A stretch of 64,000 nucleotides of DNA from Paenibacillus sp. BIC5C1. Its GTDB lineage: Bacteria > Bacillota > Bacilli > Paenibacillales > Paenibacillaceae. The DNA lies in assembly GCF_032399705.1 (NCBI RefSeq), contig NZ_CP135922.1:1178001-1242000 (forward strand), given 5' to 3'. The notes under the pieces are model-generated. The model searched no databases. It saw only the letters and a program-made list of their open reading frames with translations, and had not been told where the DNA came from. Of the stretch, positions 1 to 64,000 are shown one piece after another. The position numbers and the translations under genes were made by a program. Every line of letters starts with the position of its first letter. Position 1 is the stretch's first letter.

Positions 1-389
1 TCTACATTCGTTAATTCCGTTAGGAAAGAGGCCAAACGTTCGCCTGCCTGCTTAGAGGAATGACCCACGGGTGGGAGGTAGTCTGGATCACTTGTGCATC
101 GGTCCCACATCGCGATGAATTCTTCAAAGGTTTGTTCAGGCAGGTCACCCCAGTTGGCGCGTTCCCGCAGACGCGGGTCCTCAGTCACTGTAACTTTTGT
201 TTGGAGAGAAATATGCGACGCAGTGTCGGCTGCTCTTTGAAGTGGGCTTGCAATGATCTTGGTGACAGGTACGTTAGCCAAATGAAGTGCCGTCGACTTG
301 GCTTGTACTACGCCTTCAGATGTGAGGGGAACATCACCGATGCGCTTTTCTTTTAATGCATGCCTTACCAGATAAAATGTAGTTCTCAT
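1..389 (-). CDS. Histidine phosphatase family protein (phosphoglycerate mutase-like), 3' end outside window
   Basis: Reading leftwards from an ATG at 387-389, the translation opens with the phosphohistidine motif LVRHA. PLTSEG and ASPLQRA follow, as in the histidine phosphatase superfamily, where the RH histidine is phosphorylated during phosphate-ester hydrolysis or transfer. A strong AGGAGGTCTT ribosome site lies just upstream (about 395-405). About 129 codons are visible and the frame is open to the window edge, so the C-terminal part with the second catalytic histidine is missing. It is divergent from the AraC gene across an AT-rich gap. The substrate cannot be told from this fragment; cobalamin-phosphate, phosphoglycerate and phosphosugar roles all occur in the family. 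Confidence 0.85.
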   Translation of the reverse strand, partial: MRTTFYLVRHALKEKRIGDVPLTSEGVVQAKSTALHLANVPVTKIIASPLQRAADTASHISLQTKVTVTEDPRLRERANWGDLPEQTFEEFIAMWDRCTSDPDYLPPVGHSSKQAGERLASFLTELTNV

Positions 390-572
390 GGCCTCAAGAC
401 CTCCTGCTTGTAAATTGGATAAAATAAAATAGAATTGATTAGATTTATAACTAATTATATTATTGTCTAATTTATAACCGCAATGATTTTCTTTGGCAAG
501 GGTGAAATACATCGCCGAGACTTGCTACAATGGAGAAAAGTGAGGATCGTTGCAGCAACGGAGGTGCAGGCA

Positions 573-1583
573 TTGGAAACCAAACATTGGACAGGCAGTC
601 TGTTTCAGGAGAAACTTCGCACAGAGGATTATGGACCACGTTTCTACGCGTATTATTACAAGCAATGGGACAACTACCAGATGTCCTATCACGATCATGA
701 TTCCACGGAGATCATGTATATTATTTCGGGAATGTGCCGGGTCGATGTACAGTTGCCGGATGGCAGCTCGGAACAGGCAGTATTGAAAAAAGGGCAGTTC
801 ATTCTGCTGGACGCGGGGGTTCCACACCGTCTGCTGGTGCAGGATGGCGTACCGTGCCGCATGCTGAATGTGGAATTTGGAGTTACCAGATCGGAGCCAG
901 GGCATCCATCCATTCGCCAGCTCGCGCTGGAAGAAGAAGAAGTCCATGCATTTCTATCCCATGCCTCGCCTTATCTGGTTTTGCCTGACCCGGAGGAGGT
1001 GTACCACATTATGAAAAGCCTGGTGCTGGAGCTGGATCAGCGCGGACTGATCGAGCAGGGACGATCTTCTGCAACCATGCGGATCATTCCGCCGGAGGAA
1101 CGCTCGCATCATCGCGAAGCCCGTGATCTGAAGTCGCCTGAGCAAGGTACGCTGGTACGCACGTTGTTTATCCAACTGCTCGTTCGGGTCGCACGACTTC
1201 GCGGGGAAATCAACCGAAGTGCGCTGGATCAGACGGAGTTGTACGTAAAACGGACGATTGAATTCATGCATCACAATATGGATCGCAATATTCAAATGAA
1301 GGATATCGCAGCTGCGGTGAATCTGCATCCAGGCTATTTACACCGTATTTTTCGCCAGCACACGAAGCGTACGCCTACCGATTATCTCACGATGCTCCGA
1401 ATGGAAAAGGCGAAGATGCTGCTGCAGCAGACCAATATTCCAATCTCCGAAATTTCCGATTACGTGGGCGTGGGGAGCAGACAATATTTTCATATGTTAT
1501 TCAAGAAATATACAGGCCGAACTCCGGTTGAATTCCGTTCCTCGATGGAGCGACATGTCAGTCATTATCCCGCTGAAGAATAA
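573..1583 (+). CDS. AraC-family transcriptional regulator with N-terminal cupin
   Basis: The N-terminal half has a cupin-type sensor domain (HDHDSTEIMYIISG, then a GQFILLDAGVPH stretch). The C-terminal ~100 residues are a double helix-turn-helix AraC DNA-binding domain (IQMKDIAAAVNLHPGYLHRIF and the ISEISDYVGVGSRQYF second helix pair). I chose the TTG at 573 because AACGGAGGTG sits 6 bases upstream; the frame is open further up to 483 but without a ribosome site there. The GH4 glycosidase gene follows in the same orientation after about 200 bp with its own candidate promoter and cre-like site, so this is probably its sugar-responsive regulator. Effector unknown. Confidence 0.88.
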   Translation: METKHWTGSLFQEKLRTEDYGPRFYAYYYKQWDNYQMSYHDHDSTEIMYIISGMCRVDVQLPDGSSEQAVLKKGQFILLDAGVPHRLLVQDGVPCRMLNVEFGVTRSEPGHPSIRQLALEEEEVHAFLSHASPYLVLPDPEEVYHIMKSLVLELDQRGLIEQGRSSATMRIIPPEERSHHREARDLKSPEQGTLVRTLFIQLLVRVARLRGEINRSALDQTELYVKRTIEFMHHNMDRNIQMKDIAAAVNLHPGYLHRIFRQHTKRTPTDYLTMLRMEKAKMLLQQTNIPISEISDYVGVGSRQYFHMLFKKYTGRTPVEFRSSMERHVSHYPAEE

Positions 1584-1686
1584 ATCGTGCAGTTTATCTG
1601 GAAAGTACGGCGCGGTGGATGCTAAAGGTGAAAAAGATTTAAAAGTGAGGATTTTTGACAACCTCAATGTGAAGAGGTGATGATAT

Positions 1687-1700
1687 TGATAACGCTTCCT
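1687..1700 (+). promoter_or_regulatory. cre-like (CcpA) site upstream of the GH4 gene
   Basis: TGATAACGCTTCCT matches 13 of 14 positions of the CcpA consensus TGWAARCGYTWNCW. It lies 26 bp downstream of a TTGACA -35-like box (1655-1660), where bound CcpA would block transcription. Assignment is by consensus only. Confidence 0.5.
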
Positions 1701-1781
1701 TACAACCCGTTGCTACAATGATTTCATGTAGTGAGATCATTAACCGGGGCGAATATACTCGGATTACGGGAGGAACTGTGC

Positions 1782-3287
1782 ATGTCGTTTAAAGTGGCAT
1801 TTATCGGGGCGGGCAGTATCGGATTTACACGGGGGTTGCTGCGGGATTTGCTCGCGGTATCGGAATTCAACAATATTGAGATTGCGTTCTGTGATATCAA
1901 TCAGCACAATCTGGACATGGTTACCGAGCTATGTCAGCGCGATATCCGCGAGAATGGACTGAATATTCAGATTCAGCCGACAACAGACCGGAGAGAAGCG
2001 CTCAAGGATGCGAAGTATGTACTGTGTACAATCCGTGTGGGCGGATTGGAAGCTTTTGCAACTGATGTGGATATTCCGCTCAAATATGGAGTAGATCAAT
2101 GTGTCGGCGATACGTTGTGTGCAGGTGGCATTATGTACGGCCAGCGCGGAATTGCCGAGATGCTCGACATCTGTAAGGATATTCGTGAGCAAAGCGCACC
2201 GGATGTGCTGCTCCTCAATTATTCAAACCCGATGGCTATGCTGACCTGGGCCTGCAACAAGTATGGCGGTGTTCGCACGATTGGACTATGTCACGGGGTA
2301 CAGCATGGGCATCACCAGATTGCAGAAGCGTTTGGATTGAAAATGAATGAAGTGGATATCGTATGTGCCGGAATTAATCATCAGACCTGGTACATCAAGG
2401 CATCCCATGAAGGTAAAGACCTTACGGGTGATTTGCTCGAAGCCTTCGAGAAACATCCTGAGTATAGCCGTACCGAGAAAGTGCGGATTGATATGCTGCG
2501 CCGATTTGGTTATTACAGTACGGAATCGAATGGTCACCTTAGCGAATATGTGCCTTGGTACCGTAAACGTCCGGAAGAGATCAAGGACTGGATTGATCTG
2601 GACAGCTGGATTAACGGCGAGACGGGCGGGTATCTGCGTGTATGTACAGAGGGAAGAAATTGGTTTGAGACTGATTTCCCGAACTGGATGAAGGATGAGC
2701 CAATGCAATTTGCCCCGGAAAAACGAGGGGGAGAACATGGTTCCTACATTATAGAAGGGTTGGAAACGGGACGTGTATACCGCGGACACTTCAATACCGT
2801 CAATAACGGTGTGATCTCCAATCTGCCGGATGATGCGATCATCGAAGCACCGGGATATGTGGACCGTAATGGCATTTCGATGCCACATGTAGGCGACCTG
2901 CCACTCGGCCCGGCTGCTGTGTGTAATGTGAGCATTTCCGTTCAACGGCTTGCAGTTGAAGCTGCGGTACATGGTGACGACAAACTATTGCGTCAGGCGT
3001 TCATGATGGACCCACTCGTGGGCGCAGTATGTAATCCAAAAGAAATCTGGCAAATGGTTGACGAGATGCTGGTGGCCCAAGCCGAATGGTTGCCGCAATA
3101 TGGTGATGCGATTGCTGCGGCAGAAGCAAGACTTGCTGCAGGCAACCTGATCCCAACGAAGGAATATGAAGGTGCTGCACGTCTCAAAGTGAAAACCGTT
3201 GAGGAGATGCAGCAGGATCGCGATGCCGCCAACAAAAATGCGGGTGAATCGGATAAAGGGAAAGATCGCGAGAAAGTGCAGCAATAG
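1782..3287 (+). CDS. GH4 family glycosidase (alpha-galactosidase/alpha-glucuronidase type)
   Basis: A family 4 glycoside hydrolase: an NAD- and Mn-dependent enzyme that cleaves by oxidation/elimination rather than direct hydrolysis. The N-terminal Rossmann motif is FIGAGSIGFTRGLLRD, with the adenosine-binding CDIN further on. NYSNPMAM, the metal-binding Cys (about residue 170 in GLCHGVQ) and the following His (about residue 200 in GINHQTW) are all present. The ATG at 1782 has GGGAGGAAC 5 bases upstream. At 501 aa it is longer than many GH4 enzymes, and the last ~25 residues are a charged Lys/Asp/Glu tail. The CHGV motif, not CHSV, argues against classical MelA. It probably acts with the upstream AraC regulator. 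Confidence 0.9.
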   Translation: MSFKVAFIGAGSIGFTRGLLRDLLAVSEFNNIEIAFCDINQHNLDMVTELCQRDIRENGLNIQIQPTTDRREALKDAKYVLCTIRVGGLEAFATDVDIPLKYGVDQCVGDTLCAGGIMYGQRGIAEMLDICKDIREQSAPDVLLLNYSNPMAMLTWACNKYGGVRTIGLCHGVQHGHHQIAEAFGLKMNEVDIVCAGINHQTWYIKASHEGKDLTGDLLEAFEKHPEYSRTEKVRIDMLRRFGYYSTESNGHLSEYVPWYRKRPEEIKDWIDLDSWINGETGGYLRVCTEGRNWFETDFPNWMKDEPMQFAPEKRGGEHGSYIIEGLETGRVYRGHFNTVNNGVISNLPDDAIIEAPGYVDRNGISMPHVGDLPLGPAAVCNVSISVQRLAVEAAVHGDDKLLRQAFMMDPLVGAVCNPKEIWQMVDEMLVAQAEWLPQYGDAIAAAEARLAAGNLIPTKEYEGAARLKVKTVEEMQQDRDAANKNAGESDKGKDREKVQQ

Positions 3288-3300
3288 ATAAAATGAGTGG

Positions 3301-3350
3301 GGCCTCTCCAAAATTGGAGGGGCCTTGTTTGGTTCTATTTTTTTTCGACA
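3301..3350. terminator. Rho-independent terminator after the GH4 gene
   Basis: The inverted repeat GGCCTCTCC/GGAGGGGCC (3301-3324) is followed by a T-rich run to 3350. It lies between the GH4 stop and the convergent lipoprotein gene. Confidence 0.8.
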
Positions 3351-3883
3351 CCACGGATTACAAAGGCAAAAGAGGTATCACCCAAGGAAACCTGCGAATT
3401 TTTTGGGGAAGACCAGCCGACAAAAGCTCCATAATAATGAGTACCTTTTTCCTGTGCAAACCGGAATGTTCCTTCTCGCAAAGAGATGGGACGTGCCTCC
3501 CCGTTCACATATTCAACCAGAGTGAACTCGTTAGGTGGTACATCCGTACCCAAGTTAATTGATATGTTCTCGCCTACCAAAACCGAGACAGGTACTTTAC
3601 CTTCCAGCAATTTCACATCACCTGCATAGTCAGCACACATGCCTCCCCAGCAATAACTGCCCTGTACAGCTGGAATAGAGATGCCGCTTTCGCTCTGGAT
3701 AGTTGGCGTAGGCAGTTCCTGAGGTAAGTTGGGCTCCGGTTCCTGAACCTGTTTTGATCCCATTTCCTTTGTATTTGGCGATGGGAGAGAGGGAGGTTCG
3801 TTTGTGCCGTTACTTGGAGTAGAATTACAGCCGGATAATATCAGCAAATTTGTAAGGAACACGAGTAGAGTTATCGTTCTCAT
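3335..3883 (-). CDS. Predicted lipoprotein, function unknown
   Basis: From the ATG at 3883 the product is 182 aa, with a lipoprotein signal peptide ending in the lipobox LSGC (Cys19). A Ser/Pro/Glu/Asn-rich linker (residues ~20-75) leads to a globular C-terminal domain containing GSYCWGGMCADYAG. The likely ribosome site GGGAGGTGG is about 20 bases too far upstream of this ATG and directly precedes an ATA-AAA codon pair (3901) that continues in frame as IKFIIA. Translation may therefore start at a non-standard codon there; the frame is open to 3985. Convergent with GH4 and divergent from the PadR gene. I do not recognise a functional family. Confidence 0.65.
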   Translation of the reverse strand: MRTITLLVFLTNLLILSGCNSTPSNGTNEPPSLPSPNTKEMGSKQVQEPEPNLPQELPTPTIQSESGISIPAVQGSYCWGGMCADYAGDVKLLEGKVPVSVLVGENISINLGTDVPPNEFTLVEYVNGEARPISLREGTFRFAQEKGTHYYGAFVGWSSPKNSQVSLGDTSFAFVIRGVEKK

Positions 3884-3991
3884 AGCAATGATGAATTTTA
3901 TTGTTTCCACCTCCCTAATATCTTCCAGACGAAAAGCGAGAGAGGAATGTTGCTCATTGAAATGTATATTTACCATGCGATACATATTACC

Positions 3992-4020
3992 TTTACAGAC
4001 ATAGTAATATGTCTTATAGT
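3992..4020 (+). promoter_or_regulatory. PadR operon promoter with operator-like palindrome in the spacer
   Basis: A -35 box TTTACA (3992-3997) and -10 box TATAGT (4015-4020) are separated by exactly 17 bp. That spacer is itself a near palindrome, GACATAGTAATATGTCT (ACAT-6-ATGT core). PadR-type repressors typically bind ATGT/ACAT dyads, so autorepression is likely. Confidence 0.6.
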
Positions 4021-4056
4021 ATACCCAGGATTGAAGAAAGTCGGTGAAGCTGGCAG

Positions 4057-4416
4057 ATGGATGAACAAGCGATTAACAGTGACCTAATTAGAGGCAACAT
4101 TGACCCCATTATTCTGAGCGTACTTATACCGAAGGATAACTACGGCTATAGCATTATTAAGGAAATTTATCGCAAGAGTGGAGAACGGTTTGAATTAAAG
4201 GAACCGACACTCTATTCCAGTCTGAAAAGGCTGGAGAAGAGTGGATATGTGGAATCCTACTGGGGGGAAGAGACCCAGGGAGGACGACGCAAATATTACC
4301 GGATTACAACACAGGGGCAGGAAGCTTATACACAGCAAGTTCACGCTTGGCACGCAGCCAAAACATTGATTGACTGCATGATTATTTCCGGGGAAAAGGG
4401 AGATGAAGGGATATGA
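4057..4416 (+). CDS. PadR-family transcriptional regulator
   Basis: A 119-aa winged-helix protein of standard PadR length. The N-terminal DNA-binding part contains ILSVLIPKDNYGYSIIKEI. It continues with LKEPTLYSSLKRLEKSGYVESYW and the beta-wing GGRRKYYRITTQG. The C-terminal dimerisation helix is short. The gene overlaps the next one by 4 bp (ATGA), so it is translationally coupled to two membrane-protein genes, the usual PadR arrangement in Firmicutes. The ribosome site is weak (GGTGA). The upstream palindromic promoter suggests autoregulation. Confidence 0.9.
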   Translation: MDEQAINSDLIRGNIDPIILSVLIPKDNYGYSIIKEIYRKSGERFELKEPTLYSSLKRLEKSGYVESYWGEETQGGRRKYYRITTQGQEAYTQQVHAWHAAKTLIDCMIISGEKGDEGI

Positions 4417-5105
4417 CATTGGAAGCTCGCATTACCCGCCATGTGAATCGTCTGTTCAATCATGCGCAGGATACATTAGCTAATCAGGAGTTAAAAGAAG
4501 AGATTCACAGTAATCTCGCTGCACGAATTGAAGATTATATGGAGCAGGGGATGGACGAGGATCAGGCTTTTCAGACTGCCATTCAGCATGTGGTTGGCAT
4601 GGATCAGATCATGAGTGATCATCGCAGAGTTCGACGCGTTCCTTATTGGACGGCGGTGTTGCAGTCTGCCTTGATCTATAGTCTTATTGCCTGGATCATT
4701 ACGATTCCAATGAGAGTCATGGTCCAGGGCGCAACCATTAACAACTTGCTTATGATCATGAGTGTGATTGTTGGTGGAGCGTATGTATTTTACATGATGA
4801 AAAATAGAAATACTTCGACTGATCCAGAAGACACTACCGTTATTCGTACACCTGTGTTCTTGCAATGGACGCGCAGAGTATGGTGGTTATGGGCAGGGCT
4901 CATCGTTGTGTTATGGGGTACACAGGCGGCGCTGCGATTTGGAAGCAACATCTGGTATAGTCGACCTATTCAGGTAGAGGGGCCCTATCAATTTACGGTA
5001 ATCGCGATTGCCTTTGCCATACCTTTATTAAGTATTATTATCCCTTTGATCGTGCAGAGGGCGTATCGGATCGTGGGCAAGTATGAGGCAGGTGATGTCG
5101 TATGA
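4413..5105 (+). CDS. Membrane protein with N-terminal permease-prefix (HAAS-like) domain
   Basis: The 230-aa product begins with an amphipathic helical domain (about residues 1-70, with LKEEIHSNLAARIEDYM and DEDQAFQTAIQHV). This resembles the permease-prefix/DUF1700-type domains that accompany PadR regulators. Four hydrophobic segments follow (about 80-100, 103-122, 150-170 and 195-215). It overlaps its neighbours by 4 bp on both sides. The role is probably in envelope stress or membrane remodelling, by analogy with other PadR-linked pairs; there is no catalytic motif. Confidence 0.7.
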   Translation: MTLEARITRHVNRLFNHAQDTLANQELKEEIHSNLAARIEDYMEQGMDEDQAFQTAIQHVVGMDQIMSDHRRVRRVPYWTAVLQSALIYSLIAWIITIPMRVMVQGATINNLLMIMSVIVGGAYVFYMMKNRNTSTDPEDTTVIRTPVFLQWTRRVWWLWAGLIVVLWGTQAALRFGSNIWYSRPIQVEGPYQFTVIAIAFAIPLLSIIIPLIVQRAYRIVGKYEAGDVV

Positions 5106-5659
5106 CGGGAAAGAATAAATGGATTATTGCATTGGTCATGCTCGGCATTTTTGGTGTTATTGTGGTTGAGGGCTTCGTTAATCCCAGAATAGAGGCGAAG
5201 CAATCGCAGTATGAAGCAGAGCAGCAAGATCCGTTGACCCATGATTTTGCGGCATTGGCGAAATATCGCAGTCCTTATATGGGCGACTTCTCCAATCTCA
5301 GCCATTTGAATCAAGCCTTGCCTCTAAACGGCCAATTGAATGGGTATCAGTTGGTTCCAGAGACATTTACGGCTCAGATCAATTACAGGATTAATACCAG
5401 CGAGATGAATTCCGAAGAGTTGGAACGAATACTTGTATATAACGCTACTGCCAATTTTGTATGGATTGATAATTTGGAGCATGTGCTTTATTCATTGGAG
5501 GATGTTCAATATACTTTGAGCCGTGAGGCTGCCCAGCAATGGGCTGGAACGGAATTGAAGACCCTTCAGGAACCGAAGGAGTGGGATGCAGCGGTGCGTA
5601 AGAAGCTGGGGGAGCCCGCGCAAGTGAACGAAGCTTTTTCACAAATTGTTGACAATTAA
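5102..5659 (+). CDS. DUF4825-like membrane-anchored protein
   Basis: 185 aa. One N-terminal transmembrane helix (about residues 7-24) leads to an extracytoplasmic domain beginning LAKYRSPYMGDFSNLSHL, then LPLNGQLNGYQL, which resembles DUF4825 proteins of Bacilli. The C-terminal part has an acidic amphipathic region. It is the last gene of the PadR operon and overlaps the preceding stop (ATGA). Function unknown; in other genomes such domains accompany anti-sigma or envelope-sensing proteins. Confidence 0.65.
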   Translation: MTGKNKWIIALVMLGIFGVIVVEGFVNPRIEAKQSQYEAEQQDPLTHDFAALAKYRSPYMGDFSNLSHLNQALPLNGQLNGYQLVPETFTAQINYRINTSEMNSEELERILVYNATANFVWIDNLEHVLYSLEDVQYTLSREAAQQWAGTELKTLQEPKEWDAAVRKKLGEPAQVNEAFSQIVDN

Positions 5660-5790
5660 GTTGGTTCAAAGATAAGGAAAAGGTAAGAGGCTCGACTCTT
5701 CTCCTATGCTATGTTATTATAAGACTCTGATAACGTGGTAACGAACTAAAGCGTTTGGGTTTTGGTTATAGACATGGAGGGGTTAGAGAG

Positions 5791-6561
5791 ATGAGAAAAC
5801 AAGCGATATTTCTATTATTGATCAGCATATGCATGATTGTTGTTGCGGGATGTTCCAGCTCGGGAAGCAAAGATAATAATGCCATTATTGTGGGGATAGA
5901 TGATAAATTCGCTCCAATGGGCTTCCGGGACGACAAGAATGAAATTGTTGGTTTTGATATTGACTATGCCAGAGCGGCAGCGGAGAAAATGGGTAAAGAA
6001 ATTACGTTCCAGCCCATTGATTGGTCTTCCAAAGAATCGGAGTTGAACAGCGGCCGCATCGACCTGATCTGGAACGGGTACACAATTACCGATGAGCGGA
6101 AAGATAAAGTGCTGTTCACGAAGCCATATCTGGAGAACAGTCAGGTTGCAGTCACACTCGCGGACTCACCGATTACGAAGCTGGATGAACTGGATGGCAA
6201 AAATGTAGGATTGCAGGCCTTGTCTTCTGCGGCAGATGCACTCGCGGCAAGTCCTCTGAAGGATAAAGTGAATGCTTCCGAATTCCCGGACAACGTACTG
6301 GCCCTGACCGATCTCAAGACGAAACGTTTGGATGCTGTCATCATCGACGAAGTGGTCGCGAGATATTACATGTCCAAGGAAGAGGGAACGTTCAAACTGC
6401 TGGATGAATCCCTTGCTCCGGAACAATACGGCATTGGTGTAAAAAAAGGCAATGAAGAACTGCTGAATCAGCTGCAAAAAGCATTGGATGAGCTGAATGC
6501 CGATGGCACAGCAGCCGAGATTTCCACCAAATGGTTTGGTGAAGATGAAGTTTTGAAATAG
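5791..6561 (+). CDS. Amino-acid ABC transporter substrate-binding lipoprotein
   Basis: 256 aa. Lipoprotein signal with the lipobox VAGC (Cys21). It is a family 3 solute-binding protein: GIDDKFAPMGF near the N-terminus, FDIDYARAAAEKMG, then RIDLIWNGYTITDERKDKV, the region that contacts the ligand's alpha-amino and carboxylate groups. The ATG at 5791 follows GGAGGGG by about 9 bases; an earlier in-frame start at 5755 would spoil the signal peptide. First gene of a binding protein-permease-ATPase set. Polar amino acid or cystine/cysteine is likely, but the ligand cannot be fixed from sequence. Confidence 0.9.
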   Translation: MRKQAIFLLLISICMIVVAGCSSSGSKDNNAIIVGIDDKFAPMGFRDDKNEIVGFDIDYARAAAEKMGKEITFQPIDWSSKESELNSGRIDLIWNGYTITDERKDKVLFTKPYLENSQVAVTLADSPITKLDELDGKNVGLQALSSAADALAASPLKDKVNASEFPDNVLALTDLKTKRLDAVIIDEVVARYYMSKEEGTFKLLDESLAPEQYGIGVKKGNEELLNQLQKALDELNADGTAAEISTKWFGEDEVLK

Positions 6562-6600
6562 GATCAGGCCACTTGCCTGACATATGTAGTAAACAACATG

Positions 6601-6646
6601 ACCCCGGATTCCAAAAAGGAGCAACTCTCCTGCGGAATGCGGGGTT
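6601..6646 (+). promoter_or_regulatory. Intergenic stem-loop between binding protein and permease
   Basis: ACCCCGGATTCC and GGAATGCGGGGT pair at 11 of 12 positions, enclosing an inner AGGAG/CTCCT hairpin. No long T-run follows, so it is more likely an mRNA-stabilising or attenuating hairpin that keeps binding-protein levels above permease levels. Confidence 0.55.
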
Positions 6647-6670
6647 AACAGATTAGAGGAGCCGATTGCG

Positions 6671-7330
6671 ATGAGCTGGGAGTATTTGTTGGGCGTCATG
6701 AAGCCCATGCTTGAAGGGGCACAGACCACGATCTTTTTATTTTTGCTGGCAATTATAGTGTCTGTACCACTTGGATTTGGAGTAACCTTATTGATGAAAA
6801 GCCGATTCAAGCCGTTGGCATGGATCGCTCATACGTACGTATATGTGATGCGGGGCACGCCGCTTATGCTTCAACTGTTGTTCTTTTGCTTCGGTCTGCC
6901 GCTGCTTCCAGGGGTAGGGGAGTATCTTGTATTTGACCGCTTTACGGCGGCAGCGTTGGCCTTTATTTTGAATTATGGTGCGTACTTTGCCGAGATTTTC
7001 AGAGGTGGATTGCTCTCGATTGATAAAGGACAACATGAAGCTGCACAGGTACTGGGTCTAAGCAAATGGCAGACGATGACGAAAGTCATCATCCCGCAGA
7101 TGATCCGGGTTGTACTGCCTGCGACGGCGAACGAGTCCATTACGTTAATTAAAGATACGGCGTTGCTGTATGCAGTTGCTGTACCCGAGTTGCTGCATTA
7201 TGCGCAGGCCGCAGTAAACCGGGATTTCCGTCTGACACCGTTTCTGATTGCAGGTATTATTTATTTGTTGCTGACCATGGTACTCACCTTGTTCTTCAAG
7301 GCACTGGAGAAACGTTATACATTTGAGTAA
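6671..7330 (+). CDS. Amino-acid ABC transporter permease (HisM/GlnP type)
   Basis: 219 aa, the normal length for this family, with about five membrane helices. The coupling motif is clear: [23 protein letters not shown], the EAA loop that docks on the ATPase. [11 protein letters not shown] is typical of polar amino-acid permeases. The ATG has AGAGGAG about 9 bases upstream. It presumably works as a homodimer with the adjacent ATPase and the lipoprotein encoded before it. Confidence 0.92.
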
Positions 7331-7392
7331 ACGCGCACGGAACAGAAGTTAATGAAGTTATCCAATCTCATCAATTAAAGGACTGTCTGCAT

Positions 7393-8148
7393 ATGACACA
7401 TATTATAGAAGTGAATCAATTAAGAAAATCATTCGGTACACTTGATGTGCTGAAGCAGGTATCGTTCAACGTGGAGCCTGGTGAAGTCATTGCTGTAATC
7501 GGGCCTTCCGGTTCGGGTAAAAGTACGATGCTGCGCAGCCTGATTCATCTTGAGGATATTTCAGGTGGGACTATTCGCATTCAAGGGCAGGCGCTGGCTG
7601 AGAACGGATCGTATGCAGGTGCCGCGGATATTCGGAAGATTACGGATCGCATGGGCATGGTCTTTCAGCATTTCAACCTGTTTCCGCATCTGACGGTACA
7701 GGCGAATCTGGAACTGGCACCGAAGACGTTGAAAAAAGAAAGCTCAACGATCATCCGGCAGCGAAGTCTGGAATTGCTCGGTAAAGTAGGGCTGTCCGAC
7801 AAAGCGGATGCTTATCCCGCCAACCTGTCCGGTGGACAGAAACAGCGCGTAGCAATTGCGCGCGCACTCATGATGCAGCCCGACATTCTGCTGTTCGATG
7901 AGCCGACCTCGGCACTCGATCCCGAGCTGACGGGGGAAGTACTACGCGTCATCAAGCAGTTGGCACAGGAAAATATGACGATGATGATCGTCACCCATGA
8001 GATGAGCTTTGCCCGCGATGTCGCGGATCGCGTCTTCTTTATGGATAACGGCGAAATCGCCGAGGCAGGGCCGCCGGAGCAAATCTTTGGCAATGCCAAG
8101 CTGGAGCGTACTCGCACGTTTTTGCAGCGGGTGGAAGTGGAAGGATAG
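7393..8148 (+). CDS. Amino-acid ABC transporter ATP-binding protein (GlnQ type)
   Basis: 251 aa. Walker A GPSGSGKS (about residues 37-44), Q-loop [13 protein letters not shown], signature LSGGQKQR, Walker [13 protein letters not shown] and H-loop TH (IVTHEM) are all intact. The [12 protein letters not shown] and [13 protein letters not shown] stretches are typical of polar amino-acid importers. It lies 62 bp after the permease and is followed by a terminator, closing the operon. Confidence 0.94.
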
Positions 8149-8184
8149 AGGTTTTAAAAACGAGTCAAGAAATGGATGTAAACG

Positions 8185-8237
8185 AAATCCGGATATCATT
8201 CGATCGACAAAAGTCGACGAGGGATCCGGATTTTTTT
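8185..8237 (+). terminator. Rho-independent terminator of the amino-acid importer operon
   Basis: AAATCCGGAT (8185-8194) pairs with ATCCGGATTT (8224-8233), with an inner TCGAC/GTCGA hairpin and a run of seven T. Confidence 0.85.
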
Positions 8238-8328
8238 AATAAAATCGGAATATTCACAAATAATGGAGCATAATTTTCCAGCTAATCAAGTATAATGAGA
8301 CTACTTAACAAACAGGGAGGATTTACCT

Positions 8329-8670
8329 TTGGATCAACGTCAGAATGATGTGGACCGTTATTATAGCGATCCACTTCCACCACCACCTTATGTAGTACCC
8401 AAAACCAATAGCAAGTCTATTGCAGCTCTTGTCTTGGGAATTTTGTCAATCATGATTCCATATTTGGGATTTCTGATTGGGATTGTTGCTATCGTATTTG
8501 CCTCTATTTCTCTTAAGGAAATCAGGCTTCGCATGGAACAGGGAAAAGGACTTGCGATAGCCGGTCTCGTCTGTGGCATCATCGGCACAGCCATTTATGC
8601 GATTATCCTGTTATTCCTGCTGGTAGTATTCGCCGTTTACACTAATGGGGAGATTTCTTCTACATATTAG
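8329..8670 (+). CDS. DUF4190-type small membrane protein
   Basis: 113 aa. A short Pro/Tyr-rich cytoplasmic head (DPLPPPPYVVP) is followed by two hydrophobic segments (about residues 26-55 and 70-95). A KSIAALVLGILSI start to the first helix and ISLKEIRLRMEQGKGLAIAGLVCGIIG between them resemble DUF4190. The start is TTG with AGGGAGGA 8 bases upstream. A TATAAT box lies at 8291-8296. Function unknown; DUF4190 proteins are small envelope proteins often carried as single genes. Confidence 0.8.
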   Translation: MDQRQNDVDRYYSDPLPPPPYVVPKTNSKSIAALVLGILSIMIPYLGFLIGIVAIVFASISLKEIRLRMEQGKGLAIAGLVCGIIGTAIYAIILLFLLVVFAVYTNGEISSTY

Positions 8671-8732
8671 TTTTCTACATATTAGGATGATGAAAACTGA
8701 AGAAGGGCGAGCTACTTTTGCTCTTCGCTCAA

Positions 8733-8816
8733 AAAAAGCAAGGCCGTTTATAAGCAAACACTCGCTGTGTTCCGGACGAGGATATGCTTGTAACACGCCT
8801 TGCTTTTTATTTTTTT
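8733..8816. terminator. Bidirectional terminator between convergent genes
   Basis: AAAAAGCAAGGC (8733-8744) pairs with GCCTTGCTTTTT (8797-8808) around a ~50-base loop and is followed by T-rich sequence on both strands. It serves the DUF4190-type gene and the YhgE-type gene. Confidence 0.7.
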
Positions 8817-8821
8817 GAATT

Positions 8822-11008
8822 CTACACGTGAAGCACTGCCTCACTATTAACTTCTTCTACCTCATTCGTGCGATGCATCATGAAATAGGCAAAGGTAGCT
8901 GCCAGACCAATCACCGCAAAGATGCACAGAATTCCGATCTGATCCCACGCCACACCGAACTGTCCACTCGAAATAACAGCTTTATACCCGGTTACCGAAT
9001 AGGTCATTGGCAGCCATGGATTGAAACCTTTCAGCCAATTCGGAATGAGCTCCAACGGGAACGTACCTGCACTGGTGGTCAATTGGAAGATTAACATGAG
9101 GATCGCCAGGAAGCGGCCGGGATTCTCTAACCAAGTAACCAGAGCCTGAATGATGTACATGAAGGTCAGGCTGGTAACGAAACTGAATAAAAGGAACAAA
9201 GGCACGCTTTGAACTTCCAGGCCCAAGCCGGACAAGACAAGCCAGGAAGCGAGCAGGGACTGCACGGCACTCATGATTGTGAACGCCAGCGTTCTGCTCA
9301 CAAAACGATTCCAGCCACTCGCATCGGTAACCGAGCTGCTGCGTGTTGGTACAACCAGCGTTGCAATTAATGCCCCCACAAATAGCCCCAAAGACAGGAA
9401 GTATGGCGAGAATCCTGTACCATAGTTGGGCACTTCATTATGTTTATGTTCATCCACCTGAACGGGCTCTGCGAACATTGTTACGAGTTCATCCGTCTTT
9501 TTCACACTGCCCGTTTGATCGGCGGCATCATTCAGTTTGGTGGCAAGCTCACCAGAGCCGTCGGTCAACTTGGCGGTACCTTCTTTTAAATCTCCTGCGC
9601 CGTTATCCAGCTTGCGGGAACCATCGGCAATGGTGGTGATTCCGTCTGAAAGTTGGCTCAACCCATCAACCAGTTTCCCTGCACCTGCGTTTAATTGACT
9701 CGAACCCTCTGAAAGTTTGGCTCCACCAGCAGCAGCCACAGATAACTTGACGTTGAACTGCTGGAGGCCAGTCGCAAGCTGTACCTGCCCGGCAGACAAT
9801 TGCGTTGCTCCTTCCAAAAGCTGCTGCTCACCCTGCACTAACTGGCTGCTGCCTTGGTGCAGCTGCTGTTGCGCAGCTTGCAGGTTCTGGCTGCCTTCGA
9901 GCAATTGCTGTCCACCTTGATATACCTGTTCGCTACCAGCGGCAACAGCCTGGCTTGCTGCCAGCAGCTGCTGTACAGCCGGGTTGGCTGCGAGCTCCGG
10001 ACTTGCCTCAGCCAGTTGGGCAAGTCCTTGCGCGACGGCCTTGGCACCTTCACTTACTTTGCCGCTGCCTCCGACTGAAGTTTGCAATCCAGCGGTCAGC
10101 TTGGCGCTGCCTTCCTCGGTTGCTGCCAGTCCAGCATCCAATTGTGCTGCTCCTTCCTGAGCAGATTGAATCCCAGCCTGTAACGTTTTGCCGCCAGCTT
10201 CAGCCTGTGCTGCTCCGTCACCAAGCTTCGTACCCGCTGCCGCCAATTGGGATAAACCATTGGAAAGGGAGCTGGCTCCCGTATGAAGCTCGCCAATACC
10301 CTGAGCCAAGGTGCTCGTGCCTTCTTTTAACGGGGCAATGCCTGTTTCGAGTTGGTCAGTTCCATCGACCAGTTTGGACAGGTTCTCTTTCAGCTTCGAG
10401 GCACCTTCATCCAGCTTAACCGCGCCATCGTTGATCTGACCTGCACCATCTCCGGCATCCGCCAGACCGCTAGAGATTTTCTCTACCTGATCCAGCAAGG
10501 TTTCCGTATATGATTCCGTCACTTTGGCCGAGACTTTGGATTTGATCTGTTTGACCGCTGTCCCGCCAATCTGCCCCGCTAGGAAGTTGTATCCTTCATT
10601 GGGTTCATAGATCAGCTCTGCCGGTTGTGGATGGTCATCCATTAGAGTGGTAGCTTTTGCGGAAAAATCCTCTGGAATAACAATTGTCATATAATACGTG
10701 TTGTCTTCCATGCCTTTCTCGGCTTCTTCTCGGGTCACAAATTGCCAGTTGAAGTCATCACTTTTTTTCAATTCATCGACCAGATTCTGTCCGACTTCCA
10801 GCGATTTGTCATTGTAGGTTGCCCCCTGATCCGTGTTCACCACGGCAACAGGCAGTTCATTCATTTTGCCATAAGGGTCCCAGAACGCATTGAGGAACAG
10901 ACCGCTATACAGTACCGGAATGAACAGCACCACGAGAATCGGAATAAATACTTTTGGTTTCTTGAAGGCGGATTTCAAATCCTGCCCAAATACAGTGAAT
11001 GATTTCAT
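8822..11008 (-). CDS. YhgE/Pip-domain membrane protein (ABC-2-like)
   Basis: 728 aa. One N-terminal membrane helix (VFIPILVVLFIPVLYSGLFLNAFWDPYG, about 19-46) precedes an extracytoplasmic domain with VAVVNTDQG. A very long helical region (about 185-500) follows, built of near-tandem L-x-x-G-x-x-x-L units, and a C-terminal block of five or six membrane helices (about 530-715) ends the protein. This is the YhgE/Pip architecture, related to type VII (ESX) secretion accessory proteins and phage-infection receptors such as Pip. The TetR-type gene just upstream, same strand, is the probable regulator, as for yhgD-yhgE in Bacillus. The cargo or role is not evident. Confidence 0.88.
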   Translation of the reverse strand: MKSFTVFGQDLKSAFKKPKVFIPILVVLFIPVLYSGLFLNAFWDPYGKMNELPVAVVNTDQGATYNDKSLEVGQNLVDELKKSDDFNWQFVTREEAEKGMEDNTYYMTIVIPEDFSAKATTLMDDHPQPAELIYEPNEGYNFLAGQIGGTAVKQIKSKVSAKVTESYTETLLDQVEKISSGLADAGDGAGQINDGAVKLDEGASKLKENLSKLVDGTDQLETGIAPLKEGTSTLAQGIGELHTGASSLSNGLSQLAAAGTKLGDGAAQAEAGGKTLQAGIQSAQEGAAQLDAGLAATEEGSAKLTAGLQTSVGGSGKVSEGAKAVAQGLAQLAEASPELAANPAVQQLLAASQAVAAGSEQVYQGGQQLLEGSQNLQAAQQQLHQGSSQLVQGEQQLLEGATQLSAGQVQLATGLQQFNVKLSVAAAGGAKLSEGSSQLNAGAGKLVDGLSQLSDGITTIADGSRKLDNGAGDLKEGTAKLTDGSGELATKLNDAADQTGSVKKTDELVTMFAEPVQVDEHKHNEVPNYGTGFSPYFLSLGLFVGALIATLVVPTRSSSVTDASGWNRFVSRTLAFTIMSAVQSLLASWLVLSGLGLEVQSVPLFLLFSFVTSLTFMYIIQALVTWLENPGRFLAILMLIFQLTTSAGTFPLELIPNWLKGFNPWLPMTYSVTGYKAVISSGQFGVAWDQIGILCIFAVIGLAATFAYFMMHRTNEVEEVNSEAVLHV

Positions 11009-11088
11009 TATGTTCTCTCCCCATCATTACGCTACTCTGTTGCTATATCTATCTCTAATCCATAAAGGATTCAGCCGCGCATCTTTCT

Positions 11089-11667
11089 TTATGTAGGGGA
11101 TAATCCACTTTTGAGAAAGAGGCCCACGAAATCCTTGATCTGATCCTTATGAAGCGAAGGATGCGCTTTGTTCCAATCGGAAGTTAAAGTGACATACAGC
11201 TTCAGCAGGACAAAAGAGACCAGCCTTGGATCGTCTTCACGAATCTGCTCTAGTTCCATGGCGCGCTGAACTTGGCGTTCCAAATATTCGAGAATCGCTG
11301 TCTCTACTTTCTGCAAACCTTCCTTCGCCTGAGGTGTGCCAAACTCATTTACTTCCTGAAATAGCTTGATTAACAGCTCATGTTCCTCTCTATACTCCAG
11401 CAAAGCGTCCATGCTCTCGTGTACGTTCTCAAGAAACGGTTTGTCGTCTTGAACAGTTTGTTCCGTAATCCGCTTCATATCAGTAATGATCGAGTGGAGG
11501 ATCTCTCCGAACAATTCTTCCTTGTTCTCGAAAAAAGTATAGATCGTACCTTTCCCCACGTTGGCCAGTCTCGCAACTTGTTCCATTGTGGTGGCTTTGT
11601 ATCCAAACAACGCGAACGATTTCTCAGCAGAGTCCATGACTTGCTGTCTTCGATCGATGGTTTTCAT
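11089..11667 (-). CDS. TetR-family transcriptional regulator
   Basis: 192 aa. The N-terminal helix-turn-helix is clear (RRQQVMDSAEKSFALFGYK, then TTMEQVARLANVGKGTIYTFF and ENKEELF). The remainder is an all-helical ligand-binding domain. The ATG is preceded by AGGAGG (about 11675-11682). It sits directly upstream of the YhgE/Pip gene on the same strand. An inverted repeat, TTGACC/GGTCAA, upstream of its start may be its operator. Confidence 0.92.
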   Translation of the reverse strand: MKTIDRRQQVMDSAEKSFALFGYKATTMEQVARLANVGKGTIYTFFENKEELFGEILHSIITDMKRITEQTVQDDKPFLENVHESMDALLEYREEHELLIKLFQEVNEFGTPQAKEGLQKVETAILEYLERQVQRAMELEQIREDDPRLVSFVLLKLYVTLTSDWNKAHPSLHKDQIKDFVGLFLKSGLSPT

Positions 11668-11714
11668 GGCATATACACCTCCTAGTCGTATGCAATGATA
11701 AAAGTAACTCAGAT

Positions 11715-11739
11715 TTGACCGGATTACTTATTTGGTCAA
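11715..11739 (-). promoter_or_regulatory. Candidate TetR operator (inverted repeat)
   Basis: TTGACC (11715-11720) and GGTCAA (11734-11739) are inverted copies 13 bp apart, and a further TTGGTC follows at 11740-11745. The position, about 50-75 bp upstream of the TetR start, suits autoregulation. No clear -10/-35 pair was identified. Confidence 0.35.
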
Positions 11740-11905
11740 TTGGTCGTAAACAAATGTATCATTGAATGCGGAGAGAAGAAGTGATGTTTGTCATAAGCCC
11801 ATCTGGAATATTAGCTTCCCACCATCATCCCCACCTAAAGAAAACACAAGTGAACGAAAAGACAGTCCATTGTTGCTCTATCTCAGGAGCGCTAAGATGA
11901 AGTTG

Positions 11906-11919
11906 TTGAAGCGTTTACA
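11906..11919 (+). promoter_or_regulatory. cre-like (CcpA) site before the polysaccharide-utilisation operon
   Basis: TTGAAGCGTTTACA matches 12 of 14 positions of the CcpA consensus. It ends 27 bp before the first gene of the operon, where CcpA binding would give glucose repression. Confidence 0.45.
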
Positions 11920-11946
11920 TTATATGGTGAAGGGAGCTTAACTCGG

Positions 11947-12156
11947 ATGCCAGAAATTACGATCAGGCTGTATGAAGGCAGGACGGATGAGCAAAAGCAG
12001 GAGATAGTGGAGGTGTTCACACGCGAGCTCTCGCGTATTATCGACCGTGAACCGGATTATATTTCCGTTGAATTCAATGAAATCCCATGGGACGAGAACG
12101 TTCCTGATAATTTGAAAGCCATGCAATCACAGAAGCAAGGAGGGAAGAAGACGTGA
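11947..12156 (+). CDS. 4-oxalocrotonate tautomerase-like protein
   Basis: 69 aa. After Met comes Pro (MPEITIRLYEGRT); in the tautomerase superfamily this N-terminal proline is the catalytic base. It continues with the expected amphipathic helix and a final EFNEIPWDENVP strand. It is slightly longer than canonical 4-OT (about 62 aa). It overlaps the following permease gene by 4 bp (GTGA), so it is translationally coupled to a sugar importer, which is unusual. It may isomerise a keto-enol or unsaturated sugar-acid intermediate produced by the locus; that is inference. Confidence 0.8.
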   Translation: MPEITIRLYEGRTDEQKQEIVEVFTRELSRIIDREPDYISVEFNEIPWDENVPDNLKAMQSQKQGGKKT

Positions 12157-13130
12157 AGCCGGCGGACTATGCGCCGCCAAGCCGGGGAACAGCGAGACTT
12201 CACTCGTCTGGTCTGGGCACTCGGCTCGGAGATGCGGGACGTTATCTTTGGCGATACCGGATACTATATCTGCTCTCCGTACCGGGCATTCTGTATTTTT
12301 TCCTTTTCAAATATGTGCCTCTGTTCGGCTCGATCATTGCTTTTCAGAACTACAACATTTTCAAAGGCATCACCGGAAGTGATTGGGTAGGCCTGGAGCA
12401 TTTCCAGAAGATGTTCAGCCATTATGACTTTTTGCGAATTCTCAATAATACACTTCTGCTCGGACTATATGATCTGGTGATTGCATTCCCGGTACCGATC
12501 TTACTGGCCATTCTGCTGAATGAAGTACGGATGATTGTGTTTAAGCGTTTGCTGCAAACGATTGTATACATGCCTCACTTTCTGTCCTGGGTTGTCATTA
12601 GTGGTATATTCATGGGGATTTTCTCGATGGATGCCGGGGTGGTGAACAAGGCACTTGGATTTCTGGGCATGCAGCCGATCTACTTTCTTGGAGAAGACTC
12701 GTACATTCGTTCCATTCTGATCGGTTCGGGGATCTGGCGTGACTCCGGTTATGGCACGATTATTTTCCTGGCTGCCATTGCGGGCATTAATCCCGATTTG
12801 TATGAGGCGGCAGAGGTAGACGGAGCCGGACGTTTGAAGCAAATATGGTCGATTACCCTGCCATCCTTACTGCCGACGATTATGATCCTGCTGCTGCTGC
12901 ACATCGGGAAGTTCCTTGATCTGGGCTTTGAGCGTGTGTTCGTATTCCTGAATCCGCTCAATCTGGAATCGGGTGAAATTCTCGATACGTATATTTACAA
13001 AGCCGGCCTGCTCTCACAGCAATACAGCTATACAACGGCTATCGGATTGTTCAAGTCGGTCGTGGGTTTGATGCTTGTTCTACTCGGTAATTTCTTCAGC
13101 AAAAAAACAACCGGCGAAAGCCTGTATTAG
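12153..13130 (+). CDS. Carbohydrate ABC transporter permease (LplB type)
   Basis: 325 aa from a GTG start preceded by AAGGAGGGAAG. A polar N-terminal tail is followed by six membrane helices, beginning YLLSVPGILYFFLFKYVPLFG. The EAA coupling loop reads INPDLYEAAEVDGAGRLKQIWSITLPS. IAFQNYNIFKGI is characteristic of the LplB/YteP group, which imports oligosaccharides. It pairs with the next permease; the binding lipoprotein is encoded at 20.3 kb. No ATPase is in the locus, as usual for Firmicutes that share an MsmX-type ATPase. Confidence 0.92.
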   Translation: MKPADYAPPSRGTARLHSSGLGTRLGDAGRYLWRYRILYLLSVPGILYFFLFKYVPLFGSIIAFQNYNIFKGITGSDWVGLEHFQKMFSHYDFLRILNNTLLLGLYDLVIAFPVPILLAILLNEVRMIVFKRLLQTIVYMPHFLSWVVISGIFMGIFSMDAGVVNKALGFLGMQPIYFLGEDSYIRSILIGSGIWRDSGYGTIIFLAAIAGINPDLYEAAEVDGAGRLKQIWSITLPSLLPTIMILLLLHIGKFLDLGFERVFVFLNPLNLESGEILDTYIYKAGLLSQQYSYTTAIGLFKSVVGLMLVLLGNFFSKKTTGESLY

Positions 13131-13142
13131 GAGGCGAGATTG

Positions 13143-14021
13143 ATGCGTACCCCCAGTGTCCGTTACCGTATATTCCGCATTGGAAATCTCGTTTTTCTTA
13201 CGCTGCTCTCGTTGACGATGATTCTGCCTTTCATTAATGTGCTGGCTCAATCTCTCAGCAGCTCGGAAGCGATCATGGGCGGAAAGGTCAGCTTCTGGCC
13301 TGTCGCTTTTACGTGGATCAATTATGAATATGTATTCGGCGATGCTTCGTTCTGGCGGGCATTTGCGGTATCGGTTGGGGTGACGCTGTTCGGGACGCTG
13401 GTCAATCTTGCTGCAACGGCATCGTTGGCGTATCCCGTTTCCCGTCCAGAGTACAAGGGGCGCTCCCTGGTCGTCATGTTTGTCCTGGTGACCGTTGTGT
13501 TCTCGGCGCCGCTCATTCCGAACTTTATCCTGATGAAGGAACTGCATCTGGTCAACAACCCATTGGTTCTGATTGTGCCAGGAGCGATTAATGCCTTTAA
13601 CTTTTTCGTCATGCGCTCGTTCTTCGCCCAGCTGCCAGGTGAACTGATCGACGCTGCCCGCATCGATGGCTGTGGGGAATTCGGCATCATCTGGCGTATC
13701 GTCATTCCATTGTCCAAACCGGCCATGGCCTCACTCGGCATTTTCTATGCGGTGGGCCATTGGAATGCCTATTCCACCGCGCTTTATTATCTGAATGATC
13801 CGGCCTGGTGGCCGATCCAGGTCACACTCAAGAAGCTGTTTGAGAGTGACGATATTTCCGTTGATCCAGGTTCTGCCGTCTACAGCACCCTTGCGCATAC
13901 ATCGCCGGAAGGCATCAAAATGGCAACCATCATCATCGCCACCTTGCCGATCATTATCATTTACCCTTTCCTGCAAAAGCATTTTGTAAAAGGAATCATG
14001 GTCGGCTCCGTCAAATCTTAA
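13143..14021 (+). CDS. Carbohydrate ABC transporter permease (LplC/YtcP type)
   Basis: 292 aa with six membrane helices. The N-terminal region LPFINVLAQSLSSSEAIMGG and FWPVAFTWINYEYVF are typical of LplC-type permeases. The coupling loop is LIDAARIDGCGEFGIIWRIVIPLS. GGAGGCG lies about 6 bases before the ATG; an in-frame TTG immediately upstream at 13140 is an alternative start. It lies 12 bp after its partner permease and is followed by the YesN/YesM pair. Confidence 0.93.
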   Translation: MRTPSVRYRIFRIGNLVFLTLLSLTMILPFINVLAQSLSSSEAIMGGKVSFWPVAFTWINYEYVFGDASFWRAFAVSVGVTLFGTLVNLAATASLAYPVSRPEYKGRSLVVMFVLVTVVFSAPLIPNFILMKELHLVNNPLVLIVPGAINAFNFFVMRSFFAQLPGELIDAARIDGCGEFGIIWRIVIPLSKPAMASLGIFYAVGHWNAYSTALYYLNDPAWWPIQVTLKKLFESDDISVDPGSAVYSTLAHTSPEGIKMATIIIATLPIIIIYPFLQKHFVKGIMVGSVKS

Positions 14022-14063
14022 GTACAAGAAGCATACAGATCTGACGGAAACGGGGGAATGGCG

Positions 14064-15101
14064 ATGTTCAGAATCTTGATTACGGACGATGAACCGATGA
14101 TTCGGATGGGTCTGGCGAAGATGATCAAGCAAGCGGGACTGTTCGACTGTGAGATACGTCAGGCAGCGCATGGGGAAGAGGCCCTTCAGGTGGTGGAGGC
14201 TTTTCGGCCGCACATCCTGTTTACGGATATCCGCATGCCGACGATGGATGGTATTGAGCTGTGTCGACGTTTATCCGAGCAAGGCAGTACGATGCGCATT
14301 ATTGTGGTCTCCGGTTATTCGGACTTTGAATATGCAAGAGCCTGTATGGATTATGGGGTGAAACGATATCTGCTGAAGCCTGTGGGACGACAGGAGCTGC
14401 ATGAACTGCTGCTCAAATTGCTGGCCTCAGAAGAGGATAAACCTACGGTGTCCCTTGTACCCGTGAGGGAGCTGAATGATTGGGCGATGCGTCTGGAAGA
14501 GGCCATATGGGAGCTGAGACAGTCCGATGTGACGGAGCTGCTCGCAGCATGGTCTGGTCGGTATCCGGCATATTCCTTGATGCCTGAGCAGACAGCGGAG
14601 CTTTTTCAGGAATTGCTGGAATTGATTGTGGCCCGCATGAACGCACGTGGCAACGGAACGATGAGTACATCCTGCGAGATAAATGAAAGCGCTTCCTCAA
14701 AAGAATGCTTCGAGGCGCTGGGCAACGAGATCCACACGTTAATGAAGACGATCAAGGAAAAGCGTAGTGGCAAGCGCAAGCATCCGGTGGAAGAAGCAAA
14801 AGCCTATCTGGAGAAGCACTTGCGCCGTGAAGTTTCACTGGACGAGATTGCTGCCAAGCTGGGCCTTAACCCATCCTACTTCAGCCAACTATTTAAGCAG
14901 ACAACAGGCCAGACCTTTATCCAATACCGGATACGCAGCAAAATGGAACTGGCCAAACGCATGCTGGAACAGCCGGGCAACCGGATTACGGATATTTCCT
15001 ACGAAGTGGGGTATGCGGATCATCCCCATTTCACGAAGACATTCAAGAAAATTACCGGACTGACACCGTCCGAATACCGCAGCAAGTTGGGCATTGAATG
15101 A
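14064..15101 (+). CDS. Response regulator, CheY-AraC (YesN type)
   Basis: 345 aa. The receiver domain has the acidic pair (ITDDEPMIRMG), the phospho-acceptor Asp in LFTDIRMPTMDG and the conserved Lys in RYLLKPVGRQEL. The C-terminal ~100 residues are an AraC double helix-turn-helix (SLDEIAAKLGLNPSYFSQLFK; ITDISYEVGYADHPHFTKTFKK). I prefer the ATG at 14064 because the GGGGG ribosome site abuts an upstream ATG at 14058. It overlaps the kinase gene by 4 bp. It probably activates the surrounding transport and lyase genes in response to sugar signals. Confidence 0.92.
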   Translation: MFRILITDDEPMIRMGLAKMIKQAGLFDCEIRQAAHGEEALQVVEAFRPHILFTDIRMPTMDGIELCRRLSEQGSTMRIIVVSGYSDFEYARACMDYGVKRYLLKPVGRQELHELLLKLLASEEDKPTVSLVPVRELNDWAMRLEEAIWELRQSDVTELLAAWSGRYPAYSLMPEQTAELFQELLELIVARMNARGNGTMSTSCEINESASSKECFEALGNEIHTLMKTIKEKRSGKRKHPVEEAKAYLEKHLRREVSLDEIAAKLGLNPSYFSQLFKQTTGQTFIQYRIRSKMELAKRMLEQPGNRITDISYEVGYADHPHFTKTFKKITGLTPSEYRSKLGIE

Positions 15102-16936
15102 TGAAGCGCAGCCTGTCCATCCGCCTGTTCTTTCATTTTGCCGTCGTGATTACGTTGTCCCTGTCCGCCATCGGCCTGTTCACCTATACCTATGCCTCGA
15201 CTGAAATGAACGACCAGCTTGCGGACAATATCGCCCAAACGATGCGCAATACGGCATACCAGACCGATCTGTATTTGCAAAATTATGATCGTGCGACCTA
15301 CTCCATCCTCTCGAACGGAAGTGTGAAGCACTTTCTCGATATGAATTCGGAGGACAGTTATGCCTATTACGAGTACAGCCGTCAGATTAAGACGAATGTG
15401 TTCCCGCCTGTTTTTATGTTATACCCACAGATCAAGTTCCTGTATGTTATCGGGGATAACGGGCGTGTTGTGATTGATGACAACCAGAATTCAGCCGGCA
15501 TACCGGATATCGACGCGGTACAGCAATATAAGGAGTTGCTGGCTGCAACCCCTGCAAATGGCGAATCGACGTTGCTGACCCGCAGTATTCGCGGTGGACA
15601 GAGTGCCAATGTGATTACGATCGCGCGACGGATCAGAGGGGTGTCCTCCTATACGCCCAATGGAGTACTGGCGATGGAAGTGAATGTGCTGGAACTTGAC
15701 AAAATATGGGGAGAACTCGATCTCGGTCAAGGTGGGTATCAGTATGTGATGGATCAGAACGGAACGGTAATCTACACACCCGGGGACGAAGAGGCGCAGA
15801 CGGCTATGCCGTCCAACACTGTGAACAGGCTTATGCACATGGAGGCAGGGTCACTGGAACAGAACACGGATGGCACCAAGCGGCTGCTCATATCGGAACT
15901 TTCTGCATATTCGGGATGGCGCTTTGTCGCTTCCGTGCCGCTGTCGGAGCTGCAAAGACCGATTGCAACGATTCGTTCGGCCACCTTATGGGTTGGTGCA
16001 GGGACCTTGCTCGCTGCACTTGTCGTGGCCTACCGGATTGGAGCATCTCAAGTGGAACCCATTCGTGTGCTGATGAACGGAATGAGACAGACGGAGAAGG
16101 GAATCTGGAACAAGGTGGAGATGAAGGAAAGGCGCGATGAAATTGGTGTGCTGATCCGCAGCTATAATCTGATGGTCAGTCGCCTGTCGGACATGATTGA
16201 GAGTGTATACGAGTCGGAGCTGCGCCGCCAGAAGTCGGAAATCGAGCTTCAGCAGGAGGCGCTGGAACGGCACCGTGCGGAATTTCAGGCGCTTCAGTTG
16301 CAGATCAATCCGCATTTTCTCTACAACACCCTGGAAACGATCAAATGTTATGCCGTCGTACAGGACTCCGAAGAAATCGCACAGATGGTGGAATCCATGG
16401 CTCATATGCTCCGTTATTCCATTCAGACCAATCTGGAGGAAATTACGGTTGCCAATGAACTGAAGCACGTGCTGGCCTACCTTTCCATCATGAAACATCG
16501 CATGGATCGGGAGCTTGAAGTTGAGGTCATCATTGCACCGGATCTGTTGTTGGAAAAAATGGTTCGACTCACTCTTCAGCCACTGGTGGAAAATGTGCTA
16601 CAACACGCATTTCCGCGAGGCATGGAGCCCGGTCACTTTATCCGTATCGATGCTCGGCGCCTGGAAGATCGCTTTCTTGTCATCGTCCAGGATAACGGTA
16701 TGGGCATGAGCGAGGAACGCCTGGAGAAGCTGCGTGACCGTCTGGAATTGAATCGTCTGGCAGGCGAAGATTCCGATGATGTCTACCATCGCGGAGGCAT
16801 CGGACTCATGAATGTTCATCGCCGGATACAGCTGGTATTTGGAGAAATGTATGGCTTGATGATTGAGAGTGAGCAAGGCTTGGGAACGACCATTACGATG
16901 GCGCTTCCCGCAGATCAGCATAGCAAACGGATTTAA
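15098..16936 (+). CDS. Sensor histidine kinase (YesM type)
   Basis: 612 aa. An N-terminal helix (about 10-30), an extracellular dCACHE-like sensor (about 35-285) and a second helix (about 290-310) are followed by a HAMP-like stretch (IRVLMNGMRQTEKGIWNKVEM). The kinase core has the H-box LQINPHFLYNTLETIK of the His_kinase family, N-box PLVENVLQHAF, DNGMGM and GIGLMNVHRRI. These are family hallmarks; the extracellular ligand is unknown. It is coupled to the YesN gene by an ATGA overlap. Confidence 0.93.
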   Translation: MMKRSLSIRLFFHFAVVITLSLSAIGLFTYTYASTEMNDQLADNIAQTMRNTAYQTDLYLQNYDRATYSILSNGSVKHFLDMNSEDSYAYYEYSRQIKTNVFPPVFMLYPQIKFLYVIGDNGRVVIDDNQNSAGIPDIDAVQQYKELLAATPANGESTLLTRSIRGGQSANVITIARRIRGVSSYTPNGVLAMEVNVLELDKIWGELDLGQGGYQYVMDQNGTVIYTPGDEEAQTAMPSNTVNRLMHMEAGSLEQNTDGTKRLLISELSAYSGWRFVASVPLSELQRPIATIRSATLWVGAGTLLAALVVAYRIGASQVEPIRVLMNGMRQTEKGIWNKVEMKERRDEIGVLIRSYNLMVSRLSDMIESVYESELRRQKSEIELQQEALERHRAEFQALQLQINPHFLYNTLETIKCYAVVQDSEEIAQMVESMAHMLRYSIQTNLEEITVANELKHVLAYLSIMKHRMDRELEVEVIIAPDLLLEKMVRLTLQPLVENVLQHAFPRGMEPGHFIRIDARRLEDRFLVIVQDNGMGMSEERLEKLRDRLELNRLAGEDSDDVYHRGGIGLMNVHRRIQLVFGEMYGLMIESEQGLGTTITMALPADQHSKRI

Positions 16937-16966
16937 TTGAACCTATAACAGGGAGGAAGATCGAAC

Positions 16967-17734
16967 ATGAATATTAACTTGCAGAACAAAATTGCGCTGG
17001 TTACCGGCTCCAGCGGAGGAATTGGTGCTGCCATTGCTGGGGCATTGGCACGTTGCGGAGCAAAGGTAGCTGTGAATGGCCTGCATAATATGGATCGGGC
17101 GGAGGAGGTCGTGGCCGCCATCCGGGATGCTGGCGGTGAAGCAGCGGCATTTCAGGCAGATGTGACCGATACGAATGCCATAGAATCGATGGTTGGGGAT
17201 ATTACGCTCCGCTTTGGCGGTCCGATTGATCTGTTGATTAATAATGCAGGGCATCTGGTTGAACGGAGTCCGATTGAAACGATGAGCGAGGAGCTTTACA
17301 GCCGGATTATGGATGTCAATCTGAAGAGCGCTGTCTTTGTCTCCAAAGCGGTCATTCCTGGTATGAAAGCGGCTGGAGGCGGCCGAATTATCAATCTGAC
17401 CTCGGTAGCGGCTCATAACGGGGGCGGTCCGGGTGCAGCTATTTACGCAGCCTCCAAGGCAGCTGTCATTGCGTTAACCAAAGGACTTGCCAAAGAACTG
17501 GCGCCTGGCAGGATTACGGTCAATGCCCTTTCACCGGGCTTCATCGGGCAAACGGCATTCCATGCAACGTTCACCTCGGCGGAAGGCCGATCTTCTGCGG
17601 TAAGCAGCATTCCGCTTGGACGGGAAGGGACTCCCGATGATGTCGCAGGAGCGGCGCTGTACCTGTGTTCCGAGCTGGGTTCTTTTATAACCGGAGAAAC
17701 GATTGAAATTAATGGCGGAATGTACATGCGTTGA
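16967..17734 (+). CDS. SDR-family oxidoreductase (FabG/KduD-like)
   Basis: 255 aa, the classical short-chain dehydrogenase length. Cofactor motif TGSSGGIG (about residues 14-21), the structural NNAG, catalytic Ser in LTSVAAHNGG and the YAASK active-site Tyr/Lys are all present. PGFIGQTAFHATF follows, then the C-terminal ITGETIEINGG. The ATG has GGGAGGAAG upstream. Between a sugar transporter/sensor set and a heparinase-family gene, it probably oxidises or reduces a sugar or uronate intermediate, as KduD does for pectin, but substrate specificity cannot be read from these motifs. Confidence 0.88.
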   Translation: MNINLQNKIALVTGSSGGIGAAIAGALARCGAKVAVNGLHNMDRAEEVVAAIRDAGGEAAAFQADVTDTNAIESMVGDITLRFGGPIDLLINNAGHLVERSPIETMSEELYSRIMDVNLKSAVFVSKAVIPGMKAAGGGRIINLTSVAAHNGGGPGAAIYAASKAAVIALTKGLAKELAPGRITVNALSPGFIGQTAFHATFTSAEGRSSAVSSIPLGREGTPDDVAGAALYLCSELGSFITGETIEINGGMYMR

Positions 17735-17768
17735 TGCTACACCATTGTGATAAGGGGGGAACGATACG

Positions 17769-20138
17769 ATGGAAGTGAAGCGGAAGCTTGCAGAAAGACC
17801 GTTGTACCAACCAATCAGCGGGCCATTCCATGTGGACTATGCACCTGATGAACATACTGTTCTGGCAGAGAATCCGCCAAGATTTACCTGGATGGCGGCG
17901 CAGCAAGAGGATGAGAACGCCTATATGCTGCAGGTGTCGGTGGGGCCTTCTTTTCAGGAAGAAGGGACGATGACCTTTGCGCCGCTCCCGTATAACTTTT
18001 TCACGCCGGATAAAGTGTTTGAACCTGGAGATTATTATTGGCGATATGCACTGCTTGTAGATCATCCAGTGCAGCAAGGTAGCGAAGCCGAAGTGGATGT
18101 CGTGCGGGGTAAGCAGCAGGAAATGTCGGCATGGAGTGAGGTGAGGCGGTTTACGGTGCCAGCGGGATTGCCCGAGACACCGATACCTTCTCGGGCACAG
18201 CGGTATGTTGCCACGGAAACGTCTCACCCTCGGCTATGGCTCGGAGATAGCGGGCTAAGGGCACTTGCGGATGCCATTGCGTCAGATGCTACATATTGCG
18301 GCTGGGATATGTTTATGGCAAAATCCGTGGAGCCATGGGCCAACAGAGAGCCGATCAGTGAACCGCTGCCTTACCCGGATAACAAACGTGTCGCTGCGCT
18401 GTGGAGGCAAATGTACATTGACTGTCAGGAAACGTTATATGCGATTCGTCATCTCAGCATCGCGGGGCGGGTGCTTCGTGACGAACGGTTGCTTGGTGCA
18501 GCGAAAACCTGGCTGTTGCATGTAGCGGCTTGGGATACGGAAGGAACGACCTCCCGTGATTACAACGATGAAGCGGCCTTTCGGGTCGCAGCCGCGCTCG
18601 CTTGGGGCTATGATTGGCTGCATGATGAGTTGAACAGTGAAGAGCAAGAGGTGGTGAGGCGCAGTTTGCTGCGTCGGACAGAACAGGTGGCCCAGCATGT
18701 GATGGTCCGCTCGAAAATCCATCATGTGCCTTATGACAGCCATGCTGTGCGTTCATTGTCTTCCGTGCTTGTGCCCTGCTGCATGGCCATGTTGCATGAG
18801 GAGCAGCAGGCTGCAGAGTGGCTGGATTATGCGATCGATTATTATGCCTGTCTGTACTCCCCTTGGGGAGGAAGTGATGGAGGTTGGGCCGAAGGTCCAA
18901 TGTACTGGACAACAGGTATGGCCTACGTGACCGAAGCGATGAATTTGTTGCGAAACTATGCGGGCATCGATTTCTTCTGTCGGCCGTTCTTCCAGCGTAC
19001 CGGGGATTTTCCATTCTACGTGTACCCGCCCGATGCTCGGCGCGCCAGCTTTGGAGATCAGTCTACGCTGGGTGACCCCGTAAACTTGAAAACAGGCTAT
19101 CTTGTCCGCCAACTGGCAGGTGTTACAGGAAACCGCTGGTACCAGTGGTACTTTGAGCGTGTACGCCAATCCGATCCGGGGACAGAGGGAGCTTTTTATA
19201 ACTACGGTTGGTGGGACTTTAACTTTGACGACTTGGTATACCGCCACGATTATCCGCAGGTGGAGGAAGAGTCGCCTGTGGACATTGAGCCACTTAAGTG
19301 GTTCCGTGATGTGGGGTGGGTAGCGATGCATCATCGGATGGATAATCCGGATGAGCATATCATGCTGCTTCTCAAGTCGAGCCGTTACGGCTCGATCAGC
19401 CACAGTCATGCGGATCAGAACAGCTTCACTTTGCATGCATTTGGTGAGCCACTTGCAGCGGATACAGGCTATTATATCGCGCACGGCAGCTCTTTTCACC
19501 GGGAATGGCGCAGGCAGACACGCTCCAAAAACAACCTGCTGATCGGTGGAGCAGGTCAGTATGCCGAGAACAACAAGGTGCTGAACATGGCCGCCACCGG
19601 GCAGATCGAGGAGGCCTATTGGCGGGATGGCGATGGTTATGTGCGCGCGGTAGCGACCGATGCCTATGCCAGCACCGTTCCCCATGTGAAGCGTGTTGTA
19701 CGGGAGATTCATTTTCTGCAATCATCCTATTTCGTCATTGTGGACCACATTGACCTGGAGAAGCCGGACAGCGTTCAATGGCTGTTTCATGCACTGCACC
19801 CGCTACAGCTGAAAGGGCAGAGCTTCCGTCTGGACGGTAATAAGGCTGGGCTTGAGGGCACGTTTGTATATGCTTCCTCCGGTGAGCTGGCGCTCAGCCA
19901 GACGGATCAATTCGCAGAGGTGGACCCGGCAGAGTACGAAGGACTGGAAAGACATTATCATCTGAGCGCAGAAACGCGCCCTGCTTCAAGCCATAGAATT
20001 GTAACACTGCTTGTGCCGTATAAGATCGAGGAGCCGAAGTATGTCCCCTATTTCATCGATGACCAGGATCACGGCATCCATCTCTATTTTACCGACAACG
20101 GTGTTACGAAGAAGATCGAGGTATCCAAGACGTACTAG
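17769..20138 (+). CDS. Heparinase II/III-family protein with N-terminal DUF4962-like domain
   Basis: 789 aa. The N-terminal beta domain begins with HTVLAENPPRFTWM, as in DUF4962, then an (alpha/alpha) toroid (about 150-480). The C-terminal heparinase II/III beta-sandwich contains SRYGSISHSHADQNSF, the conserved His/Asp region of these polysaccharide lyases. No signal peptide is seen, so it should act on imported oligosaccharides in the cytoplasm. GGGGGAACG precedes the ATG. This fold is found in lyases for alginate, heparin and related uronates; the substrate here is unproven. It follows the SDR gene by 34 bp and ends at a terminator. Confidence 0.85.
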   Translation: MEVKRKLAERPLYQPISGPFHVDYAPDEHTVLAENPPRFTWMAAQQEDENAYMLQVSVGPSFQEEGTMTFAPLPYNFFTPDKVFEPGDYYWRYALLVDHPVQQGSEAEVDVVRGKQQEMSAWSEVRRFTVPAGLPETPIPSRAQRYVATETSHPRLWLGDSGLRALADAIASDATYCGWDMFMAKSVEPWANREPISEPLPYPDNKRVAALWRQMYIDCQETLYAIRHLSIAGRVLRDERLLGAAKTWLLHVAAWDTEGTTSRDYNDEAAFRVAAALAWGYDWLHDELNSEEQEVVRRSLLRRTEQVAQHVMVRSKIHHVPYDSHAVRSLSSVLVPCCMAMLHEEQQAAEWLDYAIDYYACLYSPWGGSDGGWAEGPMYWTTGMAYVTEAMNLLRNYAGIDFFCRPFFQRTGDFPFYVYPPDARRASFGDQSTLGDPVNLKTGYLVRQLAGVTGNRWYQWYFERVRQSDPGTEGAFYNYGWWDFNFDDLVYRHDYPQVEEESPVDIEPLKWFRDVGWVAMHHRMDNPDEHIMLLLKSSRYGSISHSHADQNSFTLHAFGEPLAADTGYYIAHGSSFHREWRRQTRSKNNLLIGGAGQYAENNKVLNMAATGQIEEAYWRDGDGYVRAVATDAYASTVPHVKRVVREIHFLQSSYFVIVDHIDLEKPDSVQWLFHALHPLQLKGQSFRLDGNKAGLEGTFVYASSGELALSQTDQFAEVDPAEYEGLERHYHLSAETRPASSHRIVTLLVPYKIEEPKYVPYFIDDQDHGIHLYFTDNGVTKKIEVSKTY

Positions 20139-20172
20139 GGAGTGCTGACCTAAAGAAAACGCAATCTCATCT

Positions 20173-20209
20173 AAAACATCCCCATTGTGGCAGGCGGTGG
20201 GGATGTTTT
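20173..20209 (+). terminator. Strong stem-loop after the heparinase-family gene
   Basis: AAAACATCCCC (20173-20183) pairs perfectly with GGGGATGTTTT (20199-20209) around a 15-base loop. It may terminate fully or partly, because the binding-protein gene follows at 20274. Confidence 0.75.
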
Positions 20210-20219
20210 AACATCTATT

Positions 20220-20233
20220 TGAAAGCGCTTCAC
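20220..20233 (+). promoter_or_regulatory. cre-like (CcpA) site before the sugar-binding lipoprotein gene
   Basis: TGAAAGCGCTTCAC matches 12 of 14 positions of the CcpA consensus and is a nearly perfect dyad. It lies 40 bp before the start codon. Confidence 0.5.
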
Positions 20234-20273
20234 CAATGAGTGGTACCTAAATCAGGATGAAAAGAGGGGTAGC

Positions 20274-21824
20274 ATGAAAAAGTGGATGGTCTCAGGCATG
20301 GCGCTATTGCTGGCAGCAGCTGTCATGACAGGATGCAACAAAGGCAGCGGAGCGGCATCCGGTGAGGGCGGGGGAGACGGCAAAACAAAATTCTCCATTT
20401 CACTACGTACGCTGGCGTATACCTATGTGGAGAAGTCACCGGACATTAACAAGGATCAATGGGTGAAGAAACTGGAGGATCTGACCAATACCGATCTGAA
20501 AATTGTCCTGGTGCCCCATAAGGAATATGAACAGAAAATGGTCCAGATGTTTGCCACCAATGATATTCCTGATGTGGTGCAGGGTGACGGCGGCGTCAAC
20601 GGCAAAGAGATGGCCGGATCGGTCGAAGCAGGAGTATTTCAGCCGCTGGATGAACTGCTGCAGCAGTACGGGCAAGATTTGCTGAAAGCCGTGCCGAAGG
20701 AAGCCTGGGACCAGGTAACTCATGACGGACATATCTATGCCATTCCCGAATATTTATCCAATCCATCCCGCCGGGCAACCTGGATTCGCAAGGATCTGCT
20801 GGATCAAACGGGACTGCCGGTGCCTACTACGGTTGAGGAGACTATGGACGTTTTGCGCGCCTTTAAGAAACTCGGCGTGGAGAATCCGTATATGGGGCGT
20901 GAGGATTTCAAATATGCGGATACCTTTTTCGGTGCCTATGACGTACAGCAATTCCTGTCCATGATGGAGCAGCAGGGCGACCAGGTTGTACCGAAGTTCA
21001 TGGATAACGAGAATATGCAACAAGCCCTAACGGTCTATAAGACGATGTACGAGGAAGGTCTGATCAACAAAGAGTTCGCGACCATCAATTCCACCGTATT
21101 CAAAAATACGATTCTCTCTGGCAAGGCGGGCATGTGGTCCATGAACGCCAACGAACTGATCCAATGGGAGAAGCAGATTAAAGCGTCGGTTCCCGATGCC
21201 AAAATCGAGATTATCCCTTCCCCAGTCGGCCCCGACGGAAAGGGCGGTTATTATTTGTACGGTCCGGTGACACGTGCCTACTTTATTAATAAGGATGCAG
21301 CTGATCCGGCTTCCATTATCCGTTTCTTCAACTGGATGGTGTCAGACGAAGCCGAGAAGTTTTTCACATACGGCACAGAAGGAGAGACCTACACAGAGGA
21401 TAATGGCGTGATTTCATACACAGCGCCAACAGACTCTGCTGGTGTGGACGAAGAGCGTTATCGTCAGTCGTTCTTATGGTTCGTACAGGACACGACGTAC
21501 AATAAAGGCTCGTTGTCGCTGACAGAAGAAGGCAGAAAGCTGATGAATATTTACGATACCATTTTAGCCAAAGAAGGTCGGGATGGCATCAACTTTGATC
21601 CGCGTTTGGAAGCCTTTGTACAGAATCCTGATATTGCTCCCAATTCGGATACACCTCCTCAGGTATTGCTCACACACATGATCAAGATGGTTTATGGTAA
21701 GGAGCCGATTTCTGATTGGCCGAAAGTGGTAGAGGAATGGAAATCCAAAGGTGGCGATCAGGCAATCAAAGAAGCCACCGAGAAATTCAATAAGGGTGAG
21801 GGAGTGTCGGCACCGCGTCGCTAA
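20274..21824 (+). CDS. Extracellular solute-binding lipoprotein (LplA-type, sugar)
   Basis: 516 aa. Signal peptide with lipobox MTGC (Cys21), then a Gly/Ser/Glu linker. The mature part resembles the large Firmicute oligosaccharide-binding proteins that work with LplB/LplC permeases (KEYEQKMVQMFATNDIPDVVQGD; GKAGMWSMNANE). The ATG follows AAGAGGGG. The matching permeases are encoded at 12.2-14.0 kb, and no ATPase is nearby. It captures the oligosaccharides made outside the cell by the next-encoded esterase/beta-helix proteins (inference). Confidence 0.92.
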   Translation: MKKWMVSGMALLLAAAVMTGCNKGSGAASGEGGGDGKTKFSISLRTLAYTYVEKSPDINKDQWVKKLEDLTNTDLKIVLVPHKEYEQKMVQMFATNDIPDVVQGDGGVNGKEMAGSVEAGVFQPLDELLQQYGQDLLKAVPKEAWDQVTHDGHIYAIPEYLSNPSRRATWIRKDLLDQTGLPVPTTVEETMDVLRAFKKLGVENPYMGREDFKYADTFFGAYDVQQFLSMMEQQGDQVVPKFMDNENMQQALTVYKTMYEEGLINKEFATINSTVFKNTILSGKAGMWSMNANELIQWEKQIKASVPDAKIEIIPSPVGPDGKGGYYLYGPVTRAYFINKDAADPASIIRFFNWMVSDEAEKFFTYGTEGETYTEDNGVISYTAPTDSAGVDEERYRQSFLWFVQDTTYNKGSLSLTEEGRKLMNIYDTILAKEGRDGINFDPRLEAFVQNPDIAPNSDTPPQVLLTHMIKMVYGKEPISDWPKVVEEWKSKGGDQAIKEATEKFNKGEGVSAPRR

Positions 21825-21828
21825 CGAT

Positions 21829-21896
21829 TTAAGTTGAACTATACATTTTACACGATAACAGCGATCGGAAGGTTGTTCTGTCATCGGAGTGACAAG
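21829..21896. repeat. Intergenic repeat element, copy 1 (partial palindrome)
   Basis: Begins TTAAGTTGAACTATAC and contains the block ATCGGAGTGACAAG (21883-21896). The first 24 bases are nearly the reverse complement of the right arm of the element at 26273-26345, and the ATCGGAGTGAYAAG block is shared with it. Confidence 0.55.
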
Positions 21897-21921
21897 TCAG
21901 CTGAATATGGAGGGGATACAA

Positions 21922-23628
21922 GTGAGTGGCGTGTTCATAACGTGGAAGAGGCGGGTTGTACTTGTTGCCATGTCTGTCATACTCATTAGCGGTATTACCG
22001 TTCCCGTGCATGAAGTTCGGGCGATGGAAGACGCTATTCCTAGCTCTATTTTCAATATTACACAGGAAGAAAATATCCCAGATCCGGAGGGCCCAGAGCT
22101 GGAGATTTACGTGGAAAACTTTGATGATCCGGACAATTTTGGCTCTACTGGCGGAATTGCATTGAGAGCTCCCTGGCTGCAGGAAGGAGAAGGTGGAAGC
22201 AAGGCCAAAACGTCATCTTCCACAACCGCACCTTCGCTGCCCAACATGATCAAGATTGACGGAACCGATGCACTCGCTCTGCCGCTTGATCTGACTGGAT
22301 ACGGAAATATCCGGCTGAGCTACTACACGCGCGCCTCATCCTATATCAGCGGTAGCATTATTATCGAATGGTCGAAGGACGGAGGCATTTCCTGGGCTAC
22401 GCTGGAGACATTTGAACTTCCTCCGGGTACTCCTGACGTGAAGAACAAGCAAGGAAATACGCTAAAAAGCTGGACGCTGGGCTCGGAAGCGAACAATAAC
22501 AGCACGGTGAAAATTCGTTTTCGAACAGGAGATGCCATGCAGGCCAACATGTATATCGACAATGTTGCCATTTACGGTCAGGCTATTCCCGGTATAACGC
22601 CTGCCCCATCCCCAGTGCCGCCTGGAGAGGAGAATACTGAGTTTACGCCACCACAAGGAGTGACTTTATACGAAGATGTGGAGATTGGCACGGCTGGTGG
22701 GCGAGCAATCTATTCATCCATTGCTGTTCCCGAGACAGCGGCAGCTGAACCGATGCCGGTCATGGTCTATATCCATGGAGGTGGATGGAATCACGGTGAT
22801 CGAAAGCAGGCATTAAACTCCATATGCAATTATGTACTCAAACGTGGTTATATCGGTGTATCTCTGGACTACCGGCTGACACCTGAGGCGCCCTTCCCTG
22901 CCCAGATTCAGGATGTAAAGCTCGCTATCCGATACTTGCGAGCTCATGCGGCGCAGTACAATCTGGACCCGAGTCGTATCGGCGTCTGGGGATCATCTGC
23001 GGGCGGCCATCTGGCTGCATTACTCGGCACAACAGGGGACATGGTCGCTGGTGACACTGTAGAGCTCGATACAGGGGTGACGGTAGATGTACCTGATCTT
23101 GAAGGTTCTGGCGGATGGCCTGAGTATTCCGATAAAGTGCAGGCCGTCGCCGACTGGTACGGACCCGCTGATTTTACGACGGCATTTGCCAATAACTATA
23201 GCTCGGTTACGGCTCTGCTTGGTGGGCATCGTGCGTTCGATGTTCCGGAGCAGGCCAGACTTGCCATGCCTGGCACGTATGCTTCACCGGATGATCCACC
23301 GTTCTGGATTCGGCACGGTGATGCTGATGCCACCATTCCCTATACCGACAGTGTTACTTTCGCGGGACAGCTTCAATCTGCGGGTGTCCCGATTGTGGAT
23401 ATGAAAGTCGTACCAGGTCAGGGCCATGGATTTACAGGGACGGCTTCCGAGATTGCTAATGCGGAGGCGTGGGCCTTCCTTGATGAACATGTGAAGAACC
23501 GGATCGTTACGGAGCCCATTATTTTCAAAAGTAATCCCGAACACCCTTCGCCTGGAAATGAAGAAGAGGGAGAAGAAAAACCTTTGATTGAGAAGGTCAT
23601 CGCCAGTAAACTGCCAAGCGACGATTGA
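21922..23628 (+). CDS. Secreted alpha/beta-hydrolase esterase (5' part of a probable split multidomain CAZyme)
   Basis: 568 aa from a GTG with GGAGGGG 6 bases upstream. A signal peptide (about residues 1-28, ending VRA) is followed by a beta-sandwich domain (about 45-225). A Pro-rich linker then leads to an esterase domain with oxyanion motif HGGGW (about residue 285), nucleophile elbow GSSAG (about 359), acidic HGDADATIP and terminal GQGHGF histidine. This is the BD-FAE/acetyl-esterase pattern. The C-terminus ends abruptly at LPSDD, where the next frame takes up a carbohydrate-binding domain without a start of its own, so the two reading frames probably derive from one gene. Confidence 0.85.
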   Translation: MSGVFITWKRRVVLVAMSVILISGITVPVHEVRAMEDAIPSSIFNITQEENIPDPEGPELEIYVENFDDPDNFGSTGGIALRAPWLQEGEGGSKAKTSSSTTAPSLPNMIKIDGTDALALPLDLTGYGNIRLSYYTRASSYISGSIIIEWSKDGGISWATLETFELPPGTPDVKNKQGNTLKSWTLGSEANNNSTVKIRFRTGDAMQANMYIDNVAIYGQAIPGITPAPSPVPPGEENTEFTPPQGVTLYEDVEIGTAGGRAIYSSIAVPETAAAEPMPVMVYIHGGGWNHGDRKQALNSICNYVLKRGYIGVSLDYRLTPEAPFPAQIQDVKLAIRYLRAHAAQYNLDPSRIGVWGSSAGGHLAALLGTTGDMVAGDTVELDTGVTVDVPDLEGSGGWPEYSDKVQAVADWYGPADFTTAFANNYSSVTALLGGHRAFDVPEQARLAMPGTYASPDDPPFWIRHGDADATIPYTDSVTFAGQLQSAGVPIVDMKVVPGQGHGFTGTASEIANAEAWAFLDEHVKNRIVTEPIIFKSNPEHPSPGNEEEGEEKPLIEKVIASKLPSDD

Positions 23629-26239
23629 CAGCGGAAAGCCTGATCTGAATTTCAATCAGGCAACGGGCTCCAGCACCGGATTACTAAGCATCTCTTCCAC
23701 TTCATCGACCAAGAAATATGTGTATTTCAAATTTGATATGACCGGAAATGAGCCTGAAGGAGATCGGTATCGACTTCGGATTGCCGCCAAGAAAGGCACA
23801 TCGAATATCGATACAGAGTTGTCTCTATATGGTTTGAATGCAACGGACTGGAGCGAATCATCGTTAACCTGGTCGAATGCTCCGGTTCAAAGTCTCAGCG
23901 AAGCTTCGCTCGTTGGCACATTCCAGGTTACGGCAGATCGTAATGGAAGCCCAGCAGTCTATGAAGTGGATGTAACCGATGTTGTGAAGAGTCGTCCAGA
24001 TGCGGGGCAGGTTGCATTTTTGCTCGCGGATGCGGGATCAACTGGTGTTTCCGTGAACGTATACACCAAGGAAGCCAACGGAACAAGCAATCCGCGTCCA
24101 CAGTTATCGGTCATTGCTTTAATTGAAGAAGGTAGTGACACGCAGTCGCCAGAATGGGAGCAGGGAGCCGAACTGAAAATTCGCAACTGGGGAACGGATT
24201 TTGCGGAACTGAGATGGCCCGCTGCCAGCGATGATACGGCTGTATCTGCCTACCGAATGTATCGGGATGGAGTTATGCTGGCAGAACAAGGTAAACAGTC
24301 ATTTCGTGACAGCGGACTTGCAGCTGGAACATCGTACACGTTTCAAGTGAGGGCGATTGATGAGGCAGGTAACGTCAGCACTGCATTATCAACCGATATG
24401 ACCACCCTTGCCGTTCCGGTTTCGTCCTTGTCTGTTGCTTCCGTCTCGGCAAGCGGCAGTGACGGTAACCTGGCGACCAATACCATCGACAATAACAGTT
24501 ATACACGCTGGTCTGTTGCCGGAGAGGGGCAATGGATCACGTTTGATCTGGGTCAGGCTCAGCAAGTGGGCTATGTTGGGATTGGTTTTTACAAAGGGGA
24601 TGTCAGGAAGACCTTTTTTGAGATAGAAACGTCTGTTGACGGTAATCATTGGACCCAGGTATATGACGGCGAAAGCAGTGGGGATACAACAGAAATGCAG
24701 GCATTTGATATCCCGGACACTTCTGCACGTTATGTACGGATCACCGGGCATGGCAATTCTGATTCCAGTATTTATACAAGTCTGACCGATGTGCATCTGT
24801 ATGCCCCTTATGCAGGGGGAGGAACGCCCGTTGCCCTGATTCCATACATTGAGCCGCAACCACCGGAGGGAACGGTACCTTTTATCGCTCCAGGTCTGAC
24901 GGAGACAGATGGAACACCGCATACTATCCATTCTCCTCATGCTGTAACTGGACGTACGATTGATGTACGGGATTATGGAGCAGATCTGGCTGATAATACG
25001 AGTGATGATCGACCTGCAATACAGGCCGCCATTGATGAGGCTAACGTTGGTGATGAAGTGTTTTTGCCTAATGGAGTGTACAATTTGTTGTCCGGGCCGG
25101 ATGGAACCACCAACCTGATGCTCAAATCCGGGGTGAACCTGAGAGGGGAGAGCGGTGAAGGAACTGTGCTCAAGACATCACTGGATCAAGTGACGGGCAG
25201 CGCTGTTCTGAAAGCATCAGCTCAGCAAAGCATTCTTGTATCCAATATGACCATAACTTCATCCTGGTCCGGCACTTACACGACCGATCACAAATCCAAT
25301 AACCCCTCCGCAGGGGGGCCGGATAGCATGATCCACATCGCTAACTATGGTGAGGCTCCATCGTATGACATTACAATCGATGGCGTAATTGTGGAAAAAT
25401 TCAAACGAATGGCTATCCGTATCGAACACAGCCGAGATGTCGTTGTGAAACATGCAACATTCCGTAATGCAACAGATCTGGGCCCTGGGGGTTCAGGTTA
25501 TGGAATTTCCATTCAGGGAACGGCCAAGACCGATCGGCTCGGCTTTGACAATGATACGATATGGAATGTGGTGGAGGATAGTACGTTTGAGGGCCCTTAT
25601 CTCAGACATGGAGCGTTGATTCAGTTTGTCGCCCATAACAACGTGCTGCGTGGCAATACATTTAGCGGAACAAAGCTGGATGCTATTGATCTTCATGGTG
25701 AACTGGAGTATTTGAATGAAATCTCCGGCAATGTCATTACGGATGTGCTGACAGGCGCAGGGATCGGACTTGGCAATACAGGGGGTTCAGCACCCAGCAA
25801 CCACAGCAAGTCGGGCAAAGGAAACTACATTCATGACAACACGATCAGGAACAGCCAAATCGGCATTTCGGTAACCATGGGCACCCCGGATACATTAATC
25901 GAGGATAATCTCATCGAGAATACAACCACGATTGCCGATGCGGCAGGAATTAAAGTACTGAACGGACCGGGCACAGTAATACGCGGCAATGTGATCCGTA
26001 ACAATACCGCCAGCGGATACTGGGGCGTGCGGCTTGAACGCGACAAAGGCGATGCCGGAGCCGGCAATATTGGCGAAGGAAACCCCGAGAATGTGTTGAT
26101 TGAAAATAACCGAATCGAAGGTAACACAAACGGAATCGGACTCTTTGCCGGAGTCGGCATTCTGCTGAAGGCCAACATTCTAAACAATGTGAATGAGGAC
26201 TACTACAAAGCAGCAGGTGTTACCGTTACCGAGTTATAA
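23588..26239 (+). CDS. CBM96-like/FN3/F5-8C/beta-helix protein (3' part of the split CAZyme)
   Basis: 883 aa in the +1 frame relative to the esterase, overlapping it by 41 bp. It has no ribosome site or signal peptide. Domains in order: a CBM96-like module starting ATIDSGKPDLNF (about 12-165); fibronectin III (about 175-265); an F5/8 type C-like module (about 280-405); and a right-handed parallel beta-helix starting IDVRDYGADLADNTSDDRPA (about 455-880), with PbH1-type repeats such as NVIRNN and NLIENT. The beta-helix with YGA...D resembles pectate-lyase/polygalacturonase superfamily proteins. Secretion would require fusion to the esterase's signal peptide. The substrate is probably an acetylated uronate-rich polysaccharide (inference). 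Confidence 0.8.
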   Translation: MRRSSPVNCQATIDSGKPDLNFNQATGSSTGLLSISSTSSTKKYVYFKFDMTGNEPEGDRYRLRIAAKKGTSNIDTELSLYGLNATDWSESSLTWSNAPVQSLSEASLVGTFQVTADRNGSPAVYEVDVTDVVKSRPDAGQVAFLLADAGSTGVSVNVYTKEANGTSNPRPQLSVIALIEEGSDTQSPEWEQGAELKIRNWGTDFAELRWPAASDDTAVSAYRMYRDGVMLAEQGKQSFRDSGLAAGTSYTFQVRAIDEAGNVSTALSTDMTTLAVPVSSLSVASVSASGSDGNLATNTIDNNSYTRWSVAGEGQWITFDLGQAQQVGYVGIGFYKGDVRKTFFEIETSVDGNHWTQVYDGESSGDTTEMQAFDIPDTSARYVRITGHGNSDSSIYTSLTDVHLYAPYAGGGTPVALIPYIEPQPPEGTVPFIAPGLTETDGTPHTIHSPHAVTGRTIDVRDYGADLADNTSDDRPAIQAAIDEANVGDEVFLPNGVYNLLSGPDGTTNLMLKSGVNLRGESGEGTVLKTSLDQVTGSAVLKASAQQSILVSNMTITSSWSGTYTTDHKSNNPSAGGPDSMIHIANYGEAPSYDITIDGVIVEKFKRMAIRIEHSRDVVVKHATFRNATDLGPGGSGYGISIQGTAKTDRLGFDNDTIWNVVEDSTFEGPYLRHGALIQFVAHNNVLRGNTFSGTKLDAIDLHGELEYLNEISGNVITDVLTGAGIGLGNTGGSAPSNHSKSGKGNYIHDNTIRNSQIGISVTMGTPDTLIEDNLIENTTTIADAAGIKVLNGPGTVIRGNVIRNNTASGYWGVRLERDKGDAGAGNIGEGNPENVLIENNRIEGNTNGIGLFAGVGILLKANILNNVNEDYYKAAGVTVTEL

Positions 26240-26272
26240 AAGGATCAGAACAAGTAGCCTGGCAGGCGTTTA

Positions 26273-26345
26273 TATAAGTTGAGGCTCAATTGTACACCAT
26301 ACTGCAATCGGAGTGATAAGGTGTAACATTTATAGTTTAACTTAT
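26273..26345. repeat. Intergenic palindromic repeat element, copy 2
   Basis: The arms TATAAGTTGAGGCTC... and ...TAGTTTAACTTAT are imperfect inverted repeats, and GTACACC pairs with GGTGTAAC. The loop holds ATCGGAGTGATAAG (26307-26320), shared with the element at 21829. It lies directly before a terminator. Confidence 0.55.
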
Positions 26346-26367
26346 GTAGCCTGATGGGCTACTTTTT
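26346..26367 (+). terminator. Rho-independent terminator after the CAZyme
   Basis: GTAGCC-TGATG-GGCTAC followed by TTTTT. Confidence 0.8.
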
Positions 26368-26467
26368 GTTGTGAATCATTGATTTAAGATTCATTAAAGG
26401 TTTGTCCTCTACCATGGTTTCATAAGCCTAAGTTGCTTAACAGAAACCAAGAAGGAGGATTCATCAT

Positions 26468-28429
26468 TTGAATAGTTTACTACGTAAAGTTGCAGTAACG
26501 GCCTTGTCCGTGACGATGGTATCATCATCTTCTTTTGCCCTGATAGGAAGTCCAAACGCTGCGTTTGCCGCAGAGGATACAAGCACCAGCACAGGCGTCA
26601 CGCAAGCCTATGAATCGTTGTTCCAAACGGACAACGTCATTGATGTGAATGTTACGATTGATGATGCAGACTGGAAGAGCATGCTCGAAAGCCCGCTGGA
26701 TAAGGATTATAAGAAGGTAAGTGTGGAAGTGGACGGCAACAAGCTGGATAACGTTGGTTTCTCCACCAAGGGTAATCTGACTTTGAAAGCCGTAGCCTCG
26801 ATGCAAGATTCGGACCGTTACAGCTTCAGACTGAAGTTTGATAAATACGACAAAACACAAACCCTGCTCGGTTTGGATAAAATGGTCCTGAACAACAACT
26901 ATGCCGATCCGTCGTATATGCGTGAAGTTCTTCATTATGAAGCGCTGCGCAGCATTGGCATGGATGTACCGATGACAAACTACGTTAATCTGTATGTAAA
27001 CGGCGAACTGGTTGGTTTCTATACCGGGGTCGAAGCAGTTGATGACAGCTACCTGGAACGCAATTACGGTGAAGATTATGAGGACGGTGTCCTCTACGAT
27101 ACGGATGAGAAGAGTTACCTGCAATATTCAGAAGGCAGTGACTACAGCACGATCACAGAAGATTTGGGTACGGACGAGAACAAAACCAAACTCAAAAATT
27201 TTATCAAAACGCTGAACGACATGCCTGAAGGTGAAAAAGGCGATATCGAGAGTGTGCTGGATGTGGATTCGGCACTGCAATATATCGCGGGCAACATGGT
27301 CTTTGGCAACTATGACAGCTATAACGGCGACAAAGGGCATAACTACATGCTTTACAGCGACGCGGATGGCAAATTCACAGTAGTACCTTGGGACTTTAAC
27401 ATGTCCTTCAATGGATACTCGGGTGGCGGCGGACGTGGAACAACGACAACCGGATCAACCACAACCAACACCAACGCGACAAACGTATCCGTGGACGAGC
27501 CAGTACTGGGCATTAGCATGGAAAATGTACCGATGATCAACAACCTGCTGGCCGTGCCTGAGTATAAAGAAAAATACTTGAGCTACGTCAATGAGTTGAC
27601 GGATTATCTGGAAGGCATTCAGGATCACATCACAGGTCTGGCTGATATCATTCGTCCATATGTAGAAGCCGATCCAACGAAGTTCTACACAACCGAGCAG
27701 TTTGAATCCAACATTGCATACTCTGCCAACGCTGATGCAACAGGCGGTATGGGTGGCATGGGTGGTACACCACCAGAAGGATTCGAAGGCATGACACCGC
27801 CAGAAGGTTTTGAAGGTATGACACCTCCCGATGGTATGACACCACCGGATGGCACAACGGGAACAGGAACAACAGACAGCACAGGCAATACTCAGACACG
27901 TCCTGGCGGTAACTTTGGCGGAGGCGGAGGTATGGGCTCGATGGCAGCGGGATCGCTGACAACGTTTGCCCTGAACCGACTTGCCAATCTGCAAGAGCAG
28001 CTTGGACGTGAAGTAACACCTCTGCCGGAGACTTCAGAAGATACAGGCGCGGATAACGGAACAGGAACAACAGACAAAGCAATTACTGTATCCCTTGATG
28101 GAAAAGCGATTACGTTCCCGGATCAGGACCCGCTAGAGCAAAGTGGCCGGGTTATGGTACCCGTGAACGCTATCCTTGAAGCTTTGGGTGCAGAAGTGAC
28201 GTGGGACAAAACAGCGAAAACCGTAACAGCCGTTCTGAATGACCAGACGCTTGTACTCCAGATCGGAAGCAGCACGGCAACGGTGAATGGTGAAACGCTC
28301 GAAATTGATGCACCAGCCATTATCAAAAACAGTCGCACACTTGTGCCGGTACGCTTCATCTCTGAAGGACTGGGACTGACCGTGGATTGGGATCAAACGG
28401 CTGCACAAGTAACACTTACATCCAAATAA
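26468..28429 (+). CDS. Secreted CotH-kinase-like protein with C-terminal copper-amine-oxidase-N-type domain
   Basis: 653 aa from a TTG with AAGGAGGA 8 bases upstream. The signal peptide ends near AFAAED (about residue 36). A CotH-like domain (about 45-420) includes VGFSTKGN, RYSFRLKFDKYDK, LNNNYADPSYMRE and VPWDFNMSFNG, the atypical protein-kinase signatures of CotH. A low-complexity linker repeats MTPPEGFEG/MTPPDG and ends in a poly-Gly run. The C-terminal ~110 residues are a stalk-like copper amine oxidase N-terminal domain (VMVPVNAILEALGAEVTW; TLVPVRFISEGLGLTVDW), common in Paenibacillus surface proteins. Phosphorylation of extracellular proteins is known for CotH; the target here is unknown. 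Confidence 0.88.
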   Translation: MNSLLRKVAVTALSVTMVSSSSFALIGSPNAAFAAEDTSTSTGVTQAYESLFQTDNVIDVNVTIDDADWKSMLESPLDKDYKKVSVEVDGNKLDNVGFSTKGNLTLKAVASMQDSDRYSFRLKFDKYDKTQTLLGLDKMVLNNNYADPSYMREVLHYEALRSIGMDVPMTNYVNLYVNGELVGFYTGVEAVDDSYLERNYGEDYEDGVLYDTDEKSYLQYSEGSDYSTITEDLGTDENKTKLKNFIKTLNDMPEGEKGDIESVLDVDSALQYIAGNMVFGNYDSYNGDKGHNYMLYSDADGKFTVVPWDFNMSFNGYSGGGGRGTTTTGSTTTNTNATNVSVDEPVLGISMENVPMINNLLAVPEYKEKYLSYVNELTDYLEGIQDHITGLADIIRPYVEADPTKFYTTEQFESNIAYSANADATGGMGGMGGTPPEGFEGMTPPEGFEGMTPPDGMTPPDGTTGTGTTDSTGNTQTRPGGNFGGGGGMGSMAAGSLTTFALNRLANLQEQLGREVTPLPETSEDTGADNGTGTTDKAITVSLDGKAITFPDQDPLEQSGRVMVPVNAILEALGAEVTWDKTAKTVTAVLNDQTLVLQIGSSTATVNGETLEIDAPAIIKNSRTLVPVRFISEGLGLTVDWDQTAAQVTLTSK

Positions 28430-28472
28430 AAAAATTCTCCGGTAGAGTAGCGTTGTTCTATGGAGAACGAGA

Positions 28473-28504
28473 AAAGGGATTCGATGATCAGATCGAATCC
28501 CTTT
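28473..28504 (+). terminator. Terminator after the CotH-like gene
   Basis: AAAGGGATTCGAT/ATCGAATCCCTTT is a perfect 13-bp inverted repeat with a 6-base loop. Confidence 0.75.
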
Positions 28505-28746
28505 CTGTGCTGCTTTAATCCAGTTCCAAGTTACCATTTAAAATTATACATGTATCCGAGAGGGAGAAAACTCAAACGGAGCTCAATCAGTAATGTTTGG
28601 GGTCATTATATCTTGAATTGTTTAAGCTTGTCAGTACAACAATGTTAAAATTTACTATCATATAGGTATTATGCTTGAACTGTATTTCTAGATTCAACCA
28701 GATCTTCTGAGTTATTGTATATCTCATCAAATAAGTAATCAGATTT
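28505..28746. other. AT-rich gap at the left edge of the island
   Basis: Base composition falls from about half GC to strongly AT-rich in this stretch, which lies between the CotH terminator and the ATPase-gene fragment. Beyond the stop at 28747 on the minus strand the same frame stays open for 25 further codons (to about 28669) with protein-like composition. Otherwise I see nothing here. Confidence 0.5.
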
Positions 28747-29371
28747 CTAAGTTAGTTCACTAAGTGATAGTTTTAAAACTATTAGATCCACATTGTTCAA
28801 ATCATTTTTATTATTAATAACGACATTAATGTCGTTAGTGTTAAAGAAAAATAACCCATTATCAACTTTTTGTTCCATAAATTCTCTAATATGATCTTTT
28901 TGTTGATTTAATTTTTCCCACAATGAAGATGCAAGGTCAAATTCCCAATTTTCAGTAGGGAGAATATTCTTAAGAACTACCTCAAGTGCAGCCTTCTTAA
29001 AGCCATTATTTGAATTTTGGGCTTCCAAGATGTATTTTTTTAAGAAATGGTAAGAGAGGCAAATAACGTTCTCGTTTAATATTAAATTAGCAATATCTGA
29101 TTTATGTGTGTGTAATCTCTCTGTTATGAAAAGATGGTTATGGTAGTTAAGCCAATCTTCATTTATAAAATTAGCTTTTATCTGGTAAACAAATTTATAT
29201 GATTCAGTTAATCTATTAATGTTGCTGACAGTAGCAAGAGTAACATTATTCTTACTCATTATAATTTCAGGAGTGGTTATCTGTTTGCTGACAAGTTGAA
29301 CAATATCTGTCTTAGCCCTTATTGGAGAGTCTATCGTAATGTGTTTTTTTAAATATTCTTTAATGTTAGTA
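28747..29371 (-). pseudogene. C-terminal fragment of the IS-interrupted AlbA_2/ATPase gene
   Basis: The frame is open from the IS junction (29371) to the stop at 28747, about 207 codons. An internal ATG at 29259 (MSKNNVTLATVSN) could be mistaken for a start, but it has no ribosome site and the frame is coding-like right up to the IS boundary. Removing the IS and one TAGTA duplication joins this frame exactly to the upstream gene. The fragment is helical, Asn/Lys-rich and without a recognised domain. The TAG stop is followed in frame by 25 more protein-like codons (KSDYLFDEIYNNSEDL...), so the stop itself may be a nonsense mutation. Confidence 0.7.
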
Positions 29372-30875
29372 ACTCAACTTTCGCACCTAGAATATTGAGT
29401 CAACCCCTTGTGGGCGTAAGAGAATTTAAACATTACTGTTTCTCTTGACAAAAAAAACACCTTGCTTGTTTAGTATCATGGAAGTGCGACCAACCATGAA
29501 CAAGAAAGGTGTGTAACCCTATGTTACAACAACATTCCCTGTCTGACCAGTCTCGTTTTTCTAAACTTTTTGCTTCACTTCACATCGGGAAAGCTTTGCG
29601 GCATGCAGGGATTTCCAAATCGTTTGGTCTTTCGAGTTTAGCTATTTTTCGAATCGTGTTCTCCTTGGTTTTTGAAGGGAAGAACTGGTTTCGCCTGTTG
29701 GAGAGTAACCGCGGAGCCGATCTGCCAGGTAAAGATGTCATCTATCGATTCTTGAATCAATCTTCCTTTGCTTGGCGGCGATTTTTGCAGACATTAAGTC
29801 TCCAGATCGTACGCTATTTTGAAACGCTCATTTCCTCCAAACGCGTACGTGTATTTATTGTGGATGATTCGGTGCTCAGCCGAAACCGGAGTAAAAAAGC
29901 AGAACTGCTGGCACGTGTGTTTGACCATTCTGCAGGCAGGTACATCAAAGGCTACACGATGCTCACACTCGGCTGGTCGGACGGTTTTAGCTTTGCACCG
30001 CTCGATTTTGTCATGCTGTCTTCCGCCAAACTGGCCAATCGTTTTTGCGAAATGGCCTCCCATCTCTCGAAACGCAGCCATGGATACAAACGCCGAATAG
30101 AGTCTTTTTCTCGGAAGCCCGATGCCGTTGTGGGCTTGTTAGATCGGGCGTTAAAAGCCAGCTTCACGGCGGATTATGTTTTGATGGACAGCTGGTTTAC
30201 GCAGGTTCCATTACTTCGCGAGCTCACAGCCAGAGGTCTGCCGGTGATTGGAATGATTAAAGAAATGAAGCAACGGTATCTCGTACAGGGACAGCGTATG
30301 ACGCTAGGTGCTGTGTTTCAAAGCCTGCCTAAATCGAGTTCAAAAGACATCAAAGGCTCCGTGGTCGTACATACGTCGTGCGGTCTGCCCGTGAAGCTTG
30401 TTTTTGTGCGCAATCGGAATAAAAGACGGGAATGGCTTACCATTTTAAGTACAGACGTCACGCTGGATGCGGCAGAAATTGTACGAATTTACGGCATGCG
30501 TTGGAGTATTGAGACCTTTTTTAAAGTGACCAAAAGCTATTTAAAACTAGGAACCGAATTTCAGGGCCGTTCCTTCGACCAACTGATTAGCCACACGACG
30601 GTTGTATTCAGCCGTTATTTAGCGATGGAATACGAACGACGCGAAACCAATGATGACCGAACCCTGGGAGGACTCTTTTTCCTCTTTGCCGATGAGGTTC
30701 GGGATCTGGACTTTCAAACCGCGCTTCAGCAGCTGATGCGTTTATTTCTCGACATGTCTCAAGCGAAAACGAAAACGAACAAAATGGACGTTTTTTGTCA
30801 ACTACAAGAATGGATCTCCGGTTTACCCAGCTATATCAAGGGTTTGTTTGGAGATTTAAGCTGCGAAAGTTGAGT
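29372..30875 (+). mobile_element. IS4-family insertion sequence, complete, 1504 bp
   Basis: The ends are the perfect 14-bp inverted repeats ACTCAACTTTCGCA (29372-29385) and its complement (30862-30875). The 5-bp direct repeat TAGTA flanks the element on both sides (29367-29371 and 30876-30880), which is a target-site duplication. One transposase gene fills the element. Base composition is higher in GC than the gene it interrupts. The intact ends and open transposase suggest a fairly recent insertion. Confidence 0.92.
29521..30873 (+). CDS. IS4-family transposase (DDE, YREK signature)
   Basis: About 450 aa from the ATG at 29521 (AAGAAAGGTG 9 bases upstream). The first catalytic Asp is in VDDSVLSRNRSKK and the second in LMDSWFT. 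The third acidic residue is in YGMRWSIETFFKVTK, which fits the IS4 Y-(2)-R-(3)-E-(6)-K signature exactly. Its stop overlaps the right inverted repeat. No frameshift or internal stop is seen, so the transposase looks functional. Confidence 0.93.
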   Translation: MLQQHSLSDQSRFSKLFASLHIGKALRHAGISKSFGLSSLAIFRIVFSLVFEGKNWFRLLESNRGADLPGKDVIYRFLNQSSFAWRRFLQTLSLQIVRYFETLISSKRVRVFIVDDSVLSRNRSKKAELLARVFDHSAGRYIKGYTMLTLGWSDGFSFAPLDFVMLSSAKLANRFCEMASHLSKRSHGYKRRIESFSRKPDAVVGLLDRALKASFTADYVLMDSWFTQVPLLRELTARGLPVIGMIKEMKQRYLVQGQRMTLGAVFQSLPKSSSKDIKGSVVVHTSCGLPVKLVFVRNRNKRREWLTILSTDVTLDAAEIVRIYGMRWSIETFFKVTKSYLKLGTEFQGRSFDQLISHTTVVFSRYLAMEYERRETNDDRTLGGLFFLFADEVRDLDFQTALQQLMRLFLDMSQAKTKTNKMDVFCQLQEWISGLPSYIKGLFGDLSCES

Positions 30876-33123
30876 TAGTAATGTTATAGTTATATATTTT
30901 TTTAACAATAGAGGAGGAGATTTCTTTTCCGATTTGTGCTGAATTTCGAGAAAGTTCAATTTTATATTCCTCTTCAGTAGTTTTGCCAACGATTACAATA
31001 AAGGGGATGACATCTTTCTTTAAGTAACTATAGTCGTCAGTTTTATAAGTAACATTTACACCTATATCATTGTAAAGGGCAACATTTTTTTGATGTAGTA
31101 GATCTTTGATGAATTTATCTTCATTATTAAGATCAAGATACTTAGCATGGTCAAACATGTAAACTCTTGCAGATCCAGACTCATAAATTCTCTCGAAATA
31201 TTTACTTTCCAAATCTATACTTGGTAATCTCCATTCTTCATTATTATATCTAAGGGTTACTTGATATGTAGTACTGCTTAGGGCCCATTTTTCAATATTG
31301 AAATCTCTTTTTAGTTTATTTATATCTGAGGAACTGACACGCTTGTTCAGCTCAATTTTAATTCGTGTATAACTTTCAAATTTATTTAATACTTTTATTT
31401 TTTTTAGATCAGAAGTTTCTATATTACCTTCGAAGAGTTGAAAACTATACTCAAATTCTTCATTTATTTTCTTTGTAACCACACTGACTTTTTTGCCGAT
31501 CAAAAACATACTCAATGCGCCCACTCCAAATTTTCCTACCATCGCTACATCAGAAGACTTCTTTTTGGATTTCCCAACGGTTAAATAATGATTACTTATA
31601 TCTGATAGATCCATGCCTACTCCGTTATCCGAGAATAATAAAATATCCTTGTTTTCTTCTTTTAATACTTCAATTTTAATTATTCCATTACGCGATTCAA
31701 GTCCAGTACTTTTACATGCATCGATTGCATTCTGCAACAATTCGCGCAATGCTACACTCATTTTATTGCTTTGTTCATATAGAGGTTCTATTAACAATGG
31801 AATGACATCTTCAGAGACCCTGAACTTGATATCAGACTGGATAAACATTTGTTGGACTTCTTTGTCAAATTTAATACCTCTAATATTTAAAATTTTCACA
31901 TTATTATAAAAATATTTTATCTTATTTACATAAAGTATAAATTTATTACAGTTATTAACAATTCTATTCATTTTGTCATATCCGCTTTTCTTAATATTGT
32001 CTTTATTGAAGTTAATGATTATTTCTTCATTTTGTATTTCATACTCGAAATATTTGTCTCTTAATACTTGGTATAAACTGTAGCTGGTACAAAATAAAGA
32101 AATGATTAATGAGTGTTCACCACCATCCAGGAACCCGTCCATCTTTTCGAAGTCATCTTTATTTTCATGAATTAATTTACAGATGTAGTCATTATTGTTT
32201 GGGTCATTATTCTCGTCAGCAATCTTAAATAATCCACCTTGAATTATAAGATTATTGAAAATCTCCAACAAGCGATACTTGAATAAACTATTATTAGTTG
32301 AAATAATATCCAATGATTCTTTATCTAAAGTTAAATTCATACATTCCAAAAATAGCATCATTTCGTTAAAGTATTCATGATCACTAGCAGCATTAATATT
32401 AAAATATCCATAGATATTTCGTTGTTTTCTATAAAAAAGATCCGATAGATCTGAACGGGTTAGAATTCCGGTTGAACTCCCGCGGCGGATATATCCAATT
32501 CCTTGACACTTCATTTCAAAATTATTATTATGTTTTTTCTCAAATGATTTTTTGAAAAGATAAGGTTGATCTCTATTTTCTTTTTTTATTTTAATAATGT
32601 TTAGGTTTTTACCTTCATAATTAAAATTTGTTATTATCTCTATTTGAGGAAATGGTTCGATATAATTCTCAATCAATTGTTGGATGTTATTTTCTTCAAT
32701 AATTTCCTGAGTCCCACAAATGTTAAATTCCCTACTCTCTTTGTCCTCTGCGATGCCAATAATAATATATCTTTCTAGATCAATACTAACATTTAAAAAA
32801 GCTATACAATCTTTTAAGAATTCAAATCGACCTTTGAGGTAATTCTTGTTGTTTACTTGATACCACTCTTCTTTGAAATCTAGTAGGATGCTTTCTGTCC
32901 CTCCGCGTATGAGGTTGTTGATATACTCAGATTCATAGTTATTTAAAATGCTCATTATGTTTACCACCACTTTCGTATTTTTAATGCAATTTAAGTATTC
33001 GACAAACCATTCTATTAAACCTCCAAAAATTAACAAAAAAATTATTAATACAGAGGTGATAGATGGATCTACATCTATGTTTAAAATAGAGAATTTTCCG
33101 ATATATTTGGAAACAGTCCTCAC
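30856..33123 (-). CDS. AlbA_2 (Schlafen-like) plus Hsp90/MORC-like ATPase protein, 3' end replaced by IS sequence
   Basis: Up to 755 aa from a GTG at 33123. A possible membrane helix (SVLIIFLLIFGGLIEWF, about 23-40) precedes an AlbA_2-like domain (about 65-230; ESILLDFKEEW, IIIGIAEDKESREF and the GIGYIRRGSST end motif). A less conserved region follows. A GHKL ATPase module (about 445-545) has the N-box LRELLQNAIDACK, the G1 box DNGVGM and a GKFGVG G2-type loop. The last few codons come from the IS. Strongly AT-rich against its neighbours. An internal ATG at 32955 (MSILNNYESEY) is an alternative start that would remove the membrane helix. Function unknown; the architecture suggests a defence or stress ATPase. 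Confidence 0.8.
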   Translation of the reverse strand: MRTVSKYIGKFSILNIDVDPSITSVLIIFLLIFGGLIEWFVEYLNCIKNTKVVVNIMSILNNYESEYINNLIRGGTESILLDFKEEWYQVNNKNYLKGRFEFLKDCIAFLNVSIDLERYIIIGIAEDKESREFNICGTQEIIEENNIQQLIENYIEPFPQIEIITNFNYEGKNLNIIKIKKENRDQPYLFKKSFEKKHNNNFEMKCQGIGYIRRGSSTGILTRSDLSDLFYRKQRNIYGYFNINAASDHEYFNEMMLFLECMNLTLDKESLDIISTNNSLFKYRLLEIFNNLIIQGGLFKIADENNDPNNNDYICKLIHENKDDFEKMDGFLDGGEHSLIISLFCTSYSLYQVLRDKYFEYEIQNEEIIINFNKDNIKKSGYDKMNRIVNNCNKFILYVNKIKYFYNNVKILNIRGIKFDKEVQQMFIQSDIKFRVSEDVIPLLIEPLYEQSNKMSVALRELLQNAIDACKSTGLESRNGIIKIEVLKEENKDILLFSDNGVGMDLSDISNHYLTVGKSKKKSSDVAMVGKFGVGALSMFLIGKKVSVVTKKINEEFEYSFQLFEGNIETSDLKKIKVLNKFESYTRIKIELNKRVSSSDINKLKRDFNIEKWALSSTTYQVTLRYNNEEWRLPSIDLESKYFERIYESGSARVYMFDHAKYLDLNNEDKFIKDLLHQKNVALYNDIGVNVTYKTDDYSYLKKDVIPFIVIVGKTTEEEYKIELSRNSAQIGKEISSSIVKKIYNYNITNSTFAA

Positions 33124-33299
33124 TGTAAACTTAAGAATATAAGCTAATTTGCTTCGTATTTTATTGACTACAGATTAAAGTTCAATTCGTACGAAGAAGT
33201 TAAGAGAGCCAATCCATCTGTAGGTGGACTTAACTCGCGCTGAATTCGGCTACACTGAATGTAGATCAGAGAACATGTGGAGAAGGTGAGGAAAAAAAC

Positions 33300-33746
33300 A
33301 TGATGAATATTGTGATTGTAGCGGTCATTGTTCTATTGTTATCTCTAAGGGAGAAGGAAGTGAAGACATCCCGCTTATGGATATTGCCAGCGATCCTTGC
33401 GTATTGGGTGCTTTCGAGTGTAGTAAATACACCATTAACGGTGGGCAACATCCTGTTATATATTGTTTTTCTCATTATAGGTTGCGGGATTGGAGCGTGG
33501 CGTGTACATCTGGAACAGCTTCGAATCCATCCAACGACAGGCAAAATGATGTCCAAGGGATCGCTGGCCAGCAGCTTGCTTCTGATCGCGGTTATGGTGT
33601 TAAGACAGCTCGCCAGCCAATGGGATGTGCATCATGCGGTGGTTTCACTGAGTAGTGCTCTGTTGTTTCTGCCTCTGGGAAGCATCGCTGCCCGGCGTTA
33701 TTTTCTGTATGCCAAAGTCCAGCGCTTTCAAGGCAGAGGTGTATAA
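33300..33746 (+). CDS. CcdC-like/DUF1453 membrane protein
   Basis: 148 aa with about four membrane helices (residues 2-15, 28-45, 50-68 and 90-140 region) and a short basic C-terminus (RRYFLYAKVQRFQGRG). GAGAAGGTGAGG precedes the ATG; a second ATG follows immediately at 33303. It lies 33 bp before the histidine kinase gene and is probably co-transcribed with it. The CcdC similarity is by general pattern only. Confidence 0.6.
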   Translation: MMNIVIVAVIVLLLSLREKEVKTSRLWILPAILAYWVLSSVVNTPLTVGNILLYIVFLIIGCGIGAWRVHLEQLRIHPTTGKMMSKGSLASSLLLIAVMVLRQLASQWDVHHAVVSLSSALLFLPLGSIAARRYFLYAKVQRFQGRGV

Positions 33747-33779
33747 TCGTTTCAAACTTTAGAATTGGAAAGGATAGCT

Positions 33780-35018
33780 ATGCAGAACGATTCGAAATGG
33801 ATGCAGATTCAGAAAGTGGTACTGGATCATACAGCAGATATTATTCTAACGTTGCTGCTGCTTTACAGTCTGATCGAGCCCTTCAAAGAAATGGCATGGG
33901 TCGAGTTGGGCGCAGGACTCATCGTTAGGCTGCCGTACCTGATGTTGGTTTGGGTTCCACAGTCACTTCGAAATGAGCGGATGCGGACGTTAGGGATATT
34001 GGTGATTTGGATCGTGACACTGCTCTATGCCCAGTTCTTCCAGGCCGAGGATCGTATATTTGAATTAAGCTTTTATCTCATCGGATATACTGCATTGAAG
34101 CTGCCCGTCCATCGTTCTTCGTTGCTCGGCATCATTATTCTCATCGGGAATGCGGCGCTGCTCTATATGGATGAATACGAACCCAATCAGATTCTGGTGT
34201 ATTCAATGGCTCACGCTGTAACCTATATTCTATGCTGGGCTGCGAGAATCAGGCGGGAAAGCAGACAGGACAGCAAACGGCATTATGAGGAATTGCAGAA
34301 AGTGCACGCTGAACTGACACAGGCCCACGAGGAGCTTCAGGATACACATCAGGAGTTGGAGCAGGCTACCGTGCGACTGATGCAGTACGCCGTACTTGAA
34401 GAGCGAAGCCGAATTTCGATGGACTTGCATGACAGTGTTGGCAATCGATTGACCTCCATTATTGTTCAGCTCCAGGCATTGCCGTATATGATGAAGATGG
34501 ACACAGCGGAAGCGGACAAAGCAATGGGTACGGTGCTTGAAGTAGTCCGACAATGTCTCCAGGAGGTTCGGACCGTTGCTCATCAGATGGGCAGCAATGA
34601 AGCAGGTCTCGGGTTGGTTGCATTGACGAGTCTGGTGAATGAGATACGGGAGATGGCGGGCTTCACAATCAAGCTCACTCCCCAGGAGCAGACGAGTCAT
34701 TGGTCGCCAGAAACATCCGAATTATTGTACCGTGTACTTCAGGAAGCGTTAACGAATATCATTCGTCATGCCCAGGCTTCGCAAGTGAAGGTGGACATCT
34801 TGGAGAAAGAGCACCAGTTACATATGATCGTGGAAGATAACGGAATATATCGAAATGAAAATCCGATCTCTCCCGGTTTCGGGCTGTCGAGTATGAGAGC
34901 AAGATGCGAGAGAGCAGGCGGTTCCTTATCCATAGATGCAGTCGATCCACATGGAATGAGGTTAACCCTTACCATTCCTCAAGATGTGAAGGAGATTATG
35001 GAAGGTGATGAACAGTAA
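33780..35018 (+). CDS. Sensor histidine kinase, NarL/DesK-type (HisKA_3)
   Basis: 412 aa. Four to five N-terminal membrane helices (about 15-160) form the sensor, with no large extracellular domain. A coiled coil (about 165-205, Glu/Gln/His rich) leads to the HisKA_3 H-box LEERSRISMDLHDSVGNRLTS, then an HATPase with LQEALTNIIRHAQA, EDNG and FGLSSMRAR. I chose the ATG at 33780 over an in-frame TTG at 33765 because GGAAAGG lies 6 bases upstream. The stop overlaps the regulator's start (TAATG). The signal is unknown; a membrane-state sensor such as DesK has a similar layout. Confidence 0.92.
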   Translation: MQNDSKWMQIQKVVLDHTADIILTLLLLYSLIEPFKEMAWVELGAGLIVRLPYLMLVWVPQSLRNERMRTLGILVIWIVTLLYAQFFQAEDRIFELSFYLIGYTALKLPVHRSSLLGIIILIGNAALLYMDEYEPNQILVYSMAHAVTYILCWAARIRRESRQDSKRHYEELQKVHAELTQAHEELQDTHQELEQATVRLMQYAVLEERSRISMDLHDSVGNRLTSIIVQLQALPYMMKMDTAEADKAMGTVLEVVRQCLQEVRTVAHQMGSNEAGLGLVALTSLVNEIREMAGFTIKLTPQEQTSHWSPETSELLYRVLQEALTNIIRHAQASQVKVDILEKEHQLHMIVEDNGIYRNENPISPGFGLSSMRARCERAGGSLSIDAVDPHGMRLTLTIPQDVKEIMEGDEQ

Positions 35019-35704
35019 TGGAACAGGACGTACAGGAAATACGTGTACTTCTCGTGGATGACCAGCATCTGGTCCGGCATGGATTACGTTTTATTATTAA
35101 TGCACAGCAGGATATGGAAGTGGTAGGCGAAGCGGGCGGGGGACATGAAGCAGTCCATCTGGCAGCCGAGGTTCGTCCACATGTCGTATTAATGGATGTA
35201 CAGATGGAAGCAGGAGACGGACTGGAAGCGACAGCGGAGTTAATGAAGATGCTGCCTGAATGCAAAGTGGTCATCCTGACCACATTCGATCATGAGGACT
35301 ATGTGTACAAAGGAATACGTGCCGGAGCAGTCGGTTATCTGCTCAAGGATGCGGCGCCGGACGAACTGGTTGATGCGGTTCGTGCTGCATACCGGGGGGA
35401 GGCGATTTACCGCACGGCGGTGGCAGCCAAGGTGATCAGTCTTGCGATTCGTTCAACCCCTAGTCATTCGGATTCGGTGAAGGAGACAGTAGCACACGAA
35501 CCCTTGCCGGAACCGTTTACCGGGCGGGAATTGGAGGTTTTGCAACAGATGGCATTTGGGTTAAGGAATGAGGAGATTGCTCGCAAGCTTTTTATCGGAG
35601 AGAGCACGGTCAAGACTCATGTACATCGCATTTTGCAAAAGATTCAGGTGGAAGACCGCACACAGGCGGTCGTCTTTGCCATTCGTAATGGATTCGTCAA
35701 GTAA
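35018..35704 (+). CDS. Response regulator, LuxR/NarL type
   Basis: 228 aa. The receiver domain has LLVDDQHLVRHG, phospho-acceptor Asp in VVLMDVQMEAGDG and Lys in YLLKDAAPDEL. The C-terminal LuxR helix-turn-helix has TGRELEVLQQMAFGLRNEEIARKLF and ESTVKTHVHRILQK. It is translationally coupled to the kinase by a one-base TAATG overlap and followed by a terminator. Targets are not evident; the adjacent membrane gene is a candidate. Confidence 0.94.
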   Translation: MEQDVQEIRVLLVDDQHLVRHGLRFIINAQQDMEVVGEAGGGHEAVHLAAEVRPHVVLMDVQMEAGDGLEATAELMKMLPECKVVILTTFDHEDYVYKGIRAGAVGYLLKDAAPDELVDAVRAAYRGEAIYRTAVAAKVISLAIRSTPSHSDSVKETVAHEPLPEPFTGRELEVLQQMAFGLRNEEIARKLFIGESTVKTHVHRILQKIQVEDRTQAVVFAIRNGFVK

Positions 35705-35745
35705 ACCGTTCTTGATCTTCTGTATAGTAATAATCATAATTCGGC

Positions 35746-35780
35746 AAATAACCAGCTTTCCCATGCGGTGCTGGTTATTT
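35746..35780 (+). terminator. Terminator of the two-component operon
   Basis: AAATAACCAGC pairs with GCTGGTTATTT (35770-35780). Confidence 0.75.
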
Positions 35781-35861
35781 CGTGTGTCCGCATAAACAAT
35801 GTCTCAAAATTGAGAAAAGAGATGGAATGTTTGGTGTGAGATAAGTCATAGAATAACTTTA

Positions 35862-35875
35862 AGTAAGCGCTTCCA
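35862..35875 (+). promoter_or_regulatory. cre-like (CcpA) site before the Opp/Dpp-type importer
   Basis: AGTAAGCGCTTCCA matches 13 of 14 positions of the CcpA consensus, 34 bp before the start of the binding-protein gene. Carbon-catabolite control of a peptide-type transporter would fit import of sugars rather than peptides. Confidence 0.5.
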
Positions 35876-35909
35876 ATAACATCAATATGAATTCACGGAG
35901 GGGTTCAGA

Positions 35910-37721
35910 ATGCGATTTAAAAGAGCTGCCACACCGCTCGTCGCTCTGTTCATGTCGGTCACATTGTTTGCCGGATGCCAAAGTGTTCAGCCACCATCAG
36001 TAAGTGAACCACAAGGGCCGGTGGATACACCGACCACGACAACCCAGAACGAACCTGCACCACAGACCAACAAGGAGACACCACGGAATGAGACCTTGTA
36101 TATCAATGGGCTGCAATGGGGGCCGCCAACCAATTTCAATCTGTTGAGCGGAAACCCCGCATTTCCAGTGAATTACGGCAACTCTAGGGAACTGGTGTAC
36201 GAAACACTGTTTATGGTAAACCAGCTGGATGGTGGTCTTGAACCGCTCTTGGGCAATTCGTATGAATGGACGGATGAAACCACGCTCCGCATTGAGTTGA
36301 ATGCGGATGCGAAGTGGAGCGACGGAACGGCTTTTACAGCAGATGATGTTGTGTACACCTATGAACTGGGCAAAAAATACGATATCAACTGGAGCAGCTT
36401 CTGGACCTACATCAGTGAAGTAAAAGCGGATGGAGCGCAGGCTGTGGAAATTAAGCTGAACCCTGCTAACCCCAACAAGCTGACTGTACTGGACAGCATC
36501 GAACTGATTCCAATGCTGCCGAAGCATATCTGGGAAGAGATCGAGAAGAAAAACAACAATGATCTGACTGCGATCCGCAAAGAGGTTAATGACAATCCGG
36601 TGGGCACCGGAGCATATAAGCTTCACTTCTACAACGATCAGAAAATTACGATTGTCCGTGATGACAACTACTGGGGTCAGAAATTGTTCGGCAAATTGCC
36701 CGCACCGAAGTACATCACCCACGTGATCTACAAGGATAATGCCGCAGGAGATCTGGCATTCAAGAGTGGTCAAGTGGACGTCTCCCAGCAGTTTATCCCT
36801 CAAGTGTGGAAGATGTGGGAAGGCGGGGCTGCTGTCAAAACGTATCTGAAAGATGCGCCGTATTATCTGCCCGGTTCCATGCCAAGTATTTTCTTCAATC
36901 TGTCCAAAGCCGGACTCGATAATGCTGACGTTCGCCGTGCAATAGCCATGAGCATCAACTATGAAAAAATTTCGGAGCTGGCCATGAGCGGATACTCCGC
37001 ACCAATGCAGCCTTCCCTGACCTTGAACTCGGACGCCGAGTCCAAATATATTGACCAGGATGCCATCAAGTCGTTGCAATGGACGATGGATATTGAAGGA
37101 GCCAACGCCCTGCTCGACAAGATTGGAGCGAAGAAAGGCAAAGATGGCATCCGTGTCCTTAACGGCACACGCCTTGGACCTTTCGAGGTTGAATGTCCTT
37201 ACGGCTGGTCTGACTGGAACGCTGCCCTGGAGATCGTAGCGCAGAGCGCCAAAGCCATAGGGATTGAGATTCGCACCAAATTCCCGGAATCTCCGGTATG
37301 GACCAATGATCTGCAAACCGGCAAATTCGATATCATCATGAATACACCTGCAGGCGGGGTCAGCCCAAGCCAGCCATGGAACCGTGCGATGACGATCATG
37401 TACTCCAAAGGGGTTGCCCCAATGGGTGAGATGGCATTCTGGAACTGGGGACGTTACCAGAATGACCGCGCAGACGCCATTATTGAAGAGATTCCATCTG
37501 TGTCTGACGAGGCGAAGTTGAAATCACTGTATACCGAACTGAATACCATCTGGCTGAAAGATATCCCTTCCATTCCGCTGATGTACAGACCATGGGTGTT
37601 TGACACCGTGAATGAATCAGTCTGGAAAGGCTTCCCGACGGAAGGAGATGGCACCAACATTCCGCCGCAAATCTCGATGGACGGCGCAGGTATTAAGGCA
37701 TTGTATCAGATCCACAATTAA
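35910..37721 (+). CDS. Opp/Dpp-type substrate-binding lipoprotein (SBP family 5)
   Basis: 603 aa. Signal with lipobox FAGC (Cys23), then a Pro/Thr-rich linker. Family 5 signatures are present: LELN-type ADAKWSDGTAFTADDVVYTYEL, NPVGTGAYKL, and PSIFFNLSKAGLDNADVRRAIAMSIN. GGAGGGG lies 7 bases before the ATG. Length is usual for the family. First of five importer genes. Such proteins bind peptides, but several in Firmicutes and Thermotogae bind oligosaccharides; the upstream cre-like site favours a carbohydrate. Confidence 0.92.
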   Translation: MRFKRAATPLVALFMSVTLFAGCQSVQPPSVSEPQGPVDTPTTTTQNEPAPQTNKETPRNETLYINGLQWGPPTNFNLLSGNPAFPVNYGNSRELVYETLFMVNQLDGGLEPLLGNSYEWTDETTLRIELNADAKWSDGTAFTADDVVYTYELGKKYDINWSSFWTYISEVKADGAQAVEIKLNPANPNKLTVLDSIELIPMLPKHIWEEIEKKNNNDLTAIRKEVNDNPVGTGAYKLHFYNDQKITIVRDDNYWGQKLFGKLPAPKYITHVIYKDNAAGDLAFKSGQVDVSQQFIPQVWKMWEGGAAVKTYLKDAPYYLPGSMPSIFFNLSKAGLDNADVRRAIAMSINYEKISELAMSGYSAPMQPSLTLNSDAESKYIDQDAIKSLQWTMDIEGANALLDKIGAKKGKDGIRVLNGTRLGPFEVECPYGWSDWNAALEIVAQSAKAIGIEIRTKFPESPVWTNDLQTGKFDIIMNTPAGGVSPSQPWNRAMTIMYSKGVAPMGEMAFWNWGRYQNDRADAIIEEIPSVSDEAKLKSLYTELNTIWLKDIPSIPLMYRPWVFDTVNESVWKGFPTEGDGTNIPPQISMDGAGIKALYQIHN

Positions 37722-37810
37722 GGAGCTTATATTGAATCAGGACATGATGAAGTGACACGCCACTTTAGACATAAGGCCCTTATCCGCTAAACTCGGGGGT
37801 GCTAAATCCT

Positions 37811-38821
37811 ATGAATGCCTATTCCAGATATGTCGCCAAAAAAGTATTCTGGTACGGCCTGACCCTGGTCATCGCCATCGGACTGAATTTTATTTTGCCA
37901 AGACTGATTGAAGGTAACCCGGTGAGCATGATCGCTTCCAAAATGACGTCAGGGATGACCGACTCGGATTCCATCAAGCGGGTGTATGAGACGTTTACGG
38001 TTGAATTCGGTATTGATCAGCCGCTATGGACCCAATTCGGCATCTATTTAAAAAATCTGTTCACAGGCAATTTGGGCACGTCCTTTGGACTGTATCCGAA
38101 GCCTGTGACGGACATTCTGGCCTCCGCCGTCCCTTGGACGGTGGGGCTTCAACTTCCGGCCATCCTGGTCGGCTGGATCATTGGCAATTTGCTCGGTGCG
38201 ATTGCAGCGTACCGGAAGGGTGTTTTTGATAAAGTGCTGTTTCCGGTAGCATTGTTTATCAATTCCATTCCTTTTTTTACTCTGGCTATTATTATGCTGT
38301 ATGTCTTTGCGTTATCACTGAAATGGTTCCCTTTATCAGGGGGATATGACTTCCAGATGGTGCCGCAGCTGAGCTTCGACTTCATCATGTCGGTGGTTCG
38401 CCACCATACTTTGCCGTTCCTCTCCATTGTGCTTGTGACCATTGGTGGTCAGGCCATTGGTATGCGGGAGATGTCCATCTATGAGCTCAATTCAGACTAT
38501 GTGTTATACAGCAAACTGCTGGGTATTCGCGACGGTCGAATTGCACGTTATGTGTTCCGCAACGCCATGCTGCCGCAAATTACGGGACTTGCGCTCTCCA
38601 TTGGTACGATGGTCGGCGGATCACTCATCTGTGAGATTGTCTTCAGTTATCCGGGTATCGGCACATGGCTGTTCACGGCTATACGGCAGCTGGATTACCC
38701 ACTAATCTCGGGATGTACGCTGCTGATTGCCATTGCTGTATTGCTTGCGAATTTCACCATTGATGTCATCTACGGCTTCATTGACCCGCGCATCAAGGCC
38801 GCTCAAATGGAGGAACAGTGA
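37811..38821 (+). CDS. ABC transporter permease (DppB/OppB type)
   Basis: 336 aa with six membrane helices. N-terminal [26 protein letters not shown] and the TMD0-like EGNPVS region are typical of the B subunit. The coupling loop is [30 protein letters not shown] lies before the ATG at 37811; the frame is open slightly upstream to 37799. The last three bases overlap the region before the DppC-type start. Confidence 0.92.
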
Positions 38822-38822
38822 T

Positions 38823-39659
38823 ATGAAGCATTCGATCTCTATTTTGCTGAAGTCACCCAAATTCATGATCGGTGCGGTGACTTTTGTCGGCATGCTGCTC
38901 TTGGTTACGATCTATCCGCTCATTAATCGCAGTGATCCCCTTGAGATGATTGCGATGGCGTTCCAGCCACCTGGCGATGGCCTGCTATTAGGATCGGACA
39001 ATTTTGGACGGGACATTTTCCTTGAATTGATGTATGGCATCCAGACATCCATACGTGTAGGGCTGATTGCAGGTGTGTTTGCGACCGTTATCGGTCTGGT
39101 TATGGGGCTTGTGTCGGGATATATAGGGGGAATGCTGGATAACTTTCTGACGGCAATTACCAACATATTCATCGTCATTCCTTCGTTTATTATTCTGATC
39201 CTGATCTCCGTCAGCATTGATTCACGCAGTTCCCTGGTGACGGCGATCATTATCGGTATAACCAGCTGGCCTTGGACGGCCCGGGCTGTGCGAGCTCAGA
39301 CGACATCTCTACGCAGCCGGGATCATGTGCATATTGCGAAAATTTCGGGACACAGTACGCCGCGTATCATTATCCATGAGATTTTGCCGTATATCGCGTC
39401 TTATGTGGTGATGGCTTTTGTGCTCCAGACGGCATCGGGCATTCTGTCCGAAGCTTCCATCTCCATGCTGGGACTGGGGCCGTATAATACGATCTCGCTT
39501 GGCATTCTGATGAACTGGGCACTTGTGTTTGAAGCGCCAGTAGCAGGGGCGTGGTGGGCTTTCATTCCTGCAGCGCTGGCGATTGCCGTCATTACCTTTT
39601 CGCTTTATCTGATGAATACGGGCATGGACGAAATTTTCAATCCGAAAATAAGGAGCTAA
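38823..39659 (+). CDS. ABC transporter permease (DppC/OppC type)
   Basis: 278 aa with six membrane helices. The motif [27 protein letters not shown] is characteristic of the C subunit, and the coupling loop includes [22 protein letters not shown]. The ATG at 38823 follows GGAGGAAC and the preceding stop by one base; the frame extends further upstream only through the partner gene. Heterodimer partner of the preceding permease. Confidence 0.93.
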
Positions 39660-39663
39660 GACC

Positions 39664-40797
39664 ATGAACCAACCTATACTTCAGGTCAGCGGTCTGAAAA
39701 CCTATTACCGTACCCGGCTCAAGGAGAACGTCTTTGCCGTCGATGGGGTGGAGTTCGGGCTGAAAGAGGGGCAGACGCTGGGCATTGCAGGTGAATCGGG
39801 CTGTGGCAAATCGACGCTGGCGCTCAGCCTGATGGGCTTTTATTTCCCGCCGCTTCATTATGGCAGTGGTTCGATCCGCATTAATGGTACCGATATTATG
39901 CAGCTGAACAAAGAGCAGCTTCGTTCTCGCATTCTGGGCAAGGAAATTGCTTATATTCCGCAGGCTGCCATGAATGCACTAAACCCAACGCTGCGGATTA
40001 TCAGGTTTATTGAAGATATCATGAAGGAGCATCGTCCGGAGATGAAACGGTCGGATGTACGGAAGATGGCTACGGAGCGCTTTCAATCACTGAATCTGTC
40101 GCCGGATGTGCTGGATATGTATCCAAATGAATTATCCGGCGGCATGAAGCAGCGAACGGTTATCGCCATCTCAACGATTCTGAATCCCAACGTGCTTATT
40201 GCGGATGAACCTACTTCCGCACTGGATGTGACTTCCCAGAAGGCAGTCATTCGTCTGTTGAAGGATTTGTTGAAGCGTAAAGTCATCAAATCACTGGTGT
40301 TCATCACGCATGAACTGCCGCTGTTGTACCATGTGACGGATGAAATTATGGTGATGTATGCCGGGGAGATTGTGGAACGAGGTACGGCAGAGCAGATGAT
40401 TTTCAATCCGCTGCATCCGTACACCCGCAAGCTGATGGGTTCCATCATTGTGCCCGAAGAGGGCATGAAGGAGCATAAACTGGCTGCCATTCCTGGTGCA
40501 CCACCAAATCTGAAGAATGTGCCGGAAGGCTGCCGTTTCGCAGAGCGCTGTACACTGGTGACCGACGAGTGCCGCCAGGGCAAAATCGAGAACATTCATG
40601 TCGATGGACGCATATATCGCTGTCTCCTGACACCAGAGATTTTGGAGCAGATCAGGGAGCAGGAGCAGGACGGTCATTTAGAGCAGAAGAGCATAAACGA
40701 ACAGCCCCAGGAGATGGAACAAAATCAGGAGGAAAGCGTCTTAAATAAAATTGAAATCCAGGATATTGGAACTGACACAGACGATATAGCAGACTAA
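39664..40797 (+). CDS. ABC transporter ATP-binding protein (DppD/OppD type)
   Basis: 377 aa. Walker [11 protein letters not shown]-loop [12 protein letters not shown], signature LSGGMKQR, Walker [13 protein letters not shown] and H-loop FITHE are intact. The HPYTRKL segment and Cys-rich [14 protein letters not shown], part of the oligopeptide-transporter C-terminal domain, could bind an iron-sulfur cluster as in DppD. A Glu/Gln-rich tail of about 50 residues extends the usual length. It starts 4 bp after the permease gene. Confidence 0.93.
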
Positions 40798-40860
40798 TGA
40801 AATGATTCTTTCTGGGCGTAATGAGCTCGGATCAAGGCTCCCCGAAAGGAGTGAGGTAGT

Positions 40861-41661
40861 ATGGCGATAGGCAAGGTGCTGATCAGCGGCCGCCATCTGA
40901 CCAAGGTGTACGGTACAGGCAATCGTAAAAAGGCAGCCGTGGACGATGTGAGCTTTGATTTTCATGAAGGGGAGATTATATCCATTGTCGGAGAGAGCGG
41001 CAGTGGCAAAACCACGCTTGCAAAAATGATCATGGGCCTGCTCAAGGAAACGGATGGAGCGATTGAATACGATGGCAAGCCCAGACAACTGAAACGGTAC
41101 CGTGAGCGCAAAGCTTATTGGAAGGATATCCAGGCCATTTTCCAGGATCCGTTTTCTTCGTTCAACGTATTTCACCGGGTGGAAAAGCTGCTGGTGGACT
41201 GTATCAAACTTCAGGGGCTGAAGCTGAACAAGGACGAAGAATATGCCAAAATGAAGGAGGCCTGTTCCTTCGTCAACCTGAAGTTCGAAGAGTTATACAA
41301 CAAATATCCGTTTGAACTGTCCGGTGGACAGATGCAACGGCTTATGATTGCCCGCATTTTCATGCTGCATCCTAAGGTATTGATTGCCGATGAACCAACG
41401 TCCATGGTGGACGCATGCTCGCGTTCAACGATTCTGGATATGCTGCTCAAGCTGCGCGACGAGAACCGCATGACCATTGTATTTATTACGCACGATGTGG
41501 GTCTGGCTTATTATGTGAGCGACACGATCTGTATTATGGAGCATGGACGAATGGTGGAGGCAGGGAGAGCGGAGGAGGTCATTCATCATGCGGAGCATCC
41601 TTATACCAAACAATTAATCAATGACGTACCCAAAATTCATTCTCCCTGGGTGCTCGAGTGA
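40861..41661 (+). CDS. ABC transporter ATP-binding protein (DppF/OppF type)
   Basis: 266 aa. Walker [11 protein letters not shown]-loop [12 protein letters not shown], signature LSGGQMQR, Walker [13 protein letters not shown] and H-loop FITHD are present. It ends shortly after HPYTKQL, so it lacks the longer Cys-containing C-terminal extension seen in its partner. AAAGGAGTGAGG precedes the ATG. It completes the importer and is followed by a terminator. Confidence 0.92.
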
Positions 41662-41678
41662 CACAAGTGACACAAATC

Positions 41679-41716
41679 AAGCCCTGGACCGTTTTGAGCG
41701 GAACAGGGCTTCTTAT
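41679..41716 (+). terminator. Terminator of the Opp/Dpp-type operon
   Basis: AAGCCCTG (41679-41686) pairs with CAGGGCTT (41704-41711), with an inner CCG/CGG pair and T-rich sequence after. Confidence 0.65.
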
Positions 41717-41738
41717 TGTCCAAGATGAAAGGTTCGTT

Positions 41739-41950
41739 TTAGCGAGTGGGTGGTTGTGGCGTCTGTGCAGACTCTGTTGATGGGGGTGTTGAATGGGTGT
41801 GATCTTCCGCGTTATTCTGGTTTGTCTGCTTGCCGGAATAAAAGTTAATGATATCATCAACCGTAGAAAACACGACATTTACATCAAAATGTTCGTTGTG
41901 TGTTTGAATAAAAACCTCTTTTCCAATCCTGTTGTTGCTGTTTAGTTCAA
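41739..41950 (-). other. Coding-like frame without a standard start, downstream of HU
   Basis: On the minus strand one frame reads through the end of the HU gene (different frame) and continues for about 70 codons to a stop at 41739-41741. It includes RIGKEVFIQTHNEHFDVN and VVFSTVDDIINFYSG, then a Pro/Thr/Gln-rich tail. Composition is protein-like, yet no ATG, GTG or TTG occurs before its middle. An AAAAGAGG-like site precedes an ATT codon. It may be a gene remnant, a rare-start small protein or chance. Confidence 0.25.
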
Positions 41951-42214
41951 AGCTTCTTTCATGGTTAATCCTGCTGTGAATACGGGAACTTTACCTGCTG
42001 GAAGCTGAATTTCCTTACCGGTTCGACGGCTTTTACCCATACGTGCTTCACGATTACGCACTTCGAATTTGCCGAATCCAACCAGTTGAACCTCTTTGCC
42101 TTCTTTTAATGCTTCCAAAATCGAATCCAGTACAACCGTTACGGCCTTTTCAGCGTTCTTTTTGGAGAATCCGCCGTTTTTGGCTACTTCTGTGATCAAT
42201 TGTTCTTTATCCAT
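41942..42214 (-). CDS. hup: HU-family DNA-binding protein
   Basis: 90 aa, the exact family length. It has the N-terminal MDKEQLITEVAKNGGFSKK helix, the VGFGKFEVRNREARMGKS beta-arm region and the RTGKEIQLPAGKVPVFTAG end. This is the bacterial histone-like HU protein, a homodimer that bends DNA. AGGTATGAC precedes the ATG, a modest ribosome site. It lies 74 bp downstream of the cold-shock gene on the same strand, with a terminator between. Paenibacilli often carry more than one HU; whether this is the main copy cannot be told. Confidence 0.93.
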   Translation of the reverse strand: MDKEQLITEVAKNGGFSKKNAEKAVTVVLDSILEALKEGKEVQLVGFGKFEVRNREARMGKSRRTGKEIQLPAGKVPVFTAGLTMKEALN

Positions 42215-42255
42215 TTGTCATACCTCGCTTTTCGTTTTTGGATGAAATAAAACAA

Positions 42256-42281
42256 AAAGCTGCCTTGTACAAGGCAGCTTT
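42256..42281 (-). terminator. Terminator of the cold-shock gene
   Basis: A perfect 26-bp palindrome, AAAGCTGCCTTGT/ACAAGGCAGCTTT, followed on the minus strand by TTTGTTTTATT, 7 bp after the csp stop. Confidence 0.88.
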
Positions 42282-42288
42282 AATATAA

Positions 42289-42489
42289 TTAAACTTTAGT
42301 AACGTTCTCAGCCTGTGGACCACGGTTACCTTGAGTTACTTCGAATTGGACGCGTTGTCCTTCATCCAATGTTTTGAAGCCGTCGCCTTGAATTGCACTG
42401 AAATGAACGAATACGTCTGTTCCTTCTTCAGTTTCGATAAAGCCAAATCCTTTGTCCGCGTTAAACCATTTCACTGTACCTGTTTGCAT
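42289..42489 (-). CDS. csp: Cold-shock protein (CspA/CspB family)
   Basis: 66 aa, single cold-shock (OB-fold) domain. RNA-binding motifs RNP1 (KGFGFIE) and RNP2 (VFVHFSAI) are intact, followed by [17 protein letters not shown]. It binds single-stranded RNA as a chaperone. GGAGGAAC lies 6 bases before the ATG. The ~170 bp to the divergent recombinase gene includes a long 5' leader-like stretch, as is common for csp genes. Confidence 0.95.
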
Positions 42490-42584
42490 GTAGTTCCTCC
42501 AAAAAATAAGTTTTTAAACGACCATTTTGAAAAGGCTAATTTAACAATCAACGCTAATCAGGTATATTCAAACCCACAGACTTG

Positions 42585-42631
42585 ATGTCCGCTAATGTAT
42601 CGATTAATATGATAATACCATGTCCGCTAAT
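42585..42631. repeat. 12-bp direct repeat ATGTCCGCTAAT upstream of the recombinase
   Basis: Identical copies lie at 42585-42596 and 42620-42631 (35 bp apart start to start), and a partial third, CGCTAAT, at 42552-42558. They sit in the promoter region shared by csp and the recombinase and could be an operator or recombination arm-site array. Confidence 0.5.
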
Positions 42632-42659
42632 ATAAGTCAAGATTTGGAGGTTTTTTCTA

Positions 42660-43586
42660 ATGGATAAGATATCTGGTACTTCGATACAAGGGGAAATGGT
42701 TGTTCAGGAATTCATACATATGCTTACAATCCAGGGAGAATTGACTCCCAAAACCTTGAAGGAATATGCGAGTGATTTGAAGCATTTTACCGAATGGTAT
42801 AAAGAGAATGATTCTCGGAGTGAAGAGATTTCATTTCATATTGAAGATGTGCATACATCGACTTTGGTCCGTTACCGGGAGGATTCACAGAAGGTGATGC
42901 AATTGAAGCCATCTACCATTAATCGCAGACTGATTACATTGAAGCGTTTTTTCAAGTGGGCCGTATCGGAATCCAGGATCAACAGTGATCCTTCCAAACC
43001 TTTGAAATTCATTCCGGAAGACAAGGTTAGCCCACGCCGAATGACCACCGAGGAAGAACAATCATTCATATCTGCGGTCGAGAACGGCAACTCGCTTCGG
43101 GATCAGACCATCCTTACGCTCATGTTTCATACCGGTATGCGAACGATGGAGATATGTAACCTCGCTCCCGATGATATTGAATTGGGCAAACGAAGCGGGC
43201 AAGTTACCGTGCGGGCCGATAAACGAAACGGTCAACGGAAAATTCCGCTGAACATGACATGTATTACTTTGTTGAAGATGTACATGGCTGGCCTCGCATC
43301 GGATAGTCCTTACCTGTTTCCTTCCGAGAAAACCAGTGATCGCTTAACGGAGAGGGCGCTGCGCCATTTGATCAAAAAGGTGATGACTACAGCCGGTCTC
43401 GAGGGGCTAAGTTCCCATGATCTGCGTCATCGGTTCGGATACGCTATGGCCGAGCATACACCACTACATCGCTTGGCAGAAATGATGGGACATATCAATC
43501 CGGATACGACTATGATTTATGTTAAGGGGTTAAATGCCAATCTATCTTCATCAGCAGAAGAGAATGGAGAAACGGAACCGCATTAA
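42660..43586 (+). CDS. Tyrosine recombinase/integrase (XerC/D-like)
   Basis: 308 aa. An N-terminal SAM-like core-binding domain (about 15-105) is followed by the catalytic domain. The first Arg is in TGMRTMEI, Lys in ADKRNGQRKI, HxxR in SHDLRHRFG, His/Gly in EMMGHINPDTT and the nucleophile Tyr in MIYVKG. All the R-K-H-R-H-Y residues are present, so it looks active. TTGGAGG lies 10 bases before the ATG. It stands alone without phage or transposon partners. XerC/D proper is about this length, but a lone recombinase beside csp is not a classical xer locus. Confidence 0.88.
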   Translation: MDKISGTSIQGEMVVQEFIHMLTIQGELTPKTLKEYASDLKHFTEWYKENDSRSEEISFHIEDVHTSTLVRYREDSQKVMQLKPSTINRRLITLKRFFKWAVSESRINSDPSKPLKFIPEDKVSPRRMTTEEEQSFISAVENGNSLRDQTILTLMFHTGMRTMEICNLAPDDIELGKRSGQVTVRADKRNGQRKIPLNMTCITLLKMYMAGLASDSPYLFPSEKTSDRLTERALRHLIKKVMTTAGLEGLSSHDLRHRFGYAMAEHTPLHRLAEMMGHINPDTTMIYVKGLNANLSSSAEENGETEPH

Positions 43587-43644
43587 AGTATGTGAAGAAC
43601 TCTTTATGAGGAATTAAGAATGGATATAGGAATATAGGATCAAT

Positions 43645-43673
43645 GCCCTGACCCACTTCAAGTGGATGAGGGC
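43645..43673. terminator. Stem-loop between convergent genes
   Basis: GCCCT...CCACTT/AAGTGG...AGGGC overlaps the stop of the minus-strand gene at 43658. Only a weak T-run follows, so termination may be partial. Confidence 0.45.
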
Positions 43674-44179
43674 TGTTTGGTTATCCAAGAATGACTGACA
43701 TCCCATTCGGGTTTGTTGTTTGCATTGATTTGCGATTCTAATGTAATAATGGCATAGGTTCCATCATGCTTTTCCCAATAAAGTATTGCCTTTGTATGAT
43801 CGGGATGTAAAAGCAAGGCAGGCATGATATCCCCGTTTTCCAGCATGGTTCTTCGTTCATTACTATAATAGGCAGTGATGAAGGAAGAGTGCTCTTGATG
43901 GGGAAGGGTGTTTAATGAATCCTCCAAGCTGTAAAACAGTTTCCATTCAGTTATATTTTCCTCCTCACTGTTCTCATTCAGCGTGCTACGTATCGCCTCC
44001 ATTCCTCTGCTCCATGATTTTGTTAATTCCTCCTGAAGTTCTCGAGGTTGGTTCTCCCAGCGTGAAGACTCTGTGGATGCTTCTAACCGATCAGTTCGAA
44101 TCGTCTCCGTGATTGCACCGCTGCTAATTAATATTGCGGCAATACCGGTCGTTATCATTCCGGATTTCAAATAATTCAT
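43658..44179 (-). CDS. Secreted or membrane-anchored hypothetical protein
   Basis: 173 aa. One N-terminal hydrophobic segment (about residues 7-23, ITTGIAAILISSGAIT) suggests a signal peptide or anchor without a lipobox. The mature part is Glu/Ser-rich. It includes WKLFYSLEDSLNTLPHQEHSSF and ends AIITLESQINANNKPEWDVSHSWI. I do not recognise a family. A plausible ribosome site, AGGAG, lies before the ATG, and the gene is convergent with the recombinase. Composition resembles the neighbouring chromosome. Confidence 0.6.
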   Translation of the reverse strand: MNYLKSGMITTGIAAILISSGAITETIRTDRLEASTESSRWENQPRELQEELTKSWSRGMEAIRSTLNENSEEENITEWKLFYSLEDSLNTLPHQEHSSFITAYYSNERRTMLENGDIMPALLLHPDHTKAILYWEKHDGTYAIITLESQINANNKPEWDVSHSWITKQPSST

Positions 44180-44279
44180 CAGTTAATAGACTCCTATCCT
44201 TTTTCATAATCAACTACTTCCTATATTTTACCATATATTTGTGTATGAGCACTTATTAGATCAATCTTATCACCATAAA

Positions 44280-44293
44280 AGTAAGCGGTTACA
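44280..44293 (+). promoter_or_regulatory. cre-like site before the second YesN/YesM operon
   Basis: AGTAAGCGGTTACA matches 12 of 14 positions of the CcpA consensus. A TATTAT box follows at 44313-44318. Confidence 0.35.
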
Positions 44294-44395
44294 CAATTAA
44301 ATTTATATTGTATATTATGATGGCAACCTTGAATCATATCGACATATACATTATTGCTTGGGCTTATGGCCCCTTAAATAAAGGAGGAATCTGAC

Positions 44396-46015
44396 GTGTA
44401 CCGGGTATTGTTGGTGGATGATGAAGAGGATGTACGCGAAGGGTTGGTTGTAGAGGTGGATTGGGAAGCACTCGATCTGCGCATAGTTGGTCTGGCGGAG
44501 AATGGACGTGAAGCACTGGAGATGGCAGAACGAGTGGAGCCGGATATTGTGGTAACGGATATCAGCATGCCATTTATGGATGGACTGGAACTTGCCAAAA
44601 GGTTGCGGGAACGAAATCCGCTTGTAAAAGTGGTGATTTTGACCGGATACGATGAATTCGACTACGCTCGACAAGCGGTCTCGCTGAGTGTGGATGAATA
44701 TTTACTAAAGCCTTTCTCGGCAGGACATCTGACAGATCTGCTTACAAGGTTGCGTGCACAGATGGCAGATGAAGTGGCAGAGCGAGAGGATGTACAGCAG
44801 CTGCGCGACCATTATTATACAAGCCTGCCCCTGTTACAGGCGGACCTGATGGCCACTTTGTTGCATCGGCAAAAATCGCCTGAATATATTCACGGCAAAG
44901 CAAAGCAATGTGGACTGGATCTGCAAGGTGAACGCTATGGTGTATCCGTATTGACCCTGCATATGGACGGAGACCAATCCGAGGATGTGGAGTTGAAGCA
45001 GTTCGCTGCGCTAAACATTGCCGCAGAGGTATGGGCGGAACACGGGGCCGGACATGCTTTTATGCATCAGGAGACGATTGTGCTGCTCTATGTAGATCGA
45101 TGGGGTGGAGGAGATGGGGAAAAACGACAGCAGCAGGCGCTGGAAAATGTAATGCGCAGCATCAATCACTATCTGCGTGTTCCTGCCACTGTTGGATCGG
45201 GCTCGATCGTGAACACACTGGCAGGTGTAAAGCATGCCTATGAGGATGCACTACTGGCACTGGATTATCGGCTTGTACCGGGGACTGATCCACTTATTTA
45301 TATTGCAGATGTGGAGCGTCAGACGGCGGGAAAATTGCGTTTTGACGAGTTGAAGCAGCAAACGCTGACACGTTGTTTGAAAGCGGGTACGCAGGCGGAG
45401 CTGGAGGATGCGCTAGAGATCATTTTCCGGGAAATTACGGTGGAGCATGGGCGAAGTGACATCCAATTGTATCTGATTGAAGTTTTAACAAACGTTTGGA
45501 AAGCGGCCCAAGCATCGGGTGAGGCCATGGAAGACATTTTTGGAGCAGGGTTCCAGTTGTATGCCGATTTATTCCGTTTGCCTGGGTTGTCTGAGGCACA
45601 GGGTAAGGTGCGGGAGGTTTGTCTGCTCGTTCAACAACGTATTGCCAGCGGAAGGCAGCATGTGTACAAGGATATTGTGGAACAGGCATTGTCGTTTACC
45701 AAAGAACATTACGCCGATCCGGATCTGTCCATTCAGAAAGTATGCGGGCATCTGCATATCAGTTCGGGTTATTTTTGTGGCATTTTCAAAAAAGAAGTAC
45801 AGCTTACCTTCCTGCAATATTTGATGCAAATCCGGATGGAGGCGGCGAAGGAATTGCTTCGATCCACAGAGATGAAGTCGTTTGAGATTGCTGGTCAGGT
45901 AGGCTTCGCGGAACCGAATTATTTCAGTTTTTGCTTCAAAAAACACATCGGCGTCTCGCCCAAAGAATATCGCAAACAGATTGCACTAACAGCTAGTGAA
46001 GGCACAAGCCGATGA
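44396..46015 (+). CDS. Response regulator, CheY-AraC (YesN type)
   Basis: 539 aa from a GTG with AAAGGAGGA 7 bases upstream. Receiver: LLVDDEEDVREG, phospho-acceptor Asp in VVTDISMPFMDG, Lys in EYLLKPFSAGHL. A long middle region (about 130-420) has no recognised domain and probably carries dimerisation functions. The C-terminal AraC domain has LSIQKVCGHLHISSGYFCGIFK and FEIAGQVGFAEPNYFSFCFKK. It overlaps the kinase gene by 4 bp. It presumably activates the downstream galactose-type (mgl) transporter. Confidence 0.92.
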   Translation: MYRVLLVDDEEDVREGLVVEVDWEALDLRIVGLAENGREALEMAERVEPDIVVTDISMPFMDGLELAKRLRERNPLVKVVILTGYDEFDYARQAVSLSVDEYLLKPFSAGHLTDLLTRLRAQMADEVAEREDVQQLRDHYYTSLPLLQADLMATLLHRQKSPEYIHGKAKQCGLDLQGERYGVSVLTLHMDGDQSEDVELKQFAALNIAAEVWAEHGAGHAFMHQETIVLLYVDRWGGGDGEKRQQQALENVMRSINHYLRVPATVGSGSIVNTLAGVKHAYEDALLALDYRLVPGTDPLIYIADVERQTAGKLRFDELKQQTLTRCLKAGTQAELEDALEIIFREITVEHGRSDIQLYLIEVLTNVWKAAQASGEAMEDIFGAGFQLYADLFRLPGLSEAQGKVREVCLLVQQRIASGRQHVYKDIVEQALSFTKEHYADPDLSIQKVCGHLHISSGYFCGIFKKEVQLTFLQYLMQIRMEAAKELLRSTEMKSFEIAGQVGFAEPNYFSFCFKKHIGVSPKEYRKQIALTASEGTSR

Positions 46016-47829
46016 GACCGTTTGCCGGATGGATAAGATCCCTATGGCTTAAGTTTCGTTCAAGGCTGCGTTCATCCAGAGTCAGCAGTATCCGCTTTAT
46101 TATTACGTGGTCCTTCTCTGTCTTCATTGTACTGGTGCTGACCATCATGGCGTTGCTGCTGCATGACAAATTCACGCAGGCCGCAGAGCGAAGTGCGGAG
46201 CTGACGACGAGACAGATCGTGGACCAGGTCAGTTACAATCTGGAGGATTATGTCCGCAGCATGTCGCATCTGTACCGAGCCATCGAAGAGCATATGCTGC
46301 GGGACGGCACGTGGGAAGGGGATCAGGTAGATAAACAGCTCGACACGCTGCTCAGCAGCCGTGAAGATATCATCTCGATTACGTTGTTGGATTCAACAGG
46401 GCATTTGCTCAAGAACAGACCTTCAGCTGAATTAAAACCGAGTGCGCATGTGACACAGCAAGGGTGGTTTCAATCTGCACTCCGAGTGCCGGATCACCTT
46501 AGTTTCTCTCTACCTCATATCCAGAACATGTACACAGGCCCATACAAATGGGTCGTTTCCATGAGCAAAGGCATCACCGTACGCCAAAATGGTCAGGATC
46601 GGCAGGTCATTTTGCTGGTGGATATCAACTTCAAACAAATGGACGAACTGAGCCGCCGGGTCAGTCTGGGGCAGCGGGGATACGTCTACATTATCGACGA
46701 AAGTGCAGGAAATATCGTCTACCATCCGCAGCAGCAATTAATGTATATGGGGCTCAAAAGTGAAAATATCGAACAGGCACTGGTTGCAACCGGCAGTTAT
46801 GAAGATGAGGCGGATGGGCAGAAAAGGTTGAATGCGGTCAAGTCTGTCGCCAATATCGGATGGAAAATTGTCGGTGTAGCTTACCTGGATGAGATCATGA
46901 CAACCCGCCAGGAGGTCAATGGATATCTCATTCGGGTACTGCTGGTTGTGCTGGTTCTGGTCATCCTTGTCTCGCTGTTCCTCTCTTCCAGTCTGACACG
47001 TCCAATCCGGCGTATGGAACGAAAGATGAAGGCAGTGGAGCGAGGGGATTTTAACGTGGAGCTACCTATCGAAGGGCCGCTGGAAGTGGAACGTTTATCC
47101 CGTCGTTTTAACCTGATGGTCTATAAAATCCGAACTTTGATGAATGAAATCATTCATGAACAGGAACAAAAGCGTCGTCTCGAACTGGAAGCTTTGCAGG
47201 CTCAGATCAATCCACATTTCCTATATAACACGTTGAATTCAGTTGTGCGTATGGTGGGCATGAGCCGGAATGAGGAAGTTATTACGATGATCACTTCGTT
47301 ATCCCGATTGTTTCGCATCAGTCTCAGTCAAGGCAAAACGATTATTACGGTTAGGGAAGAACTGGAGCACGCCCACCATTATCTGACGATTCAGCAGATG
47401 CGGTTCAAGCGCAAATTCAATTTTAGCATGAAGGCGGATGAAGATACGCTGGACTGCCTGACACTTAAGCTGGTGCTTCAGCCACTCATTGAAAATGCGA
47501 TCGTGCATGGCATTGAATATCATATGGACGAGGGATGTATTGAGATACGTGTATACCGGGAGGACGACAAGCTGGTATTTCGCATTACGGATAATGGGGT
47601 CGGCATGACAGAAGAGCAGTTGTCGAAACTTTTGATGGGCAGTCCTGTCGTGAAAAGTGGTGCAGGATCAGGTGTAGCTGTGCGCAATGTGCATGATCGG
47701 ATTCAGCTCTATTATGGCGAACTTTACGGTCTTGAATTCGAGAGTGAGCTGGAGGAAGGCACAACCGTCTGGATTCGGATTCCGATCCAATCGGAACGAG
47801 AGGAGGACGATGCACATGAAAGCGAATAA
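46012..47829 (+). CDS. Sensor histidine kinase (YesM type)
   Basis: 605 aa. A short basic N-terminus and first helix (about 28-48) are followed by an extracellular dCACHE-like sensor (about 50-300) and a second helix (about 305-330). HAMP (TRPIRRMERKMKAVERGDF) and the His_kinase H-box LQAQINPHFLYNTLNSVV come next. Then N-box PLIENAIVHGI, DNGVGM and GVAVRNVHDRI. Coupled to the regulator by an ATGA overlap. The next gene, a sugar-binding protein, begins inside its last codons and may present ligand to the kinase, as in three-component sugar sensors. Confidence 0.93.
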   Translation: MRPFAGWIRSLWLKFRSRLRSSRVSSIRFIITWSFSVFIVLVLTIMALLLHDKFTQAAERSAELTTRQIVDQVSYNLEDYVRSMSHLYRAIEEHMLRDGTWEGDQVDKQLDTLLSSREDIISITLLDSTGHLLKNRPSAELKPSAHVTQQGWFQSALRVPDHLSFSLPHIQNMYTGPYKWVVSMSKGITVRQNGQDRQVILLVDINFKQMDELSRRVSLGQRGYVYIIDESAGNIVYHPQQQLMYMGLKSENIEQALVATGSYEDEADGQKRLNAVKSVANIGWKIVGVAYLDEIMTTRQEVNGYLIRVLLVVLVLVILVSLFLSSSLTRPIRRMERKMKAVERGDFNVELPIEGPLEVERLSRRFNLMVYKIRTLMNEIIHEQEQKRRLELEALQAQINPHFLYNTLNSVVRMVGMSRNEEVITMITSLSRLFRISLSQGKTIITVREELEHAHHYLTIQQMRFKRKFNFSMKADEDTLDCLTLKLVLQPLIENAIVHGIEYHMDEGCIEIRVYREDDKLVFRITDNGVGMTEEQLSKLLMGSPVVKSGAGSGVAVRNVHDRIQLYYGELYGLEFESELEEGTTVWIRIPIQSEREEDDAHESE

Positions 47830-48994
47830 GATCAATGGAACGGAATGGATGGGGCATCTAGTTATGAAAATAAACCTCTGTCCTCGCGTGGGAATCATTC
47901 GGATGAGAGTTCTTCTCCTTCGTTATATGGCCATGATAGCAGCAACTTGCTGCCTGTTGTTATGTGTGGCGTGCGGCATGTCGAATGCTGAGCCAGCGGG
48001 ATCGCCGCCGCGTATTGCGCTGATTACGCCAGCAGGAACCGGAGAACTTGCAGAAGCGATACGTCTTGGGGCCGAAGCCGCTGCCAAAGAAGCGGGAGCG
48101 GAGCTTATTACGGTGGAGGCTTTTCCCTCAGAGGGGTTAACCTATGCGCCATCTAACCCCGATTTTACAGCAGGACAGGGAAAGGTCAAGCAAGAGCATT
48201 TGCAAAATGGGACTTATCTACTGAGCGAGCGTGAACAAGCTCAGGTGGATGCGGTATCGTTGGCAATGGAGCAGGGAGCATCGGCCCTGTTGATCGATCC
48301 CTTGAGTGAGAAGGCACTCAGTGACATCATTCAGAAGGCACAGACTAAGGATGCCAACGGAGTGATTATCCCCGTCATTTTGTTGAATGACGAGTTTCCT
48401 GTAAAAGGCATAACAAGTGTTATCTCAATAGATAACGTTGAGGCAGGACGGCAGGCGGGTCAGGCCATGGCTGTGCTTATGGGAGGACGAGGACGTGTAG
48501 CATTGCTTGGTCCTGATCCTGTAAATCCTGTTCTGATTAACCGGGAACAAGGGGTAGAGGAATCACTGGCTCAATACCCTGACATTCATGTGGAGGCTCA
48601 ATCGGTATGCAGTACCCGGGATGCTTGCTGGCAGGCGGCGAAGCAACTGCTTGATGAGCAGCAGGTGGACGGATTGATTGCCCTTCAGGAACCTGCTTCT
48701 CTGGGGGCAGCGGATGAACTGAATCGACGTACGTCCGAGAACAACGGGAACAAGGTGAAGATTGTGGGATTTGGCAGTGAACAGCAGCAGTTAGAGCAGT
48801 TACAGGAAGGCAGAATTCAACACTTGATCGTGCAAAACGGATTCAGCGCAGGTTATCTTGGTGTGAATCAGGCTGTTGCACGATTGAACAACCAACAGGT
48901 GCAAGCCAGGGTAACACTGGAAACGAAGCTGGTCAGTACGGACAATATGTTCTGGATGGATAATCAGAAGCTGCTGTTTCCTTTTGTACAGTGA
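47810..48994 (+). CDS. Sugar-binding protein of the sensory operon (RbsB/MglB-like)
   Basis: 394 aa from an ATG with GAGGAGG 3 bases upstream; a start at 47903 (MRVLLLRYMAMIA) gives a more normal signal peptide. The membrane or lipoprotein segment ends near CVACG. The mature part is a periplasmic-binding-protein type 1 fold: RIALITPAGTGELAEAIRLGAE, ALLIDPLSEKAL, then VISIDNVEAGRQAGQAM. It overlaps the kinase stop, is followed by mglBAC, and the operon thus carries two binding proteins. This one probably serves the sensor rather than transport (inference). Confidence 0.82.
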   Translation: MHMKANKINGTEWMGHLVMKINLCPRVGIIRMRVLLLRYMAMIAATCCLLLCVACGMSNAEPAGSPPRIALITPAGTGELAEAIRLGAEAAAKEAGAELITVEAFPSEGLTYAPSNPDFTAGQGKVKQEHLQNGTYLLSEREQAQVDAVSLAMEQGASALLIDPLSEKALSDIIQKAQTKDANGVIIPVILLNDEFPVKGITSVISIDNVEAGRQAGQAMAVLMGGRGRVALLGPDPVNPVLINREQGVEESLAQYPDIHVEAQSVCSTRDACWQAAKQLLDEQQVDGLIALQEPASLGAADELNRRTSENNGNKVKIVGFGSEQQQLEQLQEGRIQHLIVQNGFSAGYLGVNQAVARLNNQQVQARVTLETKLVSTDNMFWMDNQKLLFPFVQ

Positions 48995-49051
48995 AAATTC
49001 AATTGAGGAAGATTTCGATAAAACAGAGGAAGATATTGTATTCGAATTTAT

Positions 49052-49065
49052 TGTAAACCCTTTCA
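49052..49065 (+). promoter_or_regulatory. cre-like (CcpA) site before mglB
   Basis: TGTAAACCCTTTCA matches 13 of 14 positions of the CcpA consensus, 50 bp before the mglB start. Confidence 0.45.
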
Positions 49066-49115
49066 TAATAAAGACATCGGTAAAGCCGAATGAACTTGGG
49101 GGAGGTCATTAGGAT

Positions 49116-50177
49116 ATGAAGAAAACGTGGATGACATTGTTGCTTACAGCGTGTATGGTTGCGGCGGCGGGGTGCAGCAGTGGCGGAGACAGTGCAGGCG
49201 GAAGTACAGGAACAGATACAGGAGGTCAGACGGCCGCAGGAACGGAAACGCCGAAGATTGGCGTGGCGATCTACAAGTTTGATGACACGTTCATGACGGG
49301 TGTACGGAATGCGATGACCGCAGCAGCGGAAGGCAAAGCCACACTCGATATCGTGGATAGCCAGAACGCACAGCCGACCCAGAATGAGAAAGTCGATCTG
49401 TTTGTATCCAAGAAGTACAACGCAATGGCCGTGAACCCGGTTGACCGGACCGCAGCAGGTGTCATTATTGACAAAGCCAAAGCGGCCAGCATTCCGGTGG
49501 TCTTCCTGAACCGTGAGCCAGTTGCTGAGGACATGAACAAGTGGGATAAAGTTTATTACGTTGGAGCCAAGGCGGAAGAGTCCGGCACGATCTCCGGTCA
49601 ACTCATTGTGGATTACTGGATGGCCCACCCGGAAGCAGATAAAAACGGGGATGGTAAACTGCAATACGTCATGCTGAAAGGCGAGCCTGGCCACCAGGAT
49701 GCTGAGCTGCGGACTAAATATTCCGTACAGGCAATTCAGGATGCCGGTATTGAAGTGGAAGCATTGGCGGAAGACACGGCGATGTGGGATCGGGTCAAAG
49801 GCCAGGAGAAAATGCAGGCGTTCCTTGCCTCCCACGGAGACAAAATTGAAGCGGTATTGGCTAACAATGATGACATGGCACTTGGAGCCATTGAAGCGTT
49901 AAAAGCAGCGGGATACTTCAAGGACGGCAAAATGATGCCTGTTGTCGGCGTGGATGCAACTGCTCCGGCCATTCAGGCCCTTCAGGACGGAACGATGCTG
50001 GGCACGGTGTTGAATGATGCCAAGAACCAGGGCGCAGCAACGGTTGCACTCGCTTCCGTACTTGCGAAGGGTGAGACGCCAACAAAGGAAAACACGGGTT
50101 ATGACATTACGGATGGCAAGTACGTCTGGATTGCCTACAAAAAAATTACGAAAGACAACATTGCCGACGCCCAATAA
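49116..50177 (+). CDS. mglB: Galactose/glucose-binding lipoprotein (MglB)
   Basis: 353 aa. Signal peptide with lipobox AAAGC (Cys20) and a Gly/Ser/Thr linker. It has the family-specific calcium-binding loop DKNGDGKLQYVMLKGEPGHQD, KVDLFVSKKYNAMAVNPVD in the N-lobe, then ANNDDMALGAIEAL and VVGVDATAPAI in the C-lobe. These are MglB hallmarks. AGGAGG-like GGGGGAGG lies about 10 bases before the ATG. First gene of mglBAC. A stem-loop with a T-run after it likely keeps the binding protein more abundant than the other subunits. Confidence 0.93.
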   Translation: MKKTWMTLLLTACMVAAAGCSSGGDSAGGSTGTDTGGQTAAGTETPKIGVAIYKFDDTFMTGVRNAMTAAAEGKATLDIVDSQNAQPTQNEKVDLFVSKKYNAMAVNPVDRTAAGVIIDKAKAASIPVVFLNREPVAEDMNKWDKVYYVGAKAEESGTISGQLIVDYWMAHPEADKNGDGKLQYVMLKGEPGHQDAELRTKYSVQAIQDAGIEVEALAEDTAMWDRVKGQEKMQAFLASHGDKIEAVLANNDDMALGAIEALKAAGYFKDGKMMPVVGVDATAPAIQALQDGTMLGTVLNDAKNQGAATVALASVLAKGETPTKENTGYDITDGKYVWIAYKKITKDNIADAQ

Positions 50178-50190
50178 CAGCAGCAAACAG

Positions 50191-50222
50191 GGACGTCCGT
50201 CATGAGATGGCGTCCTTTTTTT
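50191..50222 (+). terminator. Stem-loop with T-run between mglB and mglA
   Basis: GGACG(TCCGTCATGAGATGG)CGTCC followed by seven T. The operon continues, so it is probably a partial terminator. Confidence 0.6.
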
Positions 50223-50250
50223 GCGGGTTTACGGAAGGGGAGGATGAAAG

Positions 50251-51756
50251 ATGGAATCACCTTACCTGCTGGAGATGGACGGAATATCCAAAGCATTTCC
50301 AGGTGTGCAGGCACTAAGTCAGGTCACATTGAAGGTAAAGCCGGGTACAGTTCATGCGCTGATGGGAGAGAACGGAGCGGGCAAATCCACGCTGATGAAA
50401 TGTCTATTCGGTATGTATCGCCCGGATGAGGGGACGATTCGGATTGAAGGCAATGAGGTGGACATTCCGAGTTCGAAAGCGGCGCTTCAGCATGGCATAT
50501 CGATGATTCATCAGGAGCTGAACCCGGTGCCGCATCGGCCAGTGATGGAGAACATCTGGCTGGGACGGTTTCCCATGAGGGGGTTGTTGGTGGATGAGAA
50601 GCGAATGTATGCCGATACACTGGCCCTGTTCAATGACCTGAATCTGGACATTGATCCAAAGGCTCAGGCGGGGACTTTATCCGTTTCCAAAATACAGTCG
50701 ATGGAAATCGCCAAAGCGGTCTCTTTTCAATCCAAAGTTATTGTGATGGATGAGCCAACGTCCTCGCTCACGGGCAAGGAAGTGGACCAGCTCTTCGCCA
50801 TTATTAATCAGCTTCGCAGTCGCGGGGTTTCTATTATCTACATCTCGCACAAGATGGAGGAAATTCTGACAATCTCGGATGAGGTCACGATTATGCGGGA
50901 TGGTTTTGTGGTCGGTACCTGGGATGCTGCTGATTTAACGACCGATCTGATCATTACCCGCATGGTTGGACGTGATCTGGATGAACGGTTCCCGGAACGG
51001 ACGAACGTACCAGGAGAAGTGATTTTGAAGGCTGAAGGCTTAACCTCCAGCCAGCCGAATTCGTTCCGTGATGTGACGTTTGAATTGAGGAAAGGCGAAG
51101 TACTTGGGATCGGCGGCCTTGTTGGGGCACAGCGGACGGAATTAATCGAGTCATTGTTCGGCTTGCGCGGACTTGCATCAGGGACAATTTCAATTCATGG
51201 ACGCAAGGTAAAGATCAAGTCACCTGCCGCAGCAAAGCGTCATAACATTGCCCTGCTGACCGAAGAACGAAGAGTCACGGGAATTTTTCCGGTGCTGTCT
51301 GTATATGAAAATACGATTATTGCGAGTCTCGGACGTTACCAAAATCGTATTGGTCTGTTAGATGAGAAGAAAGGCCGAGATGAGGCACGCGAGCAAACAC
51401 AGAAGTTCAGAACTAAAACGCCTTCAGTTAACACGCTGATTCGCAACCTTTCCGGTGGTAATCAACAGAAGGTACTTCTGGCAAGATGGTTGTTAACTGA
51501 CCCGGAAATTCTACTGCTCGATGAACCGACACGTGGGATTGATGTAGGTGCCAAATTTGAAATCTACACCATTATTACGGAACTGGCCCGCCAGGGCAAA
51601 AGCATTATTATGATCAGCTCGGAGATGCCCGAACTGCTGGGCATGTCGGATCGAATTATGGTCATGAGCGAAGGACGGCTCACCGGAATTGTGGACGGAG
51701 CCGAGGCAACAGAGCAGGATATCATGAGGCTGGCCGCACAGCAGCGGATGGCTTAG
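50251..51756 (+). CDS. mglA: Sugar ABC transporter ATP-binding protein (MglA)
   Basis: 501 aa, two fused ATPase domains as in Ara/Rib/Mgl transporters. The first has Walker A GENGAGKSTLMK, a signature in AGTLSVSKIQSMEI (degenerate, as usual) and Walker B VIVMDEPTSSLT. The second has a degenerate Walker A (GGLVGAQRTELIE), signature LSGGNQQK and Walker B LLLDEPTRGID. AAGGGGAGG precedes the ATG. It drives galactose-type import with the MglC membrane protein. Confidence 0.94.
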   Translation: MESPYLLEMDGISKAFPGVQALSQVTLKVKPGTVHALMGENGAGKSTLMKCLFGMYRPDEGTIRIEGNEVDIPSSKAALQHGISMIHQELNPVPHRPVMENIWLGRFPMRGLLVDEKRMYADTLALFNDLNLDIDPKAQAGTLSVSKIQSMEIAKAVSFQSKVIVMDEPTSSLTGKEVDQLFAIINQLRSRGVSIIYISHKMEEILTISDEVTIMRDGFVVGTWDAADLTTDLIITRMVGRDLDERFPERTNVPGEVILKAEGLTSSQPNSFRDVTFELRKGEVLGIGGLVGAQRTELIESLFGLRGLASGTISIHGRKVKIKSPAAAKRHNIALLTEERRVTGIFPVLSVYENTIIASLGRYQNRIGLLDEKKGRDEAREQTQKFRTKTPSVNTLIRNLSGGNQQKVLLARWLLTDPEILLLDEPTRGIDVGAKFEIYTIITELARQGKSIIMISSEMPELLGMSDRIMVMSEGRLTGIVDGAEATEQDIMRLAAQQRMA

Positions 51757-51770
51757 TCAGGAGGGAACAT

Positions 51771-52790
51771 ATGAATACACAGGTTATCAATCAGGTGAAG
51801 CAGTATGTGGCGCAGCGCGCGATCTTTATTGTGCTGATCCTGCTCGTCATCGGCATTGCCATTGCCGATCCGCATTTTCTTGCTTTCTCTACACTTCGGG
51901 ATATATTACAACAGTCCTCCACACGGGCCATCATTGCGCTGGGGGCGGCGTTTATCCTCGTAACGGGCGGGGTCGATTTGTCGGCAGGGCGGGTTGTTGG
52001 GCTAACGGCTGTTGTATCGGCATCCATGCTGCAGATCGACGAATATGCCAATCGGTTCTTTCCTGATCTTCCACATTTATGGGTGGGATTGCCGATCGTC
52101 ATCGGGATCATCGCAGGCTTGGCAGTGGGTCTCGTCAACGGCATCATTGTAGCCAAATTACATGTTCCACCCTTTATCGCGACACTGGGCACGATGGTTG
52201 CGGTATACGGTCTGAATTCGATTTATTTTGATACAGAGCCGAATCAGTCACAACCCATTGGAGGACTGAGACCCGATTTTACCGTTATTGGTTCCGGTTA
52301 CATTGATCTTGGCGGTGGTTATTCCATTCCGTATATCGTATTAATTGCTGTAGCGGTTGCGCTGATCTGCTGGGTCGTCTTCAACAAGACCCGCCTCGGG
52401 AAGAACATGTATGCCATCGGTGGCAACATTCAGGCTGCGCATGTGTCCGGTATTCATGTAGCCCGCAACCTGATTGTGTTGTATGCCATTGCAGGTGCAT
52501 TGTATGGACTGGGCGGTGTGCTGGAAGCCGCACGTACGGGCGGGGCAACGAACAATTACGGCAATATGTATGAGTTGGATGCGATTGCGGCCTGTGTCGT
52601 GGGGGGCGTCTCCACTGCGGGTGGTATTGGTACGGTGCCCGGAGTCATGGCAGGGGTGCTGATCTTTGGAGTCATCAACTATGGTCTGACCTTTATCGGT
52701 GTAAGTCCTTACTGGCAGCTGATTATTAAAGGGTTGATTATTGTGGCTGCGGTGGCATTTGATATCCGCAAGTATATGGCGAAAAAATAA
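51771..52790 (+). CDS. mglC: Sugar ABC transporter permease (MglC)
   Basis: 339 aa with about ten membrane helices. The conserved GAAFILVTGGVDLSAGRVVGL and PPFIATLGTMVAVYGL are family signatures, as is NPI-type AARTGGATNNYGNMYELDAIAACVVGGVSTAGG. AGGAGGGAAC precedes the ATG 14 bp after mglA. It ends at a strong terminator. Confidence 0.94.
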   Translation: MNTQVINQVKQYVAQRAIFIVLILLVIGIAIADPHFLAFSTLRDILQQSSTRAIIALGAAFILVTGGVDLSAGRVVGLTAVVSASMLQIDEYANRFFPDLPHLWVGLPIVIGIIAGLAVGLVNGIIVAKLHVPPFIATLGTMVAVYGLNSIYFDTEPNQSQPIGGLRPDFTVIGSGYIDLGGGYSIPYIVLIAVAVALICWVVFNKTRLGKNMYAIGGNIQAAHVSGIHVARNLIVLYAIAGALYGLGGVLEAARTGGATNNYGNMYELDAIAACVVGGVSTAGGIGTVPGVMAGVLIFGVINYGLTFIGVSPYWQLIIKGLIIVAAVAFDIRKYMAKK

Positions 52791-52807
52791 AAATGTAGTA
52801 ATGAAGC

Positions 52808-52850
52808 AAAAAGCCAGCTTCCTGAAATGACAGGGGAAGCTGGCTTTTTG
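52808..52850 (+). terminator. Terminator of the mgl operon
   Basis: AAAAAGCCAGCTTCC pairs with GGAAGCTGGCTTTTT. Confidence 0.88.
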
Positions 52851-52863
52851 CTTGTTTGCTCTT

Positions 52864-53199
52864 TTAATGAAATGTAACCCATATTATACCGTAAAGTGGA
52901 AAGATCATAACGCTAAAGATCAGCATGAAACCACCGACCTTGTAGGCTACTTTTGTACCAAAGTGAGAATGATATTTGCGTGCGATCAAAACGGAAGATA
53001 ACCAAAAGATTATAGCTACCATAAAGGGAATGTGAAATCCTTGATGACCATTGCTATAGATAGGCAAGTTCAGTAGATTAAACAAATAGTGGCTGATTTG
53101 TACCTTTTCTGCTCCCCAACCATAATTAAAGGCAAACCCCATAGCGAGCACAAGCAGAGAAAGTGTCCCGATGCCCAAAGGTTTTCTTTGTTTTATCAT
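52864..53199 (-). CDS. Small membrane protein, function unknown
   Basis: 111 aa with about three hydrophobic segments (residues 10-27, 57-75 and 88-108) and a basic N-terminus (MIKQRKPLGIG). GGAGGGAT precedes the ATG. It is convergent with mglC. I recognise no family; the HSHFGTKVAYKVGG loop is the only feature between helices 2 and 3. Confidence 0.6.
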   Translation of the reverse strand: MIKQRKPLGIGTLSLLVLAMGFAFNYGWGAEKVQISHYLFNLLNLPIYSNGHQGFHIPFMVAIIFWLSSVLIARKYHSHFGTKVAYKVGGFMLIFSVMIFPLYGIIWVTFH

Positions 53200-53347
53200 G
53201 CTTATCCCTCCATAACCAAGGTGATATCCTAAATAAATCCATTAATGTATTTTAACACAGTGTTGATCAATGTGATAGGAGGATTATTTCGTAATATGCA
53301 CTTTCCTATAAACCGTTTGTCCTATTTTAATTATAAATTTATACATT

Positions 53348-53458
53348 CATGTGAATTTGACAAGCCTCCAATAATCGACAACATCAGCTAATCATAACCG
53401 ATATAATACATGTAAATAGGATCTGGATATGAGAATTATGTCAAAGGGGGCGAGGCTG
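53348..53458 (+). repeat. ~110-bp upstream repeat, copy A (before the GGDEF-kinase)
   Basis: From CATGTGAATTTGAC through the TATAAT-containing GATATAATACATG to AAAGGGGGCGAGG. It aligns with 55190-55300 at about 90 percent or better over ~110 bp, with eight or nine substitutions and one inserted G. It contains the probable promoter and ribosome site of the following gene. Confidence 0.85.
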
Positions 53459-53459
53459 T

Positions 53460-55055
53460 TTGCTGAGTTACACGATGAAAATGGTTATTTTCCCGCTAGG
53501 ATGTCTGCTTGTTATACTGTCCTCTTATTTTCTAGGGCTTACTTCCCACCTTGTGTTAATGATATGTGCTGGTGCGTTATTTGTGGCAAGTGTGTATAAG
53601 GAAAAACAGTATCCGGTATTGCGTAACTTTCATTGGATCTTTCTTGGCATATTCCATTATTTCAGTGAACTTAACTGGTGCAATATGTTGTATTACCTGC
53701 TCATCATGTCGATGATTCAGGATAAACAGCGGATTACGCAGACGTTACCCATTTCAATGTTGATTGTTTTTGAATATACCGTGATTCGGCTATCGTATGT
53801 GACGATAGATACATATAGTTTGCTAGTGTCGATATTTGACATGTTAACTGCAATTGTCATTATCTTTTTGTATCATACCTTGCTTAACAGCGAAGCAGAG
53901 AAGCGCAGACTTCGGGAGGAAAATCATTTTCTAACCCTTCATGATCCGCTCACTGGATTGCTGAATTACGAGGGATATATGAACATACTGAAGAAGACAG
54001 TGGACGAGCAACCATCTTTTTTGCTGATTATCATGAACATTCAGAATTTCAATGGATTTGATAAAGAGGTTGAAGACAACTGGAGTCATGTAATCAAAGC
54101 GACAGGCGAGAGTGTTTTGAAACAGTTTGCAGATGCATATGGCATATCTCGGTATGCGGGGGATCGTTATGCTGTCGTTTTGCCTGAAATACAAAATATC
54201 GAAGAACGCATGGCGTTACTGCTGTCCGGGGAGTTAAGGGGCTTACAAATAAACTACAGCATATCCCTATATCCTGGAATGTCCGAGACGTTGCAACACT
54301 TTATCGCGGTGTCGGAGGAGAGGATGTTGCAGCAGCAGCGCAGCAAATGGTTAAAAAACGGAGAGGAGGTCTTCCGTTCCGAAAGACTTCGGGCTGTTGG
54401 TGAGTTAGCCGCGGGCATGGCTCATGAAATTCGCAACCCCCTGACTGCCATTCGTGGTTTCCTGCAGCTTTCTCGGGGACAGGCCTTCAATATCGCTCCA
54501 TGGTATGAGGTCATTATGGGTGAGATCACACGGGTAACAGAGCTGACGGCTGAGTTTTTACAGTTCTCCAAGCCGCATGCCAATCACATGAAACCTGAAC
54601 GAGTAGAGCTGTGTCTTGAACGGGTCATGTCGTTAACCGGATCGGATGCAGCATCACGGGGGCATCGAATTACACTGGAGATGACAGGTGAGTCGGTCGT
54701 GGTCAATATGGATCGGGACAAGATCGTACAGGTTCTGATTAATCTGATTCGTAATGCTTTTGAAGCGATGGAAGATCCGGGTGAAGTGCATATTGATTTG
54801 CATCATGATGGTGAGAAGGCGCTTATCTCGATTACCGATACGGGCAGCGGTATCCCTGAGAACTCTCTGGTGACGATCTTTAATCCATTTTATACGACAA
54901 AGGAAGAAGGTACAGGACTTGGACTGGCACTCTGTCAGAAAATCGCTCAGGATCATCATGGCAAAATTACCGTTCATAGTGAAATGGGGATTGGCTCTAC
55001 ATTTACCCTTCATTTACCAACAAATAAAAACGCTGAACTGCTCCCCGTCAAGTAG
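53460..55055 (+). CDS. Histidine kinase with membrane sensor and degenerate GGDEF domain
   Basis: 531 aa from a TTG with AAAGGGGG about 8 bases upstream. Five or six membrane helices (about 1-150), then a GGDEF-like domain (about 160-290) starting HDPLTGLLNYEGY but with RYAGDRYAV in place of the catalytic GGDEF motif. The HisKA H-box follows (AAGMAHEIRNPLTAIRGFL, about residue 320), then N-box NLIRNAFEAM, DTGSGI and GTGLGLALC. The diguanylate-cyclase site is lost, so this domain probably binds a ligand. The kinase core resembles sporulation-type KinA/B kinases. No cognate regulator is adjacent. Confidence 0.85.
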   Translation: MLSYTMKMVIFPLGCLLVILSSYFLGLTSHLVLMICAGALFVASVYKEKQYPVLRNFHWIFLGIFHYFSELNWCNMLYYLLIMSMIQDKQRITQTLPISMLIVFEYTVIRLSYVTIDTYSLLVSIFDMLTAIVIIFLYHTLLNSEAEKRRLREENHFLTLHDPLTGLLNYEGYMNILKKTVDEQPSFLLIIMNIQNFNGFDKEVEDNWSHVIKATGESVLKQFADAYGISRYAGDRYAVVLPEIQNIEERMALLLSGELRGLQINYSISLYPGMSETLQHFIAVSEERMLQQQRSKWLKNGEEVFRSERLRAVGELAAGMAHEIRNPLTAIRGFLQLSRGQAFNIAPWYEVIMGEITRVTELTAEFLQFSKPHANHMKPERVELCLERVMSLTGSDAASRGHRITLEMTGESVVVNMDRDKIVQVLINLIRNAFEAMEDPGEVHIDLHHDGEKALISITDTGSGIPENSLVTIFNPFYTTKEEGTGLGLALCQKIAQDHHGKITVHSEMGIGSTFTLHLPTNKNAELLPVK

Positions 55056-55086
55056 ACCGTTTAATAAACAAAAAAATGGATCGTTT

Positions 55087-55126
55087 AGAAACCTTAGCTC
55101 GGATGACATGCTAAGGTTTCTTGTTA
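55087..55126 (+). terminator. Terminator after the GGDEF-kinase gene
   Basis: A perfect 12-bp inverted repeat, AGAAACCTTAGC/GCTAAGGTTTCT (55087-55098, 55110-55121), with a short T-rich tail. Confidence 0.75.
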
Positions 55127-55189
55127 TGCTGATCTTTGGCGAAGCTTTTTCAGCGTACTTGCGGATCATCTTATTCTCAGCGACATATC

Positions 55190-55300
55190 CATGTGAATTT
55201 GACGAGCCTCCAAATATCGACAACATCAGCTAATCGTGATCGATATAATACATGTAAATAGGATCCGAATATGAGAATTATGTCAAAGGGGGGCGATGCT
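55190..55300 (+). repeat. ~110-bp upstream repeat, copy B (before lpxC)
   Basis: A near copy of 53348-53458 ending in AAAGGGGGGCGATGCT directly before the lpxC start. The -10-like TATAAT, the TAAATAGGATC block and the ribosome site are conserved, so the lpx genes appear to be driven by a duplicate of the kinase promoter region. Confidence 0.85.
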
Positions 55301-55983
55301 ATGTACCAAAAAACGATTCGTAATAGTTTTACATTAGACGGCATTGCTGTACATAGTGGGAATTTGTCAGCGATAACTCTGCATTCTGCACAACCAAACA
55401 CAGGTATTGTTTTTAGAAGAGTGGATGTAGATCCATATGAAATTATTGAAGCTAGAATCGGTAATGTATCCAATACGGAACGTTGCACACAGCTTAAAAA
55501 CATGCATGGATACACCGTATCTATGGTTGAACATACATTGTCTGCAATTCGAGGGATGGGCATTGATAACGTGATTATTGATGTTAATGGTGAAGAATTA
55601 CCTATTTTTGATGGCAGCTCTACCAATATTGCAACCAAGATTTCAGAAGTTGGCCATCTGCAGCAAGAAGTCAAAATAAAGTACCTTCATTTACAACAAA
55701 AAAAATTGCGCCAGCTAGGACATTTTGTTTTGAAGAAGAAATAATGTACTTAAAAAGCAAAGGTTTAATTCAAGGAGCTTCTTTAGACCATGGAATAGTT
55801 ATAGGTGAAAAGGAAATTTATCCCGATTTACGTTTTTCTGATGAATTGTCTCGTCACAAGCTGCTGGATCTTATTGGCGATTTAGCTCTGAATCCTCCTT
55901 TTCATGCAAAAATCATAGGATCGGGAACGTCTCATTATTTGAACACTCTTTTTGCTCAAGAATTATTAAATAATCTAATTTAA
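55301..55983 (+). pseudogene. lpxC: lpxC, internally deleted and frameshifted (UDP-3-O-acyl-GlcNAc deacetylase)
   Basis: The first frame from the ATG at 55301 encodes LpxC domain I (GIAVHSG; NTGIVFRRVD; the zinc-ligand His in SMVEHTLSAI; LPIFDGSS), then goes out of phase and stops at 55744. A second frame, already LpxC-like from about 55690 (KKIAPARTFCFEEEI), continues through GASLDHGIVIG, the RHKLLDLIGD zinc/catalytic motif and a final SGTSHYLN histidine to 55983. About 50-70 residues of domain II are missing between the two. LpxC deacetylates UDP-3-O-acyl-GlcNAc in lipid A synthesis; this copy is very probably inactive. It is AT-rich, like lpxD and lpxA after it. Confidence 0.8.
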
Positions 55984-56003
55984 ATACAAAAGGAGACCAT
56001 ATT

Positions 56004-57029
56004 ATGCCATGTAATTTGAATGAAATCTCTGAACAGATAAATGGGATTCTAATAGGTGATGGCGATGTCGTTATAACAGGCGTAGGTTCAATTAATGCTG
56101 CTAAAGAGGGAGATATTGCTTTTGTTACGGATAAAAATCTAAATAAATTAGATCAATGTAAGGCTTCGGCTTTCATTGTGCCAGAAACGACAATAATAGA
56201 ATTTAAAGTACCTGTTATTAAGGTGAAAAATCCCCGACTCGATTTTATTCGCCTAATTGAAATGTTTAGCGAGAAAACCAAAAGCAGTGGTGTATTATCA
56301 TCAGAAGCAATTGATCCTTCAGTAACGTTAGGCTGTAATGTGCAGATCGACGAATTCGCGGTAATCAAAGAAGATGTATCTATTGGGGATCATACTATTA
56401 TTTCCGCGCATTCATTTATTGGTAAGAATGTGACCATTGGAACGAATTGCTTGATCCACCCTAATGTCACTGTTCTACATGATACTTTCATCGGAGATAA
56501 TGCCATCATTCACTCAGGCGCAGTGATTGGCGCTGACGGCTTTGGTTTTGAATGGGATGGTCAAAAACAAGTTAAGATCCCACATATCGGAAATGTCGTT
56601 ATTTTTGATGATGTTGAGATTGGAGCAAATACCACTATTGATCGCGGAACGATTGATTCAACAACCATTGGTAAAGGAACTAAAATGGACAACCTTATTC
56701 AAATTGGCCATAATGTTCAAATTGGTGAGCACTGCATTATCGCAGGCACAAGTGCAATTGGGGGCTCATCAAAAATTGGTAATCGCGTCATAATGGCTGG
56801 TGGAAGTGCGGTAATTAATAATATCACCATTGGAGACGGCTGCGTTGTTTTAGCTAAAACCATGGTTACTAAAAACATGCCCGAGAACTCAATGGTGTCA
56901 GGGTATACAGCTCGCTCACATAAGAGACAACTACGAGAATCCGCTGCACTTTCCAGACTCCCCCAAACGATAAAAAAACTAAATAAAAAACTTGATGAAC
57001 TTAGCAAAACAAAGGAAGGTGCTAAGTGA
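56004..57029 (+). CDS. lpxD: LpxD-like UDP-3-O-acylglucosamine N-acyltransferase
   Basis: 341 aa, normal LpxD length. An N-terminal uridine-binding domain (ITGVGSINAAKEGDIAFVTD) is followed by a left-handed beta-helix of hexapeptide repeats with VIGADGFGFEW, IPHIGNVVI and the active-site region QIGHNVQIGEHCIIAGTSAIGG. A C-terminal helical extension ends the protein. AAAGGAGA precedes the ATG. AT-rich. In Gram-negatives it adds the N-linked acyl chain in lipid A synthesis, after LpxC. The gene overlaps lpxA by 4 bp. Confidence 0.9.
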   Translation: MPCNLNEISEQINGILIGDGDVVITGVGSINAAKEGDIAFVTDKNLNKLDQCKASAFIVPETTIIEFKVPVIKVKNPRLDFIRLIEMFSEKTKSSGVLSSEAIDPSVTLGCNVQIDEFAVIKEDVSIGDHTIISAHSFIGKNVTIGTNCLIHPNVTVLHDTFIGDNAIIHSGAVIGADGFGFEWDGQKQVKIPHIGNVVIFDDVEIGANTTIDRGTIDSTTIGKGTKMDNLIQIGHNVQIGEHCIIAGTSAIGGSSKIGNRVIMAGGSAVINNITIGDGCVVLAKTMVTKNMPENSMVSGYTARSHKRQLRESAALSRLPQTIKKLNKKLDELSKTKEGAK

Positions 57030-57802
57030 TACATCAGTCAGCCATTATTCATCCTACAGCAGTAATTGGGGACAATGTCGAAGTCGGACCTTTCAGTATC
57101 ATTGAAGAAAATTCAAAAATAGGTAGCGGTTGTAGGATTGGAAGTCACGTTATCATAGGGGCTAACACGGTATTGGGGGAGAATAACTATATCTCACATG
57201 GTGCCATTATCGGCTCAGACCCACAAGATAAAAGTTACCAAGGCGAAGAATCGTATCTCATTATTGGAGATAATAATACCGTGAGAGAGTATGTCACTAT
57301 ATGTAAAGGCACATCAAAAGGAGATTGTTTCACGAGAGTAGGAAATAACAACTTTATTATGAACTATGCTCATATCGCACATGATGTATTGATGGGAGAC
57401 CATAACGTCATCGTCAATAATGTGCAAATTGGCGGACATGTTATTGTTGAAGACTATATCACATTTGGTTGTGGTTCTGGTGTACACCAATCATGTAACA
57501 TTGGAAGGTTTGCAATGATTGGAGCGGGAAGTAAAGTTTCACAAGATATCGTTCCATATTCTTTAGCGGATGGTCCGCGTTCGTACATACATGGTATTAA
57601 TATCATTGGTCTAAGAAGAAATGGATTCTCAAATGAAGAGATAAGCACGATAAAAAAGATTAATACCATTTTATTTCGCCAAAAGCGAACGCTCGATCAA
57701 TCTATTGAAGAAATAAACAACTTGCCTCCTTCTGAATTTAAAGAACACACATTGAATTTTCTAAATAAATCTACACGCGGAATTGTACGAATGAAGCGAT
57801 AA
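57026..57802 (+). CDS. lpxA: LpxA-like UDP-GlcNAc O-acyltransferase
   Basis: 258 aa, the typical LpxA length, from a GTG overlapping the lpxD stop. The left-handed beta-helix starts HQSAIIHPTAVIGDNVEVGPF. Family motifs GSDPQDKSYQGE, YVTICKGT and MNYAHIAHDVLMGDHN (catalytic His region) are intact. A C-terminal helical domain begins INIIGLRRNGF. It catalyses the first lipid A step, O-acylation of UDP-GlcNAc, in Gram-negative bacteria. Here lpxB, lpxH, lpxK and fabZ are absent from the window. Confidence 0.92.
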   Translation: MIHQSAIIHPTAVIGDNVEVGPFSIIEENSKIGSGCRIGSHVIIGANTVLGENNYISHGAIIGSDPQDKSYQGEESYLIIGDNNTVREYVTICKGTSKGDCFTRVGNNNFIMNYAHIAHDVLMGDHNVIVNNVQIGGHVIVEDYITFGCGSGVHQSCNIGRFAMIGAGSKVSQDIVPYSLADGPRSYIHGINIIGLRRNGFSNEEISTIKKINTILFRQKRTLDQSIEEINNLPPSEFKEHTLNFLNKSTRGIVRMKR

Positions 57803-57811
57803 AATGGAAAT

Positions 57812-57853
57812 GCCGCAAAGGTCCGGAATAAAACGGAACTTATGCGGCGTTTT
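57812..57853. terminator. Terminator between lpxA and the ABC exporter
   Basis: GCCGCA (57812-57817) pairs with TGCGGC (57843-57848), with an inner TCCG/CGGA and TTTT after. Confidence 0.65.
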
Positions 57854-57879
57854 CGTCTTGTCTTTAGGGGCAAGGGGCG

Positions 57880-59706
57880 TTAATTTTGTTGACCCTGATG
57901 CAACTGATAGTAGAAACCTTGGTGTTGCAACAACTCATCATGGCTGCCTCGTTCGGCGATCTTGCCGTCATCAATAACCAGGATCTGATCGGCTTCACGA
58001 ATCGTACTCAGCCTGTGGGCAATGACGAAGCTGGTGCGATCCTTCATCAAGGTGCGCATCGCTTCCTGAATCTGCATTTCGGTGCGTGTATCAATGCTGC
58101 TGGTCGCTTCATCCAGAATAAGAATCGCAGGATCAGCGAGAATGGCACGAGCGATGGTTAACAGTTGTCGCTGTCCCTGACTTAGATTGCTGCCACCGGA
58201 AATGATCGGGGTATCATAACCCTGCGATAATTTGCGGATGAAGGAGTGGGCATTGGCCAACTTCGCTGCTTGCTGGATTTGTTCGTCCGTTGCATCCGGT
58301 TTGCCATAGGCAATATTGTCACGGATGGTGCCGGAGAACAGATAAGCGTCCTGTAACACAATGCCAAGTTCGCGCCTTAGCTGGTCTTTCTCCAGTTCGG
58401 AGATGTCACAGCCATCAATGGTAATCCGTCCGCCCGTAATCTCGTAAAAACGGGGCAGCAGGTTGATGATCGTTGTTTTACCCGCTCCAGTCGGGCCCAC
58501 AAGTGCAATCATCTCGCCTGGCTTGGCGGTGAAGCTGACTTTTTTCAATATTTCCCTCTCGGAGTTATACCCAAAGGATACATCTTCAAATACAACTTTA
58601 CCCTGGATCTGCTGCAGTTGTTTCTTCTGTTCTTCCACATATTCACTGGGTGTATCAATAATGTCGAATACGCGCTCGGCACCTGCGATAGCTGCCTGAA
58701 TCAGGTTATATTGGTTCGCCAAATCATTGATGGGCCGCTCAATCTGGCGGGAGTAAGCAAGGAAGCTTACAATCAGCCCGATGGACGTCAGATCATGATA
58801 AGCCATCCATCCACCTACGGCTGCCAGTATGGCAAAGCCGATATTGTTCATAACGTTCATCGTTGGCCCAACCAGACCCGATACGCTTTGAGCTTGGGTA
58901 CTGGACGTGCGAAGCTTCTCGTTCAGATTCTGAAAATGGTTTTGTGCCTGCTCCTGGCGGTTATAGGCTGCAACCACCTTTTGTCCGGCAATCGTTTCCT
59001 GAGCGTAGCCATTAAGCTCACCAAGCAACTTTTGCTGGGCGGTAAAATGTTTGCGTGTTCTTGAAGCGATCAGCCGAGTAGCGATCGTAATCAGGGGAAC
59101 CGTGACCAGACTGAGCAGTGTCAGACGGACATCCAGGGCTAACATAATCGACAGGGAGCCAACGAGCAAGATGGCGCTGGACATCAATTGGGTTACACTT
59201 TGATTCAGTGTTGTGGACACGTTATCGATATCATTGGTAGCCCGGCTCATCAGATCACCGCTCTGATTTTTGTCAAAAAAACTGATTGGCAGCTGCTGCA
59301 GCCGTGAAAACAGAGCATGACGCAAATCCTTCACAGTCAGTTGGGACACACCGATCATGACATAGGATTGAGCCCACATCATGAACGAGCCGAGGACGTA
59401 TACGGTCAGCAATAACATGCAGTCTTTCAGCAGACCGTCCGTAATTTTGGGAACGATATGTTCATTGACCGCACGGCCGAGCAGATAAGGTCCTGCCAGA
59501 TTAAGTAACGTTCCAAGAGCCGTCAGTACCAGAGCGGTGATAACCCCTTTGCGATGACGTCCCATGTATGACCACACTCGGATGATGACGTGCCGGGCGT
59601 TCTTGGCTCTTACTTTGGGAACCGGACCTCGGCCGGGTGGCCCAGGTCTTCCGATCATCGGTGGGACAACGGTCTGATGGATGGAGGAAGAAGCGTTTTT
59701 AGCCAA
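57880..59706 (-). CDS. ABC exporter half-transporter, second subunit
   Basis: 608 aa if translation starts at the TTG at 59706, which has AAGGAGG 8 bases upstream; the ATG at 59715 abuts the ribosome site. A Pro/Gly-rich N-terminal tail (GRPGPPGRGPVPKV) leads to six membrane helices (about 55-340). The ATPase has Walker A GPTGAGKTT, Q-loop VLQDAYLFSG, signature LSQGQRQL, Walker B ILILDEATSSID and H-loop AHRLS. It overlaps the upstream subunit's stop by 8 bp. Heterodimeric multidrug or lipid exporter of the YfiBC/BmrCD type. Confidence 0.9.
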   Translation of the reverse strand: MAKNASSSIHQTVVPPMIGRPGPPGRGPVPKVRAKNARHVIIRVWSYMGRHRKGVITALVLTALGTLLNLAGPYLLGRAVNEHIVPKITDGLLKDCMLLLTVYVLGSFMMWAQSYVMIGVSQLTVKDLRHALFSRLQQLPISFFDKNQSGDLMSRATNDIDNVSTTLNQSVTQLMSSAILLVGSLSIMLALDVRLTLLSLVTVPLITIATRLIASRTRKHFTAQQKLLGELNGYAQETIAGQKVVAAYNRQEQAQNHFQNLNEKLRTSSTQAQSVSGLVGPTMNVMNNIGFAILAAVGGWMAYHDLTSIGLIVSFLAYSRQIERPINDLANQYNLIQAAIAGAERVFDIIDTPSEYVEEQKKQLQQIQGKVVFEDVSFGYNSEREILKKVSFTAKPGEMIALVGPTGAGKTTIINLLPRFYEITGGRITIDGCDISELEKDQLRRELGIVLQDAYLFSGTIRDNIAYGKPDATDEQIQQAAKLANAHSFIRKLSQGYDTPIISGGSNLSQGQRQLLTIARAILADPAILILDEATSSIDTRTEMQIQEAMRTLMKDRTSFVIAHRLSTIREADQILVIDDGKIAERGSHDELLQHQGFYYQLHQGQQN

Positions 59707-61420
59707 ATTGAACATCCTCCTTCCGCTGCTGCGAATAATAGATGGCTTGGTAATGTGACGAATGGGCCATGAGATGTTCATGTGTACCACTTGCCACGAT
59801 TTCTCCCTCATCAAGCACGTAAATACAGTCTGCATCCTTTACAGAAGAGATCCGTTGTGCAATCAAGAAGGTGGTACTATTTTTCATTAGTGAATGCAGC
59901 GCCTTCTGAATGATTGCTTCGGTACGCAGATCGACGGCACTGGTGCTGTCGTCCAGAATCAGAACCTCCGGTTGCATGAGCAGGGCACGGGCGATAGAAA
60001 TCCGTTGTTTCTGCCCACCTGAGAGATTGACCCCGCGCTGGCCCAGCTCCGTGTCATATCCATCTTTCAGATTCATAATAAAATCATCAGCCGCCGCCGC
60101 TTGAGCTGCGGCACGCAGTTCAGCTTCCGTTGCATCAGGTCTGCCAAAGCAGATGTTATCCCGGATACTGCCACTGAACAGGATGGATTCCTGTAATACG
60201 ATGGACACACGGCTGCGAAGATCCTGTAGATCCCAGTTACGCACGTTCACTCCATTCACGAGCACTTCACCCTGTGAGGCATCATACAAGCGGGGGATCA
60301 GCTGTACAAGTGATGTTTTGCCTGATCCTGTAGATCCGAGCAGAGCCACTTTTTCTCCCGGCCGAGCCGTCAGTGTAATTCCGGAGAGTGTATGTTCTCC
60401 ATCATAGCGGAAATAGACATCCCTGAATTCCACCTGACCTGCTCCTTTACGAGACATATCATCTCCCGATTGAATATCAGGCTGGGTGTGAAGCACCTCG
60501 TTGATGCGTGTTGCAGATACTTTCGCGCGGGAGAAGCTCATCATCATCATGCCGATTGAAGTGAGCGACGAGAGTACAACGGTTACGTAGTTGATAAAAG
60601 CAATCAAATCCCCGGCGGCAATATCGCCTCCCACCACCTGAAAGCCTCCAAACCACAGCACCGCTACAATGGTTGCATTCAGCATCAGGCTTAATACCGG
60701 TGCATTCAGCGATACGATGCGCCAGGCTTTCACTGCGGTATGGGTATAATCTTCATTGGCTTGCTGAAAACGCTTCTTCTCCTGACGTGCGCGTGCAAAA
60801 GCTTTGACGACACGAATGCCGGCCAGATTTTCCTGAAGCACCGCGTTCACCTTGTCGAGCTTGTTCTGAACGCTGGCGAACAGCGGATAGGAAGCGGATA
60901 TGAGGATGTATAAGATGATAAACAGAATCGGTACGGACAAAATGAGAATGAGCGCCAGTTTGACACTGATCGTAAACGCCATAATAATACTGCCGATAAT
61001 CAGCATCGGCGAACGGATAAACATACGCAGAAGCATCTGTACAAAGGTCTGCATCTGGGTGATATCACTCGTCAGACGAGTGATAAGCGAGCCCTCCTGG
61101 AAGCTATCCAGATTACGGAACGAGAACTTCTGGATATGATCAAATAATTCCTGGCGCAGATCAGTGCCGTATCCAACAGCCGCTTTGCTTGAAAACAGCG
61201 TACATCCTGCACCGCCAACCCATCCGATTAACGCAAAAAGAAGCATAAACAAACCTGTAGTCACAATGTGGGACAGGTTCCCTGCAAGAACACCATCATC
61301 CACAATGCTGGACATCAGCTTGGGTTGAAGCAGATCCATGGCAACCTCAAGGACCATGAGCAGCGGTGCAAGAATGGCCGCTGACTTATACGGGGTAAGA
61401 AATCGTTTTAACGTCCACAA
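59699..61420 (-). CDS. ABC exporter half-transporter, first subunit
   Basis: 573 aa from a TTG with GAGGTGA about 10 bases upstream. Six membrane helices (about 12-300). ATPase: Walker A GSTGSGKTS, Q-loop VLQESILFSG, signature LSGGQKQR, Walker B VLILDDSTSAVD (Asp in place of the catalytic Glu) and H-loop AQRIS (Gln for His). These degenerate catalytic residues mark it as the inactive-site partner of a heterodimer; the other subunit has the canonical Glu and His. It lies 70 bp after the MarR gene. Confidence 0.92.
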   Translation of the reverse strand: MWTLKRFLTPYKSAAILAPLLMVLEVAMDLLQPKLMSSIVDDGVLAGNLSHIVTTGLFMLLFALIGWVGGAGCTLFSSKAAVGYGTDLRQELFDHIQKFSFRNLDSFQEGSLITRLTSDITQMQTFVQMLLRMFIRSPMLIIGSIIMAFTISVKLALILILSVPILFIILYILISASYPLFASVQNKLDKVNAVLQENLAGIRVVKAFARARQEKKRFQQANEDYTHTAVKAWRIVSLNAPVLSLMLNATIVAVLWFGGFQVVGGDIAAGDLIAFINYVTVVLSSLTSIGMMMMSFSRAKVSATRINEVLHTQPDIQSGDDMSRKGAGQVEFRDVYFRYDGEHTLSGITLTARPGEKVALLGSTGSGKTSLVQLIPRLYDASQGEVLVNGVNVRNWDLQDLRSRVSIVLQESILFSGSIRDNICFGRPDATEAELRAAAQAAAADDFIMNLKDGYDTELGQRGVNLSGGQKQRISIARALLMQPEVLILDDSTSAVDLRTEAIIQKALHSLMKNSTTFLIAQRISSVKDADCIYVLDEGEIVASGTHEHLMAHSSHYQAIYYSQQRKEDVQFG

Positions 61421-61490
61421 TGGGAAAAATCACCTCATTTGATATGAAATCATCATGTAGCAAATATGGATGCATACAGATGAATCTCAC

Positions 61491-61925
61491 TTAATATTCT
61501 CGCAGATTCTGAACCATGCGCTGGGCGAGCGCTGACATCAGCTGCGATTCCTCGGGTGTAAAATCTTTCTGGGCTTGGCGATCAAGCTCTTGGAATACTT
61601 CCCTCAGGTCTTTAAGTGCGGCACGGCCCTGATCGGTCAGATAGACACGCAGACTGCGCAGGTCCTTCGGGTCGGCTTCACGCCGTATAAACCCCGAGCT
61701 TTCCATACGTTTCAGCATTACCGTCACCGTTGCAGGGGCGCGGCGAAGCTGTTCAGCCAGGTGTTTCTGGGTCTGACCATCTTCCCGTTCAAGCTGGAAC
61801 AGCAGCGGCGGTTGTCCTGGATATAACTCAGGGTGGTTGACGAGCTTCTCATGAACCTTGTAACGATGTAGCTTGACGAGTTCTGATAATTGGCCCATCA
61901 ACCGTTCATTTCGAGCTGATTTCAT
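61491..61925 (-). CDS. MarR-family transcriptional regulator
   Basis: 144 aa from the ATG at 61925, with AAAGGATGG about 9 bases upstream. The frame is open further up, but the promoter and operator lie there, so longer versions are unlikely. Winged helix: TQKHLAEQLRRAPATVTVMLKRMESSGFIRREADPKDLRSLRVYLTDQG region, with C-terminal dimerisation helices. It precedes the two exporter genes on the same strand and so probably represses itself and the exporter, with release by a drug or lipid ligand. Confidence 0.9.
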   Translation of the reverse strand: MKSARNERLMGQLSELVKLHRYKVHEKLVNHPELYPGQPPLLFQLEREDGQTQKHLAEQLRRAPATVTVMLKRMESSGFIRREADPKDLRSLRVYLTDQGRAALKDLREVFQELDRQAQKDFTPEESQLMSALAQRMVQNLREY

Positions 61926-61945
61926 AAGTGCTTCCATCCTTTTAA

Positions 61946-61990
61946 TTAGTCGACTAACTAAATGATAAGTTTCATTTGACATATCGTCAA
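61946..61990 (-). promoter_or_regulatory. MarR-exporter promoter with operator palindrome
   Basis: On the minus strand, TTGACG (61990-61985) and TATCAT (61967-61962) are separated by 17 bp. Just downstream lies the perfect palindrome TTAGTCGACTAA (61946-61957), a MarR-like operator. The start codon is 21 bp further on. Confidence 0.6.
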
Positions 61991-62061
61991 GTGATTTTTG
62001 ACATGCAAAGAAAGCATGTGTGAGCATGCCATAATGAACTTTTGCAAGGAGATGGGAAATA

Positions 62062-62126
62062 TTGACGCAGGCCATGAGGGTATGTTAGATTGTTATTATC
62101 TAATTGTTAATAACAAATTGTTAATA
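62062..62126 (+). promoter_or_regulatory. Promoter and triple-repeat operator of the Nudix operon
   Basis: TTGACG (62062-62067) and TAGATT (62086-62091) are 18 bp apart. TTGTTAWTA occurs three times at exact 14-bp spacing (62090, 62104, 62118), and TTGTTAATAACAA (62104-62116) is a perfect palindrome. The repeats overlap the likely transcription start, as expected for a repressor site. Confidence 0.55.
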
Positions 62127-62146
62127 TCAGAATGGAGTCTTTCGAA

Positions 62147-63076
62147 ATGACACATAAAGGTAATTCTGATCCAAATTCATTAGATCATCAGAATCACGTG
62201 AATATAAGTGAACAACAGTTTCTTGAAACCTATGACCCAGGCGATTTCGAACGTCCCTCCGTCACGGTGGATATGTTGGTATTTACCATACGAAGTGAAA
62301 CGCAGGAGAACTATCGCAAACTTGCGGAACCTGAGCTCCAGTTGCTGCTGATCCGGCGTGGCGGCCATCCCTATATGGGGCAGTGGGCTCTTCCGGGCGG
62401 GTTTGTCTCCATGCAGGAATCGCTGGAAGATGCGGCTAGGCGGGAACTATTTACGGAAACGGGACTGGATGATATCTATTTGGAGCAGCTGTATACCTGG
62501 GGAGATGTGCATCGTGATCCGCGTACGCGTGTAATCAGCTGTTCCTACATGGCGCTGGTCGACAGCAGCGAACTGCAACTTCAGGCTGGCGATGATGCCA
62601 GCGAAGCAGACTGGTTCCGAATGGAGCAGCGGCTTCTGGAGGAGAAACGCCATATTCATGAGCGTGGACGCGTGACGGAGGACAGGGTGCAGCTGATTTT
62701 GACCAATGGAACAGAGGAATTGTCGGCGGTCATTGAGACGAAAGAAACGTTGGAAGGCAGAGTACGTAGCAGCCATATTACCGTGAACGAAGTTCAAGGA
62801 ATTGCCTTCGATCATGCGAAGATCATTTACTACGCGCTGGAACGTCTGCGGGCAAAGGTGGAGTATACGGATATCGCTTTCAATCTGATGCCGGAGACGT
62901 TCACTCTGACCGCTCTTCAGAAAGTATACGAGACCATCAGTGGCAAAAAACTGCTGGCTGCCGCCTTCCGGCGCAAAATCGCCGATTGGGTCATCGAAAC
63001 GGGGGAGTATACAGGGAATGCCGGACATCGCCCATCCCGTTTATATAGATTGAATCCGGAAAGATTGGCCCCATGA
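62147..63076 (+). CDS. Nudix-domain protein with C-terminal winged helix (NrtR-like)
   Basis: 309 aa from the ATG at 62147 (GGAGT upstream). The N-terminal Nudix domain (about 40-175) has YMGQWALPGGFV and the Nudix box FVSMQESLEDAARRELFTET, where one of the catalytic box acids is Thr (RELFTET rather than REL-EE). The C-terminal ~80 residues (FTLTALQKVYETISGKKLLAAAFRRKI) match the winged helix of NrtR, the ADP-ribose-responsive regulator of NAD metabolism. Divergent from MarR. The degenerate box suggests ligand binding without hydrolysis. It probably controls itself and the two genes after it. Confidence 0.85.
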   Translation: MTHKGNSDPNSLDHQNHVNISEQQFLETYDPGDFERPSVTVDMLVFTIRSETQENYRKLAEPELQLLLIRRGGHPYMGQWALPGGFVSMQESLEDAARRELFTETGLDDIYLEQLYTWGDVHRDPRTRVISCSYMALVDSSELQLQAGDDASEADWFRMEQRLLEEKRHIHERGRVTEDRVQLILTNGTEELSAVIETKETLEGRVRSSHITVNEVQGIAFDHAKIIYYALERLRAKVEYTDIAFNLMPETFTLTALQKVYETISGKKLLAAAFRRKIADWVIETGEYTGNAGHRPSRLYRLNPERLAP

Positions 63077-63094
63077 AGTTAGGAGGGAATATCA

Positions 63095-63592
63095 ATGGAG
63101 AAGTTTACATTTTTCTGGCGCACAGCGTCTCCGTTCTCACAGTGGCACCCGGCGGATTTTACCGTGAATGGTGTTCAATACACCAGTGCGGAGCAGTATA
63201 TGATGCACCAGAAAGCTTTGCTGTTCGGCGATCAGATTAGTGCAGATAAGATCCTGAAAGCAAGCTCCGCTTCCGTACAAAAAAAGCTGGGCAGACAGGT
63301 CGCAGGGTTCGACCAGACTGTATGGGAAGCGGAGTGCAAACGTATTGTCTATGAAGGTAACGAAGCCAAATTCACCCAAAACGAGCAACTGATGACCTCG
63401 CTGCTCGCTACCCGCGGAACGACCCTTGTGGAGGCAAGCCCGGATGATCGCATCTGGGGGGTTGGACTGGCGGAGGAAGACCCGCGCATTCGTAATAGAA
63501 GAACGTGGCGGGGAACGAACTGGCTGGGAGAGATTCTCACCCGTCTTAGAGAAAATATAGGAAGTGATGAAGATGAACAATCAACAACATAG
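63095..63592 (+). CDS. NADAR-domain (YbiA-like) protein
   Basis: 165 aa. The NADAR fold is recognised from FFWRTASPFSQWHPADF, YTSAEQYMMHQKALLFGD and the C-terminal IWGVGLAEEDPRI...WRGTNWLGEILTRLR. YbiA-type members act on riboflavin-pathway intermediates; others reverse guanine ADP-ribosylation of DNA. AGGAGGGAAT precedes the ATG, 19 bp after the Nudix gene. Its end overlaps the next start by 20 bp. In this setting an ADP-ribose-related role is likely (inference). Confidence 0.88.
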   Translation: MEKFTFFWRTASPFSQWHPADFTVNGVQYTSAEQYMMHQKALLFGDQISADKILKASSASVQKKLGRQVAGFDQTVWEAECKRIVYEGNEAKFTQNEQLMTSLLATRGTTLVEASPDDRIWGVGLAEEDPRIRNRRTWRGTNWLGEILTRLRENIGSDEDEQSTT

Positions 63593-64000
63593 GAACAATA
63601 TTCAGAACAACAATCATAGTAAAACAACTGGCATCAATAGCACGAATCAACGTTCCAAACGATCCCAGATCGCCCATCAGACACTGGCTATTCTGGAAGA
63701 AGGAGAATACGTGAACGGTTATGATCGCAGGGTTCAGATCGGTATAGATTTACAGCGAGCGATCCAAGATTCGGTCTTATATCGTCCCACGGAACTTATC
63801 GCTCTTCGAGAAAAGCGAAGTAAAGAAATGGTCCAGCTGCAACCTTCCGTCGAAACTTCAGCCGTTCGCATCGAGGTTACGGGCGAGACCACACTCGCAG
63901 CCGCTTCACGTCTTTCTGTGGATGAAGGAAGGGAAGATGTCATTTGCCTGAACTTTGCATCAGCGAAAAATCCCGGCGGCGGATTCCTGGGTGGCAGTCA
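63573..64000 (+). CDS. TIGR02452-family (bacterial PARG-like macro-domain) protein, cut by right edge
   Basis: From the ATG at 63573 the frame is open to the window end (142 codons). An Asn/Gln-rich start of about 30 residues precedes RSQIAHQTLAILEEGEYV, typical of the family's N-terminus. The edge then cuts just after FASAKNPGGGFLGG, the ADP-ribose-binding GGG loop of bacterial PARG-like proteins. The catalytic QEE motif lies beyond the window. It overlaps the NADAR gene and completes a Nudix-NADAR-PARG set that points to ADP-ribose removal or metabolism. Confidence 0.85.
   Translation, partial: MNNQQHRNNIQNNNHSKTTGINSTNQRSKRSQIAHQTLAILEEGEYVNGYDRRVQIGIDLQRAIQDSVLYRPTELIALREKRSKEMVQLQPSVETSAVRIEVTGETTLAAASRLSVDEGREDVICLNFASAKNPGGGFLGGS

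Follow-up and report, generated by a model that had tools for sequence, protein, structure and literature searches.

An lpxC-lpxD-lpxA cassette in Gram-positive Paenibacillus, disrupted at lpxC in strain BIC5C1 and probably serving something other than lipopolysaccharide

Paenibacillus sp. BIC5C1 was found to carry genes of the lipid A pathway in the order lpxC-lpxD-lpxA within a 64,000-nucleotide stretch of its genome (the window; positions 1178001-1242000 of a 7.08-Mb single contig). The cassette was probably acquired horizontally and, where complete, would carry out steps 1-3 of the Raetz route, supplying an acylated UDP-glucosamine for a use other than lipopolysaccharide (LPS); in this strain it has been disabled at lpxC. 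The genome clustered with Paenibacillus, together with strain NC1, and the closest named relative at the locus was a strain recorded as Paenibacillus taichungensis NC1 (L003), whose LpxA is 100% identical. Gene order and coordinates had been called correctly in a first-pass annotation of this DNA (window positions): lpxC at 55301..55983, lpxD at 56004..57029 and lpxA at 57026..57802, all on the + strand, with lpxD and lpxA overlapping by 4 bp. The cassette is flanked on the left by a sensor histidine kinase gene (53460..55055, + strand; HisKA and HATPase in Pfam, GGDEF below cut-off) and on the right by an ABC transporter gene that lies outside the cassette (57880..59835, - strand). The genes lpxD and lpxA had been described as AT-rich against their flanks, and this was borne out: GC content is 35.4, 39.0 and 37.6% in lpxC, lpxD and lpxA against 47.3% in the window, and GC3 is ~31% in lpxD and lpxA against 48-56% in three neighbouring genes.

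Both lpxD (341 aa) and lpxA (258 aa) are open and full length, as had been annotated. The two products pass the NCBIfam equivalog cut-offs: that of lpxD scored 322.9 bits on TIGR01853 (cut-off 242.5), with 58.4 against 30.8 bits for the N-terminal domain PF04613, and the lpxA product scored 301 bits on TIGR01852 (cut-off 231.05), with 77.6 against 24.5 bits for the C-terminal domain PF13720. The gene lpxC, which had been counted as a member of the cassette, is broken. It survives as two pieces in different frames, one at 55301-55744 and the other at about 55693-55983, which match PF03331 positions 1-128 and 173-267 and scored 108.7 and 55.5 bits, short of the 187.25-bit cut-off of TIGR00325. 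Alignment with the intact L003 copy placed a single 148-bp internal deletion in lpxC, which causes the frameshift. Outside lpxC few differences separate the window from L003, its nearest relative (lpxD, 5/1026 nt; lpxA, 3/777; kinase gene, 5/1596), which makes the break recent. An assembly error, for which it can be said that one genome alone has this exact lesion, is very improbable: the deletion is clean, the assembly is a single contig and the three neighbouring genes each differ from L003 at 3-5 positions, a combination that does not resemble a typical sequencing error.

Active-site positions were compared with those of E. coli LpxA, LpxD and LpxC, which belong to the same families, and most of the residues compared were conserved. 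His125 of LpxA, with its partner residues, is taken here to be catalytic, and His239 and His276 of LpxD are taken to be the active-site histidines. The window LpxA has the equivalents of H122, H125, H144 and H160 and differs from E. coli in having Ser for K76 and Arg for H191. Across the 25 loci aligned, the H122, H125 and H144 equivalents are conserved in all, and the K76 equivalent is lost except in G065, G031 and G032. Three LpxA proteins encoded without the other two genes (lone LpxA; G009, G024 and G039) have Leu at the H160 position and Lys or Asn at the R204 position but retain His125; a lone LpxA of G252 (L104) has Gln at the His160 position and His at that of Asp74. In LpxC, the equivalents of E. 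coli E78, H79, T191, H238, K239, D242, D246 and H265 are conserved in 18/18 intact loci, and the K143 position is Ser in the same 18. The LpxD H239 equivalent is conserved in 19/19 loci. Unlike E. coli LpxD, however, that of the window's type of locus (type A, below) lacks the His276 equivalent: Asn occupies the position in 12/12 type-A loci, window included, and His in the seven others, and eight further proteins aligned there have Ser (one), Asn (one) or His (six). The Asn in type-A LpxD and the Ser in LpxC leave activity uncertain.

The search for lpxB and lpxK that had been proposed with the first-pass annotation was run on 20 genomes, 17 of which hold lpxC or a piece of it; LpxK had no match and LpxB none over the curated cut-off, and positive controls were matched. 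Kdo transferase and Omp85/BamA each gave no match in 13 genomes, the window genome among them; the controls, which included E. coli, were matched. Lipid A would thus be unreachable by the known route. Sub-cut-off LpxB-like matches in 7 of the 20 genomes covered positions 158-288 only and were rejected, since they also occurred in 3/3 genomes without lpxC and since Bacillus subtilis and Lactococcus lactis match likewise below cut-off. E. coli has the whole lipid A pathway, whereas the Paenibacillus cassette comprises three genes, and no next-step gene was found travelling with it. Judged by the genes searched for, the cassette is not one for LPS synthesis.

These results bring close to refutation the view that the organism is a diderm, or that lipid A is made through unrecognised later enzymes. 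Such a view would account for the presence of lpx genes and for an ABC pair beside lpxA with MsbA-like scores, below the MsbA cut-off; it is scarcely credible in the face of the LpxK, LpxB, Kdo transferase and Omp85 searches, a broken lpxC in the window strain and the presence of the ABC gene in cassette-less genomes as well. The MsbA-like pair was rejected as part of the system because the ABC gene adjoins the kinase gene in 6 of 7 cassette-less genomes opened (within about 350 bp after it; in the other, G030, it falls outside the retrieved stretch). The host, for which a diderm identity had been named as the first way in which the annotation could fail, is a Paenibacillus.

In relatives with all three genes, UDP-3-O-acyl-GlcNAc would be made first and would then be deacetylated and N-acylated to UDP-2,3-diacylglucosamine; this product would pass to some non-LPS lipid or metabolite, because the enzymes and outer-membrane protein searched for were without a match or, for LpxB, without one over cut-off. 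In the window strain LpxA would still be able to act, the route would end there and LpxD would be left without its normal substrate. That one gene is broken here and that lpxA stands alone in some relatives also suggests that the cassette is probably for something other than LPS. Horizontal transfer and a different use of acylated UDP-GlcNAc had been the two readings offered at first; both survive, with partial support overall. The second is sustained by the searches above. The first is favoured by a restricted distribution, several genomic sites and movement between lineages, and does not require a direct diderm source.

Within the genus, LpxC was found in 17 of 75 genomes: 15 copies are intact, that of the window is broken and G042 has a fragment of 53 positions. 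In the family as a whole, LpxC was found in 20 of 394 genomes, with 18 intact copies and 2 of 19 genera represented. In an even draw of 398 genomes from the class, it occurred in five, all in the window's genus. Confined in the genomes searched to part of Paenibacillaceae, LpxC is not a broad native Bacilli family, the other circumstance that had been named as telling against the annotation. The LpxA C-terminal domain was found in 21/75 genus genomes, all in open frames, and in 28/394 family genomes (27 over cut-off, G133 below). Three of these 28 (G075, G104 and G266) are distant, at 34-38% identity, and lie in another gene cluster. The clusters holding this distant homologue in other genera (L107 6997-11384, L106 7955-12349 and L105 7346-11395) also encode a DegT aminotransferase, a beta-keto acid cleavage enzyme and a protein resembling glycosyltransferases (Pfam, L107 only), and perhaps specify an N-acylated amino sugar pathway.

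All three genes are retained in 15/75 genus genomes. At the type-A site, which is that of the window, lpxC-lpxD-lpxA lies between the histidine kinase and ABC genes, and 11 such loci have all three intact. At the type-B site the cassette lies beside a long hydrolase gene (G048, G065, G031 and G032; the hydrolase is GH95 in G048). A DegT aminotransferase gene lacking the first 67 profile positions adjoins lpxA in G048 (L070 8954-9835) and may or may not be left over from a larger cassette. Three further surroundings were found in genus g8 (L091, L092 and L093). Products of lpxC, lpxD and lpxA in G168 (L091) are 57-61% identical to the window type, and locus types other than the window's that have all three genes range from about 51 to 65%. 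In G009, G024 and G039 lpxA stands alone, and searches of these genomes for LpxC and LpxD drew no match. G252 has a cassette and, far from it, a second, lone lpxA (L104 9419-10195) whose product is 47% identical to the window's.

Type-A loci carry a duplicated 106-nt leader. Copy R1 (53345..53450, + strand) lies directly 5' of the kinase gene and copy R2 (55187..55292, + strand) directly 5' of lpxC, the two forming a direct repeat of 92% identity. The leader was matched in 48 of 75 genus genomes (two copies in 14, one in 34 and none in the other 27), and the 14 two-copy genomes are the same 14 whose type-A site contains lpxA. In seven of the one-copy genomes the locus was inspected, with the kinase gene present in 7/7 and an lpxA match in 0/7; the leader therefore looks native to the kinase gene, and the cassette holds a copy. 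R2 is probably a captured promoter or leader with its ribosome-binding site. A consensus scan gave 16 promoter-like sites where chance alone predicts 15.7, which neither supports nor excludes a promoter role. Terminator-like sites were absent against 3.6 expected, in a scan with a loop limit of 8 that did not report a perfect 12-bp inverted repeat read from the sequence at 55087..55121 (no strand assigned), a possible end of the kinase transcript. Rfam had 0 matches at E up to 1 over 53000-58000, and the idea that the leader contains a riboswitch or another known RNA was rejected.

Leader and lpx genes differ sharply from their flanks in divergence. Between the window and G012, G022 and G047, identity is 77-78% in R1, 77% in the kinase gene and 80-81% in the ABC gene, against 91-92% in R2 and 90-94% in lpxC, lpxD and lpxA. 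Likewise, dS between L003 and L004, L007 and L081 is 1.55-1.74 in the kinase gene and 0.18-0.30 in the lpx genes, and between the window and L081 it is 1.72 (kinase), 1.23 (ABC), 0.25 (lpxD) and 0.23 (lpxA); values above 1 are near saturation, and the contrast is large nonetheless. This contrast indicates that the leader-lpxCDA unit was replaced or introduced by recombination in one lineage, long after the split. Lineages of Paenibacillus have exchanged this unit with one another. G071 is intermediate, with lpx genes at 84-89% identity and dS of 0.38-0.66 against 1.6 in the kinase gene; the kinase itself may be fast-evolving. In four type-A genomes nearer the window dS is 0.21-0.31 for the ABC gene, only slightly above the 0.16-0.23 for lpxA, and the case for exchange is weak there.

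Phylogeny of LpxA, which had been suggested as a check, was examined in a tree of 83 rows built by a quick method from 74 of 120 listed proteins and 9 of 25 lpxA loci, excluding the distant LpxA of G075, G104 and G266. One starred branch set apart 24 rows, in which the Paenibacillaceae LpxA, both cassette-type and lone, are joined by allied metagenome proteins; the 59 rows on its other side include Halanaerobiales and diderm groups. The Paenibacillaceae LpxA thus form a single clade, so the window copy need not derive straight from a diderm; the sister of the clade was not resolved in this tree, and no original donor was indicated. Among the best listed matches outside Paenibacillaceae were LpxA proteins of Halanaerobiales (P0016, 52%; P0019, 50%). 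The lpx genes are AT-rich in the five type-A loci compared (35-39% GC in a 47% GC neighbourhood) and also in L092 and G048, and they match their surroundings (46-51% GC) in G065, G031, G032 and L093, which points to long residence in those four. A more AT-rich member of Paenibacillaceae may have been the near source of the type-A copy. No plasmid or phage carrier emerged: 66 plasmid-encoded LpxC relatives were all below 60% identity, the 12 listed being Gram-negative, and 13 phage-encoded LpxA relatives were likewise all below 60%.

Selection was assessed from pairwise dN/dS, pairs with dS <=0.05 being dropped (1/91 each for lpxA and kinase, 1/66 for lpxD). Type-A medians were 0.215 for lpxC (11 genes; range 0.115-0.491), 0.135 for lpxD (12 genes) and 0.171 for lpxA (14 genes), against 0.083 for the flanking kinase gene (14 genes) and 0.059 for the ABC gene (6 genes). 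The lpx values are about 1.6 to 3.6 times those of the flanks: all are well below 1, and the genes are less constrained than their neighbours. Purifying selection was seen on lpxC and lpxD both in type-A and in the three type-B loci compared. For the lone lpxA of G009, G024 and G039, dN/dS was 0.06-0.13 (Fisher p 2e-12 to 6e-20). In 3 of 14 type-A genomes (the window, G042 and G020) lpxC has been lost or broken, each time differently, and lpxA is open in all. G042 has a 128-aa open frame in which the start of lpxC seems to be fused to the end of lpxD. LpxC and LpxD gave no match in G020, where lpxA lies directly behind the leader. The kinase gene makes G020 and G042 sisters and lpxA does not, a conflict that implies two or three independent losses.

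This pattern could mean that LpxA is the part that matters, with a job of its own in acylating UDP-GlcNAc or another sugar, and that lpxC and lpxD are dispensable passengers being lost. The wider occurrence of lpxA than of intact lpxC in the genus, the strong purifying selection on lpxA where LpxC and LpxD are absent, lesions at three type-A loci that leave lpxA unharmed, and, in the three lone LpxA, the retention of His125 together with the loss of the residues equivalent to His160 and Arg204 would all follow. We nevertheless regard it as an unlikely account of the cassette, since all three genes persist together in those 15 genomes and selection acts on lpxC and lpxD as well; with so few loss events, moreover, the sparing of lpxA is suggestive only, and lesions missing one gene in three may be chance.

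Less likely again is a vestigial cassette, acquired by chance, of no use and decaying, whose intact copies are merely recent. Purifying selection on the lpx genes, active sites conserved among widely diverged locus types (identity to the window type about 51-65%), host-matched GC in four loci and exchange of the cassette as a unit with its leader all weigh against it, even though patchy presence, the broken lpxC of the window, the fusion remnant in G042, the lone lpxA in G020 and dN/dS above that of the flanks, with one lpxC pair reaching 0.49, are what decay would produce. The same elevated ratios, with losses of lpxC and lpxD in several lineages, were counted against the preferred reading, a horizontally acquired source of acylated UDP-glucosamine for non-LPS use, as fitting slow decay also. 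A fuller version, to which we give only tentative credence, is that the early reactions of the lipid A pathway have become a mobile accessory cassette supplying acylated UDP-glucosamine for a Gram-positive product, with LpxA free-standing in several lineages and changed in its substrate site.

In the literature searched, PMC11448272 (2024) alone bears directly on lpx genes in Paenibacillus. It reports that P. crassostreae has a partial lpxACD operon and that Cohnella abietis has lpxA alone, proposes that the genes came from Terrabacteria in a single transfer and suggests non-LPS roles, so that lpx genes in Gram-positive Paenibacillus are already in print. The P. crassostreae operon resembles the present cassette in its three genes, the absence of the remaining lipid A genes, a Gram-positive host and a proposed horizontal origin. 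One Paenibacillus with the operon is named there, whereas 18 intact lpxC at several sites were found here in 394 family genomes; further differences are the captured leader, lineage exchange, the broken lpxC of the window strain and the recurrent disappearance of lpxC and lpxD. The literature search found no report of the wider distribution, leader duplication, lineage exchange or a selected lone LpxA. Halanaerobiales and Negativicutes (PMC5007114) have homologous enzymes in an lpxACDIBK/waaM/waaA cluster but with a complete pathway and an outer membrane; in Paenibacillus there are three genes, differently ordered, and neither Omp85 nor Kdo transferase was matched. Should the enzymes prove active, lipid A precursors would be made in a monoderm that has no outer membrane, a natural reuse of the pathway that could yield a new acyl-sugar metabolite. 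By themselves lpx genes would be no marker of a diderm, which is relevant to tracing outer membrane loss in Bacillota.

A second AT-rich stretch lies elsewhere in the window, at 28400-33300 (~29-35% GC for the most part, ~45-48% across a transposase gene). It contains genes for a 454-aa DDE transposase (29509-30873) and, on the minus strand at 30856-33123, for a 755-aa protein that includes an HSP90-like ATPase domain.
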